From Tahibacter soli (GTDB taxonomy: Bacteria; Pseudomonadota; Gammaproteobacteria; Xanthomonadales; Rhodanobacteraceae), in the NCBI RefSeq assembly GCF_025717065.2, contig NZ_JAOVZO020000019.1, positions 62,001-126,000 of the forward strand: DNA of 64,000 nt, read 5' to 3'. The translations under genes and the position numbers were made by a program. The notes beneath the pieces are model-generated. The model was not told the origin of the DNA and made no database searches. It saw only the letters and a list, made by a program, of their open reading frames with translations. Shown one piece after another: positions 1 to 64,000 of this stretch; the first letter of the stretch is position 1; each line of letters begins with the position of its first letter.

Positions 1-1070
1 TCGACGGCGCGCCGAACGTACTGAAGTCCGAGACGTTCGCGGCGATGCGTCAGGAACGTTTCGCCAATGCGCCGGGCGTCGCCGGTTTCGCCCACGGTTT
101 CTTCGCCGGACGCTACGGCGAATACGCGAGCCTCGAGCACGGCGGCGCGACCCTGTACTTCCACACCGGCATGAGCGTTCTGCCCGACGCCGGCATCGGC
201 GTGTTCGTTTCGACGAACACCGATACGGGCTACAAGCTCGCGCGAGACCTGCCGCGGCTCGTCTTCGAATACGCGCTGCCGCTGGCGCGCGCGACGACGC
301 TGCCGGCGGCCGACGAAAAGGCGGCGGGCGACCTCGCGCGCTTCGTCGGCAGCTATCTGGGCGAACGCCGCAGCTTTACCACGGTGGAAACGTTCATCGG
401 CGCGAACGGCGCGCTCGCGAGCGTCGGCGCGAACGGCGGCGATCTCGTCGTCAGCACCGCGCAGGGCGCCAGGCGCTATCGCCGCACCGGCCCGTTGAGC
501 TTCCGCGCGGTCGAAGGCAACGACACGCTCTCGTTCGTCGAAACCGACGGCCGCGTGCGCGGCTTCGCCGCCGGCGGCGGCCATGTGATGTTCGCGCGCA
601 CCGGCATCGTCGACAATCCGGGCCTGTTGAACGCGGCGCTCGGCCTGGCGGGCCTTTCGAGCCTGCTCGTGCTCGTCGCCGGCTGGGCGCGCCGCGGTCT
701 CGTGCCGCGCACGCGCGGCACCCATCCGTCCGGCGGTCGCGCACCGGCCGCGGTACTCGTCGGCGCCGCTGTCACATGGCTTGCGTTTCTCGCGACGATC
801 GGCGCGGCGGCGGTGGAGATGGGCGGGCTCGGCAACGATCTCGTCTACCGCTACCCGACCGACAGCCTGCGCGCCGCGGTCGTCGTCGCGTACGTCGCCG
901 CGTTCGCGAGCGCGATCGCGGCGCTGTTCGTGCCCGCCGCGTGGACCGCGCGCGGCTGGAGCTTCTGGCGCAAGCTGCGCTACACCGGCGTCGTCGCGAT
1001 CATGCTGGCCGCGGTGCTGCTGCTGATCTACTGGCGATTGCTGTTCGCGCCGTATTTTCCCGGCGGCTGA
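1..1070 (+). CDS. C-terminal part of a membrane-anchored beta-lactamase-family serine hydrolase (5' end outside the window)
   Basis: The reading frame is open from base 3, so the true start and the catalytic SxxK motif lie upstream. The visible part has an HGG-type box followed by a strand ending in VSTNTDTG (about residues 32-62 from the Met at 45), which matches the third active-site motif and final strand of class C beta-lactamase/esterase-like hydrolases. A linker domain follows, then four hydrophobic segments (about residues 192-212, 232-255, 275-298 and 312-333). Proteins of this layout are usually annotated as serine hydrolase or beta-lactamase family; the substrate cannot be read from sequence. 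It converges on fpr, with the two stop codons abutting. The family call is moderately firm; the enzymatic role is unknown. Confidence 0.7.
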   Translation, partial: DGAPNVLKSETFAAMRQERFANAPGVAGFAHGFFAGRYGEYASLEHGGATLYFHTGMSVLPDAGIGVFVSTNTDTGYKLARDLPRLVFEYALPLARATTLPAADEKAAGDLARFVGSYLGERRSFTTVETFIGANGALASVGANGGDLVVSTAQGARRYRRTGPLSFRAVEGNDTLSFVETDGRVRGFAAGGGHVMFARTGIVDNPGLLNAALGLAGLSSLLVLVAGWARRGLVPRTRGTHPSGGRAPAAVLVGAAVTWLAFLATIGAAAVEMGGLGNDLVYRYPTDSLRAAVVVAYVAAFASAIAALFVPAAWTARGWSFWRKLRYTGVVAIMLAAVLLLIYWRLLFAPYFPGG

Positions 1071-1847
1071 CTACTTCTCGACGAACGCGCGTTCGATGAC
1101 GTAGTCGCCGGGCGTGCCGATGCGCGGCGACACGACGAAGCCGCGCGCGTCGAGCAGCGTCGACAGCGAATCGAGCATGGCCGGGCCGCCGCAGATCATC
1201 GCGCGATCGTGCGCCGGATCGAGCGGCGGCAAGCCGACGTCCGCACACAGCTGGCCGCTCGCGAGCAGCGCGTCGAGCCGGCCCTGGTGCACGAACGCTT
1301 CGCGCGTGACGGTCGGGTAGTAGACGAGCTTTTCGCGCACGGCGTCGCCGAGGTATTCGTGGTTCGGCAGCTCGTGCTCGAACCAGTCGCGGTACGCAAG
1401 ATCGGCGACCTGGCGCACGCCGTGCGTCACGACGACCTTGTCGAAGCGCTCATAGGTTTCCGGATCGCGCACGATCGACAGGAACGGCGCGAGGCCCGTG
1501 CCGGTCGAGAGCAGATACAGGTGCCTGCCGGGCTTGAGATCGTGCAGCAGCAACGTGCCGGTCGGCTTGCGGCTGACGAGCAATTCGTCGCCTTCGCGCA
1601 GATGTTGCAGGCGCGAGGTCAGCGGGCCGTTCGGCACCTTGATGCTGAAGAACTCCAGATGCTCTTCGTAGTTCGCGCTCGCGACGCTGTACGCGCGCAT
1701 GAGCGGCCGGCCGTCGACCGGCAGGCCGATCATCAGGAACTGCCCGTTCTCGAAGCGCAGGCCCGCGTCGCGGGTGCAGGTGAAGCTGAAAAGGTGTTCG
1801 TTCCAATGCCGAACGGCAAGGATGCGTTCTGTTTCGAATGCTGCCAT
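1071..1847 (-). CDS. fpr: Ferredoxin/flavodoxin-NADP+ reductase
   Basis: The product is 258 aa, the usual length for bacterial plant-type FPRs. It transfers electrons between NADPH and ferredoxin or flavodoxin in the cytoplasm through a bound FAD. The FAD-binding motif RAYSVAS lies at residues 51-57, and the nucleotide-binding STGTGLAPF at about 114-122 begins the NADP domain. ICGGP follows near residue 218, and the C-terminus ends in VEK, as in the bacterial FPR group. The start ATG at 1847 gives the normal MAAFETERI-like N-terminus. The gene runs in the same direction as the upstream tkt but is separated by about 185 bp containing an inverted repeat, so it may have its own promoter. Confidence 0.93.
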   Translation of the reverse strand: MAAFETERILAVRHWNEHLFSFTCTRDAGLRFENGQFLMIGLPVDGRPLMRAYSVASANYEEHLEFFSIKVPNGPLTSRLQHLREGDELLVSRKPTGTLLLHDLKPGRHLYLLSTGTGLAPFLSIVRDPETYERFDKVVVTHGVRQVADLAYRDWFEHELPNHEYLGDAVREKLVYYPTVTREAFVHQGRLDALLASGQLCADVGLPPLDPAHDRAMICGGPAMLDSLSTLLDARGFVVSPRIGTPGDYVIERAFVEK

Positions 1848-1900
1848 TTTTACAACTCAAAATCTGAAGCGTTGCGCCATCGCTGTTTGCTTTGCTTTTG

Positions 1901-1994
1901 CTCGTCATTCCGGCGCAGGCCGGAATCCAGCTTGTAACGTCCGATCTTCGTAGAAGCCGACAAGCCGGATCCCGGCCTGCGCCGGGATGACGAG
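1901..1994. repeat. Pair of inverted REP-like palindromes
   Basis: Bases 1901-1935 and 1960-1994 are inverted copies of a 35-base unit differing at about three positions. Each unit is itself a palindrome, for example an ATTCCGGC stem around GCAG. The pair sits in the fpr-tkt intergenic space. The CGTCATTCCGGC...GCCGGAAT core resembles the extragenic palindromic repeats scattered through many proteobacterial genomes, and could fold into a large cruciform or RNA hairpin after tkt. No other copy was seen in this window. Confidence 0.7.
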
Positions 1995-2032
1995 CGAGAG
2001 AGCGCCGCGCCACTACGCGGCCGCGGGCTTCT

Positions 2033-4030
2033 TCAAACCCGCGCCTTCACCGCATCGACGATCCGCTCGACCGTAAATCCGAAATGCGCATACAGCTTGT
2101 CGATCGGCGCCGACGCGCCGAACGTTGCGATGCCGACGACGTCGCCTTCGAGGCCCACGTACTTGCGCCAGAAATCCGGATGCGCCGCTTCGATCGCCAC
2201 GCGCGCGCGGCACCACGACGGCAGCACGCCTTCGCGGTATTCGACCGGCTGCGCATCGAACGCCTCGGTGCACGGCATCGACACGACGCGCGCGCGCACG
2301 CCCTGCTGTTCCAGCGTCCGCATCGCCTGCATCGCGAGTTCGACTTCCGAGCCGGTCGCGATCAGGATCGCCTGGAACTTCGCATCGTTCGGATCGGACA
2401 GCACATAGCCGCCGCGCGCGATCTGCCCGACCTGCTCGGCCGTGCGCTGCTGATGCGCGAGATTCTGGCGCGAGAAGATCAGGCACGACGGGCCGGACTT
2501 GCGTTCGATCGCTTCCTTCCAGGCGACCGCCGACTCGACCGCGTCGCACGGACGCCACACGCGGTTGTTCGGGATGTAGCGCAGGCTCGCCAGATGCTCG
2601 ATCGGCTGATGCGTCGGGCCGTCTTCGCCCAGGCCGATCGAATCGTGCGTGTACACGTGAATCGCGTGCGCCGGAATCAGCGCCGACATGCGCACGGCGT
2701 TGCGCGCGTAGTCGGAGAACACGAGGAACGTCGCGTCGTACGGCACGAAGCCGCCGTGCAGCGCCATGCCGTTGGCGATCGCGGTCATGCCGAATTCGCG
2801 CACGCCGAAGTAGACGTAGTTCGCCGCGGCGTCGCCCGAGTTGACGTCCTTGGAACCTTTCCACAAAGTAAGATTGGAATGCGCAAGGTCGGCCGAACCG
2901 CCGATCAGTTCCGGCAGCTTCGGGCCGTACGCCTCGAGCGCCATCTGCGACGCCTTGCGCGAGGCGACGACCGGTCCCTCGGCCTGCAGTTTCGCGATGT
3001 ACGCGTCGGCGTGCGCGGCCCAGTCGGCCGGCAGTTCGCCGTTGACGCGGCGCTCGAACTCGGCGGCGATTTCCGGATGCACGTTGCGGTACTTCGCGAA
3101 CAGCGCGTTCCAGCGCGTTTCGCGCTCGGCGCCGCGGCTTTCGGCGTTCCACGCGTCGTAGATCTCGTCGGGCACGACGAACGGCGCGTGCGGCCAGCCG
3201 AGCTTTTCGCGCGCGAGCGCGATTTCGTCCTTGCCGAGCGGCGCGCCGTGCGCGCCTTCGGTGTTCTGCTTGTTCGGCGCGCCGAAGCCGATGATCGTCT
3301 TGCAGCAGATCAGCGTCGGGCGGTCGGGATCGATCGCGGCCGACACGATCGCGGCCTTGATCGCTTCGGGATTGTGGCCGTCGACGTCGCGGATGACTTC
3401 CCAGCCGTACGCTTCGAAACGCTTGGCCGTGTCGTCGGTGAACCAGCCGCCGACTTTTCCGTCGATGGAGATGTTGTTGTCGTCGTACAGCGCGACCAGC
3501 TTGCCGAGCTTCAGGGTGCCGGCGAGCGAGCACGCCTCGTGCGAGATGCCTTCCATCAGGCAGCCGTCGCCGAGAAACACGTAGGTGTAGTGGTCGACGA
3601 TCGGGAATTCGTCGCGGTTGAAACGCGCGGCGAGCACTTTTTCGGCGAGCGCGAAGCCGACCGCGTTGGCGAGACCCTGGCCGAGCGGACCGGTCGTGGT
3701 TTCGACGCCCGGCGTTTCGCTGGCTTCGGGATGCCCCGCGGTGCGCGAATGCAGCTGGCGGAAGCGCTTCAACTCGTCGATCGGCAGGTCGTAGCCGGTC
3801 AGGTGCAGCAGCGAGTACAACAGCATCGAACCGTGGCCGTTCGAGAGCACGAAGCGGTCGCGGTTGAACCACTTCGGGTTCTTCGGGTTGTGGCTAAGGA
3901 AGTCGTTCCACAGCACCTCGGCGATGTCGGCCATGCCCATCGGCATGCCCGGATGACCGGATTTGGCGGCTTCGACCGCGTCCATGGACAGCGCACGGAC
4001 GGCGTTGGCGAGTTCGAGACGGCTCGGCAT
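2033..4030 (-). CDS. tkt: Transketolase
   Basis: The product is 665 aa, full length for bacterial transketolase. It moves two-carbon units between sugar phosphates in the non-oxidative pentose phosphate and Calvin-type pathways, using thiamine diphosphate and a divalent metal. The N-terminal segment has the conserved [12 protein letters not shown] (residues 21-32) and [14 protein letters not shown]. The thiamine-binding GDGCLMEG is at about 154-161. The middle domain carries the phosphate- and substrate-binding [16 protein letters not shown] segment, and a C-terminal domain with GSEVELA follows. The start ATG at 4030 gives [18 protein letters not shown], standard for the family. No neighbour is obviously co-functional. 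Confidence 0.96.
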
Positions 4031-4141
4031 GAGGGTGGTACTCGGCGAGGATAGGCGACGGGGCGCGACAGCCCTCTATTGTCGCCGATCTGCCCCGCCG
4101 TCACCAACGCTGCGGCGTCATGCCGCCGTCCGGCCGCGCCG

Positions 4142-4987
4142 TCAGGCCGCCAATTCGTCCTCCGTGACTTGCGTCGGCGACTCGGCCGGTCGCGGCACGA
4201 TGCGCAGGTTGACCACGCTCGGACGCGGCGGCGGCGGCGGGCGCTTGGGTGCGACGCGCGCGATCAGATCGGAAATCCCGCCGGCCGGCAGCGCGGCGAA
4301 CACGCGTGCGAGCGGTCGGATGTCGTCGAGCAGGAAGAAACGCGTCGTTTCGCTGTCGTAGATGCAGCGCGCGCCGAACGCCGCGGAGAGGGCGGCGAGC
4401 GGACTCGTCGTCGGCGCCCACCACAGCGCGCGGCGCACACCGTGACGCAGGCCCAGATCGATCAGCGGCTTGAGCAGCTGCTTGAGCGGCGCGAAGCCGC
4501 GGCGATAGCGCGTATCCAGACCGATGTCGTTGAGCACGAGCAACGGCGACTCGTCGTCGCGGCGCGCGTGCGTCAGCCGCTGCCAGTCTTCGCCGCGCAG
4601 GTGCGCAAGGGCGGCGGTGCGCTGGTACAGATCGAGCGCTTCGCCGCAGGTCGCCACGCGTGCCCACGCGTAGCCGCCGATCGAACCGTCGCCGTTGGCG
4701 AGCAGCGCCGCGCAGGCGCGGCTGCCGAGTTCGCGCGCGAGGCGCTCGCGAAACCGCAGCTGATCTTCCGGCATCAGGCCGGGGGTACGTTCGGCGAGCG
4801 CGCGATGCAATTCGAACAGCGGGTCGGCGTAGCCGCGATGGTTGAGCGCGGCGAAGTTGGCGAACGCGGCGACGCCGCCCGTGCCCTCGTGCGCATCGAG
4901 CTTGCGCAGCCGCCAGGCCTGCCACGCCCAGAACCACCGCTTTCGCCACGTCGCGCCGTGCGTCCGTTGCGGGGAAAACGTCGCCAT
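4142..4987 (-). CDS. Unrecognised GNAT-like protein, paralogue A
   Basis: This 281-aa protein is not one I can name. It is a tandem paralogue of the gene at 5091-5933. They share the N-terminal WQAWRLRK, the FRERL-RELG segment, GSIGGYAWARV, and a long block RRGFAPLKQLLKPLI ending in FGA. That block, with a beta-strand, a basic glycine-containing turn and a helix, resembles motif A of GNAT acyltransferases, so an acyltransferase-type fold is plausible but unproven. No signal peptide or membrane segment is seen. The tail is proline-rich (KRPPPPPRP near residue 247). The start at 4987 is chosen over 5038 because GGGAG lies 7 nt upstream. An upstream element shared with paralogue B lies at 5018-5058. 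Confidence 0.75.
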   Translation of the reverse strand: MATFSPQRTHGATWRKRWFWAWQAWRLRKLDAHEGTGGVAAFANFAALNHRGYADPLFELHRALAERTPGLMPEDQLRFRERLARELGSRACAALLANGDGSIGGYAWARVATCGEALDLYQRTAALAHLRGEDWQRLTHARRDDESPLLVLNDIGLDTRYRRGFAPLKQLLKPLIDLGLRHGVRRALWWAPTTSPLAALSAAFGARCIYDSETTRFFLLDDIRPLARVFAALPAGGISDLIARVAPKRPPPPPRPSVVNLRIVPRPAESPTQVTEDELAA

Positions 4988-5017
4988 GCTGCACTCCCGA
5001 TGCCTCGTGATGCGCGC

Positions 5018-5058
5018 ACTATCCGTGCTCGCATCCACAGGCGCGAGTCAACAATCGT
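5018..5058 (-). promoter_or_regulatory. Shared two-block upstream element, copy A
   Basis: Read on the minus strand, a 16-base block ending in GACTCGC and an 8-base block CGGATAGT are separated by 17 bases. Copy B at 5979-6019 has the same two blocks (15 of 16 and 8 of 8 identical) with the same 17-base spacing, while the spacer itself is not conserved. The pattern of conserved boxes at a fixed promoter-like distance suggests a shared promoter or paired operator, possibly for an alternative sigma factor. It lies about 31 bp before the start of paralogue A. Confidence 0.5.
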
Positions 5059-5090
5059 GGCATATGGCATAGTTTACAAAGCGCTACTTT

Positions 5091-5933
5091 TCACCCGAAT
5101 TTGACACGGGTGCCGGTGCTCGGCTCGGCCACGACGCGCGGCGGCCGCGGCGGTCGCGGCGGCGCCACGCGACAGAGCAGGTCGGCGATACCGCTGGCCG
5201 GCAGCGCGGCGAAGATCTGCGCGAGCGGCCGCACGTCGGCGAGCGTGAAGAAGGCCGCCGTCGGCGTCTCCAGCGCGCGGTCGGCGCCGAACGCGAGCGA
5301 CAGCGCATACAGCGGACTCGTCCGTGGCGCCCACCAGATCGCGCGCGTCGCACCGTGTTTCAGGCCCATCTCGATCAGCGGCTTGAGCAGTTTCTTGAGC
5401 GGCGCGAAACCGTGACGGTACGCGGGATCGAGCCCGATGCCGTTGAGCGCGAGGACCGGCGCTTCGCGCAGACCGGCCGCCGCGCGCAGTTCGAGATACC
5501 GCCACTGGTCGTGTCCGAGCCCGGCCAGCGTCGGAATCCGCCGATAGTGTTCGAACGCCTGCGCCGGCGAGCCGACGCGCGCCCAGCAATAGCCGCCGAT
5601 CGTGCCGGCCGGCGCGGCGAACAACGTCGCGCACGCGGTACCGTGCAGCTCGCGGATCAGGCGCTCGCGGAAATAGGTCGCGCTTTCCGGCAACAGTCCC
5701 GGCGCGTGATGGGCGAGCGCATGGTGCAGGTCGAACAGCGCGTCGGTGTAGCCGTGGCTTTCGAGCGAGGCGAAGTCGTCGACGACGGCGACGCCTCCGG
5801 CCGTTTCGTGTGCGCGATGCTTGCGCAGGCGCCAGGCCTGCCAGCGCCAGAACCAGCGGGTGCGCCGGGGCGCCGCAACGGCGCCGTAGCCGGCGTCCGC
5901 GCCGCCGAAGAGGAACGTTTGCGATAGCGCCAT
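5091..5933 (-). CDS. Unrecognised GNAT-like protein, paralogue B
   Basis: This 280-aa protein is a tandem paralogue of the 4142-4987 product, similar along its whole length. Shared landmarks are RWFWRWQAWRLRK near residue 25, FRERLIREL, GTIGGYCWARV, RHGFAPLKKLLKPLI, IWWAPRTSPL and FFTLADVRPLAQIFAALP. The LNGIGLDPAYRHGFAPLKKLL stretch resembles the cofactor-binding strand-loop-helix of GNAT acyltransferases, but family and substrate are not established. The protein looks cytoplasmic. GGGAGG lies 7 nt before the ATG at 5933 and fixes the start. The gap to paralogue A holds the latter's own upstream element, so the two are probably transcribed separately under common control. Confidence 0.75.
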   Translation of the reverse strand: MALSQTFLFGGADAGYGAVAAPRRTRWFWRWQAWRLRKHRAHETAGGVAVVDDFASLESHGYTDALFDLHHALAHHAPGLLPESATYFRERLIRELHGTACATLFAAPAGTIGGYCWARVGSPAQAFEHYRRIPTLAGLGHDQWRYLELRAAAGLREAPVLALNGIGLDPAYRHGFAPLKKLLKPLIEMGLKHGATRAIWWAPRTSPLYALSLAFGADRALETPTAAFFTLADVRPLAQIFAALPASGIADLLCRVAPPRPPRPPRVVAEPSTGTRVKFG

Positions 5934-5978
5934 GACCGAGCCTCCCTGAAAGGCCGGCTGTGGAGAACTGCGATAGGG

Positions 5979-6019
5979 ACTATCCGCCCGTTGCGCGGGT
6001 CAAGCGAGTTAACAATCGT
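5979..6019 (-). promoter_or_regulatory. Shared two-block upstream element, copy B
   Basis: This is the second copy of the element at 5018-5058: a 16-base block containing TTGTTAACTCGC and an 8-base block CGGATAGT on the minus strand, again 17 bases apart. It begins about 46 bp upstream of paralogue B and ends about 22 bp past the stop of the kinase gene, so paralogue B probably has its own promoter rather than depending on the kinase transcript. Confidence 0.5.
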
Positions 6020-6041
6020 TGCAGAATGTTGCAGCCGCGGC

Positions 6042-8852
6042 TCAGCGGCTGGCGCGGCGGCTGCCGCTGATGAGGTCGCGCAACTGCGCGACACGCTTCA
6101 AGTCCGGCGCGACCGGCGCGAGCGCCTCCTTGAGCACCGGCGCGGCAAGATCGAGCCAGTGCGACGCTTCCGGTACGTTGCCGGCGCCGAACTCGGCCTC
6201 GGCACGGTCGAGCATGAACGCCGCGGTGAGCGGATGCCGCTCGCCCCATCCGGTCACCATGAATTCCTGCGCGGCGACGGTGTCGGCGAGGCCGCCGGCC
6301 GCGTCGCCGCCGTGCCGCTTGATCCGCGCGAGCAGCTGCAGACGTTGCGCCTTGAACAGCGGCGTCAGCGGCGCGCCGGTTTCGGTCGTCGCATCGATCT
6401 GGCGGCGCGCCTCGTCGTAGCGCTCGCTGCGACGCAGCCAGTCGGCGAGCTGCAGCATCGACTTGACCGTTTCGATGTTGCCGTCGCCGAGCTTCTCGCG
6501 TCGCGTCGCGAGCGCGGCGTCGAGCAGCGTCTTTGACTCGGCCAGCTCGCCGCGCGCGAGCAGCGCGCGCGCGAGATTGGCCTGGGCGCGCGCGATGATC
6601 ACGGCGTTCGGCGTCTTCGACGCGGCGCGCATCGCGAGCGAGCGGCGAAACAGCGGCTCGGCCGCGGCGTAGTCGCCCATGTCCTCGAACGCCGACGCGA
6701 GATTGTTGAGCGGTCGCGCGGCGGCGGCGTCTTCCGGGCCGCCGAGCGCGAGGTCGATGCGCATCGCTTCGCGGTAGTGCGCGGCGGCGTCGCGGAAGCG
6801 GCCGGCGTCGTGCAGTACCGAGCCCAGTTCGTTGTGACCGAGCGACACGTTGCGGCTTTCGAAGCCGTCCTGCTCGCGGCGCGCCGCGAGGATGTGCTCG
6901 AGCACCGGAATCGCCTCGGTCGGGCGGCCGTTGCGCGACAGATTCTTGGCCGCGTTCTCGAGCGTGATCAGCACGTTCGGATGCTTGTCGCTGCCGTGCA
7001 GACGGCGCTTGATCGCGAGCGCGCGATCGAACGCCTCGACGGCACGATCGACCTCGCCGCGCTCGCGATAGAGAATGCCGAGGTTGTGCAGCGTCGCGGC
7101 GATCGATCCCTCGTTGCCGAGCCGCCGGCGCACATCGAGGGCGCGCTCGAAATCGCGTTCGGCCGCATCGAACTGCGACAGCCCCACTTCGACCAGCGCG
7201 AGCGTGTTCCATGAATCGGCGAGTTCGGCCTCGACCGGCGGCACCTGCGCTTCGCGGATCGCGAGCGCTTCGCGCGCGAGGACGAGCGCCTCGTCGTCGC
7301 GATCGTTGTTGGTCAGGACGACCGCCGCGCGGCTCAGCGCGTCGGCGCGCGCGTCGGGCCTGGCGAGGCCGGACGAACCCCACAGGTCGGCGGCCTGGCG
7401 ATACAGCGCGATCGACCGCTCGGGCTGACCGAGCATCTCCCACGCGCGTCCGAGCACTTCGTACAGGCGCGCGCGCACGGCCGGCTGGTCGGCGAGCGTC
7501 GCGTCGATGCGCCGCGTGCCTTCGTCGAGCATTTCGCGCGCGCTGACGTCACGGCGCTGCGGATTCTTCTCGGGATTGGCGAACTCGAACACGGAGGAGA
7601 GAAACTCGCTCACCTGCTCGGCCGTCGCCGCCTGCACCTTCGCTTCGCGCTCGGCCGCGAGCGCGCGGTCGCGCTCGTTGACGATCCTCCAGCTGGACAA
7701 GGCCAGAATTGTACAAATTGCAAAACCCGCAGCGAACAGCGGCCAGCGCCGGCGCACGAGGCGACCGTAGCGGTACAGGAACGTCTGCGGCCTCGCCGAC
7801 ACCGTCTTGCGGTCGAGAAAGCGCTCGACGTCCTCGGCGAGCGCGTCGGCCGACGCGTAGCGCAGCGCCGGACGCTCGGCGGTGGCCCGCAGCACGATCG
7901 CGTCGAGATCGCCCGCCAGCGCGCGGCGCCACGGAATGCCGGCCGCGACGAGTTCGCTCGGCCGGCGCTCGGCGCGGCCGAGCTGCGTGACGGTCAGGTC
8001 TTCGGCGTCCAGGCGCGCCTTGCGGCCGGTAACGAGCTCGAACAGGATCAGGCCGAGCGAATAGACGTCGCTCGCGACCGTCACGGCGGCGCCGTCGATC
8101 TGCTCGGGACTGGCGTAACCCGGCGTGAAGAACGCATCGCCCGGCGCGCCTTCGCGCGACAGGTCGAGCGCGCGCGCGATGCCGAAGTCGAGCAGCACCG
8201 GCGCGCCGTCGGCGCGCACGAGCACGTTCGACGGCTTCAGGTCGCAGTGCACGATCAGGCGCTGGTGCGCGAACGCGACCGCGCGACAGACGTTGCGGAA
8301 CAGGCGCAGCCGCGCCGGCAGGTCGAGTCCGCGCTCGCGGCACGAACGATCGATCTGCACGCCGTCGACGTATTCCATGACGAGGTAGGGCTGGCCGCCC
8401 GGCGTCGCGCCGCCGTCGATCAGGCGGGCGATGTGCGGATGCTGCAGTCCCGCGAGCATCTGCCGCTCGGCGGCGAGCCGCGCCAGCGCATCGGCGGTCG
8501 GAAAGCCGCGCAGGAGCTTGATCGCGGCCTGCTGCGTGAAGTGTCCGTCGGCGCGCTCGGCGAGATAGACCGCGCCCATGCCGCCGCTGGCCAGGCGCTC
8601 GACGAGCCGCCACGCACCGATGCGCTCGCCCACGCCGAGTTCGGTTTCGGGCATCGCGTGCAGCAGCGCCGCGACGGGCGCGACGACACGCTTGAGTTCG
8701 CGCGTTTCGGAGGAGATGAGCGCCTCGACCTCGGCCGCGAGCGCGGTATCGGCGCCGGATTTCGCCAGGTGCGCGCGACGCTCGTCGACCGGAAGATCGC
8801 AGACTTCCTCGAACAGCCTGCGCAGCATCGCGAATCGCGCCGGCGCGGACAT
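6042..8852 (-). CDS. Transmembrane Ser/Thr protein kinase with C-terminal TPR array
   Basis: The 936-aa product has a short N-terminal helical region and a Hanks-type kinase domain (about 80-345). The glycine loop ASGGMGAVYL is at 88-97, the lysine of AIKLL at 112, HCDLKPSN at 202-209 and DFG at 222-224. HCD replaces the usual HRD, making it a non-RD kinase. One membrane helix follows (about 370-387). The remaining 540 residues contain many TPR-like repeats and are probably periplasmic. The start at 8852 shares a base with the stop of the sigma factor gene (TGATG), so the two are translationally coupled. Ser/Thr kinases paired with this sigma class are known to phosphorylate and activate it; that role is inferred here. 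Confidence 0.9.
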   Translation of the reverse strand: MSAPARFAMLRRLFEEVCDLPVDERRAHLAKSGADTALAAEVEALISSETRELKRVVAPVAALLHAMPETELGVGERIGAWRLVERLASGGMGAVYLAERADGHFTQQAAIKLLRGFPTADALARLAAERQMLAGLQHPHIARLIDGGATPGGQPYLVMEYVDGVQIDRSCRERGLDLPARLRLFRNVCRAVAFAHQRLIVHCDLKPSNVLVRADGAPVLLDFGIARALDLSREGAPGDAFFTPGYASPEQIDGAAVTVASDVYSLGLILFELVTGRKARLDAEDLTVTQLGRAERRPSELVAAGIPWRRALAGDLDAIVLRATAERPALRYASADALAEDVERFLDRKTVSARPQTFLYRYGRLVRRRWPLFAAGFAICTILALSSWRIVNERDRALAAEREAKVQAATAEQVSEFLSSVFEFANPEKNPQRRDVSAREMLDEGTRRIDATLADQPAVRARLYEVLGRAWEMLGQPERSIALYRQAADLWGSSGLARPDARADALSRAAVVLTNNDRDDEALVLAREALAIREAQVPPVEAELADSWNTLALVEVGLSQFDAAERDFERALDVRRRLGNEGSIAATLHNLGILYRERGEVDRAVEAFDRALAIKRRLHGSDKHPNVLITLENAAKNLSRNGRPTEAIPVLEHILAARREQDGFESRNVSLGHNELGSVLHDAGRFRDAAAHYREAMRIDLALGGPEDAAAARPLNNLASAFEDMGDYAAAEPLFRRSLAMRAASKTPNAVIIARAQANLARALLARGELAESKTLLDAALATRREKLGDGNIETVKSMLQLADWLRRSERYDEARRQIDATTETGAPLTPLFKAQRLQLLARIKRHGGDAAGGLADTVAAQEFMVTGWGERHPLTAAFMLDRAEAEFGAGNVPEASHWLDLAAPVLKEALAPVAPDLKRVAQLRDLISGSRRASR

Positions 8853-9409
8853 CAGCTCAGGACGCGGTTGAGCCAGGCGCGCGCGAAGCGCAGGTCGCGA
8901 TCGACGGTCGGCACCGACACGCCGACGACCGCGGCGATCTCTTCGCGCTCCATGCCGGCGAAATAGCTCATCTCGACGACGCGCGCGATGCGCGAATCCT
9001 CGGCGTGCAGCTGGTTGAGCGCCTGGTCGAGCGCGAGGAGATCGAGTTCGATGCGCTGGCCTTCGGACGCCTCGGCCGCGCTCAGCGTCACGAGGACGAT
9101 GTCGCCGCCGCGCTTGGCCGCGAGCCGCGAACGCGCGTGATCGACCAGCACCGAGCGCATGTGCATCGCCGCGAACGCCAGAAAATGCGCGCGATTCTGC
9201 CAATCCGTGTCGCTGCCGAGCAGACGCAGCAGCGCCTCGTGCACGAGCGCGGTCGGTTCGAGCGTCTGCACGGGCCCTTCGCGGCGCAGACGCACGGCGG
9301 CCATTTCGCGCAGCGTGTCGTACAGGCGCGGCATCAGGCGTTCGAGCGCCGAACGGTCGCCCCCGCGCCAGGCATGCAGAAGTTCGGTCACATCACCGGC
9401 AGAGGTCAT
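8852..9409 (-). CDS. ECF-type RNA polymerase sigma factor (TIGR02999-like, kinase-linked)
   Basis: The 185-aa product has a sigma-2 region (about 5-80) with the LEPTALVHEALLRLL segment typical of the TIGR02999 group. A C-terminal sigma-4 helix-turn-helix (about 125-182) includes EIAAVVGVSVPTVDRDLRFARAWL. No anti-sigma gene is adjacent; instead the next gene is a Ser/Thr kinase overlapping by one base. This matches ECF groups controlled by phosphorylation. The start at 9409 is preferred because AAGGGCGAG lies just upstream. A longer frame reaches 9631, but its extra 74 residues look noncoding and Cys-rich. Target promoters are unknown. Confidence 0.9.
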   Translation of the reverse strand: MTSAGDVTELLHAWRGGDRSALERLMPRLYDTLREMAAVRLRREGPVQTLEPTALVHEALLRLLGSDTDWQNRAHFLAFAAMHMRSVLVDHARSRLAAKRGGDIVLVTLSAAEASEGQRIELDLLALDQALNQLHAEDSRIARVVEMSYFAGMEREEIAAVVGVSVPTVDRDLRFARAWLNRVLS

Positions 9410-9637
9410 ACTCGCCCTTGCGTTCTCAAGCCAAACGTCGACGCAGTTCAGTGTGCTTCCCGCGGCACACTCCGTGCACAAGCCGCGCCAGATGCCATCG
9501 CATCCAGTCGGACAGGTGCTACCGCAACGTTCGCTCGACCCGCCTCGACAAACCTTGCACGGGTCGAATTGTGCCGGATACGCCAGCGTCTTGTCGTGGG
9601 TTGTGAAGCCGCGCGGCGTTCGACGCCGCACGCGCGT

Positions 9638-10957
9638 TCATCCGGCGGCCGGCGCTTCCTCTGTCGTATCGGCACCCTCTCGTCTCGCCACGACGACCGC
9701 CGTCGCAAGATCGCCAGTCACGTTCAACGCGGTGCGGCACATGTCGAGGAAACGATCGACCCCGAGGATGATGCCGATCGCCTCGGGCGGCACGTGCAGA
9801 TACGTCAGGATCATCGCGATGACCGGCAGCGAGCCTGCCGGTACGCCGGCGGTGCCGATCGAACCGAGAATGCACAGGCCGAGCACCATGATCTGCTGGA
9901 CCCAGCCGAGCTCGACGCCGAAGCACTGCACGAGGAACAGTACGGTCAGGCCTTCGAACAGCGCGGTGCCGTGATGATTGGCGCTCGCGCCGATCGTCAG
10001 CACGAAGCGCGCGACCTTCGGCGGCAGGCGCAGGTTCTGTTCGGCGCATTTGAGCGTGGTCGGCAGCGTGCCGGTCGACGAGGCGGTGGAGAACGCGGTG
10101 AGAATCGCCTCCTGCGAGTCGCGGAAGAAGCGCCGCGGACTCATGCCGCCCATGAAGCGCACCCACAGCGGCAGCACGACGAAGCCGTGGATCGCGATCG
10201 CCAGCAGTACCGAGAACGCGTACCACGCGAGCGTCATGAGCGTGTCCCAGCCGAAGCGCGCGGTCAGCGCGAACATCAGACAGGCGACCGCGTACGGCGT
10301 CAGCTTGACGACCATGCCGATGAGCTTCATGACGAGCTCGTTCAGCCCCTGGATCGCTTCGCGGAAGCGCTGCGTCGCCGGCGTCGGCGTCAGGACGAGC
10401 GCGACGCCGAGCATGATCGCGAAGAACATCACCGCGAGGAAGTCGCCGTTGCTCGCGGCCTTGACGACGTTGCGCGGCACGATGCCGAGAATCATCTCGA
10501 TGACCGAGAGCGTCGGCTTCGAATCGGTGATCGCATGCGCCTTCTGCGCGCTGCCGGCGAGCAGCGCGTCGCGCACGGCCGGGTCGAACGCGCGGCCCGG
10601 TTCGATCAGGTGCACCACGAGGAGACCGATCGCGATCGCGATGCTCGTGACGACGCCGGTGTAGATCAGCGTGCGCCATCCGATGCGTCCGAGCGAGGCG
10701 ATGTCGCCGATCTCGGTGACGCCCAGGATCAGCGCCGTGAACATCAGCGGCAGCACGAGCATGAAAAGCAGATTCAGGAACAGCTGTCCGCCCGGCGCGG
10801 CGACATAGTCGACGAGACCCGAGACGATGGCCGACTGCGGTCCGGCGAGGTAGGCGATCGCGCCGCCGATGATGCCGACCGCGAAGCCGATCAGCACTTT
10901 CCAGTGCAGGGCGAGTCCGCGCTCGGGCGGTGTCACGGTAGCGGCGGCATGGCTCAT
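9638..10957 (-). CDS. Dicarboxylate/amino acid:cation symporter (SDF/DAACS family)
   Basis: The 439-aa membrane protein has about eight transmembrane helices and the re-entrant-loop motifs of the glutamate transporter family. These are the serine-rich ASSTGTLPTTLKCAE (HP1), GTAGVPAGSLP (HP2) and DMCRTALNVTGD in the last helix, whose arginine is associated with acidic substrates. The normally invariant NMDGT motif of helix 7 reads NHHGT here, so sodium coordination may differ from the archetype. It probably imports C4-dicarboxylates or acidic amino acids with H+ or Na+. The start at 10957 begins MSHAAATVTPPERG, right before the first helix; the frame is open further upstream through the structured leader. 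Confidence 0.88.
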   Translation of the reverse strand: MSHAAATVTPPERGLALHWKVLIGFAVGIIGGAIAYLAGPQSAIVSGLVDYVAAPGGQLFLNLLFMLVLPLMFTALILGVTEIGDIASLGRIGWRTLIYTGVVTSIAIAIGLLVVHLIEPGRAFDPAVRDALLAGSAQKAHAITDSKPTLSVIEMILGIVPRNVVKAASNGDFLAVMFFAIMLGVALVLTPTPATQRFREAIQGLNELVMKLIGMVVKLTPYAVACLMFALTARFGWDTLMTLAWYAFSVLLAIAIHGFVVLPLWVRFMGGMSPRRFFRDSQEAILTAFSTASSTGTLPTTLKCAEQNLRLPPKVARFVLTIGASANHHGTALFEGLTVLFLVQCFGVELGWVQQIMVLGLCILGSIGTAGVPAGSLPVIAMILTYLHVPPEAIGIILGVDRFLDMCRTALNVTGDLATAVVVARREGADTTEEAPAAG

Positions 10958-11311
10958 GTCGGCTCGTCGGTTCGTAGGCGGAAACGCGAAACCTACCGGA
11001 GCCCGACCTTCGAGGCAACGCAAGAAGAGCCCGATGCGACAGGGGGGACGCATCGGGCTCGTGGTGGTCATCCTGACCAGAGCACCCTGCCCGTCCAGAC
11101 AACTCCCTGAGAGCTTGCGACAGCGTCCGGCGGCCCGGATTCCCGAGGACCCGCCCGGACAACGTGCCTCGACGGCAAGCGTCGACGGCAACCGTTGCGG
11201 CCGCTGGTTCAAACAGGGGGTTTGACCAATCGGCGCGCCGCGCAGACTACGTGCCGGCGCGCCCGATTTCCGTCCACTGCGTCACGTCATCGCCGCGCGT
11301 AGCGGAAGAGT
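10958..11311 (-). promoter_or_regulatory. Structured leader of the symporter gene (354 bp without a gene)
   Basis: This space separates batD from the symporter start. On the minus strand it holds, in order, a hairpin at 11206-11227 (8 bp with one bulge, possibly ending the Bat transcript), two direct copies of a TTGCCGTCGA unit near 11169-11191, a 6-bp hairpin with 3-base loop at 11065-11079, and a perfect 12-bp stem with 10-base loop at 11027-11060 followed by TTCTT. The last could act as an attenuator. I could not match it to a riboswitch class; a CTCTCAGG stretch recalls the glycine aptamer, but the complementary 5' GGAGAG is absent. Confidence 0.45.
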
Positions 11312-13018
11312 TCAGCGACGTGACGATTTCGGCCACAACGGCGGCAACGCCGCATCGTCGTTCGACGCGGCGACATGTGAGCGCCGCGTGAAACCCGGCG
11401 CGAACGCCGCGGCCGTCTGCGACGGCACCGCCCCGGCGCCGTCGGCCGCATAGCAGGCGCGCTGCAGCGCCTCGATAGCGTCGCGTTGCGCGGGCGAGTC
11501 GAGTTGCGCGGCCAGTTCGCCCAGGTGAGTCGCGCGGATGCCTTCGGCCTGCGCCCAGCGCAGCAGCGCGCGCGCGCACTTGCGTGCGTCGCCGCCGCTC
11601 GCGGCGCGCGCGAAGGCGCCGCGCGAGCCCAGCGTCGCCGTCGAGTCGTTCGTGCGCGTCGGCGTCGCAACGCGAGCGATGCCGGCACGCGTGCGCCACC
11701 ACCAGAACGCGATCGCGACACTTGCCAGCCACAAGGCGAAGCTCGCGAGCGCGAGCGTGCGCCAGGGGCCGGCGTCGGACACGGGCGCCGCATCGGCCGG
11801 CGCGGGCGACGTCGTTGCGGGCGTGTCGGCCGCTGCCGGCGGGACGGCGGGTGCGGCGGCGCCGGCGACGCCCGCCGCGATGACGATGTCCTGCGCCGGC
11901 ACGATCGCGCTCGCCGGCTGGTCCTTCGCGGTATCCCACCAGTCGAGCGTGATCGCGGGAATGTGCAAGGTGCCGGGCCGCGTCGGCACGATCGCGAACT
12001 TGCGGCTGCGCTCGCCGAAGATCCACGTGCCGTTGTCGCGCGTGCGCGTCGTCGGCTTGTCGGGATAGATCTCGGCACCGTCGATCGCCGGCAGCGCGAG
12101 TTCGGGAATCTGCTCGAAACCGAGGCCCTGGGCGCGCGCGGTCAGCGTCAGCGTCAGCGGTTCGCCGACGCGCCCGCCGGCCGACGCGTCGATGCCGGCC
12201 GCGGACAGTTCCAGCGTCTGCGCCGGCAGCCACGGCCCGTCGCCGGACTGCGGCGGGCGCGGCTTGACGTCGAGCGTCACGCCCTGCGATTGCGTCGACA
12301 CCATGCGACCGCGGCCGAAGAACATCGCCGACGGATCGTTGCCGCTGATCGCGCGACCGCGAAACTTGAGCGGCGGCAGTTCGATCGTGCCGCTCTTCTC
12401 GGGCAGGCCGGCGTAGCGCTGTTCGAGCACGCGAAAGCGGCGCCCGCCGCGCTCGGCGTCGTAGGCACGGCCCTGGCCGAGCTTCTGGATCACGAGCCCC
12501 TGCGCCTGCAGCGGTTCGAGTTCGTAGTCGGAGAGGTTCACCGCGACGTACACCTTGACCGTCAGCGACACCTGCTGCTGCACGTAAGGCGTCAGCGGAT
12601 CGGCCGACAATTCGACGATGATCTCTTCGTTGCCGCTCGTCGCGGCCGGCGCGGCGGTGACGTTAAGGCTCAGCGGCTGCGTCGTCGCGCCGGCGACCGC
12701 GAGCGCCGGCACCGTCAGGCGTCCGACGCGCCGCGGCTGCAGCGACACGCCCCACAACTGCTTCGCCGTCGCCTGCCCGTTGACGATGTTGACCGAGCTG
12801 GAACTCGACGGGTCCATCACTTCGAAGTCGTTCTTCAACGCATCGAAACTCGGCGCGCTCGCGCCGGTGCCCGTCGCCTCGATGTTGAGCGCCACGGTTT
12901 CGCCGAGCTGCACCGTGTCGCGATCAAGCCACGCGCGCACGTCGGCCGCGCGCGCGGCGGGCAGCCACGCGCCGATGCATGCGAGCGCGACGAGCGCCGT
13001 GCGGAGGATCCTCGCCAT
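11312..13018 (-). CDS. batD: BatD-like membrane protein
   Basis: The 568-aa protein has a signal peptide (ending about residue 24 after ARA), a long periplasmic beta-rich region typical of BatD (oxygen-tolerance protein family), and one membrane helix at about 405-425 just after a Pro/Ala-rich linker. A cytoplasmic tail of roughly 140 residues follows. BatD proteins act with the VWA proteins BatA and BatB in stress tolerance, mechanism unknown. The ATG at 13018 shares its A with the stop of the upstream gene (TGATG). It is the last gene of the MoxR-Bat operon. The longer open frame to 13120 lies inside the preceding gene and is not used. Confidence 0.87.
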   Translation of the reverse strand: MARILRTALVALACIGAWLPAARAADVRAWLDRDTVQLGETVALNIEATGTGASAPSFDALKNDFEVMDPSSSSSVNIVNGQATAKQLWGVSLQPRRVGRLTVPALAVAGATTQPLSLNVTAAPAATSGNEEIIVELSADPLTPYVQQQVSLTVKVYVAVNLSDYELEPLQAQGLVIQKLGQGRAYDAERGGRRFRVLEQRYAGLPEKSGTIELPPLKFRGRAISGNDPSAMFFGRGRMVSTQSQGVTLDVKPRPPQSGDGPWLPAQTLELSAAGIDASAGGRVGEPLTLTLTARAQGLGFEQIPELALPAIDGAEIYPDKPTTRTRDNGTWIFGERSRKFAIVPTRPGTLHIPAITLDWWDTAKDQPASAIVPAQDIVIAAGVAGAAAPAVPPAAADTPATTSPAPADAAPVSDAGPWRTLALASFALWLASVAIAFWWWRTRAGIARVATPTRTNDSTATLGSRGAFARAASGGDARKCARALLRWAQAEGIRATHLGELAAQLDSPAQRDAIEALQRACYAADGAGAVPSQTAAAFAPGFTRRSHVAASNDDAALPPLWPKSSRR

Positions 13019-14907
13019 CACCGTTCTCCTTTGCCCGCGTCGCGCTGGCGGCGTTCGTATTCGAGCTGAAACTTGCGCCGCAGCAGGCCACCCGGGTCGT
13101 CCGGCACGCGTTCGAGCCACTGTTCGACCGCCTGTCGCTGTTCGCGCTGGGTATCCGATTCGACGCGCGCCTTCGCGGCCTGCCCCTGTTCGGGTTCCTT
13201 GCCGGCCTGTTCGACCGCCTTGTCCATCGCCTTGCGAAACGTTTCGCGCTGCTCCTGCTGTTTCTGCGCGTCCTTCTCGGCACCGGCCTCGCCGCTGCGC
13301 TCGCCGTCCTTGCCGTCGGCACTGCGCTCGGGATCGGTGCCGCCGCGACTGTTCTGCGCACCTTCTTTCGAATCGTCGGAACCCGACGGCTTGCCGTCAG
13401 CCGATTCCTTCTGCTCCTGCGGCGACGAGTTCTGCTCGCCCTGCCGCTTGTCGCCCTGTTGCTGCTGATCCTCTTCGCCGCCGCCGGACTGCCCCTGCCC
13501 GCCCTGCGCCGACTTGCCGTTCTTGTCGTCCGGCTTCTGTTGATTCTGTTGCTGCTTTTTCAACCAGGCCTCGACCGCCTGCTTGTTCGCCTGCGCATCG
13601 GCATGCCCGGGGTTCTGCGCTATCGCTTCGTCCCACGCCTTGATCGCTTCCTGCCACTGCTGCTGTTGCGCGAGCGCGTTGCCGCGGTTGTATGCCGACT
13701 CGGCGTCTTCGGATGCCGCGTATTCCCGCGTCGCCGCCGCGTAGTCGCCGGCACGAAACGCGGCGGCGCCGCGCAGGTCGGCGTCCTGCGCGAGCTCCTG
13801 CGCGCGTTTGGCGTCGCCGCCTTCGAGCGCGTTCCACGCCTGCCGGTCGCGGCTCGCCCACAGGTCGGCGAAGTCGAACGCGCGCGCGGGTGCCGTCGCG
13901 CCCGCGCCGACGGCGAACACCGCGAGCATCAGCCAGCCGCGCCGGAAACCGGCGAGCGCGAGCGGTATCAGCGCGAGCGCGAGCCACGGACCGCGATCGC
14001 GCCATTGCTGCGACGCGACCTCGTCGGCGAGCGCCGCGCCGCCGGGCGACGCCGGCGCGACGCCGCGGTCGGCGAGCGGCGCCACATCGCCGGCGGCGTC
14101 GACGTAACGGCCGCCACCGGCCTGCGCGACCGCCGCGAGCGCGGCGGCGTCGAGCTTCGGAATCACGATGTTGCCTTGTGTATCTTTCAAGAAATCGCCC
14201 TGCGGCAGGCTGACCGGCGCGCCCTGCGCCGTGCCGACCGCGAGCACCGACACGCGCACGCCCTGCGCGGCGGCGGCGTTCGCGGCGGCCGTCGCGTCGG
14301 CGCTGACGCTGTCGGCGACGAGGATCAGGTCGCCGCCGCGCTGGCCGCTCTGCGCGATGAGATCCACGCCGCGACGGATGGCGACCGCGGTCGCGTTGCC
14401 GCCGACCGGCATCACGGTCGGGTCGAGCCCGTCGAGCAGGTTTTCGACGGTTTTGGCGTCGTCGGTCAACGGCGCGACGACGAACGCGTCGCCGGCGTAG
14501 CCGACGAGCGCGACCTGTCCGTCGCGCAGCCGTGCGAGCAGGTCGCGCACCTTGAAGCGCGCACGCGTCAACCGGTCGGGCTTGAGGTCGGCCGCGAGCA
14601 TCGTCGGCGAGAGTTCGAACGCGATCACCGTGGCCGCCTGGTTGCGCTGCACCGGTATCGGCAGGCGTTCCCAGGCCGGCCCCGCGAGCGCGGCGACCGC
14701 GACGATCCACGCGAGACACGCCAGCACCATCGGCGCGCGCCGCGCGGTTTCGGCGCCGGTCACCAGATGCGGCAGCAGGTGCGCGTCGACGACCTTCGCC
14801 CACGTGCGCCACTGCGCGTCGCCGCGTCGCAACGCGAACCACAGTGCCGGCAGCGCGATCAGCGCGAGCCACCACCAGGGCCGCAAAAAGTGGAATTCGC
14901 CGATCAT
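13018..14907 (-). CDS. BatB-BatC fusion: VWA membrane protein with TPR and charged tail
   Basis: The 629-aa product joins two proteins that are often separate. Residues 1-340 are BatB-like: two N-terminal helices (8-26, 60-77), a VWA domain (about 90-290) and a C-terminal pair of helices (307-340). Residues 350-450 hold TPR repeats (for example SAYNRGNALAQQQQWQEAI), and 450-629 form a very polar Gln/Lys/Asp/Gly-rich tail, as in BatC. The metal-site motif reads ELSPT instead of DxSxS, so metal binding may be lost in this VWA while BatA keeps it. The ATG at 14907 overlaps the batA stop (ATGA). Confidence 0.88.
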   Translation of the reverse strand: MIGEFHFLRPWWWLALIALPALWFALRRGDAQWRTWAKVVDAHLLPHLVTGAETARRAPMVLACLAWIVAVAALAGPAWERLPIPVQRNQAATVIAFELSPTMLAADLKPDRLTRARFKVRDLLARLRDGQVALVGYAGDAFVVAPLTDDAKTVENLLDGLDPTVMPVGGNATAVAIRRGVDLIAQSGQRGGDLILVADSVSADATAAANAAAAQGVRVSVLAVGTAQGAPVSLPQGDFLKDTQGNIVIPKLDAAALAAVAQAGGGRYVDAAGDVAPLADRGVAPASPGGAALADEVASQQWRDRGPWLALALIPLALAGFRRGWLMLAVFAVGAGATAPARAFDFADLWASRDRQAWNALEGGDAKRAQELAQDADLRGAAAFRAGDYAAATREYAASEDAESAYNRGNALAQQQQWQEAIKAWDEAIAQNPGHADAQANKQAVEAWLKKQQQNQQKPDDKNGKSAQGGQGQSGGGEEDQQQQGDKRQGEQNSSPQEQKESADGKPSGSDDSKEGAQNSRGGTDPERSADGKDGERSGEAGAEKDAQKQQEQRETFRKAMDKAVEQAGKEPEQGQAAKARVESDTQREQRQAVEQWLERVPDDPGGLLRRKFQLEYERRQRDAGKGER

Positions 14908-15902
14908 GCGGTGCTCCCGGCGAGCCGTCCCGGCCATTGCGCGACGAGCGCCGCGGCCAGCGCGACGAGCAGCGCGAGCGACAGCGGCAGGTGGAACAGT
15001 TCCTTCACGGGGCGATATCGCTCGGCCTGGTCGGCGGCGGGTTCGAGACGGTCGATTTCGCGATAGATGCCGGCGAGTTCGGCCGTGTCGCGCGCGCGGA
15101 AGAACCTGCCGCCGGTCTTGTCGGCGATTTCGGTCATCAGCGCGACGTCGAGATCGGCCGACGGATTGACGGTGTGCGTGCCGAACATGTCGTTGACGCG
15201 CATGCGTTCGGCGCCGAAGCCGATCGTATACACGCGTACTTTTTCCGTCTGCGCCAATTCGGCGGCCTTGCGCGGATCGAGTTCGCCGGCGGTGTTGACG
15301 CCGTCCGTTAGCAGCACGACGACGCGCTGCGCTTCGGGCCGGTCGCGCAGGCGCTTGACCGCGAGGCCGAGCGCGTCGCCGATCGCCGTGTCGCTGCCGG
15401 CGAGGCCGATCGCCGACTCTTCGAGCTGCGTGCGCACGGTTTTCAGGTCGAACGTCAGCGGCGTCAGAAGGTATGCGCGCGTGCCGAACAGGATCAGGCC
15501 GACGCGGTCGCCCAGGCGCCGCGCGATGAAGTCGCCGAGCACGACCTGCATCGCCTCGAAGCGCGACGCGCCGCGCTGGCCCAGCGTCATGTCTTCGGTC
15601 TTCATGCTGCCGGACACGTCGACCGCGAGCAGCATCTCGCGGCCGCTGCGCGGCAGGTCGAGCGGCTCGCCGGTCCATTGCGGCCGTGCCACCGCCGCGA
15701 CGACGAGCGCCCAGACGATCCACGGCCAGACGCGGCGGCTCGTGCGCGCGGTCGCCGCGTGGCTGTCGCCTTGCGCATCGAACACGCCGACATGCGGCAG
15801 GCGCAGCGCGGCGCCCGACTCCGTCGCCGGCGCGGCGAGCCGCGCGACGATCCACGGCAGCGGCAGCAGCGCGAACAGCCATGGCCAGGCCCATTCAAAC
15901 AT
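14904..15902 (-). CDS. batA: BatA-like VWA membrane protein
   Basis: The 332-aa protein has N-terminal helices (about 5-22 and 59-74), a VWA domain with an intact metal-ion-dependent adhesion motif (D95-V-S97-G-S99), a TDG strand near residue 203, and a final helix (about 308-325). This is the standard Aerotolerance/BatA layout. Such proteins are thought to form a membrane complex with other Bat proteins and a MoxR ATPase. The start at 15902 (MFEWAWPWLF) puts a membrane helix at the N-terminus, as in the family; it overlaps the preceding DUF4381 gene by 8 bp. Confidence 0.9.
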   Translation of the reverse strand: MFEWAWPWLFALLPLPWIVARLAAPATESGAALRLPHVGVFDAQGDSHAATARTSRRVWPWIVWALVVAAVARPQWTGEPLDLPRSGREMLLAVDVSGSMKTEDMTLGQRGASRFEAMQVVLGDFIARRLGDRVGLILFGTRAYLLTPLTFDLKTVRTQLEESAIGLAGSDTAIGDALGLAVKRLRDRPEAQRVVVLLTDGVNTAGELDPRKAAELAQTEKVRVYTIGFGAERMRVNDMFGTHTVNPSADLDVALMTEIADKTGGRFFRARDTAELAGIYREIDRLEPAADQAERYRPVKELFHLPLSLALLVALAAALVAQWPGRLAGSTA

Positions 15903-16368
15903 CGGCCAGCTCCGTCGCGAGCACACGTCGCGTATGCCGGTCGACGAGCGCGTACAAGCGCGCCGCGTCGATCCTCGCGGCCGGTCGGTACGGTGCGTCG
16001 ACGAGCGCGTCGCGCACGTCGGCGAAGCCGTCGCCATGGCGGTCGAGAAACGCGATCCACGCCGATCCGCTCAACGCCGGGGCGTCGGCGCGCACGAGGC
16101 TCGACAGGCGCCGCAGATGCTCGGACAGCGCCGCGGCGAAACGCGTATCGTCGCCGTCGCGGCGCCAGTCGGCCTCAAGCCGCGCGAGCGCGGCGATCAC
16201 GCGGCGATCTCGCCGCACGCGTCGCAGGCGCCCCGAGCCGCGGCGCGCGAGAAGCACCAGCACAAGAATCGACAAGGCAAAAAGTATCCACCAGCCCGGC
16301 GCGGGCGGCCACCACGACGGTTCGACCGGCAGGTGGATGTCGCGCAGCTGCGGCAGGTCGTCGGCCAT
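15895..16368 (-). CDS. DUF4381 membrane protein
   Basis: The 157-aa product has a short N-terminal segment with LPxLRDIHLPxxPSWWPPAPGWW, a diagnostic start for DUF4381, then one membrane helix (about 25-42) and a basic helical cytoplasmic domain. DUF4381 proteins are found almost only between the DUF58 and BatA genes of MoxR-Bat operons, as here. Its role is unknown; by position it is a subunit or assembly factor of the VWA complex. The ATG at 16368 shares one base with the DUF58 stop (TGATG). Confidence 0.85.
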   Translation of the reverse strand: MADDLPQLRDIHLPVEPSWWPPAPGWWILFALSILVLVLLARRGSGRLRRVRRDRRVIAALARLEADWRRDGDDTRFAAALSEHLRRLSSLVRADAPALSGSAWIAFLDRHGDGFADVRDALVDAPYRPAARIDAARLYALVDRHTRRVLATELADV

Positions 16369-17315
16369 CACGCCGCTCCCCGCCGCGCCGCGAGCGCGAG
16401 GCCCAGCAGCGCGAGGCTGCGCGCGAGTTCGTCGCGCGTGTCGACCGGCAGCACCGCGATGCCGAGCTTGCGCGCGGCGTCGACGAACGTCGCGCGGCGG
16501 CGGCGGAACGCCTCTACCCACGCGCCGTCGTGCGCGCCGTCGCCGAATTCGAAGCGGCGGCGCTCGCCGCCGATCGCGAACGTGTAGCGTCCGCGCGGCG
16601 GCGCGGCGAGTTCGAGCGCGTCGGTCAACATCAGCACCTTGATGTCGCAATGCGTCGCGAGCCGCGTCAGCGGCGCCTGCGCGGCCGCGTCGGCGCAGAA
16701 GCCGTCGGTCGCGACGATCACGAGACTGCCGGGCCGCGCGAGCCGGCGCGTGCGTTCGAGCGCTTCGGACAGCGGCGACGCCGTTTGCGTCGCGCGCGCG
16801 AGCGCGTCCCATTCGACGAAGCTGCGCAGGCAGCGCAGCGCGCCGCGCGGACCGCCGGCCGGGCGTACCTCGCCGGTCACGCCGCCGCCGAAGCCGACGG
16901 CACCGACGCGATCGCCGCCGCGCACGGCGCTCCACGCGATCAGCGCGGCGGCGCGCGCGGCCTGCACCGACTTGAAGCGCACGCGCGTGCCGAACTGCAT
17001 GCTCGGGTTGTGATCGAGCACGAACAGCACGCTGCGTTCGCGCTCTTCCTGGAACACCTTCGTGTGCGGCCGTCCCGTGCGCGCGGTGACGCGCCAGTCC
17101 ATGCTGCGGATGTCGTCGCCGGGCTGGTAGGCGCGCGACTCGACGTAGTCGACGCCGCGTCCGCGAAAGCGCGACGTCTTGATGCCGGACGAATCGGCGG
17201 CGACCTTGCGCGACGCGGCGAGCACGAGCGCGCGCGCGGCGAGGCGCTGCGCGATCAGCGCGTCGAGCCGGACGCTGACGGCCGACGTCGCGGCGGTGGT
17301 TGCTGGCGTCGCCAT
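16368..17315 (-). CDS. DUF58 (VWA-related) protein
   Basis: The 315-aa protein carries the DUF58 signature GVDYVESRAYQPGDDIRSMD (about residues 54-73) and a VWA-like core (LDHNPSM near 99-105, VIVATDGF near 197). It has no clear membrane segment. In this family the VWA-like core partners with the adjacent MoxR ATPase. It lies 10 bp after moxR and is coupled to the DUF4381 gene, consistent with one operon. Specific substrate or client: unknown. Confidence 0.9.
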   Translation of the reverse strand: MATPATTAATSAVSVRLDALIAQRLAARALVLAASRKVAADSSGIKTSRFRGRGVDYVESRAYQPGDDIRSMDWRVTARTGRPHTKVFQEERERSVLFVLDHNPSMQFGTRVRFKSVQAARAAALIAWSAVRGGDRVGAVGFGGGVTGEVRPAGGPRGALRCLRSFVEWDALARATQTASPLSEALERTRRLARPGSLVIVATDGFCADAAAQAPLTRLATHCDIKVLMLTDALELAAPPRGRYTFAIGGERRRFEFGDGAHDGAWVEAFRRRRATFVDAARKLGIAVLPVDTRDELARSLALLGLALAARRGAA

Positions 17316-17325
17316 GCCGGGCGCG

Positions 17326-18321
17326 CTACGGCAGCGCGACGCGTTCGAGCAGTCGCGCGACGACCTGCTGCGGACGCACGCCTTCGGCTTCGGCCTCGTA
17401 GTTGAGCAGCACGCGATGGCGCAGCACGTCCGGTGCGACGGCGTGCACGTCGTCGGGCAGTACGTAGTCGCGGCCGGCGAGCCAGGCGTGTGCGCGCGCG
17501 CAGCGGTCGAGCGCGATCGTGCCGCGCGGGCTCGCGCCGTAGGCGATCCAGCGCGCGAGGTCGGCGTCGTGCGCGGCCGGCTCGCGCGTGGCGATCACGA
17601 GTTCGACGATGTAGCGCTCGAGCGCGGGCGCGAGGTGCAGGTCGAGCACGGCCTCGCGCGCGGCGAAGATCTGCGCTTGCGTCACGCGCTGCGGCGGCGC
17701 CGGCGCGTGATGCATTTCGGCCTTCGCGCGGGCGCGGGCGAGCTTGAGGATGGCCGCTTCGGCGTCGGCGTCGGGGTAGTCGATCGCGACGTGCATCAGA
17801 AAGCGGTCGAGCTGCGCTTCGGGCAGCGGATACGTGCCCTCCTGCTCGATCGGGTTCTGCGTCGCCATCACGAGAAACAGCGGCGGCAGCGGATAGGTCG
17901 TGCAGCCGACCGTGACCTGGCGCTCGCCCATCGCCTCGAGCAGCGCCGACTGCACCTTCGCCGGCGCGCGGTTCACTTCGTCGGCGAGCAGAAGATTGTG
18001 GAAAATCGGACCGCGCTGGAATTCGAAGCGCGCTTCCTGCGGACGGTAGATTTCCGTACCGGTGAGGTCGGCGGGCAGAAGGTCGGGCGTGAACTGTACG
18101 CGATGAAAGTCGGCCTGGATGCGCGCGGCCAGTTCCTTGATCGCGGTGGTCTTGGCCAGGCCCGGCGCACCTTCGACGAGCAGGTGCCCGTCGGCGAGGA
18201 GCGCGATCAGCAGGCGGTCGATCAGTCGCGACTGGCCGATGATGCACTGCGCAAGATCGGCGCGCAGCGCGGAAAACGTGTCGGCGAGCGCCGCGGGGCG
18301 CTCTCGTTCGGGTAGATCCAT
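17326..18321 (-). CDS. moxR: MoxR-family AAA+ ATPase
   Basis: The 331-aa cytoplasmic ATPase has Walker A GAPGLAKT (residues 51-58), Walker B LLLADE (about 110-115) followed by the MoxR-typical VNRAPAKVQSALLEAMGE, sensor 1 ATQNP and a C-terminal lid domain. MoxR ATPases act as chaperone-like partners for VWA proteins. It is the first gene of a six-gene coupled operon reaching 11312. The region upstream (18322-18438) separates it from the EAL gene and must contain the operon promoter; I saw TTTAAC and GATAGT hexamers there but not at a standard spacing. Confidence 0.93.
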   Translation of the reverse strand: MDLPERERPAALADTFSALRADLAQCIIGQSRLIDRLLIALLADGHLLVEGAPGLAKTTAIKELAARIQADFHRVQFTPDLLPADLTGTEIYRPQEARFEFQRGPIFHNLLLADEVNRAPAKVQSALLEAMGERQVTVGCTTYPLPPLFLVMATQNPIEQEGTYPLPEAQLDRFLMHVAIDYPDADAEAAILKLARARAKAEMHHAPAPPQRVTQAQIFAAREAVLDLHLAPALERYIVELVIATREPAAHDADLARWIAYGASPRGTIALDRCARAHAWLAGRDYVLPDDVHAVAPDVLRHRVLLNYEAEAEGVRPQQVVARLLERVALP

Positions 18322-18438
18322 GAGTCGCGAAGTCCGGTTGGGCCGTGTGCGGCCGCTTCGACCACTATCGAGCGGAAAAGTTTATCGATCGTTAAACGCG
18401 CCGGAAGCGCCGGGGCGGACAGGTTCGCGCTACGGGCG

Positions 18439-19611
18439 TTACAACAGGGCGAGCGCTTCGGGCACCGGCAGCGGCTTGCCGATCAGCCAGCCCTGCGCGT
18501 AGCGGCAGCCGAGTTCGCGCAGCTGGCGCAGCTGCAGTTCGGTTTCCACGCCTTCGGCGACGATGTCGCAGTCGAGCGAGTGGGCCATGCCGACGATGGC
18601 GCGCACGATCGCGTAGCAGCGCGGATCGCTCATCTGCCGGATGAAGCCCTGGTCCATCTTGAGCGTATCGAACTCGAGCTTGTGCAAATGGCCGAGGTTG
18701 GAATAGCCGGTGCCGAAATCGTCGAGCGCGACCTTCATGCCGGCGCCGTGGCAGCGCGCGATGATGCCCGAGACGCGTTCGTAGTCGAGCACGAGGCTTT
18801 CGGTGATTTCGATCTTCAGCCGGCGCGGCGCGACGCCGCCGGCGACGAGCGCGGCGAGAAACCGGTCGAGCAGGCCCGGATCGTCGAGCTGACGCCCCGA
18901 CACGTTCAGCGCGACGAACGGCGCCGCGTCGCCGTCGCCGCCGATGCGGCGCAGTGCGTTGCAGACTTCGGCCAGTACGTAGTCGCCGATCGGCAGGATC
19001 AGCGACGTTTCTTCGGCGAGTTTGATGAAATCGGCCGGCGAGACGGGACCGCGCTCCGGATGCGTCCAGCGCGTGAGCGCCTCGAAGCCGGCGACGCGGT
19101 TCGTCGAGATCTCGAGGATCGGCTGCAGGCGCACCTCGAGTTCGCGCCGTTCGAGCGCTTCGCGCAGCTCGCTTTCCAGGCGGATCTTGTCGAGCGCCAC
19201 GGCCGCGTCCTGCGCGCGCGCGTCGCGCACCTGCGCCGACGGCGCCGGTTCGCGCTGGCCCGACAACTGCGCGAGCGCCGAACGGTAACGCGTGAGCTGG
19301 CTCAGCAGCAGCGCACGGACGACCGGGTCGGCATCGTCGAGGCGTTCGGCGAACTGCGTGCGGTCGATCGGCGTCAGCACGCAATCGGTCAGCGCGGTCG
19401 CGGTCGCGGTACGCGGAGAGTCGTCGATCACCGCCATTTCGCCGAGCAGGTCGCCGGCGACGAGCACGCCGAGCCGGCGGCTTTCCTCGCCGTGGCGGGT
19501 GGTGACCTCGATTTCGCCCTGTTCGAGCAGAAACGCCGATGTCGGCGCGTCGCCCTGCCGGAACAGCACGCTGCCGGCGCTCACCTCGACACGGAACGAC
19601 GATAGGGACAT
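18439..19611 (-). CDS. Cyclic-di-GMP phosphodiesterase with N-terminal cyclic-nucleotide-binding domain
   Basis: The 390-aa soluble protein has a cNMP-binding fold (about 5-115; GDLLGEMAVIDDSPRTATA is the phosphate cassette with its arginine), a short linker and a complete EAL domain (about 150-388). The EAL motifs appear intact: FEALTRW, NVSGRQL, EITES, DDFGTGYSNL, AEGVET and a QGWLIGKP end, so c-di-GMP hydrolysis is likely. No GGDEF domain is present. AAGGAGG 8 nt before 19611 fixes the start. A cAMP- or cGMP-sensing phosphodiesterase beside pilus genes suggests control of surface behaviour; that link is inferred. Confidence 0.92.
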   Translation of the reverse strand: MSLSSFRVEVSAGSVLFRQGDAPTSAFLLEQGEIEVTTRHGEESRRLGVLVAGDLLGEMAVIDDSPRTATATALTDCVLTPIDRTQFAERLDDADPVVRALLLSQLTRYRSALAQLSGQREPAPSAQVRDARAQDAAVALDKIRLESELREALERRELEVRLQPILEISTNRVAGFEALTRWTHPERGPVSPADFIKLAEETSLILPIGDYVLAEVCNALRRIGGDGDAAPFVALNVSGRQLDDPGLLDRFLAALVAGGVAPRRLKIEITESLVLDYERVSGIIARCHGAGMKVALDDFGTGYSNLGHLHKLEFDTLKMDQGFIRQMSDPRCYAIVRAIVGMAHSLDCDIVAEGVETELQLRQLRELGCRYAQGWLIGKPLPVPEALALL

Positions 19612-19671
19612 GCGCGTCCTCCTTGCGGGCCGATCGTAGCAGCGTTGCCGCCGTGCCGTAGGCCCGAAAAG

Positions 19672-19701
19672 AACGAGGGCCGCATGTGCGGCCCTCGTTT
19701 T
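19672..19701 (-). terminator. Rho-independent terminator after the Ig-like lipoprotein gene
   Basis: A perfect GC-rich stem (CGAGGGCCGC with GCGGCCCTCG around a 4-base loop) lies about 20 bp past the stop at 19721 and is followed on the minus strand by TTCTTTT. It separates the lipoprotein gene from the EAL gene. Confidence 0.8.
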
Positions 19702-19720
19702 CAACGCGTTGCGGTGATGT

Positions 19721-22372
19721 TTACGGCGGGGTTTGCGCGGTCGCCGTGCAGGTCTGCGCCGACGACAGCGTCAGGGTGGCGGAACTGGACGTCCCGACCT
19801 GAGCGCAACTGCCGGAGAAGACCACGGTCGGTGCCGGGGTCGCCGCGAGGCAAGCCGGCGGACCGGTACGCGTGGCGGTCAGCGTGATCTCCGTACCCGA
19901 CGGGAAGTTGCCCGTGCAGGCCTGCGGAGCCGTGGCACCGGCGGCGACGCCGCAGGTGAGGCCGGTCGGCGCGCTGGTGACGGTTACGCCGCACGTGTTG
20001 GCAGGCGCACCCACCGGCGTGGCCACGGCGTTGACGGTCAGCGCGATCGTCGCACCGGTCGGGCACGCGCCCGCCGGCGGCGGCGGGCTGACGCCCGCAC
20101 CCAGCGTGCACAGGTTGATGCCCGTGAACGACACGGTGGCCGTTTCGCCGGTCGGCGTGCGGAACGTACACGTGGCGCTGCCGGCCGAACCGAAGCGGTT
20201 GAGATTCACGTTGCTGATGACGGCCGTCGTCTGGCCCTGCGCGTTCGTCACGCCCGGACCGGAGTCGAGCGATACGTCGCCCGAGCAGGTGCCGCCGATC
20301 GTCACGCTCGGAACCGGGTTGCCGGCGCCGTCGCGCAGCGTCAGCGTGACCGTGCCGCCGGTACCGACGAAGGCCGTCGGGTTGGCATTGAGGATGAGGT
20401 TGCCGCCGGCCGTGATCGTCACTTCCGCCGGATCTTCCGCATCCACGTTCGAGAAGACCACGCGCGGGCCGTCGCCGCCGGCGCCGCCGCCGGCGACGCC
20501 GATCGTGCGCACGACCGCGGTCAGGCAGCCGTCGGCACCCGTCGCGCTGGCGGTGATGCCGGCGCCGGCGACGCCGTCGACCGTACCGGAACCGCTACCC
20601 AGGTTGGCGAAGCCGAAGGGGATGAACTGGCCCTGCAGCGCGCTGTTGAGCGCATCGCGCAGACAGACGCGGACGTTGACGGTGGTGTTGCCCGGAATCG
20701 TCGCCGGCGCCGCCGTGATGCGCACCGGCAGCATGCCAGCGTAGCGCATCAGCTTGATGTCGCTAACTTTCTTGACAGCGCCGGTGCTGGCAACCGAGTC
20801 GCCCTGTGCAAACAGGTAGACCGCCTTGCCCAGACGCGTGACCGGATAGGTCAGCTGGACCGACGCGACACCCTTGGCGTCGGTGACGCCGTCGGCCGTG
20901 ATGTTGCCGTCGACCGCGCGGCCGATGACGTACGGGATGACCGCTCCGGCGTCGACGCTGTTGCCGGTGTCGTCGTTGCGGTTGAACGGCGTGACGACGT
21001 TGAGGCTGCCCGCGTTGTTGATCGACGCGATCGTGCGCGAGCTTTCGAGGTCGCGGTTGCCCGGCACGAGGTCGCCGAACACGAGCAGCGTATCGCCGGG
21101 GCCCGCGCCGCCGCCGGCCGTCGTGAAGCGGCCGTTCGGCGCCGTGAACAGCGTACCGTTTTCCTGCGGGTTGCCGTCGGTACCGGTGATCGAGAACGTG
21201 CCCGGGCCTTCCGACGGGAAGCCCGTCAAGGGAGCGTCGAGCTGACCGAAGCGCACCGGCTGATTGATCACCGGATTGCCCTGGCGGTCGGTCGCGAGTG
21301 CGCTGACGGTCAGGCTGTACGTGCCGTTGTGGAACGGCGGCGCGGTGCCCGGATCGGTCGGGCCGGCGGTGCCGTCCACCGGATTGGCGTACAGCGCGTT
21401 GGTATCCGGACGCGTGATCGCGAGGCTGAAGAGCTTGCCGTCGGACACGACGACACTCGTGGTCGTGACCAGCGCGTCGCTGATGCCGTTGTCGACGTTG
21501 TTGTCGCCGCGGTCGACCGTGGCGCGGATCTGGATCGGTCCTTCGACCGTGCCGGAGCGGAACGAAACGGCCGCGACGCCCTGCACCGTGCGCACCTTGA
21601 TCGACTGGCCGGTCTGCGAACCGCCTGCGCCGAGGCCCGACAGCGAGCCGTTGTTCGGGCTGCCGATGACTTCAAACTGCACGTTGTTGAACGAGTTGTT
21701 GCCGCTGACCGGGTCGGGAATCAGCTGGCCGCCGCCGTCGCGCACCACCGCAGTGATCAGCGACGACGTTTCGCCGCCCGAATTCTGCAGGTAGATGCCG
21801 GACGGCGATGCGCCCATCAGGATCGACGCCGGCAACGGAGCCGTCGCGTTCTGCACGGTGAACGTCAGCGTCTTGGAGATCGTCTGGTTCGAATCGGCAT
21901 CGCGCGCGGTCACGGTGATCGTGCCGGTGCCGGATACCGTGCCCGAATGCACGAAGATCGTCGCGACGCCGCCGGTCACGTCGACCGGGCCGCTGCCGAG
22001 CTTGTCGCGGAACTCGTTGCCGCGCAGGTAGCTGCCGTCCGGATTGGTTTCGATCGCCGTCGCGGGATCGTCGAGCGTCGAGAACGAAATCACCGAAACC
22101 GGAGACGCCGACACGGCGACTTCCTGTCCGGAAACGAGATCGCCGTTGGGCCGGCGCCAGGTGATGCCGACTTCGGCCATGAACGGCGAACCGATGAACG
22201 GTCCGACAACACTGCTGTTGACCGGCAGGGTCGTGGTCGTCGCGGTCAGCGTCAGCGTTCCGCTCGTCGGCGGATTCAACGCGCCGTTGTCGCCGCTGCC
22301 GCCGCCACCGCCGCAGCTGGCCAGCAGCACGCCGGTCAGCAGCAGCCCGAGGCTTTTTGTGAAGACTTTCAT
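19721..22372 (-). CDS. Large Ig-like-repeat lipoprotein downstream of pilQ
   Basis: The 883-aa product begins with a lipoprotein signal (lipobox LLASC, Cys20) followed by a poly-Gly linker. The rest is Thr/Ser/Gly/Val-rich beta-sandwich sequence resembling bacterial Ig-like (Big_1, invasin-type) repeats, with recurring phrases such as VTDAKGVASVQLTY and TNAQGQTTAVISNV. The last 200 residues are Cys-containing. It should sit on the outer membrane facing outward or inward. GGAGAG 6 nt before 22372 supports that start over 22402. It follows pilQ by about 90 bp on the same strand and may be co-transcribed. A role in adhesion or pilus support is inference only. Confidence 0.8.
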   Translation of the reverse strand: MKVFTKSLGLLLTGVLLASCGGGGGSGDNGALNPPTSGTLTLTATTTTLPVNSSVVGPFIGSPFMAEVGITWRRPNGDLVSGQEVAVSASPVSVISFSTLDDPATAIETNPDGSYLRGNEFRDKLGSGPVDVTGGVATIFVHSGTVSGTGTITVTARDADSNQTISKTLTFTVQNATAPLPASILMGASPSGIYLQNSGGETSSLITAVVRDGGGQLIPDPVSGNNSFNNVQFEVIGSPNNGSLSGLGAGGSQTGQSIKVRTVQGVAAVSFRSGTVEGPIQIRATVDRGDNNVDNGISDALVTTTSVVVSDGKLFSLAITRPDTNALYANPVDGTAGPTDPGTAPPFHNGTYSLTVSALATDRQGNPVINQPVRFGQLDAPLTGFPSEGPGTFSITGTDGNPQENGTLFTAPNGRFTTAGGGAGPGDTLLVFGDLVPGNRDLESSRTIASINNAGSLNVVTPFNRNDDTGNSVDAGAVIPYVIGRAVDGNITADGVTDAKGVASVQLTYPVTRLGKAVYLFAQGDSVASTGAVKKVSDIKLMRYAGMLPVRITAAPATIPGNTTVNVRVCLRDALNSALQGQFIPFGFANLGSGSGTVDGVAGAGITASATGADGCLTAVVRTIGVAGGGAGGDGPRVVFSNVDAEDPAEVTITAGGNLILNANPTAFVGTGGTVTLTLRDGAGNPVPSVTIGGTCSGDVSLDSGPGVTNAQGQTTAVISNVNLNRFGSAGSATCTFRTPTGETATVSFTGINLCTLGAGVSPPPPAGACPTGATIALTVNAVATPVGAPANTCGVTVTSAPTGLTCGVAAGATAPQACTGNFPSGTEITLTATRTGPPACLAATPAPTVVFSGSCAQVGTSSSATLTLSSAQTCTATAQTPP

Positions 22373-22459
22373 GTCGTCTCTCCGAAGCTCGCAGTTCGTC
22401 AAAACTCAAGGTCCGCCGCGGCGACTGCGAGCGCCGCCGGGCGCGAGCTCAATCCAGGA

Positions 22460-24718
22460 TTATTTCAAGCTTTCGTTAAGAATCCGCGGCGTCACGAAGA
22501 TCAGCAGTTCCGCCTTGTTCACTTCCTTGTTCTTGTTGCGGAACAAGGCGCCGACCGCCGGAATGTCGCCGAGGAACGGCACTTTCTTCAGATCGTTGCG
22601 ACGCTCGACTTCGTACACGCCGCCGAGCACCACGGTCTGGCCGTCGTCGACGAGCACCGAGGTGTTGATCTCGCGCTTGTCGATCTGCGGCACGAAACCG
22701 CCGCCGGGATTGGCGATGAGATCGGCGATGTTGTCCTTCTTGACCGCGAGCGCCAGGAACACGCGCTCGTCGTTCGTGATCGTCGGCGTCACCTTGAGTT
22801 CGAGCACGGCGTCCTTGAACTGCACGGTCGCCTGGCTGATGCCGCTGCCGCCGCCCGTGAACGTCACGTAGCCGATTTCCTGGCCCTGCTTGATGACCGC
22901 TTCCTGCTGGTTGGCGGTGATCACGCGCGGGCTGGAAATCACTTCGCCCTTGTTCTCGGTCTGCGCGGCCGAAAGCTCGAGATCGAGCAGGTAGTCGGCG
23001 CCGAGAATCGCGAGGCCGAAGCTGCCGGCCGGACTCGACACCGGCATGTTGACGCCCAGACGATTGTTCAGCGACGGCGCGGCGACGCCGCCGGGCAGGA
23101 TGCCCGGAACCGCGGCCGGAAGGCCGCGACCGCCGTTGAAGCGGTTGTTCAGCACGGCGTTCGTCATCTGGTCGGTGCCCGCGGCAGTGCCGGAGGTCGT
23201 GACGACGTTGCCGTGACGGTCTTCGTAGCCGCCGCTGATGCCGAAGCGGACGCCGAGTTCGCGCGCGAACGTGTCGCTCGCGACCACGATGCGCGATTCG
23301 ATCAGCACCTGCTGCACCGGACGATCGAGTGTCAGTACGAGGTCGCGGATTTCGCGGAGCTTGTCCGGCGTGTCGTTGACGAGCAGCGTGTTGGTGCGCT
23401 CGTCGAACGTGACGCTGCCGCGCGTGGACAGGAAGCCGCGCGAACCGCCCGAGCTGGACGAGGTGCTGCCACCGGAACCGCTGGCCGCCGAGTTTTCCTG
23501 CGGCTTGCTGATCAGCGCGGCGATGTCCTTGGCCTTGCCGTAGCTGACCGGAATGTACGCGGACTGCAGCTCGACGCGCTGTTCGAGCGCGATGCGCGCG
23601 TCTTCGATCGCCTGTTCGCGATCGGCGATTTCCTTCTGCGGCGCCACCCAGATCACGTTGTCGCGGCGGCGCTTGTCCAGGCCCTTGGCCTGCAGCACGA
23701 GATCGAGCGCCTGGTCCCAGGGCACGTTGATCAGGCGCAGCGTGACGTTGCCCTGCACCGTGTCGGCGACGACGATGTTGAGATCGGAAACGTCGGCGAT
23801 CAGCTGCAGCACGGAACGCGTCGGGATGTCCTGGAAATTGAACGTCACGCGGGCGCCGGTGTATTCGGGCGGCGCGTTCTTGTCCTTCTTCTTGTCCGCG
23901 TCGGCCCGCTTGGGCGCGATCTCGAGCACGTACTCGTTACCGGACTGGTAGGCGAGCTGCTCGAACGGCCCCTTGGCGGAGATCTCCATGCGCGCGCCGT
24001 TGCCGCGCGAGCGCGTCTCGATGATCTGCACCGGCGTTGCGAAGTCGAGCACGTCCAGCCGCTGGGCGAGATTGGCCGGCAGCTTCGCGTTGTACAGATC
24101 GAGCGTCATCTTGTCGCCGTCGCGCTTCACGTCGGTCGTCGCTCCCTCGCCCGAGAACGTCACGAGGATGCGTCCCTCGCCGTTCTTGCCGCGCCGGAAG
24201 TCGATATTGGAGATTTCGACGCCGCCCGCCGCGACCGCCTTGGTCGGATCGGAGTGGCCGGCCGCGGTCGATGCGGCAGACCCGGTGATGCCGTTGCCGA
24301 TCGTCACGAGCAGCGTGTTGCCGTCGATCTTCGTTTCGTAGCTCGACGGACGTACGAGATCGACGACGACGCGCGTGCGTCCCGCCGCCTCGACGGCCGA
24401 CACGGCCGTGGTCGAGCCGATGTTGATGTCGACGTTGCGCTGGGTAAGCCCGCTGCGCGTGTCGGCGAGGTCCAGCGCGATACGCGGCGGCGTATCGGTC
24501 GTGAACACCTGCGGTTCGTTGACCGGGCCGGCCAGCTTCAAGGTCAGTTCGACCTTGCCTCCGGGCAGACTGTTGTAGGTGATCTTTTCCAGCACGTTCT
24601 CGGCGTGCGCGCTGCCGATGCCGGCGGCGCCGGCGATAAGCAGGAACGCGCAGCGCAGGGCCCTGCGGACGACGGGACCAGACACACGTCCCTGATGGTT
24701 GGCAGCTGTCGTAGTCAT
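22460..24718 (-). CDS. pilQ: Type IV pilus secretin PilQ
   Basis: The 752-aa protein has a signal peptide (ending SAHA near residue 40), two AMIN-type peptidoglycan-binding domains (about 42-280), an STN domain (VTFNFQDIPTRSVLQLIADVSDLNIV), a secretin N-domain and the C-terminal secretin barrel. The barrel has VPFLGDIPAVGALFRNK and LLIFVTPRI near the end. A Ser/Gly-rich linker interrupts the N-domain. It forms the outer-membrane pore through which the pilus extends and retracts. GGGGGTGA precedes the ATG at 24718. It is the last gene of pilMNOPQ; aroKB, often next, is absent. Confidence 0.95.
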   Translation of the reverse strand: MTTTAANHQGRVSGPVVRRALRCAFLLIAGAAGIGSAHAENVLEKITYNSLPGGKVELTLKLAGPVNEPQVFTTDTPPRIALDLADTRSGLTQRNVDINIGSTTAVSAVEAAGRTRVVVDLVRPSSYETKIDGNTLLVTIGNGITGSAASTAAGHSDPTKAVAAGGVEISNIDFRRGKNGEGRILVTFSGEGATTDVKRDGDKMTLDLYNAKLPANLAQRLDVLDFATPVQIIETRSRGNGARMEISAKGPFEQLAYQSGNEYVLEIAPKRADADKKKDKNAPPEYTGARVTFNFQDIPTRSVLQLIADVSDLNIVVADTVQGNVTLRLINVPWDQALDLVLQAKGLDKRRRDNVIWVAPQKEIADREQAIEDARIALEQRVELQSAYIPVSYGKAKDIAALISKPQENSAASGSGGSTSSSSGGSRGFLSTRGSVTFDERTNTLLVNDTPDKLREIRDLVLTLDRPVQQVLIESRIVVASDTFARELGVRFGISGGYEDRHGNVVTTSGTAAGTDQMTNAVLNNRFNGGRGLPAAVPGILPGGVAAPSLNNRLGVNMPVSSPAGSFGLAILGADYLLDLELSAAQTENKGEVISSPRVITANQQEAVIKQGQEIGYVTFTGGGSGISQATVQFKDAVLELKVTPTITNDERVFLALAVKKDNIADLIANPGGGFVPQIDKREINTSVLVDDGQTVVLGGVYEVERRNDLKKVPFLGDIPAVGALFRNKNKEVNKAELLIFVTPRILNESLK

Positions 24719-24741
24719 GAAAGTCACCCCCAATGGGCCTC

Positions 24742-25260
24742 TTATTTGTCACCTAGAGCGATTGACGCCTGACGCTCCATCCAACCGCCGGCACCATTCG
24801 GTACAAGTTCGACCACTTCGACGCGGTCTTCTGCGATGAGCGTGATCTTTCCGTAGTTCTGACCCAGGTAGTTGCCCTGGTGGACACGATGTACGACGCC
24901 GTCCGGGTCCTTGACGAGCCCTTCGAGCGCATCGCCGACGCCGATCGTGCCGACCATCGCGAGGCCGTCGAGCGGGAAGCTTTCGAGTGCTTCCTTGACG
25001 CGGCCGTCATCCGGACGCGGACCCGTACCGATCGAGTCGTCGCGTGCCTCTTCGGCGCTCGGACTGAACGGGTCGCGCATTTCCTGATCTTTGTACTCGA
25101 ACGTTTCGAACGTCTTGACGGTCGGCAGCGGCTCGATCGGAGCGCCTTTTTTCGCCTTTTCGGCGGCCACCCAGTCTTCGAGGTCGCGGCGACCGGCCGT
25201 GCAGCCCGTCAGCACCAGCGCGGCCAGGACGACAGATCCTGCGATTCGCATACGCATCAT
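24742..25260 (-). CDS. pilP: Type IV pilus inner-membrane lipoprotein PilP
   Basis: The 172-aa product starts with a lipoprotein signal (lipobox LVLTGC, Cys20). A flexible acidic and basic linker follows, then a beta-rich C-terminal domain (about 95-172) with the VHRVHQGNYLGQNYGKI segment typical of PilP. PilP bridges the PilNO inner-membrane complex and the PilQ secretin. The start ATG shares one base with the pilO stop (TGATG); a second in-frame ATG lies right after it. Confidence 0.93.
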   Translation of the reverse strand: MMRMRIAGSVVLAALVLTGCTAGRRDLEDWVAAEKAKKGAPIEPLPTVKTFETFEYKDQEMRDPFSPSAEEARDDSIGTGPRPDDGRVKEALESFPLDGLAMVGTIGVGDALEGLVKDPDGVVHRVHQGNYLGQNYGKITLIAEDRVEVVELVPNGAGGWMERQASIALGDK

Positions 25261-25964
25261 CAGTGGCCTCCCGCCGGCGTAGCAGGTGGCGGCGGCACCG
25301 CTGCGGGAGCGCCGGCAGCGCCTGGCGCACCGGGAGCCGCGGCCGGCGTTTCGTCGTCTTCGACGTAGCGATACGTTTTCACGGTTCCTTCCAGCGTCAG
25401 CGTTCCGCCCGAAATGACGCTCTTGCCCGCCGGGGCCGCGTTCTTCGGACTCAGGGAAACGTCGTGCATCGTGAGAATCACCACGCGCGGCAACGACGCC
25501 ACGCCGCTGATGAACGAACCGAACTGGTGATAGGTGCCCACCATGCGCAGCCTGATCGGCTTTTCGGCGTAGAACTCCTTCACCGTCTCGGCGCCCGGCT
25601 CGAACAGGTCGTTCTCGATGCCCGACGCCTGCGCCGTCTGCGACACGTCGACCAGAAGCTCCGGCATTTCCGTCTTGCTCGGCAGCTGCCGCAGCATCTG
25701 GCGCAGCATGTCTTTCATTTCCTCGAGCTGCACGGTCAGCGCTTCGAGGTTGACGGCCTTGGCCTGCTTGGTCGTGAAGTCGCGCTTGAGCTGTACTTCT
25801 TTCTGCACCTTCGATTCGAACTCTTCCTGCTGGCCCTTGATCTGGAAGTACCAGCCGGCGAGGCAGATGATCGCGAACAGCAGAAAGCAGAAGACGAGCT
25901 TTACGCCCTGCGGCCAGTTGCCGACGTTTTGCGGATCGAGATCGCGAAAGTCGGAAAATTTCAT
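25260..25964 (-). CDS. pilO: Type IV pilus alignment protein PilO
   Basis: The 234-aa bitopic protein has a short cytoplasmic N-terminus, one membrane helix (about 22-40), a coiled coil (about 42-95) and a ferredoxin-like periplasmic domain (about 100-205). The tail is Ala/Pro-rich. PilO pairs with PilN and binds PilP. The ATG at 25964 overlaps the pilN stop (ATGA). The longer frame to 26144 is inside pilN and not used. Confidence 0.93.
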   Translation of the reverse strand: MKFSDFRDLDPQNVGNWPQGVKLVFCFLLFAIICLAGWYFQIKGQQEEFESKVQKEVQLKRDFTTKQAKAVNLEALTVQLEEMKDMLRQMLRQLPSKTEMPELLVDVSQTAQASGIENDLFEPGAETVKEFYAEKPIRLRMVGTYHQFGSFISGVASLPRVVILTMHDVSLSPKNAAPAGKSVISGGTLTLEGTVKTYRYVEDDETPAAAPGAPGAAGAPAAVPPPPATPAGGH

Positions 25965-26586
25965 GGCTTCGCCCCCGCTGCCGGCTGGGGCGGCACGGCC
26001 GTACCCGGCGCGACGCCCGTCTGTTCTTCTTCTTCGCTGCCGGCCGGCTTGCGCAGCTTCACGTCCATCGTGAAGTCGTACGGCATGCGCTTGTCGTCGA
26101 CGCGCTTGATTTCGGTTTTCTTGAGGTCGGGCCGGCCGAGCCACTGCGACGCCTCGACGTTACGCATGTACGTCGCGACGCTCGCGTTCGACTGCGCCAC
26201 GCCGACCAGCGTCAGCACGTCGCCCGCCTGCTTGAGACTCGTCAGGCGAACGCCGTCGGGAATCGTGCGCACCAGTTCGTCGAACATGTGCACCATCTGC
26301 GAGCGGTTCGCCTGCAGCTGCTCGATGACCTGCTTGCGCGCGAGCAGCTTGCCGCGGGTCTTGTCGAGTTCCTTGATCTTGTCGAGCCGTTTTTCGACTT
26401 CTTTGATTTCCTGCTGGAGGTACGCGTTGCGATCGTCCTGGTTTTCCAGGCGCGCGTTCATCCACATCATCGCCGCGACGAACACCGCGGCGCCGGCGAG
26501 CGCCGACATGCCGAGCATGATGTAGAACTCGCGCTCGCGTACCTTGCGCCGTTCGGCGCGCCAGGGCAGTAGGTTTATTCTGGCCA

Positions 26587-26587
<1 letters not shown>
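25961..26587 (-). CDS. pilN: Type IV pilus assembly protein PilN
   Basis: The 208-aa protein begins MARINLLPWR, the conserved cytoplasmic motif that inserts into PilM. A membrane helix (about 22-43), coiled coil (about 45-90) and periplasmic ferredoxin-like domain follow. The Pro/Ala/Glu-rich tail resembles that of PilO. The start at 26587, sharing one base with the pilM stop (TGATG), is certain from the INLLPWR motif. Confidence 0.95.
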
Positions 26588-27783
<1,196 letters not shown>

Positions 27784-27881
27784 GCAGCGCAGGAGTTTTC
27801 GCTACCGGGCGAAGCCGGGCACGTTCTATACTCCGGCCCAAGTCGCGCCGACTTTGATTGCCATCACATTCCCGGTTCAAC

Positions 27882-30424
27882 ATGCGCGTTTTCCTCCGCT
27901 TGCTACGCTATGCGCTGTTCCTTGCGCTTGGCGCAGCCGTGCTCGGGTGCCTCGCTGTAGGCGTCGCTTACTGGCTGATTTCCCCCGCCTGCCGTCGGCA
28001 GAGACGTTGCGAGACGTCCGACTGCAGGTGCCGCTACGAGTCTACACCGCCGACGACAAGCTGATAGCGACGTTCGGCGAGACCCGCCGCATCCCCGTCG
28101 CCATCGCGAACGTGCCGGCACAGGTCAAGAACGCCTTCCTCGCCGCCGAGGACGCGCGCTTCTACGATCACCCCGGTTTCGACCTGCAGGGCATCTTCCG
28201 TGCGGTGTGGCACGTCGTGCGCACCGGCGGCGACAAGGGACCGGGCGGCTCGACGATCACGCAGCAGGTCGCGCGCAATTTCTTCCTGAGTCCCGAACAG
28301 ACCTACACGCGCAAGGTCTCGGAGCTGTTCCTGGCGCTGCGTATCGAAAGCGCATTGTCCAAGGATGAAATTCTCGAGCTTTACCTCAACAAGATCTTCC
28401 TCGGTCACCGCGCCTACGGCGTCGCGGCCGCGGCGGAGTTCTACTACGGCAAGACGCTCGACCAGCTCGAGGTCGGCGAAGCGGCGATGCTCGCGTCGCT
28501 GCCGAAGTTTCCGTCGACCGGCAACCCGCTGTACAACCGCGAGCGAGCACTGCAGCGCCGCAACTACGTCCTGGCGCGCATGCAGGAGAACGGCTTCATC
28601 GACGAGGCGCAGATGCGCGCCGCGATGGCGCTGCCCGATCGCGCCTACGCGCACGAGCCGCCGATCGAAGTCGAGGCGCCGTATCTGGCCGAGATGGTGC
28701 GCGTCGAAGCGCTCGAACGACTCGGCAACGACGCGCTGACCGACGGCTACAGCATCCGGACGACGCTCGACAGCCGCATGCAGGAAGCGGCGAACAAGGC
28801 CGTGCGCGACGCGCTGACCGCCTACGACCGCCGTCACGGCTGGCGCGGCCCCGAAGCGCACGTCGAACTCGCGGCCGGCGCGACGCCGGAAACGCTCGGC
28901 CGCGAGCTGGCGAACTTCCGCACGATCGCCGGCCTTGCGCCGGGCATCGTCAGCGAAGCGACGAAGGAGCACGCGACGGTCTATCTCGGCGACGGCCAGA
29001 GCGTTGCGCTCGACAAGGCCGCGATCGAGTGGGCGCGCGCTTATCAGACCGAAAACAGCCGCGGCCCGGCGCCGAAAAGCGTCGACGCGGTGCTCAAGGT
29101 CGGCGACATCGTGCGCGTCGCGCGCACCGGCGACGGCGATGCCGAAAAGTGGACTCTGTCGCAATTGCCGGCCGCGCAGGCCGCGCTCGTTTCGCTCGAT
29201 CCCGACGACGGCGCGATCCGCGCGCTGGTCGGCGGCTTCAGTTTCGCGCGCAGCAAGTTCAACCGCGCGACGCAGAGCGCGCGCCAGCCCGGCTCGAGCT
29301 TCAAGCCGTTCCTGTATGCGGCGGCGTTCGAACACGGCTTCACGCCGGCGTCGATCCTGAACGACGCGCCGATCGTGTTTCCCGATCCGTCGCGACCCGA
29401 CGGCATCTGGGCGCCGTCGAACGACGACGACAAGTTCGAAGGCCCGATGCGCCTGCGCGAAGCGCTGGTCAAATCGGTCAACCTCATCTCGGTGCGCCTG
29501 CTCGACGCCGTCGGCGTGCGCTACGCGCGCGAGTTCATCACGCGCTTCGGCCTGCCGCTCGAAGCGCTGCCCGAAAACCTCTCGATGGCGCTCGGCACCG
29601 CGTCGGTCGCGCCGCTGATGATGGCGCGCGGCTACGCCGTGCTCGCCAACGGCGGCATGCTGGTCGATCCGTATTTCGTCGCGTCGATCAAGGACCGCGA
29701 CGGCAAGGAAATCTACGCCGCGCAACCGGTTCGCGCGTGCCGCGACTGCCCCGAGCGCCTGCTCGACGACGCGCGTACGGCCCAGGCCGCCGCGGCGGCG
29801 AACGCGCCGACCGCAGCCGTGGCGACGCCGGTCGCCAATACGTCGCCGCCGCTCAACCGCTTCGTGCCGATCGGCGCCGCGCAGGCCAGCACGGCGCCTG
29901 TCGCCGTGCCGGTCGAACCGGGCAAACCGAAACTCGCGCCGCGCACGCTCGACGTGCGCACGGCGTATCTCGTCACGTCGCTGATGCGCGACGTCGTGCG
30001 CCGCGGCACCGGCGCGGCGGCGATGACGCTCAAGCGCAACGACCTCGCCGGCAAAACCGGCACGACGAACGAGCACCGCGACGCGTGGTTCAGCGGCTTC
30101 AACGACCAGATGGTGACGACCGTGTGGTTCGGCCTCGACGACTTCGGCTCGCTCGGCCGCGGCGAGTTCGGCGCCAAGGCCGCGCTGCCGATCTGGATCG
30201 ACTACATGCGCGTCGCGCTCGACGGCAAGCCGGAACGTCCGTTCGCGACGCCGCCCGGCATCAGCACCGCGCGCATCGATCCGGTCAGCGGCTATCTGGC
30301 ATCGAGCGACGATCCCGGCGCGATTCTCGAAATCTTCCGCAGCGAAGACATCGCGCGCCTGGCCGCGCCGCCGCCCGAAGCGCTCGACGAATCGCAGCAG
30401 GGCGAACCGTACGATATTTTCTGA
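27882..30424 (+). CDS. mrcA: Class A penicillin-binding protein 1A, with a one-base frameshift near the N-terminus
   Basis: This bifunctional peptidoglycan synthase has an N-terminal membrane helix, then glycosyltransferase motifs EDARFYDHPGFD and GGSTITQQVARNFF and an OB-like middle. The transpeptidase motifs are SSFK, SVN and KTGTTNEHRDAWF. The helix (MRVFLRLLRYALFLALG, from 27882) is in one frame and everything from RLPSAETLRDVRLQ on is in another. Adding one C to the run of five at 27982-27986 joins them seamlessly as WLISPRLPSAET, giving 847 aa. This looks like a sequencing or assembly error, or a recent real frameshift. It is divergent from pilM, a common gammaproteobacterial arrangement. 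Confidence 0.92.
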
Positions 30425-31068
30425 TGCGGCAGGACCGACGCGAAAAGCGCAGCCACAAAGGACATCCGCGCGGCGACGACCAGCGCCGCCTGATCGCGAT
30501 CGAGGCCGCGCGCATCATCAGCGAACTGGGCGTGCGCGACTATCACCAGGCGAAACTGCGCGCCGCCGAACGGCTCGGCATCGACGACGAGCGCGATCTG
30601 CCGAAGAACGTCGAAATCGAAAGCGCGCTCAAGGAATACCAGCGCCTGTTCGGCGGCGAGGCGCACATCGAGCGCCTGGCGCAGCTGCGATCCGCCGCGA
30701 TCGAAGCGATGCGCTATTTCGCGCGCTTCGAGCCGCGTCTCGTCGGCGCCGTGCTCGAAGGCACGGCGGACGAACATTCGGCCGTGTGCCTGCACCTGTT
30801 CGACGACAACCCGGACGGCCTCGCGCTGTTTCTCGACGAGCGCGGCATTCCGTACGAACAGATCGAACGCCGCCTGCGTTTCGGCCGCGACGACGAAGCC
30901 GATGTCGACGCGTACCGCTTCGACGCCGGCGACGTGACGATGGACCTCACGCTGCTGCCGCTCGACGCGCAGCGGCAGGCGCCGCTCGATCGCATCGACG
31001 GCAAGCCGATGCGGCGCGCGAACCTCGCGGCGGTGCAGCAGCTTCTCGACGAATCCGGTTCGCGCTGA
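30424..31068 (+). CDS. Conserved protein of unknown function coupled to the PBP gene
   Basis: The 214-aa protein has a basic N-terminus (MRQDRREKRSHKGHPRGDDQ), a helical region and a mixed alpha/beta C-terminal half. The segment LVGAVLEGTADEHSAVCLHLF vaguely resembles a nucleotidyltransferase core strand-turn-strand, but the usual GS and DxD residues are not clear. It looks cytoplasmic. The ATG shares one base with the PBP stop (TGATG), so it is translated from the same message. A terminator hairpin follows 12 bp after its stop. Confidence 0.75.
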   Translation: MRQDRREKRSHKGHPRGDDQRRLIAIEAARIISELGVRDYHQAKLRAAERLGIDDERDLPKNVEIESALKEYQRLFGGEAHIERLAQLRSAAIEAMRYFARFEPRLVGAVLEGTADEHSAVCLHLFDDNPDGLALFLDERGIPYEQIERRLRFGRDDEADVDAYRFDAGDVTMDLTLLPLDAQRQAPLDRIDGKPMRRANLAAVQQLLDESGSR

Positions 31069-31080
31069 CGCCAGAACGCA

Positions 31081-31104
31081 AACGCCCCGGCAAGCCGGGG
31101 CGTT
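31081..31104. terminator. Bidirectional terminator between convergent genes
   Basis: AACGCCCCGG and CCGGGGCGTT form a perfect 10-bp stem with a 4-base loop, between the stop of the 30424-31068 gene and the stop of gltA. The downstream U-tract is poor on both sides, so termination strength is uncertain. Confidence 0.65.
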
Positions 31105-31125
31105 CGTGCGTCGGATTGAAACGAA

Positions 31126-32418
31126 TCAGCGCTTTTCGACGTCGACGTAGTCGCGCGTCGGCGCGCCGGTGTAGATCTGGCGCGGACGGCCGATCTTGGC
31201 ATCCGGCGTTTCGTGCTGCTCGAGCCAGTGCGCGACCCAGCCGGCGGTGCGCGCGATCGCGAACATCACGGTGAACATCTCGGTCGGGATGCCGAGCGCC
31301 TTGTAGATGATGCCCGAGTAGAAGTCGACGTTCGGGTACAGCTTGCGCTCGACGAAGTACGAATCCTTGAGCGCGGCGGCTTCCAGTTCCATCGCGACGT
31401 CGAGCATCGGATCGGACACGTTCAGATCGGCGAGCACCTTGTGGCACATCTCGCGGATGATCGTCGCGCGCGGATCGAAGTTCTTGTAGACGCGGTGGCC
31501 GAAGCCCATCAGGCGGAAGCCGGAGTTCTTGTCCTTGGCGCGCTCGACGGCCTTGCCGACGTTCTTCGCGTCGCCGATCTCGGCGAGCATCTTGAGCACC
31601 GCCTCGTTCGCGCCGCCGTGCGCGGGCCCCCACAGCGCGGCGATGCCGGCCGCGACGCACGCATACGGATTCGCGCCGGTCGAGCCGACCAGGCGAACGG
31701 TCGACGTCGACGCGTTCTGCTCGTGGTCGGCGTGCAGGATGAAGAGGAGGTCCAGCGCCTTGGCCGCGACCGGCGACAGCTGCAGCGGCTCCGACGGCAC
31801 CTCGAACATCATGTGCAGGAAGCGCGTGCAGTATTCGAGGTTGTTGCGCGGATAGCGGATCGGCCAGCCGATCGAATAGCGGTACGCGGCCGCGGCGATC
31901 GTCGGCATCTTCGCGATCAGGCGGATCGCGGCGAGCTTGCGCTGCGCCGGGTCGTTGATGTCGAGCGAGTCGTGATAGAACGCGGCGAGCGAACCGACCG
32001 CGGCCATCGACATCGCCATCGGATGCGCGTCGTAGTGAAAACCCTGGAAGAAGTTCTTGAGCGACTCGCGCATCATGGTGTGATGCGTCACGTCGTGCTC
32101 GAACGTCTGGAACTGCGCGGCGCTGGGCAGTTCGCCGTTGATCAGGAGATACGCGACTTCGAGAAAGTTCGACTGCTTGGCGAGCTGTTCGATCGGATAG
32201 CCGCGATACAGCAGAACGCCCTGGTCGCCGTCGATGAACGTGACCGCGCTCTTGGTCGCGGCGGTCGACATGAAGCCCGGGTCGTAGGTGAAGTAACCGG
32301 TGTCTTTATTGAGCTTGCCGATGTCGAAAGCGGGATCGCCCATGGTTCCCGACACGACCGGCAGCGTGGCCGAACGGTTGGTCGAAGCATCGGTAATGAC
32401 TACGGTCTTATCGGACAC
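31126..32418 (-). CDS. gltA: Citrate synthase (type II)
   Basis: The 430-aa enzyme condenses oxaloacetate and acetyl-CoA at entry to the TCA cycle. Catalytic residues lie in [11 protein letters not shown] (first His), [13 protein letters not shown] (second His) and NVDFYSG (Asp). The N-terminal beta domain ([20 protein letters not shown]) marks the hexameric, NADH-sensitive type of gram-negative bacteria. A GTG at 32418 is chosen as start because AGGAG lies 7 nt upstream and the protein then begins VSDKTVVIT; the ATG at 32538 would add 40 unlikely residues. Confidence 0.96.
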
Positions 32419-32512
32419 GACTGACTCCTGTGTTCTCCGGGCGCCCTGGCCCCGGTTGCATGGTGGCGAAAGCGACCGCCAAGACGCGGCAAAGCTTTCG
32501 ATGCGACGCACA

Positions 32513-32521
32513 ATTATCGCA
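32513..32521 (-). promoter_or_regulatory. Extended -10 promoter candidate for gltA
   Basis: The minus strand reads TGCGATAAT about 95 bp before the gltA GTG, an extended -10 box in an otherwise GC-rich stretch. No good -35 hexamer stands at 17 bases. The rest of the 290-bp gap before rpmE2 shows only the rpmE2 terminator hairpin. Confidence 0.35.
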
Positions 32522-32634
32522 CACGCGTTTGAATCCAACAGCGCGCCGGCTGCGACTTTGGTCCAGTCCGCGCCCGCGGTTTCATGACAGGATTTTCAAG
32601 GACGCAGATTTCACGACGCGAACGCCGCAAACGC

Positions 32635-32660
32635 GAACGCCGGCCTTGCGGCCGGCGTTC
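32635..32660 (-). terminator. Terminator hairpin after rpmE2
   Basis: GAACGCCGGCC and GGCCGGCGTTC form a perfect 11-bp stem with a 4-base loop, about 50 bp past the rpmE2 stop. The trailing sequence on the minus strand is GCGTTTGCGG, so the U-tract is weak. Confidence 0.6.
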
Positions 32661-32708
32661 GGTGTAATGCAGGGCGCGTCCTTGCGCCCGGAAGCCCTGT
32701 GAGCTTCT

Positions 32709-32957
32709 TTACTTCTTCGTCGCGTAGCGACGGTTGAACTTGTCGACGCGACCGCCGGCGTCGATGATCTTGTGCTTGCCCGTGTAGAACGGATGCGAAG
32801 CGCTCGAGATATCGATCTTGATCAGCGGATATTCCTGACCGTCTTCCCACTTGATCTTTTCTTTGCTGGTCATCGTGGAACGCGTCAGGAACGAGAAATC
32901 GGTGGTCACATCCTGAAACACCACCGGGTTGTACTTCGGATGAATGTCGGCCTTCAT
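32709..32957 (-). CDS. rpmE2: 50S ribosomal protein L31 type B
   Basis: The 82-aa protein begins [16 protein letters not shown] and ends in [20 protein letters not shown], the pattern of L31. It lacks the CxxC zinc ligands of type A L31, so it is the zinc-independent form, which in many bacteria is induced on zinc starvation by Zur. I did not see a convincing Zur box in the short upstream region. GGAG lies 6 nt before the ATG at 32957. It is divergent from the mechanosensitive channel gene. Confidence 0.95.
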
Positions 32958-33087
32958 GGTGGGCTCCGGAAAGAAAGTCGGGCGGCAAAGAGCGGTATGG
33001 TATCGTCCTTGAGTCCCGCGGCGCAAGTTCATGCCACGTTCCGCGTCCAGGCCCGATCGTAGCCTCTCTCCCAAGTCATTGATTAGC

Positions 33088-36000
33088 ATGCTCGACTGGA
33101 TTCGACCGCTGCTCTTTGCCGTGCTCGCCCTCGCCGCCCAGCCGGGTCGCGCGCAGCCGCCGACCGACCTCGAACTGTGGCGCCGGGCGCACCCGGAAAT
33201 CCGCATCGCGCCCGACCCCGACTTCGCGCCGATCGATTCGCTCGATGCGAAGAACCAGCAACAGGGGCTCGCCGCCGACTATCTCAAGCTGATCGGCCAG
33301 CGCACCGGACTGAAGTTTCGCGTCGTGCCGGTCGGCAGCTGGTCCGAAGCCATGGAAGCGCTGCGCGAACGCCGCGTCGACATGCTGTCGGCCGCGTTCG
33401 CGTCGAAGGCGCGCGAGGAGTTTGCGCTTTTCACCGCGCCGTACCTGCGTCTGCCTTGCGCGGTGTTCGTGCGCGCCGACTCCGGCCTCAAGCTCGACCA
33501 GATCGACGGCCGCAGCATCGGCGTCGCGCTCGAGCACGTCTGCCAGGAAGACCTCGCGCCGCTCGCGCGCAAGGCGCAGATCACGGCGCTGCGCAACTCG
33601 ACCGAGGCCTTGAAGGCACTCGTCGACGGCAAGGTCGACGCGCTCGCCGGCGACCTCGTGACGCTGCAGGCCGCGGCGAACCGTCTGGGCGTGCGCGACC
33701 GGCTCAGCATCGCGGGGCAGATCGGCGCCGACGGTCCGCTGAGCTTCGCCGTGCGCAAGGACTGGCCGCAGTTGAAACAGATCCTCGACGAGGCGCTCGC
33801 CGGCATCGACGTCGACGACGAGGCACAGCTGCGCCAGCGCTGGCTCAAGGACCTGCTGCCGAACGACCCCGCGAAAGACGCGCAGACGTCCACATCCGAC
33901 GACGCGCTGCCGCCGGGCCTGGCGCCGGCGCTGGAAGCGGCGCGCAAGGCGCTGGCCGAACAAAAGTCGCTGGCGGCCGACGACGTGCGCGCGGCAACCG
34001 AGGCGCTCGACGCGGCCGACGCCGACGAACGCAAATCCGAGGCGCTGCTGGTCGAGCGCCAAGCGCTGCGCGACGCCGCCGCCAAGGCCGCCACCGACAA
34101 CGCCGCGCTCGACCAGGCGCTCGCGCGCGACGACACGGCGGCGCTCCTGACCTGGCGCGCAAGCCTGCCCGAGCGTGCGAGCGTCGAGCAGCTGGAAGGG
34201 CTGCTCGGTCGCGAACGCGCGGCGCTCGCCGACGCCCGCGCGGCCGTGAATACACTGCAGTCCGACGCCGCGCGGCAGCTCGAACGGCCGGCGCAGATTC
34301 GCAAGGAACTGAAGAACGCACAGGCGCAGATCGCGGCGCCCGCCGATGCGGACAAGGCCGCCGACAAGACGGCCGGCGTCGTCGCCGATGCGAAGCGGCT
34401 GCAGCACGAGGCGGCGCGGCGTCTGGCTCAGATCACCGTGGCCAAGCTCGAAGACGAGTTGCGCAGCTACGAGCCGCGCCTGCGCCTGGCTTCGGCGCAA
34501 TTGCGCGAGAACCAGCGCGAGGCGGCGCAGCGGCAACAGAAGGTCGATGCGCTGCAGAACCTCATCCTCGACCGCAACACCGCCGTTGCGAGCGCGATCA
34601 ACGAGCGCATGCGCAAGGAGGCCGACGCGTTCGCGCCGGCCGGCCCGGCGCTGGCCGCCCCCGCCCGGCAGAACGTCGCCTACGCCGACGAGCTGAGCCG
34701 GGCCACGCGGCGCCTCGCCGAAATCCGCGTGCTGCGCGAGGACTATGCGAAGAACCGCATCGCGACCGAACAGGCGCTCAAGAACACGAAAGAACGCGTC
34801 GACATCGGCGGCGTCACCGAGGCGGTCGGCCTCATCCTTCTGGCCGAACGCGAAAAGCTGCAGCCGGCCGCGGCGCTCAAGCGCAAGCTCGCCGCACTGC
34901 AGACCGAACTGGCGCAGGCGAAGATCCGCCTGATCGACCTGCGCGAACTCGGCACGTCGCTCGACGACCCGGCCGCGCGCGTCGACGAGCAGGTCAAGCT
35001 GCTGCCGCCCGGCACCGAGAACACCACGGCGCTGCGCCAGTCGCTGTTTCGCGTGTTCGGCGCGCGCGCCGAAGTCGTCGCGCAGCTCTCGCTCGCGCAG
35101 CGCTCGCTCGCCGACGCGCTCGCCGACACCGAGCAGGAACTCAAAAGCCTGACCGACGCGAGCGCCGCGCTGCGCGACCTGCTCGACGCGCATCTGCTGT
35201 GGACCCCGAGCCACGGGCCGGTCGACCGCAACTGGCCGCTCGCGATCGCGTCCGGCGCGCTCGACGCGTTCCGGCCCGATCGCTGGTGGGACGCGGCGAA
35301 GCTCGCGGTCAACCTCGCCGTCGGGCGGCCGGCATCGACGCTCGCCGGCCTCGCGCTCGTCGTCGCGCTGCTGCTGTACCGGCGACGCATACCCGCGAAG
35401 CTCGACGCGATCGCAACACCGATGCGGCGCATCCGCACCGACCGCTACCGGCTGTCGGGCGAGGCGTTCGCGCTGAGCCTCGTCGCCACGCTGCCGTTGC
35501 CGCTCGCGGTATGGCTGGGCTCGCGCCTGCTGCAGCGCGCCGGGGACGCCGGCTACGTGTTCAGCGACGCGCTCGGCCTCACGCTCGGCCAGATGGTGCC
35601 GACGGTCGCGATGCTGTCGTTCATGCGCTGGCTGACCGCTGACAAGGGCCTCGCAGCGACACACTTCCGCTGGAACCCGAGCCGGCGCCAGGCCCTCGAC
35701 ACGATTCGCCGCTGGCTCACGTTCGGGCTCGTGCCGGCGATGTTCCTGCTGCTGATGTACTTCAACTACGGCGAGCAGTTCGCCAACGCGGGCTTCGCTC
35801 GCGCCGTCCTCATCGTCGGCTGCCTGCTGCTCGCGCGGCTCGTCTGGCAGGTGATGGCGCCGGGCGTGCTGTGGTCGTCGCGCACGCTCGAACCGGTACG
35901 CACGCGACAGCTGCTGCGCATCGGCCTGACCGGCGCGGTGCTCGGCCTCGTCATGCTCGCGCTTGCGGGCTACCTGCTGACCGCGGTCACGCTCGCCGGC

Positions 36001-37188
36001 CGACTCGTCGAATCGGGCAGCGCGTTCCTCGCGCTCGCGACGTTGAACGGCATGGCGCTGCGCTGGCTGTCGCTCGGCGAGCGGCGCCTCGCGCTCAAGC
36101 GCATGGAAGAAAAGCGCGAGGCCGACGGTGCGCGCGACGACGCCGAACTCGAAACACGGCCGGAGTTCGTCGCCGAGGCCGAGCAGATCACGCTCGCAAG
36201 CATCAACCAGCAGACGCGGCGGCTCTTGCGCGCGCTGACGACGGTCGTGCTCGCGGCGACGCTGTTGTGGGTCTGGTCCGACGTGACGCCGGCGCTGTCG
36301 TACCTCGGCAACATCGACGCGTGGAAATCGAGCTACACCGCCGACGGCAAGGCCGTGGAGGTGACCGTCAACCTGCGCTCGCTGCTGTTCGCCGTCGTCG
36401 CGCTGATGCTGACCTGGGTCGCCACGCGCAACCTGCCGGGCCTGCTGGAAATCGGCGTGCTGCGGCGCCTCAACGTCGACGCGCCGACGCGCTACGCGAT
36501 CACCGCGATTTCGCGCTACGCGATCGCGATCTTCGGCACCGTGTTCGGCCTGTCGCTGTTCGGCCTGCGCTGGGGCCAGCTGCAGTGGATGGCCGCGGCA
36601 CTGACGGTCGGCCTCGGCTTCGGCCTGCAGGAAATTTTCGCGAACTTCGTGTCGGGTCTGATCGTGCTGTTCGAACGGCCGATCCGCGTCGGCGACGTCA
36701 TCTCGATCGGCGGCATCGAGGGTACGGTCACGCGCATCCGCACGCGCGCGACCACCGTCGTCGACTGGGACAACCGCGAGGTGGTGATCCCGAACAAGAC
36801 GTTCATCACGAGCCAGCTGACGAACTGGACGCTCACCGACGCCGTCACGCGCGTCGTGATCAAGCTCGGCGTCGCCTACGACAGCGATCCGGAAGCCGTG
36901 CGCGCGCTGCTGCTCGACGTCGCGCGGGCGCATCCGAAGGTGCTCAAGGAACCCGGCCCGAACTGCTGGTGCGTGGCGCTCGCCGATTCGACGCTGAACT
37001 TCGAGCTGCGCGTATTCGTCGGCGACACGCTCGAGCGCAACGGCGTGCGCAACGACCTGCACGGAACGATCCTGCGCGAGTTCCGCGCGCGCAAGATCGA
37101 GATCGCGTTTCCGCAGATGGACGTGTGGGTGCGCGCCGCGCCGGCATTGCCGGCGGCGGACGCGCCGAAGCCGGAAGCCGCGTCCTAA
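33088..37188 (+). CDS. MscS/MscK-type mechanosensitive channel fused to a periplasmic solute-binding domain
   Basis: The 1366-aa protein begins with a signal peptide (cleavage near GRA, residue 22). Residues 27-257 look like a bacterial solute-binding protein family 3 domain: [41 protein letters not shown], then MLSAAF-type and [11 protein letters not shown] strands. A long coiled coil (about 280-700) like the periplasmic region of MscK/MscM follows, then about ten membrane helices (about 745-1165). The MscS core has pore helix [20 protein letters not shown], then [19 protein letters not shown] and a beta/alpha vestibule. The ATG at 33088 is chosen because it starts the signal peptide; a frame from 33031 also exists. 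The ligand is unknown. Confidence 0.88.
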
Positions 37189-38108
37189 GCCGCGCCGAGC
37201 GCCTGCGCGATCATCGCGGCGAAGCGCGCGTGATCGACGTCGAGCACGATGCGCGCGTTCGGCGCCTTGCCGCCGCGGCGATCCCAGTCGACGATGGTCG
37301 CGCCGCGCGTCAGCGCGCCGTTCAGTTCGACGGAGACGTGGCGCTCCTCGGCGCGCACGACGATGCCGGGATCGAGCACCACCGCCATCGCGAGCGCGTC
37401 CGCGGCGATCAGGCCCGGGCGTTCGCGCTCCTTGTTGAAGGCGCGCGTCTTTTTCGAGATCGCGCCGTAGAACGTCGCCCGCTTGTCGCCCGACGCGAAC
37501 CAGCGTTCGGCCTGGTCGAAATCGAGCGCGTGGCGCACCGTGGCTTCCCAGTCGACGAGTTCGAACATCGGCCAGCTCGAAAACACGACGTGCGCGGCTT
37601 CCGGATCGAAGCCGATGTTGAACTCGGCGCTGACCGACGTGTTGCCGCGACCGGTCACCGCGCCGCCCATCACGACGAGGCGCGCGATGCGCGACGGCAG
37701 GTCGGGATCGAGCCGCAGCGCGAGCGCGAGATTCGTCAGCGGCCCGAGCGCAACGAGCGTCAGCTCGCCCGGATGCGCGCGCGCCAGGCGCACGAGCGCG
37801 AGCGCCGCGTGCTCGTCGGCGGCGGCGCGGTGCGCCGGCGCGATCCCCGCGTCGCCGAAGCCATCCATGCCGTGCACGTGCGCGGCGTCTTCGGCCGGCA
37901 GCACGAGCGGCACGGGGCAACCCGGATAGACGGGCGTGTCGGCACCGACGAGTTCCGTCAGCTTCAGCGCGTTCGCGACGGTGTGCGCGAGGCCCACGTT
38001 GCCGGCCGTGATCGACAATGCCTCGATGCGCGAATGCCGGTAAGCCATCAGAATCGCGAGCGCGTCGTCGACGCCGGGGTCGGTGTCGATCAGGAGTCGT
38101 TGGGTCAT
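37185..38108 (-). CDS. Inosine-uridine-type nucleoside hydrolase
   Basis: The 307-aa enzyme hydrolyses ribonucleosides to base and ribose. The calcium-binding DTDPGVDDALA cluster is at residues 8-18, and VVMGGAVTGRGNTSVSAEFNIGFDPEAA (ligands Asn, Glu and Asp of the ribose site) lies in the middle. This is the IunH/Rih family pattern; base specificity cannot be set from sequence. Cytoplasmic, no signal peptide. It converges on the channel gene, the two stops overlapping by 4 bp. Upstream 38109-38232 is AT-rich for this genome and shared with the divergent secreted protein gene. Confidence 0.9.
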   Translation of the reverse strand: MTQRLLIDTDPGVDDALAILMAYRHSRIEALSITAGNVGLAHTVANALKLTELVGADTPVYPGCPVPLVLPAEDAAHVHGMDGFGDAGIAPAHRAAADEHAALALVRLARAHPGELTLVALGPLTNLALALRLDPDLPSRIARLVVMGGAVTGRGNTSVSAEFNIGFDPEAAHVVFSSWPMFELVDWEATVRHALDFDQAERWFASGDKRATFYGAISKKTRAFNKERERPGLIAADALAMAVVLDPGIVVRAEERHVSVELNGALTRGATIVDWDRRGGKAPNARIVLDVDHARFAAMIAQALGAA

Positions 38109-38232
38109 GACGTTTCCATTGTTCGTTAATTAGTTGACTACTGCAATTCGCTACCGAACAGACGTTTTTTGATTTCTCGTGCTAGCGTCGGCGGCGTTCA
38201 GGGGAGGACGACACGACCGAGGTGTTCAGTCC

Positions 38233-38943
38233 ATGCGCAGGCGAATCATTGTAGCGAGTGCGGCCGTTGCGCTGCTCGCGGCCGTCTGCGCTCCTGCAAA
38301 CGGCCGTCAATTCGATGCTGCAAAGGACGCAGCCGTCAGTGACCGGCTGCGGGTCGCCGCCGCGCTCGACGAAATTCGGCTCGCCACCAGGCGAACATTC
38401 AAAGTCGGGATTCATGTCGACATCGGCGAAATGTCCTTCCCGACCTATCTGCCCGAACGCCCGACCGCACGCGACTTTCTTCTGGATGTAAACCTCCGTG
38501 CAGCGCTGATCGACCTCGCGCGCACCCCTCGCATTTTCGATCTGGATGCTTCACACACGCTGCAATCACCGCTCTCGACTATCGCTTCGCACACAGACGC
38601 GCTCCTAGCGACGTCGCAGGAAGTCGTCGTCGTCGTCCATATCGTGTTTCACGATGGTTCGAAAATCAGGATCAGATTGTCCGTCGGCCGCGAAGCGGCT
38701 TACGTTCCTGGCAGCGCGCGCGACGGCAGCGGACACGTATTGCCGGACCCGAATTTCGATACGTCTGCCTATTCCGGCCGCTGGTACTACCCGCCCGGTC
38801 AGGCCGCCGACATGACCGCCTTCCTCGAGTACATGCGCTCGCTCGGCGTCACGATCGCTACGGGCGGCAATGCGGGCAACGGCGTCATCGTCTGCACGTG
38901 GAATCCGACGACGAACACCACGACCTGCTATCTGCCGCGCTGA
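38233..38943 (+). CDS. Secreted protein of unknown function
   Basis: The 236-aa product has a signal peptide (MRRRIIVASAAVALLAAVCA, mature part from about residue 25). The mature part is mixed alpha/beta, with a beta-rich stretch (VVVVVHIVFHDGSKIRIRLS) and a Thr/Asn-rich C-terminus with two Cys that could form a disulfide. I do not recognise a family. The gene and its upstream region are visibly less GC-rich than neighbours, with more relaxed third positions, which may reflect acquisition or weak selection. It stands alone, divergent from the nucleoside hydrolase gene. Confidence 0.6.
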   Translation: MRRRIIVASAAVALLAAVCAPANGRQFDAAKDAAVSDRLRVAAALDEIRLATRRTFKVGIHVDIGEMSFPTYLPERPTARDFLLDVNLRAALIDLARTPRIFDLDASHTLQSPLSTIASHTDALLATSQEVVVVVHIVFHDGSKIRIRLSVGREAAYVPGSARDGSGHVLPDPNFDTSAYSGRWYYPPGQAADMTAFLEYMRSLGVTIATGGNAGNGVIVCTWNPTTNTTTCYLPR

Positions 38944-38989
38944 CGGCCGGACTCACTCAACGACGCCTCGCCTGCGGCGGCGCTAGCAG

Positions 38990-39565
38990 TCATTGCGCGT
39001 CGAACCCGCTGCGGAAGACCGCGTTGCCGGTCAGTTCGACATGGTCGAAATTGCAGTAACTGTCGCCGTAAGCCGCCGCGTCGACACGGATGTGACCGAG
39101 AAACACCCACGCGGCGCCGGCCTGCCCCGGCGCCGTATCGCTGATCGTCACCGCTTCGAACGTGCCGTCGTTGAGGGTGTTGTATGCCTTGAGGTCGCGC
39201 AGCGGCACGGCCGTCGTGTTGCAATCCGGCTGGTTCAGCACCGCGATGCGCAGCTCGCAGCGGTTGCCGGCGGCCACTTGCGCGGCGACCTGCGCGCGCA
39301 GCGTGAACGCGCCCGGCGCGAGCTTCACGCATTGGCCCCAGGCATCGTAGCGGTCGCCGTGAAAAATATTGCCGGCCCGCGCGCTGCCGACGGCCGGCGA
39401 ACCGCGCGTCGCGTCCCATTCGAGCTTGCCGCCGGCGCCGCGGTCGAGGTAATAGCGCCAGTCGGACATGCCCGTGTCGAAATCGGGATTGAGCAGATGA
39501 TCGGCCGGCGGCGGCAGCGGACCGGCAAGGCCAAGCGCCAGAAACAGCGGGGTCACGACGGGCAT
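38990..39565 (-). CDS. Secreted carbohydrate-binding-module-like protein
   Basis: The 191-aa product has a signal peptide (about 1-17). The sequence then runs LLNPDFDTGMSDWRYY, closely like the start of CBM4/9-type jelly-roll domains (N-x-x-F-x-x-G-x-x-x-W), and continues with the expected strands and Cys pairs. It ends in a short FRSGFDAQ tail; similar F-x-x-G-F endings occur on many secreted proteins of some Xanthomonadales, which I cite from memory. No catalytic domain is present. GGAG 9 nt before the ATG at 39565 supports the start. Transcribed in the same direction as recG, 68 bp beyond its stop. Confidence 0.65.
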   Translation of the reverse strand: MPVVTPLFLALGLAGPLPPPADHLLNPDFDTGMSDWRYYLDRGAGGKLEWDATRGSPAVGSARAGNIFHGDRYDAWGQCVKLAPGAFTLRAQVAAQVAAGNRCELRIAVLNQPDCNTTAVPLRDLKAYNTLNDGTFEAVTISDTAPGQAGAAWVFLGHIRVDAAAYGDSYCNFDHVELTGNAVFRSGFDAQ

Positions 39566-39633
39566 GGCGGCTTTCTCCACGGCGACGACGCGCGAACTAT
39601 AGCGCCGGCCGCGCGGCGCAACCATGACGCGGT

Positions 39634-41724
39634 CTACGCACCGGCGTAGCGGGCGCCGGCGCCGATCCAGCGCGCCACGATGCGCTCGGCGAGGTCGGGA
39701 TGGCGCGCGAGTATCGTCTCGCCGATCTCCTGCACGGCGGGCAGGAGCGCAGCGTCGCGCTGCACGTCGGCGATGCGAAATTCCAGCCGGCCGGTTTGCC
39801 GCGTGCCGAGCATTTCGCCGGGGCCGCGCAGCTCCAGATCGCGCTCGGCGATGCGAAAACCGTCGTTCGTCTCGCGCATGACGTTGAGCCGTTCGCGCGC
39901 GAGCTGCGACAACGGCGGCTGATACAGCAGCACGCAGCTCGACGCGACGGCGCCGCGCCCGACCCGCCCGCGCAGCTGGTGCAGCTGCGCAAGGCCCAGG
40001 CGTTCGGCGTTTTCGATGATCATGAGGCTCGCGTTCGGCACGTCGACGCCGACCTCGATCACGGTCGTCGCCACGAGTACGGCGATCTCGCCGGCCTTGA
40101 ACGCGTCCATCACCGCGGTCTTTTCCTTCGGCTTCATGCGGCCGTGCACGAGCGCGACCTTCAGCTCCGGCAGCGCGGCGGACAATTCCACATGCGCCAC
40201 TTCGGCCGCCTGCGCCTGCAGCTGCTCGGATTCTTCGATCAGCGTGCAGACCCAGTACGCCTGGCGTCCTTCGGTGCACGCGGCGCGGATGCGTTCGATC
40301 ACTTCGGCGCGGCGCGCATTGCCAAATACGGCCGTCGTCACCGGCGTGCGGCCCGGCGGCAGCTCGTCGATGGCCGAGACGTCGAGATCGGCATACGCGG
40401 TCATCGCGAGCGTGCGCGGAATCGGCGTCGCGGTCAGCACGAGCTGGTGCGGCACGCGCTCGCCCTCGCGCCCCTTGTCGCGCAGCGCCAGGCGCTGATG
40501 CACGCCGAAGCGGTGCTGCTCGTCGATGATCGCAAGACCGAGCGCGCGGAACACGACGCCTTCCTGCATCAGCGCGTGCGTGCCGACGACGACCGGCGCA
40601 CCGTCGGCGACCGCCGCGAGCGCCTTCGCGCGCGCCTTGCCCTGCACCTTGCCCGCGAGCCACAGCACGTCGACGCCGAGCGGTTCGAACCACCCGAGCA
40701 GCGTGCGCCGGTGCTGTTCGGCCAGGAGTTCGGTCGGCGCCATCAGCGCCACCTGGCAGCCGGCTTCGACCGCGGCGAGCGCCGCGAGCGCCGCGACGAC
40801 CGTCTTGCCGGAACCGACGTCGCCCTGCACCAGCCGCAGCATCGGCTCGGCGCTCGCGATGTCGTGCGCCACTTCGCGGCCGACCCGCTTTTGTGCATTC
40901 GTCAACTTGTACGGCAGCGCGTCGAGCAATGCGCGGCGCAGGCGCCCGTCGCCGGACAGCGCCGGCGCGGTATTGCTGCGCACCTGATTGCGCAGTCGCT
41001 TCAGGCTCAGGTGATGACTGAGCAGTTCTTCGAACGCGAGCCGCTGCTGCGCCGGATGCGAGCCTTCGCGCAGGCTGGCGACGTCGGCGTCCGGCGGCGG
41101 CCGGTGCACGTACAGCAGCGCCTCGCGCAGCGAAGCGAGATTCAGGCCTTTGCGCAGCGGCGCCGGCACGAGTTCGAGCGCGTCGTCGCCGGGCAGGCGT
41201 TCGAGCGCGCGGCGAATCACGCCGGCAATGCGCTTGGGACCGACGCCTTCGGTCGTCGGATACACCGGCGTCAGCGCGTCTTCGACGTCGCCGGGCTCGT
41301 CGCCGGCGAGGCGCTGGTATTGCGGATGGACGATTTCGAGACCTTGCGCGCCGTGCCGCACTTCGCCGTAGCAGCGCAGGCGCGTGCCGATCTTGAGCTG
41401 GTCGACCTGCGCGCGGCTGAAGTGGAAAAAGCGCAGCACGAGCGTGCGCTGCGATGCGTCGGCCAGCGCCACGCGCAATTGCGGCTTGAACCGAAAGCCG
41501 CGCTCGACCGCTTCGACCGTGCCCTCGACCTGCGCGGGCTCGCCGACGCGCAGGTCGGCGATCGACGTCACGCGCGTGCGATCCTCGTAGCGCAGCGGCA
41601 GATGAAACCACAGGTCCTGCAGCGTCGCGAGGCCCAGTTTGACGAGACTGTCGCGCAGGGCCGGACCCACGCCGGGCAACGACGACACCGGCGCCGACGC
41701 GGAATCGGCTGCATGCGCATTCAT
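39634..41724 (-). CDS. recG: ATP-dependent DNA helicase RecG
   Basis: The 696-aa helicase reverses stalled forks and processes branched DNA. It has the N-terminal wedge domain (HLPLRYEDRTRV, OB fold about 60-150) and superfamily 2 motifs. These are Walker A GDVGSGKT, DEQH, ATPIPRTLAMTAYADLDVS and motif VI QLRGRVGRG, and the C-terminal part is complete. It is the last gene of the rpoZ-spoT-ridA-recG run, as in other gammaproteobacteria. The start ATG at 41724 is about 40 bp after ridA. Confidence 0.96.
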   Translation of the reverse strand: MNAHAADSASAPVSSLPGVGPALRDSLVKLGLATLQDLWFHLPLRYEDRTRVTSIADLRVGEPAQVEGTVEAVERGFRFKPQLRVALADASQRTLVLRFFHFSRAQVDQLKIGTRLRCYGEVRHGAQGLEIVHPQYQRLAGDEPGDVEDALTPVYPTTEGVGPKRIAGVIRRALERLPGDDALELVPAPLRKGLNLASLREALLYVHRPPPDADVASLREGSHPAQQRLAFEELLSHHLSLKRLRNQVRSNTAPALSGDGRLRRALLDALPYKLTNAQKRVGREVAHDIASAEPMLRLVQGDVGSGKTVVAALAALAAVEAGCQVALMAPTELLAEQHRRTLLGWFEPLGVDVLWLAGKVQGKARAKALAAVADGAPVVVGTHALMQEGVVFRALGLAIIDEQHRFGVHQRLALRDKGREGERVPHQLVLTATPIPRTLAMTAYADLDVSAIDELPPGRTPVTTAVFGNARRAEVIERIRAACTEGRQAYWVCTLIEESEQLQAQAAEVAHVELSAALPELKVALVHGRMKPKEKTAVMDAFKAGEIAVLVATTVIEVGVDVPNASLMIIENAERLGLAQLHQLRGRVGRGAVASSCVLLYQPPLSQLARERLNVMRETNDGFRIAERDLELRGPGEMLGTRQTGRLEFRIADVQRDAALLPAVQEIGETILARHPDLAERIVARWIGAGARYAGA

Positions 41725-41764
41725 GGGCGGCGGTAACGCGCGGCGGTCGCCGCGCGCGCAACGC

Positions 41765-42271
41765 TTATTCTTTGACGGCGACCATGTCGATTTCGACCTG
41801 AGCGCCGCGCGGCAGCGCCGCGACGCCGATGGTCGAACGCGCCGGATACGGCTCCTTGAAATACTCGGCCATCACCGCGTTGACCGCCGCGAAGTTCGCA
41901 AGATCGGTCAGATAGATGCCGACGCGCGCGACGTCGGCGAACGAGGCGTCCGCGGCTTCGAGCACGGCCTTGAGGTTTTCGAACACGCGGCGCGTCTGCG
42001 TCGCGATGTCGCCGGTCACGAGTTCGCCGGTCGCCGGATCGAACGGCACCTGGCCCGACGTGTAGATCGTGTTGCCGACCTTGACGGCCTGCGAGTACGG
42101 GCCGATCGCCTTGGGCGCGCGGTCGGACGAGATGATCGTACGGCTCATGGGGGCTTCCTTGACTGGGGAATGCGCGATCTTGGCATCGTCGCGGCGTTCG
42201 TGCACGCCCGCGCAGCCGGCCAGCGCGGCGGCGATGAAGATCGCCGCGGCGTACGTCGAGGTTCGGTTCAT
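41765..42271 (-). CDS. ridA: RidA-family enamine/imine deaminase with an in-frame lipoprotein signal
   Basis: From 42148 the frame encodes a normal 127-aa RidA ([20 protein letters not shown], then RIYLTDL-like and [15 protein letters not shown] near the end, with the substrate-binding arginine). RidA hydrolyses reactive 2-aminoacrylate-type intermediates. The same frame is open to an ATG at 42271 that overlaps the spoT stop (ATGA) and adds 41 residues with a lipoprotein signal (lipobox ALAGC, Cys20). The inner ATG has AAGGAAG upstream. So there may be a cytoplasmic form, a membrane lipoprotein form, or both. The RidA call is firm; which start is used is open. Confidence 0.9.
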
Positions 42272-44427
42272 AGCGGATGCCGGTAGACGCCGTGCACCAC
42301 GCCGAGGCGGCGCACGCGGCGCATCACGTCGGCAAGGTGCTTGCGATTCTGCACTTCGATGGTGAACACGATGATCGCCGACATCACGCCGCGATCCTGA
42401 TATTCCACATTTTCGATATTGGAATTGCTCTCGGCGATCGCCGCTGCGACCGACGCGAGCACGCCGGGCTTGTTCTGGATGTCGACGCGCAGTTCGACCT
42501 TGTAGTCGCCGCTGACGTCGCGGTCCCATTCCATCGCGATGCAGCGCTCGGGCGTCTTGCGAAACTCCGCGACGTTCGGGCATTCGAGCCGGTGCACGAC
42601 GATGCCCTTGCCGGCCGACATGAAGCCCATGATCGCATCGCCCGGCAGCGGATGGCAGCAGTTCGCGAACGTCAGCACGCCGCGCTCGGCGCCGGTGATG
42701 CGGATGCTTTCGGCATGGCGCGTCGCGCGCAGGCGCGTCTTGCCGCCCTTGACCTTGACCAGCTGCGAGGCCACCTGGTCGGCCACGCGGTTGCCGAGCG
42801 CGATGTCGGCGAGGAGCTCCTCCAGGCGCTTGAACTTGTTCTCGGCGAGCCAGCGGTCGAGCTCCTCGACCGGAATGCTTTCGAGCGACGCGCCGGCCTG
42901 ATCGAGCGCGCGATCGAGCATGCGGTGGCCGAGTTCGACCGCGTCCTCGTGCTGCAGCTTTTTAAGGTGATGCCGGATCGCGGTGCGCGCCTTCGCCGAT
43001 ACGACCCAGTCGAGCCATTGCGGATGCGGCTGCGCCGACGGCGCGGTGATCACCTCGACGCTCTGTCCGCTGACGAGCCGCGTGCGCAGCGGCGCGAGTT
43101 TCTTGTCGACGCGCGTGGCCACCGCGTGGCTGCCGACGTCGGTGTGCACCGCGTAGGCGAAGTCGAGCGCGGTGGCGTTGCGCGGCAGCGAAAGAATGCG
43201 CCCCTTCGGCGTGAACACGTAGACGTCGTCGGGAAACAGGTCGACCTTGACGTTCTCGATGAATTCGAGCGACGAGGACGTGCGCGACTGGCTGTCGACG
43301 AGCCCCTCGACCCACTCGCGCGCGCGCGACTGCGCGGCGTTGCCCTTGCCGGCCGACTTGTACGCCCAGTGCGCCGCGACGCCGCGCTCGGCGACGCTGT
43401 CCATGTCGTCGGTACGGATCTGGATTTCGATCGGCACGCCGAACGGCCCGAATACGACCGTGTGCAGCGACTGGTAGCCGTTCGCCTTCGGGATCGCGAT
43501 GAAGTCGCGAAAGCGCGCGTCGAGCGGCTTGTACAGGCCGTGCACGGCGCCGAGCGCGTGATAGCAGCGCATCACGCTGTCGGTAACGACGCGAAAGCCG
43601 TACACGTCCATCACCTGCACGAACGATTTGTGCTCCGTGCGCATTTTTGTATAAATGCTGTACGGCGCCTTGATGCGGCTGACCACGCGCGCGACGATGC
43701 CTTCGGCTTCCAGGCGCGTGCGCAGCGCGGCTTCGATCTTGCCCATCGCTTCGCGGCGGTTGCCGAGCGTCGACTTGATGCGCGTTTCGATCACGCGGTG
43801 GCGATCGGGATACATCGCGCGAAAGCCGAGCTCCTGCAGCTCGCCCTTGAACTTGTTCATGCCCAGGCGCTGCGCGATCGGCGCGTAGATCTCGAGCGTT
43901 TCGCGCGCGATGCGGCGGCGCGCCGACGGCTCCATCGCGCCGAGCGTGCGCATGTTGTGCAGGCGATCGGCGAGCTTGATGAGGATCACGCGCAGGTCGC
44001 GCGCCATCGCCAGCAGCATCTTGCGGAAGCTTTCCGCCGCCGCTTCCTGCCGGCTCTTGAACTGCAGCTTGTCGAGCTTGGTGACGCCGTCGACGAGATC
44101 GGCCACGGCTTCGCCGAACTCGGTTTCGAGTTCGACGCGCGTCAGCGGAGTGTCTTCGAGCGTATCGTGCAGGATCGCCGCGATGATCGTCTCGTGATCC
44201 AGGCGCAGTTCCGCGAGGATGCCCGCCACCGCGACCGGATGGGTGATGTAGGGCTCGCCGCTCTTGCGCTTCTGCTCGCCGTGCGCGTGCGCACCGACCT
44301 CGTACGCACGACGAACCAGCGCACCCTGGCTAGGCGACAGGTACGACAGCTTATCTTCCAGCGCGCGGACGTAAGCAGGAGGATCGCTCACGCTCGGCGC
44401 CGGGGGCGAGCTCAAAGCCGTAGGCAT
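42268..44427 (-). CDS. spoT: Bifunctional (p)ppGpp synthetase/hydrolase SpoT
   Basis: The 719-aa RSH enzyme has an HD hydrolase domain with HDTLEDT (about 87-93) and the [14 protein letters not shown] segment. It also has a synthetase domain ([12 protein letters not shown] through GYQSLHTVV and [10 protein letters not shown]), a TGS domain ([28 protein letters not shown]) and a C-terminal ACT domain. The intact HD motif supports hydrolase activity, so it is SpoT rather than RelA. The ATG at 44427 follows rpoZ by about 145 bp; the stop overlaps the ridA lipoprotein start. Confidence 0.96.
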
Positions 44428-44571
44428 CGAAGACCTTCATTGCCGGCGATGGCGTACCGCTTGCGAGCTTGCCCGCGCGCGCCTCGCCAGCAAGGCTCGC
44501 GCCGCCCGCGTTCGTGTCGTGCGATCGACGCCGGCAGCGACCGCCTCGCGGCGGCCGTGCGACGTACGGGG

Positions 44572-44865
44572 TTACAGGTCGTCGCCGCCGCCCTTGAGAT
44601 CGTCGTCGACTTCGGCCGCGGCCCATTCGAGCGCTTCGCGCTCGGCGCGCTCGCGTTCGAGCTTCTCGACCTGTTCGATCAGCGCGTTGTCGACCTTGCG
44701 CTCGGCGATTTCGCGCAGCGCAAGGACGGTCGGCTTGTCGTTCTCGGCCGGCACGAGCGCGTCGGAACCCTTCGCGAGCTGACGTGCGCGCTTGGTCGCC
44801 ATCAGCACCAGTTCGAAGCGGTTGTCGACCACCTGCAAGCAATCTTCTACGGTAATTCGTGCCAT
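44572..44865 (-). CDS. rpoZ: RNA polymerase omega subunit
   Basis: The 97-aa protein begins [21 protein letters not shown] and continues [11 protein letters not shown], the invariant omega motifs. It helps assemble RNA polymerase and forms part of a ppGpp site. GAGG lies 5 nt before the ATG. Next to spoT as usual, but gmk, which usually precedes it, is 7.5 kb away at 52394. Confidence 0.96.
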
Positions 44866-45003
44866 GTGAACCTCAAAACCATCGAAAATCATATCGTTAG
44901 ATGGCCGCCATTGTAGCCGCGAGCTTTTGTGCGGCGCAAACATGCGCGCAATCGGGCCTCCGCGCCCGACCGGCCGCCCCCCTGCGAAGGTCGAAGCGGC
45001 TTA

Positions 45004-45032
45004 GAACTTTCTTAAAAGTGTGACACTAGGAT
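45004..45032 (+). promoter_or_regulatory. Candidate promoter of mlaA
   Basis: GAACTT (45004-45009) and TAGGAT (45027-45032) are separated by 17 bases in an AT-rich patch about 115 bp before mlaA. GAACTT also resembles the -35 box of envelope-stress sigma-E promoters, but the -10 does not match that class well. The rest of the 283-bp rpoZ-mlaA gap shows no other clear signal. Confidence 0.3.
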
Positions 45033-45148
45033 TAACCCGTACGGCCGCCTCGGCGTGTATTCTCGCCCCCGCGCGCCGGCCCGCCCTTGAATCGATCCCA
45101 AAGGGCAGCCATGTCCGCGCGCGTAAAGCCGCAGCAGGAAGCGTTCGC

Positions 45149-45973
45149 ATGCCATCTGATTCAAGCCGGAAGTATCGGACCGTCGCCGTTGCCGCCGCCG
45201 TGCTCGCGCTCGCCGGCTGCACGATCGCCAAGCCGCGCACCGACGACAAGTGGGAGAAGTTCAACCGCAAGGTCTACGCGTTCAACGACGCGGCCGACCG
45301 GGCGGTGATCCGTCCCGTCGCCGTCGGCTACCGCAAGGTGACGTCGCCGAACTTCCGCCGCGTCGTCTCGAATTTCTTCACCAACCTGCGCATGCCGGTC
45401 ACGATGCTCAACGACCTGCTGCAGGGCGAGCCGAAGGATTTCTTCCGGAGCACCGGCCGCTTCGCGGTGAACACGACGATCGGTCTCGCCGGCTTCTTCG
45501 ATCCGGCGAGCCAGATGGGCCTGCCGCTCAACGAGACCGACTTCGGCGTCACGCTCGCCAAATGGGGTGTGCCCGAAGGCCCGTACGTCGTCGTGCCGCT
45601 GCTCGGCTCCACGACCGTGCGCGACATCTTCCGGTTCCCGGTCGACCGCCGCGTCGATCCGCTGAGCTACTACGCGAGCCACCAGGATCTCAAGTACAAC
45701 GCGCAGTACTTCCCGCAGGTCGCTTTCCTCGTCACGCTGCGCTCGCGCGGCATCGACGCCGAAGGCCTGCTCGAAGGCGTGTACGACCCGTACGTGTTCT
45801 ATCGCGACGCATACCGTCAGCGCCGGATCTACCAGATCTACGACGGCAATCCGCCGATCGAAGTGATCGAGCAGCTGCAAGGCGTCAGCGAGGATTTCGA
45901 TCCGGACGAACTGCTCAAGGAACAGGAGCAGTACAACGAGAAGAACGGCGGCGGCGGTTCGACCACGCCGTAA
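45149..45973 (+). CDS. mlaA: Outer-membrane lipid-asymmetry lipoprotein MlaA (VacJ)
   Basis: The 274-aa product has a lipoprotein signal (lipobox LALAGC, Cys24). The conserved MlaA core follows: WEKFNRKVYAFNDAADR, then FRSTGRFAVNTTIGLAGFFDPAS, GVPEGPYVVVPLLGSTTVRD and DPLSYYA. MlaA removes misplaced phospholipids from the outer leaflet and passes them to MlaC. The start at 45149 has AGGAAG 8 nt upstream. It is divergent from rpoZ and separated from mlaFEDCB by three genes, the same pathway split in two units. Confidence 0.95.
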   Translation: MPSDSSRKYRTVAVAAAVLALAGCTIAKPRTDDKWEKFNRKVYAFNDAADRAVIRPVAVGYRKVTSPNFRRVVSNFFTNLRMPVTMLNDLLQGEPKDFFRSTGRFAVNTTIGLAGFFDPASQMGLPLNETDFGVTLAKWGVPEGPYVVVPLLGSTTVRDIFRFPVDRRVDPLSYYASHQDLKYNAQYFPQVAFLVTLRSRGIDAEGLLEGVYDPYVFYRDAYRQRRIYQIYDGNPPIEVIEQLQGVSEDFDPDELLKEQEQYNEKNGGGGSTTP

Positions 45974-46030
45974 ACGCACAGGCCCGGCGCGACGCCTCTA
46001 TCGCCGCACCGGACCTGCGCGTCACCGCAA

Positions 46031-46468
46031 CTACCGGTTCGGCTGCGCCGCCGCCGGCGGCGGCGAGAACGAACGCTCCAGTTCCGATTGCGCGCGTTCG
46101 TATTCTTCGATGCGGAAGCGGCGACGCAGTTCGTCCGTCAGGTTCATGTACTGCGTGGCCGTCTCGGTCGACACGGCGACGTCGGGGTCCGACGGCGCGA
46201 CCATCATGTAGCTGAACTTCTGCGCGCAGACGTGGCACGGCGTGAATTCCGTGTACGGGCCCGGCTCCGCGGCCATGCCCGCATTGAGCAGCGACTGGCA
46301 GCCGGCGTAAGTCGGCGACGAGTACGCGCGACCGTGATCGCCCTTCATGAAGCCGGCGCAGTAGTGGCTGTAGATGTAGGGACCGCCGATGCTGTAGAGC
46401 GCGAAGCTCTGGCCGGCAGCGGCGGCAAGACCGACCGCGACCAGCGCCTTCAGGGTTTTGCTGACCAT
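46031..46468 (-). CDS. Secreted protein of unknown function with CxxC motif
   Basis: The 145-aa product has a signal peptide (about 1-23, ending QSFA) and a mature part with four Cys, including CHVC near residue 85. A charged helical region and a Pro/Ala-rich tail follow. The CxxC could bind metal, heme or form a disulfide, but no heme-binding CxxCH is present. I do not recognise the family. GGAG 8 nt before the ATG supports the start. It converges on mlaA and is divergent from the Cys-rich protein at 46778. Confidence 0.65.
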   Translation of the reverse strand: MVSKTLKALVAVGLAAAAGQSFALYSIGGPYIYSHYCAGFMKGDHGRAYSSPTYAGCQSLLNAGMAAEPGPYTEFTPCHVCAQKFSYMMVAPSDPDVAVSTETATQYMNLTDELRRRFRIEEYERAQSELERSFSPPPAAAQPNR

Positions 46469-46777
46469 CGATGTTCTCCGTGGTGTGGGCGAGCGCGCCA
46501 AAGCGCACCGGCACGCTATGCCCCGCGTCGGCCGACCGGCCAGCGAAATGCGGTGTCGTCGTGGTGACGCGCGCGGGTAGCGGTCGGGTACGCATCGAAC
46601 ACAAGCGCATGTACCGCCTCGCGAATTCCGGCGACCGCCGCCGCGCCGCCGACCGGGCCGCGTATATCCGCCAAATCAGCCAGTTGCACGTTTTCGTTCC
46701 CGTCGCGGTCCCACGCGGCGGTAGCGCTGCGGCGACGGGCGGCTAGGATGGCCGCCCCGCCCCACGGAGTACCGACG
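46469..46777. other. Divergent intergenic region, 309 bp, no firm feature
   Basis: The region lies between two divergent secreted-protein genes and must hold promoters for both. I saw no hexamer pair at standard spacing, no strong hairpin and no tRNA. A minus-strand frame of 89 codons (46516-46785) crosses it; its composition is not unlike coding DNA but it lacks a ribosome-binding site and overlaps the plus-strand gene start. Confidence 0.4.
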
Positions 46778-47215
46778 ATGCGCATTCCCCTGATCGCCTC
46801 GGCTGCCGCGCTAGCTGCCGGCAGCGTCTGCGCGCATAGCGACCTGCCGCGCGAAGACTGGTGCCACGCCGGCAGGATCGCCTACGTCGCCGACTTCAAG
46901 CTCGGCGCGAAACAGATCGCGGCGTCGTGCACCGGCAACGACACCGGCACGAAGCTTCGGCGCGGCGGCGCCGAGCGCGCCGGTGTCGCGCCGAACCATT
47001 GCGGACAGTTCGATCCGCCCTACAACACTGCGCGCGTCGCCGCCGGCGGCCATTGCGGCCTGTTCGGGCTGCCGTCCCCGGACGTCGACTTCGGCACGAC
47101 CGCGGCGATCGTCACCGGGCCGGAAAGCTACCTCGCACCGGAACACCACGAGATCTACCGGATCGAGGCCGGCGTCTGGGGCATGTGCGCGATCTGCCTG
47201 CCGCCCGGAGAGTGA
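46778..47215 (+). CDS. Cys-rich secreted protein of unknown function
   Basis: The 145-aa product has a signal peptide (cleavage near VCA, residue 19). The mature part has six cysteines spread over it, the last two as CAIC near the C-terminus, along with NHCGQF and GHCGLF repeats. Disulfide-stabilised periplasmic or secreted protein is likely. No family recognised. GGAG 11 nt before the ATG at 46778 supports the start. It converges on the TPR-PAS gene with only 6 bp between stops. Confidence 0.65.
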   Translation: MRIPLIASAAALAAGSVCAHSDLPREDWCHAGRIAYVADFKLGAKQIAASCTGNDTGTKLRRGGAERAGVAPNHCGQFDPPYNTARVAAGGHCGLFGLPSPDVDFGTTAAIVTGPESYLAPEHHEIYRIEAGVWGMCAICLPPGE

Positions 47216-47221
47216 GCGCCG

Positions 47222-49351
47222 CTACAGCAGCGACCGCCGCCGCACGACGTCCTGTACCGCCTCGAGCTGGCGCTTGAGCCGCTCGCGCTCGTCCGGCGCG
47301 AGCGGGCATTCGGTCAGCACGAAGTACACCGTGCGCAGCACCTCGCGCCAGCGCGGCCGGCGCGGCAGCTTGGCGAGCGACAGGTACCGCTCGAGCGCGC
47401 GCACGCGCAGCCGCCCCTCGTCGATCGTGATGCGCCAGATGCGGCTCTTTTCGGCCAGGTCGATGCGCGTCTTGCCGGTCGAGCGCTCCCAGGCCGCGAC
47501 CGTGCCGAGCATCAGCTCCACCAGCGCGCGGCGATACGCCTCGCGTTCCTCGCCGCTGTCGGCGTCGAGTGCGCCGATCGCGGCGTCGTCCGCCGCGGCG
47601 GGCACCGCGCCGGCCGGATCGAAGCTCAGCATCGCAAGGCCATGCCCGACGCCGAGCGGCGCGAGCGTCGCGGCCACGGTCGCGTTGTCCGCGTCGGCCA
47701 GATCGATGCGCACGGCGGCGTCATGCTCGTCCATATCGGCGAGCGCCGCGTCGAATCGCGCGACATCGGCCGGCGCGAGCCGTGTACGCAGGTCCACGCC
47801 TTCGGCGTCTTCGGGCGCGCCGAGCCATTGCGCGGCCGGCGCGTTGAGTGCGGTGATGCGTCCGGCCGCGTCGATCGCGACCACCGCGCGCGCGGCGCCG
47901 TCGAGCAGCGCCTGCAGGCGTTCGCGGTCCATGCCGAGCGCCTCGGCTTCGCGCCGATACTGCTCCTTCTCGGCTTCCAGCCGCGCCTCGCGCACGGCGC
48001 GCGCCAGCCGTTCGCGCTGGCGCCAGCGATAGACGAGCGCCAGCACGGCGACGAGTGCGAACAGCGCCGCGGCGACCGTGAAGCGCTGCATCGCCGCGCG
48101 GCGTTCGAGTTCGAGCGCGCGCAGGCGGTTCTCGGCGGCGAGCGCCTCGATGCGGCGTTCCTTTTCGGCGACGTCGAAGCGCACGCGCAGCTGTTCGAGC
48201 CGCCGGTCGTGCTCGGCGCCGCGGCGGCGCGTGTCGGCGTCGTTCCACGCGCGCCAGTCGGCGAGCGCGCCGCGATAGTCGCCGTCCGCCTCGCCGGCTT
48301 CGGCGAGTTCGCGCAGCAGGTCGATGCGGTCGGTGCTGTCCGGCGGCAGGCGATCGAGCGTCGCGCGCAGCAGCGTGCGCACGCCGTCGAGCTGCCCGCT
48401 CACGCGCAGCAGGCGCGCCTGCTGCGCGACGAACTCCGGCGACGAGGGCACGCGCAGACGTTGCGCCAGCGCAAGGCCGCGATCGATCCAGATCTTCGCG
48501 TCGGCGCGCGCATCCGCGTCGAGCGCCGCGCGCGCAAGCAGTGCGCACAGCCGCAGCTGGTCGCCGGCGGCACCTGCGCTTTCGTAGCCGGCGAGCGCTT
48601 CGGCGTACAGCCGCGCGGCTTCGTCCCGCTCGCCGTTTTCGGCGGCGAGCAGGCCCAGGCTCTCGCGGGTGTGCGCCGCGTCGATCGGCCGGCCGGCCCG
48701 CTCGTGCTCGGCCAGCGCCTCGCCGTAGCGGCGGCGCGCCGATTCGGCGTCGCCCAGCTCGCGGTACAGGTCGCCGAGATTGTTCAGCAGCGGTCCGAGC
48801 TGCGTATCGCCCGTCTGGCGCTTGCGCTCCAGGCTCGCCAGATACGCTTCGAGCGCGTGGCGATAGTCGCCGATGCGGCGCAGCGCCGTGCCGATGTCGT
48901 TCCAGCTCTGGCCTTCGCCGCGCGCATCGCCGCGCGCCGTCGCGATCGCGAGCGCTTCCCGGAACAGCGCGAGCGCGTCGGCGATCTCGCCGCGGCGATA
49001 CTCGAGAATCCCGCGCCGTCGCGCGAGCTTGAATTCGCCTTCGGGGTTCGGCGTGACGCGAAACAGCGCCGCTACGCGATCGAGCGTGCGCGCCGCCGCG
49101 ACGAAGTCGCCGGCCGCAAGTTCCGCGTCGCTGCGCCGCGCGAGCCATTCGACCGCGTCGGCGTCGCCGCGCGTCTGCGCTTGCGTCCACGCGCGCTCGC
49201 ACGCATCGACGGCCAGCGTCGGCTGCTGCGCGATCCGGTCGCGGCAGGCGCTCTGCGCGTCGTCGCCGGCGGCGTGCGCCGCGAACGCAAGACAACACAA
49301 AAAAGCAAAAGCGATACGAATCGGCGTCGTCGGCAGGGCTCGCGTCGCCAT
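47222..49351 (-). CDS. TPR-PAS membrane protein with an unusual C-terminal domain, end of the mla operon
   Basis: The 709-aa product has a signal peptide (ending AAHA), about 350 residues of TPR-like repeats (for example SWNDIGTALRRIGDYRHALEAYLASLERK), a coiled coil, one membrane helix (about 420-440) and a second coiled coil. A PAS-like domain follows (about 480-580: LDGAARAVVAIDAAGRITALNAPAA). The last 110 residues (REAYRRALVELMLGTVAAWERSTGK through WREVLRTVYFVL) form a conserved-looking helical module I cannot assign; it is not a kinase or GGDEF. It starts 10 bp after mlaB and may report on the periplasm. Start ATG 49351 directly precedes the signal peptide. Confidence 0.8.
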   Translation of the reverse strand: MATRALPTTPIRIAFAFLCCLAFAAHAAGDDAQSACRDRIAQQPTLAVDACERAWTQAQTRGDADAVEWLARRSDAELAAGDFVAAARTLDRVAALFRVTPNPEGEFKLARRRGILEYRRGEIADALALFREALAIATARGDARGEGQSWNDIGTALRRIGDYRHALEAYLASLERKRQTGDTQLGPLLNNLGDLYRELGDAESARRRYGEALAEHERAGRPIDAAHTRESLGLLAAENGERDEAARLYAEALAGYESAGAAGDQLRLCALLARAALDADARADAKIWIDRGLALAQRLRVPSSPEFVAQQARLLRVSGQLDGVRTLLRATLDRLPPDSTDRIDLLRELAEAGEADGDYRGALADWRAWNDADTRRRGAEHDRRLEQLRVRFDVAEKERRIEALAAENRLRALELERRAAMQRFTVAAALFALVAVLALVYRWRQRERLARAVREARLEAEKEQYRREAEALGMDRERLQALLDGAARAVVAIDAAGRITALNAPAAQWLGAPEDAEGVDLRTRLAPADVARFDAALADMDEHDAAVRIDLADADNATVAATLAPLGVGHGLAMLSFDPAGAVPAAADDAAIGALDADSGEEREAYRRALVELMLGTVAAWERSTGKTRIDLAEKSRIWRITIDEGRLRVRALERYLSLAKLPRRPRWREVLRTVYFVLTECPLAPDERERLKRQLEAVQDVVRRRSLL

Positions 49352-49361
49352 GCGCGGCGCG

Positions 49362-49661
49362 TCAACCGAGCCCGAGCAACCCGTCGACTTCCGCGAGCTG
49401 CGCGAGCGCGCGCAGGCTTTCGGGCGCGTTGGCGATAGCGAAAGGCCGGCCCGCCGCCCGCGCGTCGCGCGCCAGGGCGAGCAGCACCGCGAGGCCCGCG
49501 CTGTCGGCGGCGTCGACGCCGGCAAGATCGAGCGTCTTCGCGTGGCCGGCGCCGCGGCACTCCCGCAGCGCCTGCGCCGCGGTTGCGAACGTCAGCGCGC
49601 CGGACAGCGCATGCGTGTCCGGCGCGGTCGCGGTCAGCGCGAACGGGTTCGCGGCGCTCAC
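49362..49661 (-). CDS. mlaB: STAS-domain protein MlaB
   Basis: The 99-aa cytoplasmic protein is a single STAS domain with LDLAGVDAADSAGLAVLLALAR containing the typical D-S-A-G-L turn. MlaB binds MlaF and supports the Mla ABC transporter. The start is a GTG at 49661 overlapping the mlaC stop (GTGA), which places it in frame for coupled translation; no nearby ATG fits. Confidence 0.9.
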   Translation of the reverse strand: MSAANPFALTATAPDTHALSGALTFATAAQALRECRGAGHAKTLDLAGVDAADSAGLAVLLALARDARAAGRPFAIANAPESLRALAQLAEVDGLLGLG

Positions 49662-50293
49662 GACTTGGCGTTCTTCTCGAGGCTTTCGAGCGCCTTCTCG
49701 CCCTGCGTTTCCAGGCGTGTGATCAGCGCGTCGAGGCTCGATTTGGCGATCTCGGCGGTCACCTGGTTGCGATAGTTCGTGACGTACGAAATGCCTTCGA
49801 TGATCACGTCGAACGCCTTCCACTCGCCGCTCGCGGTCTTGCGGAACACGTAGTCGACCGGTACGCGCTTGCCGTCGTCGAGCACCACCTCGGTACGCAC
49901 GAGCGAGCGCTTGTCGTTGAGCTCGCCCTTGAACGGCTGAATGTTGATGCGACCGCGCGTGTAGCTGAGGAGGCCCTCGGCGTAGCGGTGCGAGATGGAG
50001 TTGTAGAACGCCTTGGCGAAGCGCGCGCGCTGCTCCGGCGTCGCCGCACGCGCGTTCGGGCCGAGCACCATGATCGACGCGTAGTCGATGTCGAAATGCG
50101 GCAGCACCGTGGCGTCGATCAGCTTGATCAGCTTGTCGCGGTCGTTGCGCAGTTCTTCCTTGCGCCCTTCGAGCGCGTTGCCGAGGTCGTCGGCGATCTT
50201 CTGCACGACGGCGTTCGGCTCGTCGGCGGCCAGCGCCGGAACGGCCGTGCCGGCCAGCGCGATACAGAAAGCGAAAACAAGAGAACGCAACAT
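49658..50293 (-). CDS. mlaC: Periplasmic phospholipid-binding protein MlaC
   Basis: The 211-aa product has a signal peptide (ending ALA near residue 22) and the Ttg2D/MlaC fold, with LRNDRDKLIKLIDATVLPHFD and a C-terminal half ending in DALITRLETQ. It carries phospholipid between MlaA and MlaFEDB. AAGGAG 6 nt before the ATG at 50293 fixes the start; the TTG two codons upstream is not used. Confidence 0.95.
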   Translation of the reverse strand: MLRSLVFAFCIALAGTAVPALAADEPNAVVQKIADDLGNALEGRKEELRNDRDKLIKLIDATVLPHFDIDYASIMVLGPNARAATPEQRARFAKAFYNSISHRYAEGLLSYTRGRINIQPFKGELNDKRSLVRTEVVLDDGKRVPVDYVFRKTASGEWKAFDVIIEGISYVTNYRNQVTAEIAKSSLDALITRLETQGEKALESLEKNAKS

Positions 50294-50306
50294 CGTCAAC
50301 TCCTTG

Positions 50307-50816
50307 TCAGTTGCCGGGCGCCGACGTCTTTTCGGCTTCGGGCTTGGCGTTCGCGCTCGGCGGGTTGCCGCCGACCAGGTATTTGCCGATCAGCTCTTCA
50401 AGCTGGATCGCGCTCTGCGTCAGCACGAGCTCGTCGCCGTTCTTCAACATGTCGGGCGAGCCGCCCGGCTGCAGGCCAACGTACTGATCGCCCAATAAAC
50501 CGCTGGTGAATATCGCCGCGGCGGAATCGTCGGGAATCTGTTTGAACCGCTCGTCGATCGCGAGCGTCACCTTCGCGTCGAGCCGGTCGGGTTCGAGTTC
50601 GATCGCGTGCACGCTGCCGATGCGCACGCCCGCGATCTTCACCGGCGCGCGCAGCTTCAACTGCCCGACGTTGGTGAATCGCGCCTGCAACGCGTACGTT
50701 GGCCCCTGCCGGTAGTTCGCGAGACTGGTGGTCTGCGTCGCGAGAAAACCGAGCGCGGCAAAGCCGAGCACGATGAAAAGGCCCGTGCCGATTTGATAAC
50801 TGCGTCGCTGGCTCAT
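50307..50816 (-). CDS. mlaD: MCE-domain protein MlaD
   Basis: The 169-aa protein has one N-terminal membrane helix (about 10-27) and one MCE domain (about 38-115: LQARFTNVGQLKLRAPVKIAG, then FTSGLLGDQYVGLQPGG). It assembles as a periplasmic hexamer on MlaFE and forms the lipid channel. Length and layout match MlaD. It lies 7 bp after mlaE. Confidence 0.95.
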   Translation of the reverse strand: MSQRRSYQIGTGLFIVLGFAALGFLATQTTSLANYRQGPTYALQARFTNVGQLKLRAPVKIAGVRIGSVHAIELEPDRLDAKVTLAIDERFKQIPDDSAAAIFTSGLLGDQYVGLQPGGSPDMLKNGDELVLTQSAIQLEELIGKYLVGGNPPSANAKPEAEKTSAPGN

Positions 50817-50823
50817 AGCGGCC

Positions 50824-51591
50824 TCACATCAGGAAAGCGGTCATGACGAAATCGAGCGCGAGCGTCGCGATCGACGAAAACACCACCGTGCGCGTCGTCG
50901 CGTGCGCGACGCCCTCGCTCGTCGGCGCCGTGGTATAGCCCTGGTACGACGCCATCAGCGTGACGATGCCGCCGAACACCATGCTCTTGTAGACGCCGTT
51001 CATCACGTCGGTCCACACGTCGACGTTCGACGTCATGTTCGACCAGAACGTGCCGTTGTCGAGGCCGAGCCACGTCACGCCGACCGCGTGCGCGCCGAAG
51101 ATCGCCAGCGCGTTGAAGATGCAGGCGAGGAGCGGCATCGCGATCACGCCGGCGATGAAGCGCGGCGCGACGACGTAGGACATCGGATCGACCGCCATCA
51201 TCTCCATCGCGGACAGCTGGTCGGTCGCGCGCATCAGGCCGATCTCGGCCGTGATCGACGTGCCCGCGCGCCCGGCGAACAGGAGCGCCGTGACGACCGG
51301 CCCGAGTTCGCGGTACAGCGCGAGCGACACGACGGTGCCGAGCGAGGCCGTGCCGCCGAAGCGCGAGAGCACGTCGTACAGCTGCAGGCCGAGCACGAGG
51401 CCGATGAACAGGCCGCACGTCATCACGATGACGAGGCTCATCGCGCCGACGAAGAAGATCTGCCGCACCGTTTCGCGCAGATAGCGCAGGCTGCGCGGAA
51501 TCGCCGCGATCACGGCGACGAGGAAGAGGCCGATCCGGCCGACTTCGGCCAGACCGTCGCCGACGACGTTCGTGCGGTTCGCGTCGCTCAT
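50824..51591 (-). CDS. mlaE: Phospholipid ABC transporter permease MlaE
   Basis: The 255-aa membrane protein has the family motif ELGPVVTALLFAGRAGTSITAEIG and five to six hydrophobic helices. It is the permease of the Mla system. The start overlaps the mlaF stop (ATGA), so translation is coupled. Confidence 0.95.
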   Translation of the reverse strand: MSDANRTNVVGDGLAEVGRIGLFLVAVIAAIPRSLRYLRETVRQIFFVGAMSLVIVMTCGLFIGLVLGLQLYDVLSRFGGTASLGTVVSLALYRELGPVVTALLFAGRAGTSITAEIGLMRATDQLSAMEMMAVDPMSYVVAPRFIAGVIAMPLLACIFNALAIFGAHAVGVTWLGLDNGTFWSNMTSNVDVWTDVMNGVYKSMVFGGIVTLMASYQGYTTAPTSEGVAHATTRTVVFSSIATLALDFVMTAFLM

Positions 51592-52394
51592 GTCGGAAAG
51601 CCCAGGTCGGCGGCGTAGTCGCGCGCCGGATAATGGAACGGCACGGGGCCGTCGGCCTCGCCGCCGAAGAACTGCTTCGTCCAGGCGGTCTCGCCGCGCG
51701 TGAGCGCCTCGGGCGAGCCGTGCGCGGCGATCTTGCCGGCGGCGATGAGGTAGATGTTGTCGGCGACGCGGCGGATCGCCGACAGCTCGTGCGCGACGAG
51801 AATGCTCGTCAGGCCGAGCGTGGCGTTCAGCGTGCGAATGAGCTTGAGCACCTGATTCAGCGCGATCGGGTCGAGACCGACGAAGGGCTCGTCGTAGATC
51901 AGCAGCATCGGGTCGCGCACGATCGCGCGGGCGAGCGCGACGCGGCGCGCCATGCCGCCCGAGAGCTCCGCCGGCATCAGCCCGGCCGCGCCGCGCAGGC
52001 CCACCGCCTGCAGCTTCGTCAGCACGATGTTGCGCACGAGTTCTTCCGGCAGACGCGCATGCTGGCGCAGCGGAAACGCGACGTTCTCGAATACGCTGAA
52101 GTCGGTCAGCAGCGCCGAATTCTGGAACAGGTAGCCGATCTTTTCGCGCAGGTCGAACAACGCGTCGCGATCGAGCATGACGACGTTGCGGCCGTCGACG
52201 ACGATCTCTCCGGCGTCGGGTTTGAGCTGTCCCGTGATGTGGCGCAGCAGCGTCGTCTTGCCGGTGCCGCTCGGCCCCATGATCGCGGTGATGCCGCCGC
52301 GCGGGATGTCCAGATCGACGCCGTCGAAGATCGTCTTGCCCCCGAGGCGCGTCATGAGGCCCCGTATGCGCACGAGCGGTTCGGTCACGTTCAT
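51588..52394 (-). CDS. mlaF: Phospholipid ABC transporter ATP-binding protein MlaF
   Basis: The 268-aa ATPase has Walker A GPSGTGKTT, signature LSGGMARRVALARA, Walker B LLIYDEPFVGLDP and the H-loop AHEL. The FVGLDP and GGMARR wording is typical of MlaF. Its ATG shares one base with the gmk stop (TGATG), an unusual coupling of an Mla gene to guanylate kinase. Confidence 0.95.
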   Translation of the reverse strand: MNVTEPLVRIRGLMTRLGGKTIFDGVDLDIPRGGITAIMGPSGTGKTTLLRHITGQLKPDAGEIVVDGRNVVMLDRDALFDLREKIGYLFQNSALLTDFSVFENVAFPLRQHARLPEELVRNIVLTKLQAVGLRGAAGLMPAELSGGMARRVALARAIVRDPMLLIYDEPFVGLDPIALNQVLKLIRTLNATLGLTSILVAHELSAIRRVADNIYLIAAGKIAAHGSPEALTRGETAWTKQFFGGEADGPVPFHYPARDYAADLGFPT

Positions 52395-53011
52395 CAGTCC
52401 GCCTTCAACAGATCCGACAGCAGCGCCGCGTGTCGTTTGACCTGGTTGCCCGATTTCAGGCGCTGCGCCGCGACGACCGCGCGCATTTCGGCGAGCGCAT
52501 CCTCGAACGCGTCGTTGATCACGATGTAGTCGAACTCGTGCGCGTGCGCCATGTCCTCGCGCGAATCGGCGAGACGGCGGCGGATCACCGCCTCGCTGTC
52601 GGACGCGCGCGCGCGCAGGCGGCGTTCGAGTTCCTTGCGCGACGGCGGCAGGATGAACAGGCTGACCGCGCCGGGCACCTGCGCGCGCGCCTGGCGCGCG
52701 CCTTGCCAGTCGATCTCGAGCAGCACGTCGCGGCCCTGCGCGATCGTCTGCTCGACGACCGCGCGCGAGGTGCCCTTGTAGTCGCCGTGCACGACCGCGT
52801 GCTCGAAGAATTCGCCGCGCGCGATCATCAGTTCGAACACGCCGCGCGAGACGAAGTGGTAGTGCACGCCGTCCTGTTCGGTCGGCCGCGGCGGACGCGA
52901 CGTGTACGACACCGACAGGCACAGATCGCGCTCGCGCTCGATCAGCGCCTTGACGAGGCTGGTCTTGCCCGCCCCGGAGGGCGCCGCGACGATGAACAAG
53001 GTTCCTGACAT
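52394..53011 (-). CDS. gmk: Guanylate kinase
   Basis: The 205-aa enzyme phosphorylates GMP to GDP. P-loop PSGAGKTS is at residues 11-18, and the GMP-binding VSYTSRPPRP and DGVHYHFVS follow. Usually next to rpoZ, here it precedes mlaF. About 80 bp separate it from yicC, containing an AT-rich stretch that could hold a promoter. Confidence 0.96.
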   Translation of the reverse strand: MSGTLFIVAAPSGAGKTSLVKALIERERDLCLSVSYTSRPPRPTEQDGVHYHFVSRGVFELMIARGEFFEHAVVHGDYKGTSRAVVEQTIAQGRDVLLEIDWQGARQARAQVPGAVSLFILPPSRKELERRLRARASDSEAVIRRRLADSREDMAHAHEFDYIVINDAFEDALAEMRAVVAAQRLKSGNQVKRHAALLSDLLKAD

Positions 53012-53089
53012 CCGCTGATCCTGCGCTACGCCGTTACATACATGCGCGTCATTAAAAATTGCTAAAAAAGAATAGCCGCCGCAAGGCGA

Positions 53090-53953
53090 TCACTCGATGT
53101 TTTGTACCTGTTCGCGCATCTGCTCGATGAGCACTTTCAGTTCCACCGCCGCCTGCGTCGTACGCTGATCGACCGATTTCGAACCGAGCGTGTTCGCCTC
53201 GCGGTTGAACTCCTGCATCAGAAAGTCCAGACGGCGGCCGTTCGCATCGGCGAGCTTGAGAATGCGGCGCGCCTCGGCGACGTGCGCCGACAGACGGTCG
53301 AGTTCCTCGTCGACGTCGATGCGCGAAAGCTGCAGCACGAGTTCCTGCTCCAGCCGCTGCGGATCGGCGCTCTGACGGAAGTCGGCGAGCTTGGCGTCGA
53401 GCTTGGCGCGCAGCGCGGCGCGGATGTCCGGCAGCCATTCGCGCACCTTGACCACGAGCGCGGCGATGCCTTCGAGCCGGTCGGCGATGAAGCCGGCGAG
53501 GCGCTCGCCTTCTCTCGCGCGCGTCGCGACCATGTCGTCGAGCGCGCGCTCGAGCACCGCGAGCGCTTCGGCCTGCAGTTCGGCCTGGTCGACCTCGGGC
53601 TTGACCAGCACGCCGTCGATGCCGAGCAGGCCGACGAAATCGGTGGTCATGTGCGGAAACCGCGGCGACAGATGCGACGCGGCGTGTTCGAGCTGACCCA
53701 GCAGCACGTCGTTGAACTCGAGCTTGGCGGCGGCGGCACCCTGCGAGCGCAGGCGCAGGCCGACGTCGACCTTGCCGCGCGTGAGCTTGGCCGCGACGCG
53801 CTCGCGCAGCTGCGGCTCGATCGAACGCAGTTCTTCGGGCAGCCGCGGACTCAGTTCGAGGTAGCGGTGATTGACCGAACGCAGCTCGCAGGACAAAAGG
53901 CCGAGCGCGGTGGTGCTTTCGGCGCTGGCGTAGGCGGTCATGCTGCGGATCAT
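53090..53953 (-). CDS. yicC: YicC-family endoribonuclease
   Basis: The 287-aa protein begins MIRSMTAYA and continues ELRSVNHRYLELSPRLPEELR, then ends FLMQEFNREANTLGSKS, the family signature. YicC proteins act as endoribonucleases in small-RNA turnover. It is divergent from rph with a 68-bp gap, an arrangement common in proteobacteria. Confidence 0.94.
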   Translation of the reverse strand: MIRSMTAYASAESTTALGLLSCELRSVNHRYLELSPRLPEELRSIEPQLRERVAAKLTRGKVDVGLRLRSQGAAAAKLEFNDVLLGQLEHAASHLSPRFPHMTTDFVGLLGIDGVLVKPEVDQAELQAEALAVLERALDDMVATRAREGERLAGFIADRLEGIAALVVKVREWLPDIRAALRAKLDAKLADFRQSADPQRLEQELVLQLSRIDVDEELDRLSAHVAEARRILKLADANGRRLDFLMQEFNREANTLGSKSVDQRTTQAAVELKVLIEQMREQVQNIE

Positions 53954-54021
53954 GGGGCAGCCGTAAGGGAAAAGGGCCGCAATGGTAAACTCGCGCGCCC
54001 CATTCCCCAAGTTTTCTCCCC

Positions 54022-54753
54022 ATGACAGCCAGTTTGCGCCCCTCCGGCCGTGCGCCCGACCAGTTGCGCCCGGTATCGATCGAACGTCGCTACACCCGCC
54101 ACGCCGAAGGTTCGGTGCTGGTTTCCTTCGGCGACACGCGCGTGCTGTGCACCGCCTCGGTCGAGGAAAAAGTGCCGCCGTTCCTGCGCGGCAAGGGCGA
54201 AGGCTGGGTCACCGCCGAATACGGCATGCTGCCGCGCGCGACGAAGGAGCGCACGCAGCGCGAGGCCGCGCGCGGCGGCCAGGGCGGCCGCACGATGGAA
54301 ATCCAGCGCCTGATCGGCCGCAGCCTGCGCGCGTGCGTCGACCGCGCCGCGCTCGGCGAGCGCACGATCACGCTCGACTGCGACGTGCTGCAGGCCGACG
54401 GCGGCACGCGCACGGCCGCGATCACCGGCGCGTACGTCGCGCTGATCGACGCGATCCGCGGCTTGAAGCAGGCGCGCCTGATCAAGAAGGATCCCGTCCA
54501 CGGCGCGATCGCCGCGGTGTCGGTCGGCATCTATCGCGGCGTGCCGGTGCTCGATCTCGACTACGCCGAAGACGCCAACTGCGACACCGACATGAACGTC
54601 GTGATGAACGACGGCGGCGGCTTCATCGAGCTGCAGGGCACGGCCGAAGGCCATGCGTTCCGCCGCGACGAACTCGACGCGCTGCTCGCGCTCGCGGGCA
54701 AGGGCGTCGACGAACTCGTCGCCTTGCAGCGCGAAGCGCTCGACCGTCCGTGA
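54022..54753 (+). CDS. rph: Ribonuclease PH
   Basis: The 243-aa phosphorolytic exonuclease trims tRNA 3' ends. Conserved segments include [37 protein letters not shown] and [22 protein letters not shown] hexamer lies at 53986-53991, about 30 bp upstream, and could be its -10 box. First of the rph-rdgB-hemW run. Confidence 0.96.
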
Positions 54754-54763
54754 GGAGCAGCCG

Positions 54764-55363
54764 ATGCGGCGCGTCGTTCTCGCGAGCAGCAATCGCGGCA
54801 AGCTCGAGGAAATGGCCGGCATGTTCGCCGGCTTCGACATCGATCTCGTCACGCAGGGCGACCTTGGCGTCGGCGACGCCGACGAGACCGGTCTTACCTT
54901 TGTGGAAAACGCGCTGATCAAGGCCCGCCACGCCGCGCGGGCGACGGGTCTTGCGGCGGTCGCCGACGATTCGGGCATCTGCGTCGACGCGCTCGGCGGC
55001 GCGCCGGGCCTGTATTCGGCGCGCTACGCAGGCACGCATCGCAACGACGCGGCGAACAACGCCAAACTGCTCGAGGCGCTCGCCGACGTGCCGGACGAGC
55101 GTCGCGGCGCGCACTTCCACTGCACGATCGTGCTGCTGCGCCACGCCGACGACCCGGCGCCGCTGATCGCCGAGGGCCTGTGGCGCGGCACCATCCTGCG
55201 CGCGCCGCAGGGCAGCCACGGCTTCGGCTACCAGCCGCTGTTCTTCGATCCGGCGCTCGGCGTCGCGTCGGCCGAACTCGATACGCCGACGCGCAACCGC
55301 GTGAGCCATCGCGGCCTCGCGATGGCGAAGCTGCGGCAGATGCTCGCGGCCGGCACGCTCTGA
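54764..55363 (+). CDS. rdgB: Non-canonical purine NTP pyrophosphatase (dITP/XTP)
   Basis: The 199-aa enzyme removes ITP and XTP. Motifs are LASSNRGKLEEM (6-17), ADDSGICVDALGG, GAPGLYSARYAG and HGFGYQPLF, then SHRGLA at the end. The ATG at 54764 has GAGGAG upstream, 10 bp after the rph stop. A longer frame from 54653 is inside rph and not used. Confidence 0.96.
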   Translation: MRRVVLASSNRGKLEEMAGMFAGFDIDLVTQGDLGVGDADETGLTFVENALIKARHAARATGLAAVADDSGICVDALGGAPGLYSARYAGTHRNDAANNAKLLEALADVPDERRGAHFHCTIVLLRHADDPAPLIAEGLWRGTILRAPQGSHGFGYQPLFFDPALGVASAELDTPTRNRVSHRGLAMAKLRQMLAAGTL

Positions 55364-55379
55364 GCGCGCGGCGCCGCTC

Positions 55380-55385
55380 TACAAT
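55380..55385 (+). promoter_or_regulatory. TACAAT box immediately before hemW
   Basis: TACAAT ends 6 bases before the hemW ATG at 55392, so a transcript from it would be leaderless or nearly so. No clear -35 box is present and there is no Shine-Dalgarno sequence for that ATG. Confidence 0.3.
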
Positions 55386-55391
55386 CGCCGC

Positions 55392-56555
55392 ATGCCGATG
55401 TCCGCGCCCCCGCTGTCGCTGTACGTCCACATTCCGTGGTGCGTGCGCAAATGTCCCTACTGCGACTTCAATTCGCATACCGCGCCGGGCGGCCTGCCGC
55501 AGGACGACTACGTGCGCGCGCTCGCGGCCGATCTCGATCGCGACCTCACCGACTACGGCGCCGCTATCGCCGGCCGGCAGATCGTCAGCGTGTTCTTCGG
55601 CGGCGGTACGCCGAGCCTGTTCGCCCCGGCCGCGATCGGCGCGATACTCGACGCGTGCGCGGCGCGCCTGTCGTTCGCCGCCGGCGCCGAGATCACGCTC
55701 GAGACGAATCCCGGCACGGTCGAACACGGCCGCTTCGAGGACTATCTCGCCGCCGGCGTCAACCGCCTGTCGTTCGGCATCCAGAGCTTCGACGACGACA
55801 AGCTCGTGCGCCTCGGGCGCATCCACGGCTCGACCGAGGCCGAGCGCGCCGTGCTTCTGGCGCGGCAGGCCGGCTACGACAACTTCAATCTCGACCTGAT
55901 GTACGCGCTGCCGGAGCAGGATCTCGCCGGCGCGCTGCGCGACGTCGAACGGGCGATCGCGCTGGCGCCGTCGCACATCTCGCACTACCAGTTGACGCTC
56001 GAACCGAATACCGCGTTCGCGGCGCGTCCGCCGCGCCTGCCCGACGACGACACCGCGTGGGACATGCAGGAGCTGTGTCAGTCGCACCTCGCCGCGGCGG
56101 GCTATGCGCACTACGAAACCTCGGCCTACGCGCGCGACGGGCGCCGCAGCGCGCACAACGTCAACTACTGGCAGTTCGGCGACTATCTCGGCATCGGCGC
56201 CGGCGCGCACGCGAAGATCAGCGACGCGACCGCCGGCACGGTGCGGCGGCGCTGGAAGGTGCGTGCGCCGAAGGCGTATCTCGCGCATGCCGGTACGCCG
56301 CGCGGCGTGGGCGGCGACGACGCGGTCGCCGCGGCGCAGTTGCCGTTCGAGTTCATGCTCAACGCGCTGCGCCTCGAGGACGGCTTCGAACTCGCGTGGT
56401 TCGACCGGCACACGGGGCTCGCGCGAGACGCGATCGCCGGCGGTCTGTCGACCGCGCGCGAGCGCGGCTGGCTCCAATTCGATGAAGAATGCGTGAGAAC
56501 CACGCCGCTCGGCCGGCGGTTCTTGAACGACGTGATCGAGCTGTTTCTGCCCTGA
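55392..56555 (+). CDS. hemW: Heme chaperone HemW (radical SAM)
   Basis: The 387-aa protein has the radical-SAM CVRKCPYC cluster (Cys17, 21, 24) and the HemW motifs FFGGGTPSLF, SFGIQSFDD and HNVNYWQFGDYLGIGAGAH, followed by the C-terminal HemW domain. HemW delivers heme to respiratory enzymes; it was formerly misnamed as coproporphyrinogen oxidase. It starts at ATG 55392, or at a second ATG two codons later, with the TACAAT box just upstream. Confidence 0.95.
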   Translation: MPMSAPPLSLYVHIPWCVRKCPYCDFNSHTAPGGLPQDDYVRALAADLDRDLTDYGAAIAGRQIVSVFFGGGTPSLFAPAAIGAILDACAARLSFAAGAEITLETNPGTVEHGRFEDYLAAGVNRLSFGIQSFDDDKLVRLGRIHGSTEAERAVLLARQAGYDNFNLDLMYALPEQDLAGALRDVERAIALAPSHISHYQLTLEPNTAFAARPPRLPDDDTAWDMQELCQSHLAAAGYAHYETSAYARDGRRSAHNVNYWQFGDYLGIGAGAHAKISDATAGTVRRRWKVRAPKAYLAHAGTPRGVGGDDAVAAAQLPFEFMLNALRLEDGFELAWFDRHTGLARDAIAGGLSTARERGWLQFDEECVRTTPLGRRFLNDVIELFLP

Positions 56556-56575
56556 CGGGCTTCGGGAGACAAGTG

Positions 56576-56773
56576 ATGAATCCCATGACCGAATTCGTGG
56601 CCATCCACTGCCCTCACTGCGGCGAGTCGTTCGAAACCGTGGTCGACCTCTCGGCGGGAAGCCAGTCGTACGTCGAAGACTGCGCCGTGTGCTGCCGGCC
56701 GATCGACGTGCGCGTCCAGGTGTCGGACGACGGCGAACTTCTCGGGGTTTTCGCGTCGAGCGACCGAGACTGA
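56576..56773 (+). CDS. CPXCG-motif Cys-rich small protein
   Basis: The 65-aa protein has two zinc-ribbon-like pairs, CPHCG (residues 12-16) and CAVCC (38-42), and VQVSDDGEL near the end. This matches the CPXCG motif-containing family, of unknown role. GGGAG 7 nt upstream supports the ATG at 56576. It lies 20 bp after hemW and likely shares its transcript. Confidence 0.88.
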   Translation: MNPMTEFVAIHCPHCGESFETVVDLSAGSQSYVEDCAVCCRPIDVRVQVSDDGELLGVFASSDRD

Positions 56774-56878
56774 CGCACTGTAGAAAAGTGTGTACTGGCG
56801 TATCCGCGCACGGATTTCAGCCCCTCGCGCATAGTTCGAGGAATAGAATCGGGGCACAGGGGACAACGGACACGTGTC

Positions 56879-59245
56879 ATGCAGCTCACCGACCCGGCTT
56901 CGTCCAGACGACCGGACACGGAGACCGCACTCGCGACCATCGGCTCGCGCCGGGATTTTCCGCCGCGCGTGCGCACGCTGCTCGAAGGCGTGCTGGCGCT
57001 CGCCGGCAGCCAGCTCGAGCGCTCCATTTCGCTGAGCCTGACCGAATGCGAGCAGCAGCTGTTCAAGCTCGCCGAGAAGGCGCGCAGCAGCAACGAGCAG
57101 CACGGCGTGTTCGAATCGCTGCGCGAGGTCAAGCGCGCCCGCGCCGATGTCGCACCGCGCTACCTGCTGCATTTCGAATCGACCCTGGCGCGGCTCGGCG
57201 AGGAGCGCAAGCCCGCGAACGGCGAAGCGCTGCCGCGCTTCGCGGAACTTGCGCTCGTCGATACGCGCGACCTCGAGGAAAACATCACGCTGCAGGAGAT
57301 CGCGGCGAAGGCCGAGATCCGGCACAGCCAGGCGCTGTACGCGCTCGGCCACCGTTTCGGCGTACTCGCCGGATCGCCGGCGATCGACGCCGAGAACCTC
57401 GCCGTCGGCCCGCAGCGGCTGTGCGCGGGCCTGCGCTACGCGACCGCCTGCATCGGCGTCTCGCTGGAGCACCGGCTGGTGATGTATCGCCAGTTCGATC
57501 GCCTGCTGATGGCGGAACTGGGCGTTTTATACAGTTCCATCAATGACTACATGGTCGAAAAGCGCATCCTGCGCAATCTGCAGTTGACGCTGCCGCGCGC
57601 GCGCGTCGCGGCGCGCGGCGCAGGTCCGGTCGCACCGAAACGCGACCCCGGCGCCGCCGCGGACGCGACGATCGAAAAAGCGGCGCCGGAACCGTCGGCG
57701 GCGGCGCAGCCGCCCGCAGAAACGCCCCTCGCGCACGATGCCGCCGACGACGTCCGCGACTCGGAACTGTTCACGACCTTGCGCGAGCTGCTGTCAGGCC
57801 GTCGCCACATCCAGCAGACGGCGGCGCCGCCCTCGCCCGCCACCGCCGCCGCGGCGACCTTGTCGAGCTATGTCGCCACCGCCGAGGATCTGCAATCGGT
57901 GCTCGGCGCGCTGCAGTGCAAGCCGGCCGCGTCGATGGTGCTCGGCGGGCGCGTGGTCCAGCGCAGCATCGCGCACCTGAAGCAGGACCTGCTCAACCAG
58001 TTGCGCCAGTTCACGCCGGACGGACGCCCGCCGCAACTGGGCGAGGAAGACGCCGACACGCTCGAACTCGTCGGCATGCTGTTCGACTTCATCGCCAAGG
58101 ACACGCGCCCCGACAGCGCATCGCAAAGCCTGCTGACGAAGCTGCAGGTACCCGTGCTGCGCGTCGCCCTGCGCGACAAGTCGTTCTTCACCCGGCGCAG
58201 TCATCCCGCACGCCAGCTGCTCAACGCGATCGCCGAGACCGGCCAGTACTGGATCGACGACGGCGACGGCGAGTCCGATCGCACGCTGGTCGAAAAGATG
58301 CAGCTCGTCGTCGACCGCGTCGGCGCCGAATTCGACGGCAAGGTCGAACTCTTCGACGAGATGCTGACCGACCTTTCGCGCCACATGGGCATGCTCGCGC
58401 GCAAGGCCGAAGTGGCGGAGCGCCGCCACGTCGACGCCGCGAAAGGCCGCGAGCGCCTGGATCTTGCGCGCGAGCGCGCGGTCGGCGCGATCGGCGAACG
58501 GCTGGCCGGCCGCAAGATCAACCGCTTCGTCCGTACGCTGCTGGAACAGGCGTGGACCGACGTGCTCGCGCTGACGATTCTGCGCCAGGGCGAAGAATCG
58601 GACGCGTACCGGCGCCGCATCGACGTCGCCGACCGCCTGATCGGCGACGGCGTCGCGACGCCCGACGTACGCGAGGAAATCGAACAGGGACTCGCGCAGG
58701 TCGGCTTCCACGGCGACGAAGCACAGGCGATGGTGCGCCAGTTGTTCTCGGCCGGCGAAGCCGCCGGCGCCGACGACAGCCCGGCCTCGCGCACGGAAAT
58801 GGCGCTCAAGCTCAAGGCGAAGACGCGTCTGGGCGAAGACACGACGACAACGGCAACGACGCCGGCAACCGGCGAAACGGCGTCGCACCAGGGCACGCGC
58901 ATGGCGCCGATCGCGCCGCCGCTCAACGCGGCCGAACGGCAGATGCTCGAGCGCGTCAGGACGCTCCCGTTCGGCACGTGGTTCGAATTCGTGCAGAACC
59001 AGCAGGGCGAAGCCGTGCGGCGCAAGCTGTCGTGGTTCTCGACGCTGACCGGCCGCTGCCTGTTCGTGAACCAGCGCGGCGCGCGCACCGACGAGCGTTC
59101 GATGGAACAGCTCGCGCGCGATCTCGTGCGCGGCCAGGCGCGCATCGCGACGATCGAGCGCGAATCGTTGATCGATCGCGCGTGGCATGCGATCGTCGGT
59201 ACGCTCAAGCAGATCACCGGCCACGCGCCGCTCGCGCCGGCGTAG
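56879..59245 (+). CDS. DUF1631 protein
   Basis: The 788-aa cytoplasmic protein is mostly helical with two linkers rich in Ala/Pro/Thr (about 250-290 and 645-680). It matches DUF1631 along its length, including the TFGTWFEFVQ-like RTLPFGTWFEFVQNQQGE and a WFSTLTGRCLFVNQRG segment near the C-terminus, which resembles a PilZ-like beta fold. The family is known only from Pseudomonadota and its role is unknown. It is followed 11 bp later by a PilZ gene, suggesting a link to c-di-GMP signalling. About 105 bp precede it, without a strong ribosome-binding site. Confidence 0.88.
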   Translation: MQLTDPASSRRPDTETALATIGSRRDFPPRVRTLLEGVLALAGSQLERSISLSLTECEQQLFKLAEKARSSNEQHGVFESLREVKRARADVAPRYLLHFESTLARLGEERKPANGEALPRFAELALVDTRDLEENITLQEIAAKAEIRHSQALYALGHRFGVLAGSPAIDAENLAVGPQRLCAGLRYATACIGVSLEHRLVMYRQFDRLLMAELGVLYSSINDYMVEKRILRNLQLTLPRARVAARGAGPVAPKRDPGAAADATIEKAAPEPSAAAQPPAETPLAHDAADDVRDSELFTTLRELLSGRRHIQQTAAPPSPATAAAATLSSYVATAEDLQSVLGALQCKPAASMVLGGRVVQRSIAHLKQDLLNQLRQFTPDGRPPQLGEEDADTLELVGMLFDFIAKDTRPDSASQSLLTKLQVPVLRVALRDKSFFTRRSHPARQLLNAIAETGQYWIDDGDGESDRTLVEKMQLVVDRVGAEFDGKVELFDEMLTDLSRHMGMLARKAEVAERRHVDAAKGRERLDLARERAVGAIGERLAGRKINRFVRTLLEQAWTDVLALTILRQGEESDAYRRRIDVADRLIGDGVATPDVREEIEQGLAQVGFHGDEAQAMVRQLFSAGEAAGADDSPASRTEMALKLKAKTRLGEDTTTTATTPATGETASHQGTRMAPIAPPLNAAERQMLERVRTLPFGTWFEFVQNQQGEAVRRKLSWFSTLTGRCLFVNQRGARTDERSMEQLARDLVRGQARIATIERESLIDRAWHAIVGTLKQITGHAPLAPA

Positions 59246-59256
59246 GAGACTCGGTC

Positions 59257-59610
59257 ATGGTCGAACACCGCAGGGCGCCGCGCATCCGCGTCGGCGAGGC
59301 GATACAGGTGACGAACGCGATCACGGGCGAAATCGCCGGTCGAGTCGGCAATCTTTCGCTCGACGGCATGATGCTGGTGGCGAACCGTCCCGCGCGCGAA
59401 GACACGCTGTATCAACTGAGCTTCAACCTCGCCGACGACCGCGGCCGCATGCACACGCTCGAAATCGGCATGCACGAGCAGTGGACCGAATCGGCGAACG
59501 TGCCGGGCCAGCACTGGGTCGGCCTGCGCTTCATCGACATCGGCAGCGACGAGCAGGCCGTGCTGAACGCGTGGCTCGCGCGCAGCCGCCAGACGGCACC
59601 GGGCACTTGA
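59257..59610 (+). CDS. PilZ-domain protein
   Basis: The 117-aa protein is a single PilZ domain beginning EHRRAPRIRV (the RxxxR c-di-GMP motif) followed by GNLSLDGMMLV, the N/DxSxxG motif. Both are intact, so c-di-GMP binding is likely. AGGAG overlaps the DUF1631 stop just upstream. The stop overlaps the apbE start. Confidence 0.92.
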   Translation: MVEHRRAPRIRVGEAIQVTNAITGEIAGRVGNLSLDGMMLVANRPAREDTLYQLSFNLADDRGRMHTLEIGMHEQWTESANVPGQHWVGLRFIDIGSDEQAVLNAWLARSRQTAPGT

Positions 59611-60674
59611 AGCGCAAGGGTTTCGCCGTGCTCGCGGCGCTCGCCGCGGGCGGCCTCTTCGCGTACGCGCTGCTGCGCCCGGCCGCACCGCAGCGCGGCA
59701 CGTTTCTCGCGTTCGGCGGCATCACCGAAGCGGAACTGCGCGCGCCGACCGACGCGGTCGCGAACGACGCGTTCGCGGCGATCGCGCAAATCCTCGCGCG
59801 CGACCAGCGCGAATGGCATCCGTGGGAGATGAGCGATCTGATGCGGCTCAACGCCGCCATCGAACAGGGCCAGCCGTACACCGTGCCGCCGGGCCTCGCG
59901 GGCCTGATCCGCCGCGCGCAGGACGGCTACGCGCGGAGCGGCGGCCTGTTCAATCCCGCGATCGGCGGCCTGGTCGGACTGTGGGGCTTTCATACGAGCG
60001 ACTACCCGATCCGCACGCCGCGACCGCCGCCCGAAGCGATCGCCAGGCTCATGGCCGGCAGTCCGCGCATGGACGACCTGACCGTCGGCGAAAACGGCGA
60101 AGTCGCCTCGCGCAACCGCGCGGTCGATCTCGATCTCAACGGCCTCGCCGAAGGCTATGCGGCCGAACAGATCGCCGAAGAACTCGCACGGCGCGGCATC
60201 GCGCACGCGCTGATCAACGTCGGCGGCGACGTGCTCGCGCTCGGCGACGCCGGCGAGCGGCCGTGGCGCGTCGTCATTTCGTCGCCGCAGCACGCCGCGC
60301 TCGCGAGCGCGCAGCTGTCGGGCCGCGAAGCGCTGTTCTCGTCCGGCAACTACAACAAGTTTCGCGAAGAACCGGGCCAGCGCTGGGGCCATGTGCTCGA
60401 TCCGCGAACCGGCGAACCGGCGCACGGCGTCGCGGCGGTCAGCGTGATCCACCCCGACGCGGTGATCGCAGATATCGCGTCGACGACGCTGATGATCGCG
60501 GGCACGGCGGCACTCGCCGAAACGGCGCGGAAGCTCGGCGTGGCCTGCGCCGTGCTCGTCGACGAGACGGGCGCGGTGTGGATCACGCCGGCGATGAAGG
60601 AACGCATCGATTTTTCAACGCCGCCGGCAGCGTTCAACGTCACCGAAAGCCTCGGCGCGAACTGCGGCGGCTGA
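59607..60674 (+). CDS. apbE: FAD:protein FMN transferase ApbE
   Basis: The 355-aa enzyme attaches FMN to threonine of periplasmic flavoproteins. It has an N-terminal membrane anchor or signal (about 5-22), then TFLAFGG, FNPAIGGLVGLWGF, the magnesium- and FAD-binding LDLNGLAEGYAAEQIAE, GGDVLALG and YNKF, and the HVLDPRTGEPA block. All family motifs are present. A TTG at 59607 overlapping the PilZ stop (TTGA) is chosen because it includes a KRK n-region; a GTG at 59628 is the alternative. Confidence 0.9.
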   Translation: MKRKGFAVLAALAAGGLFAYALLRPAAPQRGTFLAFGGITEAELRAPTDAVANDAFAAIAQILARDQREWHPWEMSDLMRLNAAIEQGQPYTVPPGLAGLIRRAQDGYARSGGLFNPAIGGLVGLWGFHTSDYPIRTPRPPPEAIARLMAGSPRMDDLTVGENGEVASRNRAVDLDLNGLAEGYAAEQIAEELARRGIAHALINVGGDVLALGDAGERPWRVVISSPQHAALASAQLSGREALFSSGNYNKFREEPGQRWGHVLDPRTGEPAHGVAAVSVIHPDAVIADIASTTLMIAGTAALAETARKLGVACAVLVDETGAVWITPAMKERIDFSTPPAAFNVTESLGANCGG

Positions 60675-60708
60675 AGCCCGAATCCGGCCGGGAGGCGGCG
60701 ACGAAGGG

Positions 60709-60726
60709 TTCGGCGTACGCGCCGAA
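60709..60726 (+). terminator. Hairpin after apbE (weak terminator candidate)
   Basis: TTCGGCG and CGCCGAA form a 7-bp stem with a 4-base loop 35 bp past the apbE stop. No U-tract follows, so it may not terminate. Confidence 0.25.
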
Positions 60727-60789
60727 TCGCAACGAACGCGGGAACGAACGGCGGTAGCATGATCGCATCGCCCGCAGCGAGGCCGCCTC

Positions 60790-61701
60790 ATGCATACGCC
60801 GTCGCGCCGCCGTTTTCTCGCCACGCTCGGAGCCGCCGTGATCGCCGCTCATTCGCCGGGCCCGCTCGCCGCCGCCCCATCGGGCCGCCGCCGGATTCCG
60901 CGCGACGGCCGCACGGTTCCCGCCATCGGCCTCGGCACCTGGCAGGCATTCGACTACGCCGACGACGCGGCCGCCGACCGCGATGCGCTGGCCACGCTCA
61001 AACTCCTCGCCGACGCCGCCGGCGTCGTCGACAGCTCGCCGATGTACGGCCGCTCCGAAGCGGTGCTCGGACGACTGCTGCGCGACGCCGATCCGGAACG
61101 CGCCGTCTTCGTCGCGACGAAAGTCTGGACGCGCGGCAAATCCGAAGGCCGCGCGCAGATCGACGAATCGATGCGGCTGATCGGCCGCGATCCGATCGAT
61201 CTGCTGCAGATACACAATCTCTCCGATTACGACACGCAGCTCGCCACCGTGCTCGAACTCAAGGCCGCCGGCCGCGTGCGCTATGCCGGCGCGACGCACT
61301 ACACGGCCGGCGCGCATGCCGAACTCGTGCGAGCGATCGAAGGCGGCAAGCTCGATTTCGTACAAGTGAATTATTCGCTGCGCGAACGCGAAGCGGCGCG
61401 CACGGTGTTTCCGGCCGCGCGCGCGAACGGCGTCGCGGTGCTCGTGAACCGCCCGTTCGCCGAAGGCGACGTATTCCGTGCGACGAAGGGCAAGCCGCTG
61501 CCGGATTTCGCGCGCGAGATCGGCGCCGCGTCGTGGGCGCAGTACGCGCTGAAGTTCATCCTCGGCGAAGCGGCGGTGACGTGCGCGATTCCCGGCACGC
61601 GCAATCCGAAACACTGCGCGGACAACCTCGGCGCGGCGACCGGCCCCATGCCCGACGCGGCGCTGTGCCGGCGCATGGCCGAGCACTTCGATACGTTGTA
61701 A
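60790..61701 (+). CDS. Tat-exported aldo/keto reductase
   Basis: The 303-aa protein has a twin-arginine signal (SRRRFLATLGAA, residues 5-16) and an aldo/keto reductase barrel. The catalytic residues are in DSSPMYG (Asp and Tyr), ATKVW (Lys) and LLQIHN (His). A folded, cofactor-loaded enzyme in the periplasm is implied. The C-terminal NADP segment (AIPGTRNPKHCADNLGA) is present. Physiological substrate unknown. It follows apbE by about 115 bp. Confidence 0.9.
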   Translation: MHTPSRRRFLATLGAAVIAAHSPGPLAAAPSGRRRIPRDGRTVPAIGLGTWQAFDYADDAAADRDALATLKLLADAAGVVDSSPMYGRSEAVLGRLLRDADPERAVFVATKVWTRGKSEGRAQIDESMRLIGRDPIDLLQIHNLSDYDTQLATVLELKAAGRVRYAGATHYTAGAHAELVRAIEGGKLDFVQVNYSLREREAARTVFPAARANGVAVLVNRPFAEGDVFRATKGKPLPDFAREIGAASWAQYALKFILGEAAVTCAIPGTRNPKHCADNLGAATGPMPDAALCRRMAEHFDTL

Positions 61702-61713
61702 CCGCTTTACGCA

Positions 61714-63585
61714 ATGTCACAAACGGCCTCCCGGAAACTTAAGCATCCGTTTGGCCGGGCGACCCAAGAATCCGCGCCGTCAACTGGCGTGGAGGCGCTC
61801 GACGAAGTGTTCAAAATCTACTTGCGCGTGATCGGTCTGCTCGCTCCGGAGAAGGGTCTCGCCGCGACGCTCGCGATCGCGAACCTCGCCCTCGCCGGCG
61901 TGTTCTTTCTCGAACCGTGGCTGTTCGGCCGTGTCGTCGACGCGCTCGCCGGCACCGAACGGCACGACGCCTGGCGCCTGATCGGCCTGTGGGCCGCGGT
62001 CGGTTTCGGCGGCGTCATCGCGAGCGTCTGGGTGTCGCTGTACGCCGACCGCCTCGCGCACCGCCGTCGTCTCGCGGCGATCGCAAGCTACTTCGAACAC
62101 GCGATCGCGCTGCCGCTGTCGTTTCACGGCGAACACCACACCGGCCGTCTGCTGCGCATCATGCACGGCGGCGCGAGCAACCTGTTCGGTCTGTGGCTCG
62201 GCTTCTTCCGCGAACATCTCGCGACGCTGCTCGCGATCCTCGTGATGGTGCCGCTCGCGCTCACGATCAACTGGAAGCTCGCGCTGCTGATGATCGGCCT
62301 GATGGTCAGCTTCGCGGTGTTCAACGCGATCGCGATGCGCCGCACGCACAAGGCGCAGGGCGAAGTCGAAGAACTGCACCACGCGATCTCCGAACGCGCC
62401 GGCGACGTGTTCGGCAACGTGTCGGTCGTGCAGAGCTTCACGCGCCTGTCGAGCGAAGTCGCGCACGTGCGCGGCATGATGAGCCGCGTGCTCGCCGCGC
62501 AGTATCCGGTGCTGCGCGGCTGGGCCGTGCTGTCGGTGCTCAACCGCGCCGCGAGCACGCTGACGATCATCGCGATCTTCGCGCTCGGCGCGTCGCTCAA
62601 CGCCAAGGGCGAAGTGACGGTGGGCCAGATCGTGAGCTTCGTCGGTTTCGCGATGATGCTGATCGGCCGTCTCGAACAATTTGCCGGCTTCATCTCGGGC
62701 CTGTTCTTCCAGACGCATTCGCTCAACGACTTCTTCCGCGTGCTCGACACGCGCCTCGCGAACGTCGACAAGCCCGGCGCGCCGGACCTCGTCGCGCCGC
62801 GCGGCGAAGTCGCGTTCGAGAACGTGTCGTTCGGCTACGACCCTGCGCAACCGGCGCTCAGGAACCTGTCGTTCCGTGTGCGCGCCGGCGGTACGGTCGC
62901 GCTGGTCGGCCCGACCGGCGCCGGCAAGACAACCGCGCTGTCGCTGCTGTACCGCGCGTACGATCCGAGCGAGGGCAGGATCACGGTCGACGGCGTCGAC
63001 ATCCGCGACGTCGGCATCGATTCGCTGCGCCGGAACATCTCGGTGGTGTTCCAGGACCCGGGCCTGTTCTATCGCTCGATCGCCGACAACCTGCGCATCG
63101 GCAAACCCGACGCGACGGACGCCGACATCGAAGCCGCCGCGCGCGCGGCCGAGGCGCATCGCTTCGTATCGGCGAAGCCGGACGGCTACGCGACGCTCGT
63201 CGCCGAGCGCGGCCGCTCGCTCTCGGGCGGCGAACGCCAGCGCCTGGCCATCGCGCGCGCGATGCTCAAGGACGCGCCGATCCTGATCCTCGACGAAGCG
63301 ACGAGCGCGCTCGACAACGCGACCGAAGCGCGCATCCAGCGCGCGCTCGGTGCGCTGACGAAGAACCGCACGACGTTCGTGATCGCGCATCGCCTGACGA
63401 CGGTGCGCAACGCCGACCTGATCCTCGTGCTCAAGGACGGCGAACTCGTCGAACAGGGGCGCTACGCGGAGCTCGTCGCGCAGGGCGGCCTGTTCGCGGA
63501 GCTCGACGGCCAGGGGCGGTTCGTGGAAGACGCGGTGGACGACGGGTCGGAGGAGCCGGCGGTGCTGGAAGCGCGGGCGGCGTGA
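61714..63585 (+). CDS. ndvA: NdvA/ChvA-like glucan ABC exporter (fused permease and ATPase)
   Basis: The 623-aa half-transporter has six helices (about 45-330) and an ATP-binding domain (about 365-600) with Walker A GPTGAGKTT, signature LSGGERQRLA and Walker B ILILDEATSAL. The N-terminus and VVQSFTRL and FFRVLDTR wording resemble the cyclic beta-1,2-glucan exporters, though no glucan synthase is in the window. It is 12 bp after the aldo/keto reductase gene. A terminator follows 12 bp past the stop. Confidence 0.88.
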   Translation: MSQTASRKLKHPFGRATQESAPSTGVEALDEVFKIYLRVIGLLAPEKGLAATLAIANLALAGVFFLEPWLFGRVVDALAGTERHDAWRLIGLWAAVGFGGVIASVWVSLYADRLAHRRRLAAIASYFEHAIALPLSFHGEHHTGRLLRIMHGGASNLFGLWLGFFREHLATLLAILVMVPLALTINWKLALLMIGLMVSFAVFNAIAMRRTHKAQGEVEELHHAISERAGDVFGNVSVVQSFTRLSSEVAHVRGMMSRVLAAQYPVLRGWAVLSVLNRAASTLTIIAIFALGASLNAKGEVTVGQIVSFVGFAMMLIGRLEQFAGFISGLFFQTHSLNDFFRVLDTRLANVDKPGAPDLVAPRGEVAFENVSFGYDPAQPALRNLSFRVRAGGTVALVGPTGAGKTTALSLLYRAYDPSEGRITVDGVDIRDVGIDSLRRNISVVFQDPGLFYRSIADNLRIGKPDATDADIEAAARAAEAHRFVSAKPDGYATLVAERGRSLSGGERQRLAIARAMLKDAPILILDEATSALDNATEARIQRALGALTKNRTTFVIAHRLTTVRNADLILVLKDGELVEQGRYAELVAQGGLFAELDGQGRFVEDAVDDGSEEPAVLEARAA

Positions 63586-63596
63586 CGGCGCGAAAC

Positions 63597-63625
63597 GCGG
63601 AAGCCTCGACGGGCGAGGCTTCCGC
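63597..63625. terminator. Terminator between convergent ndvA-like and symE-like genes
   Basis: GCGGAAGCCTCG and CGAGGCTTCCGC form a perfect 12-bp stem with a 5-base loop between the two convergent stop codons. A short GTTT follows on the minus strand; no U-tract on the plus strand. Confidence 0.7.
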
Positions 63626-63635
63626 GGTGAAGGCT

Positions 63636-63848
63636 TCAGGCGCGGGTGACGACGAGACGGCCGGAGGTGGCGCGGATGGTGACGACATCGCCGGGCAGGA
63701 AGCCGGCGTTGATGAGCCAGATGCCGCAGAGGCGGAGGTGGGGGACTTCGCGGGGGAGGTGCGCGGCGTCTTCGGCCGGGTAGTAGGCCGTACCGACGCG
63801 AATTTGCTTTGTGGAAGAGTTGGATGACGTATGCTTGCGCTTATCCAT
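63636..63848 (-). CDS. SymE-like type I toxin (SpoVT/AbrB-related)
   Basis: The 70-aa protein has a basic, Ser-rich N-terminus (MDKRKHTSSNSSTKQ) and a C-terminal core PHLRLCGIWLINAGFLPGDVVTIRATSGRLVV. It matches the SymE toxin family pattern (P-x-L-x-L-x-G-x-W-L-x-x-A-G-F-x-x-G). In E. coli SymE is an SOS-induced RNA-degrading toxin held off by the antisense RNA SymR. TTAGGAG 6 nt before the ATG is a strong ribosome-binding site, within a potential hairpin. Toxic activity here is inferred. Confidence 0.82.
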   Translation of the reverse strand: MDKRKHTSSNSSTKQIRVGTAYYPAEDAAHLPREVPHLRLCGIWLINAGFLPGDVVTIRATSGRLVVTRA

Positions 63849-63851
63849 GAG

Positions 63852-63910
63852 CCACTCCTAAGAGGTGGTTTGTGGTTAGCGAACGGCGTGGGGCTAACCG
63901 CGCCGTTCGC
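63852..63910 (-). promoter_or_regulatory. Structured 5' leader of the symE-like gene
   Basis: Two inverted repeats interleave: GGTTAGC (63874-63880) with GCTAACC (63893-63899), and GCGAACGGCG (63879-63888) with CGCCGTTCGC (63901-63910). They cannot both form fully, so the leader could switch between a 10-bp and a 7-bp stem. A smaller hairpin (63852-63868) would cover the ribosome-binding site. In E. coli the equivalent region is where the SymR antisense RNA starts. Confidence 0.5.
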
Positions 63911-64000
63911 GCTTTCGCCCTTGAGCGATTGATCGCTGCGGGCGACTTCCAGAGAGCACCGCGCGGAAGGCCGTCAAGGATTCGGTTCTATCGAACTTGC

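Follow-up and report, generated by a model that had tools for sequence, protein, structure and literature searches.

An MscK-type mechanosensitive channel gene of Tahibacter soli with an N-terminal Venus-flytrap-type solute-binding domain

Mechanosensitive channels are regarded mostly as physical safety valves. The question raised by the locus described here is what a solute-binding domain could be doing on such a channel. The analysed stretch of Tahibacter soli DNA (64,000 nucleotides; hereafter the window) contains an unbroken open frame on the forward strand (33088-37188) encoding a single chain of 1366 residues (P0001, Table 1). The initial annotation read this chain as a signal peptide, a solute-binding-like domain, a coil, a set of membrane helices and an MscS core. 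The signal peptide could again be read by eye at residues 1-22. In Pfam, SBP_bac_3 matched residues 38-254 (E 5.8e-22), scoring 78.3 bits where the gathering threshold is 26.4. MscS_TM (752-1079, E 2.6e-71), MS_channel_2nd (the beta domain, 1183-1248) and MS_channel_3rd (the C-terminal domain, 1256-1339) also lie above their cut-offs, PF12795 MscS_porin (285-507, E 5e-09) is barely above its own, and the MS_channel_1st match at 1141-1181 falls below. The arrangement read initially is confirmed, with a full MscK-type channel in the same chain as the solute-binding domain. A multi-helix membrane part is present, and a hydropathy scan and alignment with E. coli MscK fit eleven membrane helices rather than about ten, though TM11 was split over two windows of the scan. 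The NCBIfam MscK model covers residues 286-1350 with 623.4 bits, which is less than the equivalog cut-off of 991, and we therefore class the protein as MscK-type and not as an MscK equivalog. Residue 35 of E. coli MscK aligns with residue 271 of P0001, so that the solute-binding (SBP) domain sits between the signal peptide and the coil. A long antisense frame (33076-37920) spans the gene, which we take as a putative product of GC-rich codon use. A promoter scan upstream of the gene returned 0 sites.

Table 1. Features of the fusion gene and its neighbours, in window coordinates.
Feature	Position	Strand	Basis
Entire gene (1366 aa): MscK-type channel bearing an N-terminal solute-binding domain	33088..37188	+	Frame, translation, Pfam, NCBIfam
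Signal peptide, residues 1-22, cleavage after G-R-A	33088..33153	+	Read by eye
SBP_bac_3 / Venus-flytrap domain, residues 27-257	33166..33858	+	Pfam, AlphaFold2, Foldseek
R109, equivalent of HisJ R77	33412..33414	+	Alignment
C124, first Cys of Tahibacter-only pair	33457..33459	+	Alignment of fusions
C152, second Cys of pair, aligned with HisJ Q122	33541..33543	+	Alignment
D189, equivalent of HisJ D161	33652..33654	+	Alignment
Disordered variable tether, residues 258-278	33859..33921	+	Block-mean pLDDT 35-61; low identity in genus
Periplasmic helices, residues 279-702 (gating-ring region of MscK)	33922..35193	+	AlphaFold2 secondary structure; PF12795
Membrane helices 1-10, residues 745-1158	35320..36561	+	MscS_TM; hydropathy; alignment with MscK
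Pore helix TM11, beta domain and C-terminal MscS core, residues 1159-1345	36562..37122	+	PF00924, PF21082; MscK pore residues
rpmE2-like gene (type B ribosomal protein L31), upstream and divergently oriented	32709..32957	-	Frame; presumptive name
gltA-like citrate synthase, upstream	31126..32538	-	Frame; presumptive name
Nucleoside hydrolase-like gene, convergent, 4-base overlap with stop	37185..38108	-	Frame; presumptive name

The full-length fusion recurs in all eight Tahibacter genomes, once in a single-contig assembly, and therefore an assembly join of two separate genes, raised as a possibility by the initial annotation, is excluded and the fusion is one real gene. The seven other Tahibacter fusions share 61-64% identity with that of the window. 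Counting shared genomes once, we found 17 distinct fusions: eight in Tahibacter, six in other genomes and three in MAGs. Five of the six other genomes belong to the same order (G093, G842, G848, G854 and G860), which brings the share of same-order genomes to 13/17, and G438 belongs to another order. Two of the MAGs are Rudaea and the third (L037), which is unplaced, clusters with Rudaea in both trees. These counts come in part from four overlapping genome sets, with scoring confined to the top few candidates of each genome. Among 99 genomes (Tahibacter and relatives), at least nine carry the fusion, namely 8/8 Tahibacter and G093. The class survey of 369 genomes gave matches at 1e-100 in 41 genomes and 43 places, three of which cover the SBP domain (two in Tahibacter, one in G438), the criterion being a match that begins ahead of query residue 40. 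In the order survey, 20 of 200 genomes matched, in 21 places, and seven of these are fusions (two Tahibacter, G093, G842, G848, G854 and G860), whilst in the phylum sample 50 of 398 genomes matched, in 56 places, with two fusions, both from Tahibacter. Moreover, a contig scan with two peptide patterns, which distant fusions may escape, gave 19 loci. The entire fusion lies in one frame at 10 of these; L039 is cut by a contig end, L041 has a broken frame, six have SBP on frames whose match to P0001 is confined to SBP, and L050 has a frame of 99 residues. By eye, no hidden SBP domain was present in the long frames L053, L072 and G292:C162, where the signal peptide directly abuts the coil and nothing matches SBP. 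The absence of a substrate-binding domain, stated earlier for MscK channels in general, holds for E. coli MscK and for most MscK-type relatives in the class and phylum surveys, but is false for the Tahibacter lineage.

We next considered whether the N-terminal segment has the fold of a binding protein. An AlphaFold2 model of residues 27-285 is two-lobed with a mean pLDDT of 91.3; blocks across the SBP domain reach 91-98 and confidence is low at the linker. The best Foldseek match to this model in the PDB was the PBP domain of RmcA (7ejg, E 6.9e-25, TM 0.81/0.88). BvgS VFT2 (E 1.0e-23) came second, ahead of ancestral arginine-binding proteins, the flytrap of a sensor kinase and further proteins that bind amino acids. 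When sequences were compared with those of solved structures, the channel came closest to E. coli MscK and the N-terminal domain to BvgS and 7ejg. The solute-binding-like domain proposed for residues 27-257 is thus borne out by a Pfam score over the gathering threshold and a predicted Venus-flytrap fold; a Pfam search and a fold model had been named as the check, and a failure of the segment to match a solute-binding fold is excluded. Among structures of arginine-binding protein, the holo form (6q3u) resembles the model more, with TMq 0.68, than do the apo forms (4prs_A, 0.45; 6ggp, 0.44), a difference that may be just a bias of the method. Such structure predictions may favour closed domains. 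It should be noted that the AlphaFold2 models are monomers made from shallow alignments, of 19 rows for residues 27-285 and 13 rows for residues 27-765.

The pocket was compared with E. coli HisJ and ArgT by alignment. R109 and D189 lie at HisJ R77 and D161, which we take to be the anchors of an alpha-amino acid. Both are kept in 8/8 Tahibacter fusions. Across the 17 fusions R109 is kept in 14, with a gap in the three Rudaea-type ones, and D189 is D in 15, replaced by E in G860 and by N in G438. Six SBP relatives have no channel part; among the four of these that were aligned (L043-L046, but not L047 and L049), the R is kept in 4/4 and the D in 0/4. In HMMER alignments RmcA and BvgS VFT1 retain both anchors, and BvgS VFT2 retains the R and has T opposite D189. 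Of 13 HisJ positions that we presume to be ligand contacts, four are identical in P0001 (D11, S69, R77 and D161); altered positions include S72 (F104), G119 (E149), T120 (H150) and Q122 (C152). An alpha-amino acid is a plausible ligand class, and the pocket comparison singles out no one compound. The initial interpretation is partly supported: Pfam, the fold and the two anchors agree with an amino-acid-type SBP domain on an MscK-type channel, and the further step, a ligand that may set the tension threshold, is a hypothesis. C124 and C152 are the sole periplasmic cysteines in 8/8 Tahibacter fusions, all of which also have H150, and neither position is Cys in the 9/9 fusions from outside the genus. 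HisJ Q122, with which C152 aligns, is presumably a cleft position, and the sequences suggest that in Tahibacter the two cysteines may form a disulfide close to the cleft, or a thiol site there.

Conservation indicates that the domain is maintained. Over the 28 pairs within Tahibacter, SBP averages 73.1% identity and the linker (256-284) 43.6%. The two halves of the coil average 67.3% and 71.2%, residues 745-1010 reach 70.0% and residues 1141-1345 reach 83.9%. Between the fusion of the window and seven fusions of other genera (L039 and L041, cut by a contig end and broken in frame, are omitted from the regional identities) the means are 40.0% for SBP, 28.1/28.2% for the coil halves and 30.5% for residues 745-1010 (TM1-6). 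For four chosen pairs of the 28, Nei-Gojobori dN/dS of SBP was 0.058, 0.092, 0.251 and 0.110, with dS above 1 in one pair; these values are lower than those of the coil in 4/4 pairs and of the channel core in 3/4. The SBP domain is therefore under purifying selection in all four pairs tested.

The remainder of the protein keeps pore residues of E. coli MscK. MscK W914, V921, G924, F925 and G926 are all identical in P0001, and the hydrophobic gates W914/V921/F925 correspond to W1167/V1174/F1178, which are identical in the 16/16 fusion rows that reach this stretch (L039, the 17th, ends before it). According to PMC9653487, E. coli MscK requires periplasmic K+ plus tension to open, its periplasmic ring widens from 154 to 178 Å as it does so, and it is the C-terminal portion of the periplasmic domain that has been resolved. 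This K+ requirement is a precedent for chemical control of MscK. In P0001 the flytrap attaches N-terminal to the region that is resolved in MscK. Using PF00924 (E 0.001), the fusion is the only match in 4/8 Tahibacter genomes (G000, G001, G003, which is 87% complete, and G006), that of the window included, and all eight have one MscL. The fusion may thus be a main MscS-type valve in Tahibacter.

How the flytrap is joined to the channel bears on how it could act. An AlphaFold2 model of residues 27-765 (mean pLDDT 83.4) places SBP, then a disordered tether, then helices over residues ~279-703. This last region is almost wholly helical, in keeping with the coil of some 400 residues noted initially. 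With this model Foldseek gave solely matches to the SBP part among the best 50, and nothing on the coil. The tether of about 20 residues is of low confidence in both models (block-mean pLDDT 35-61), and it is this, not a helical linker of the BvgS type, that joins SBP to the helical region. Since the tether is disordered and variable, direct mechanical transmission is not to be assumed; the models argue against rigid helix coupling, and a docking switch would be likelier than a lever.

The gene neighbourhood was compared across genomes. The flanking genes, which we take to be gltA, rpmE2 and a nucleoside hydrolase, are arranged in 7/7 other Tahibacter genomes as in the window, with gltA-rpmE2 before and the hydrolase after the fusion. 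L041, from Rudaea, has the same gene order, and L039 has the upstream pair before its contig ends within the gene. MscK genes without SBP have the same neighbours in G022 (gltA, rpmE2), G015 (rpmE2, hydrolase), G038 (hydrolase) and G874 (all three), and therefore orthologues with and without the domain occupy one locus. The hydrolase alone lies near the SBP-less MscK of G071 and G080 (f3 genomes), and none of the three genes lies beside MscK in G060 and G899. Nor are they found in the flanking DNA examined around fusions L040, L042, L048, L090, L092 and L093, or on the short contig of L037.

Phylogenetic tests gave a mixed picture. The channel part, compared with 27 chosen MscK-type relatives without SBP and with L039 omitted, rejects all fusions as a single clade (AU p 5.8e-51; 2.5e-19 without G438), whereas the SBP part does not reject it (AU p 0.117; 0.429 without G438). 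This points either to an early gain with several losses or to repeated gain. Tahibacter and Rudaea-type channels as one clade were borderline (AU p 0.0516); the groups in these tests were defined by fusion state, some after the first tree was seen. The SBP domain of G438 clusters with L043-L045, proteins without a channel part (support 95/94), in a tree with long-branch warnings, G860 among them. On these sequences we favour one early gain in Lysobacterales and later losses; repeated gain may instead have occurred, and the G438 fusion may be a separate gain.

Our best reading, which we hold with rather less than even confidence, is that P0001 may be a ligand- and tension-gated variant of MscK in which the liganded state of the flytrap shifts the opening tension. 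Each subunit of the MscK-type periplasmic gating ring would bear a tethered Venus-flytrap domain, making seven round the ring if the channel is a heptamer like MscK. The flytrap would close on some small ligand of the periplasm, for which an alpha-amino acid is the likeliest candidate, and closure would expose or hide a ring-binding surface so that the domain docks on, or comes off, the helical ring. Ring stability, and with it the tension threshold of the valve, would shift. In weighing this reading we counted for it the domains over cut-offs, the 17 fusions with 8/8 Tahibacter among them, the flytrap fold nearest to the arginine-recognising domain of RmcA and to BvgS VFT2, the anchors, the better-kept SBP, the low dN/dS, the pore residues, and the periplasmic ion control and widening ring of MscK. 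Counted against it were the disordered tether, the loss of R109 in 3/17 and replacement of D189 in 2/17, the 4/13 HisJ positions, the domain-less orthologues at the same locus and the shallow-alignment monomer models.

Other explanations deserve weight. The domain could bind no free ligand at all and serve as a tethered adaptor that contacts a periplasmic partner protein or peptidoglycan and keeps the channel close to it, which we consider fairly unlikely. Such an adaptor would fit a tether that is disordered in both models, the loss of R109 in three Rudaea-type fusions and the change of most other HisJ contact positions, and the closely related BvgS VFT2 is closed without ligand (PMC4352136); yet both anchors persist in 8/8 Tahibacter, and the D is missing in 4/4 aligned relatives that have no channel. 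The cysteines raise the thought of a redox, thiol or metal sensor in Tahibacter, with C124/C152 and H150 as a switch at the cleft. That the pair is the only periplasmic one in 8/8 Tahibacter, alongside an H150 present in 8/8, and is non-Cys in 9/9 others would suit this idea, but the pair, which is not conserved outside the genus, may have a purely structural role as a disulfide, and we regard such a sensor as improbable.

Quite improbable, in our judgement, is that the domain captures amino acids released at the channel mouth for re-uptake and leaves gating unaffected. A tethered binding domain does front a solute-release channel, and Foldseek finds a fold common to ABC-transporter SBPs; however, the immediate neighbours, as we presume to name them, are not transporter genes, and the nearest relatives are sensor domains. 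We think it very improbable that the domain is a passenger of little function on an ordinary MscK, an idea to which same-locus orthologues without the domain lend something but which sits poorly with purifying selection in 4/4 pairs and retention in 8/8 Tahibacter. A ligand- and tension-gated MscK variant remains the reading we prefer. It is possible, if doubtful, that the fusions make up a class of osmotic valve of their own, in which membrane tension and an amino-acid-like ligand in the periplasm together control the gate. Such a class may have arisen twice (in Lysobacterales and separately in G438). The fusion and its natural domain-less orthologues at the same locus offer a pair for asking if outside chemistry sets release pressure.

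Flytrap domains on channels were known before in other pore families, as were ligand domains on MscS pores (bCNG). Among the matches listed from open-licence PMC, none described an SBP-MscS/MscK fusion, and domain databases may list the architecture. Ionotropic glutamate receptors of the GluR0 type, which carry a flytrap domain on an ion channel, are alike in principle. In these receptors the sequence of the flytrap domain is interrupted by the pore (PMC549065). In P0001, by contrast, SBP (38-254) is contiguous and N-terminal, and the pore helix (near 1167-1185) belongs to the unrelated MscS pore. PBP-I fusions of bacterial pentameric channels likewise carry a periplasmic binding domain N-terminally on a channel but differ in PBP class and in having a Cys-loop-type channel (PMC549065). 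The periplasmic flytrap is shared with the sensor kinases BvgS and EvgS, BvgS VFT1 having both aligned anchors, although their output is a kinase and their linkers are helical (PMC5829827). The PBP domain of RmcA (7ejg), the nearest solved fold with its aligned R and D, recognises L-arginine and drives a c-di-GMP enzyme rather than a channel (PMC9028604, PMC8846402). E. coli MscK (7uw5, 7ux1) shares with P0001 the helical periplasmic region, a membrane part fitting eleven helices, the MscS core and the pore residues, but is without the solute-binding domain. The bCNG channels combine an MscS pore with a ligand domain, there a cytoplasmic, C-terminal cyclic-nucleotide domain. If our reading is true, flytrap-controlled MscS channels would be the MscS-pore counterpart of glutamate-gated channels.

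The only periplasmic cysteines in the fusions of Tahibacter, in all eight of them, are C124 and C152 of the flytrap domain; in the fusions from outside Tahibacter, cysteine is absent at both positions (9/9). The pair is a candidate disulfide or thiol switch, or alternatively a candidate metal site together with H150.

Positions in the window of the cysteine codons and of features at the channel gene
Feature	Window position	Strand	Location
C124 codon	33457-33459		Tahibacter fusion, flytrap domain
C152 codon	33541-33543		Tahibacter fusion, flytrap domain
Open antisense frame	33076-37920	-	opposite the entire channel gene
Shared stop bases	37185-37188		channel gene and convergent neighbour

The channel gene is covered over its entire length by an antisense open frame of 1614 residues, which is probably an effect of GC-rich codons. 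At its 3′ end, its stop shares 4 bases with that of a convergent nucleoside hydrolase-like gene.

Elsewhere, the channel copy of a Rudaea MAG (L041) lies in two frames of 919 and 511 residues, broken near the equivalent of residues 861-866 of the 1366-residue Tahibacter chain, reflecting either an assembly error or a pseudogene. A relative of the solute-binding domain is contained in an 886-residue frame of another genome (G064, locus L104), where by eye a further binding domain lies N-terminal to it and the C-terminus is GGDEF-like. Lastly, a genome of another order (G438, at C34 and C92) encodes two MscK-type channels: one is fused to a flytrap, while the match of the other begins past the flytrap domain. 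This pair, with and without a flytrap match, offers a comparison inside one cell.
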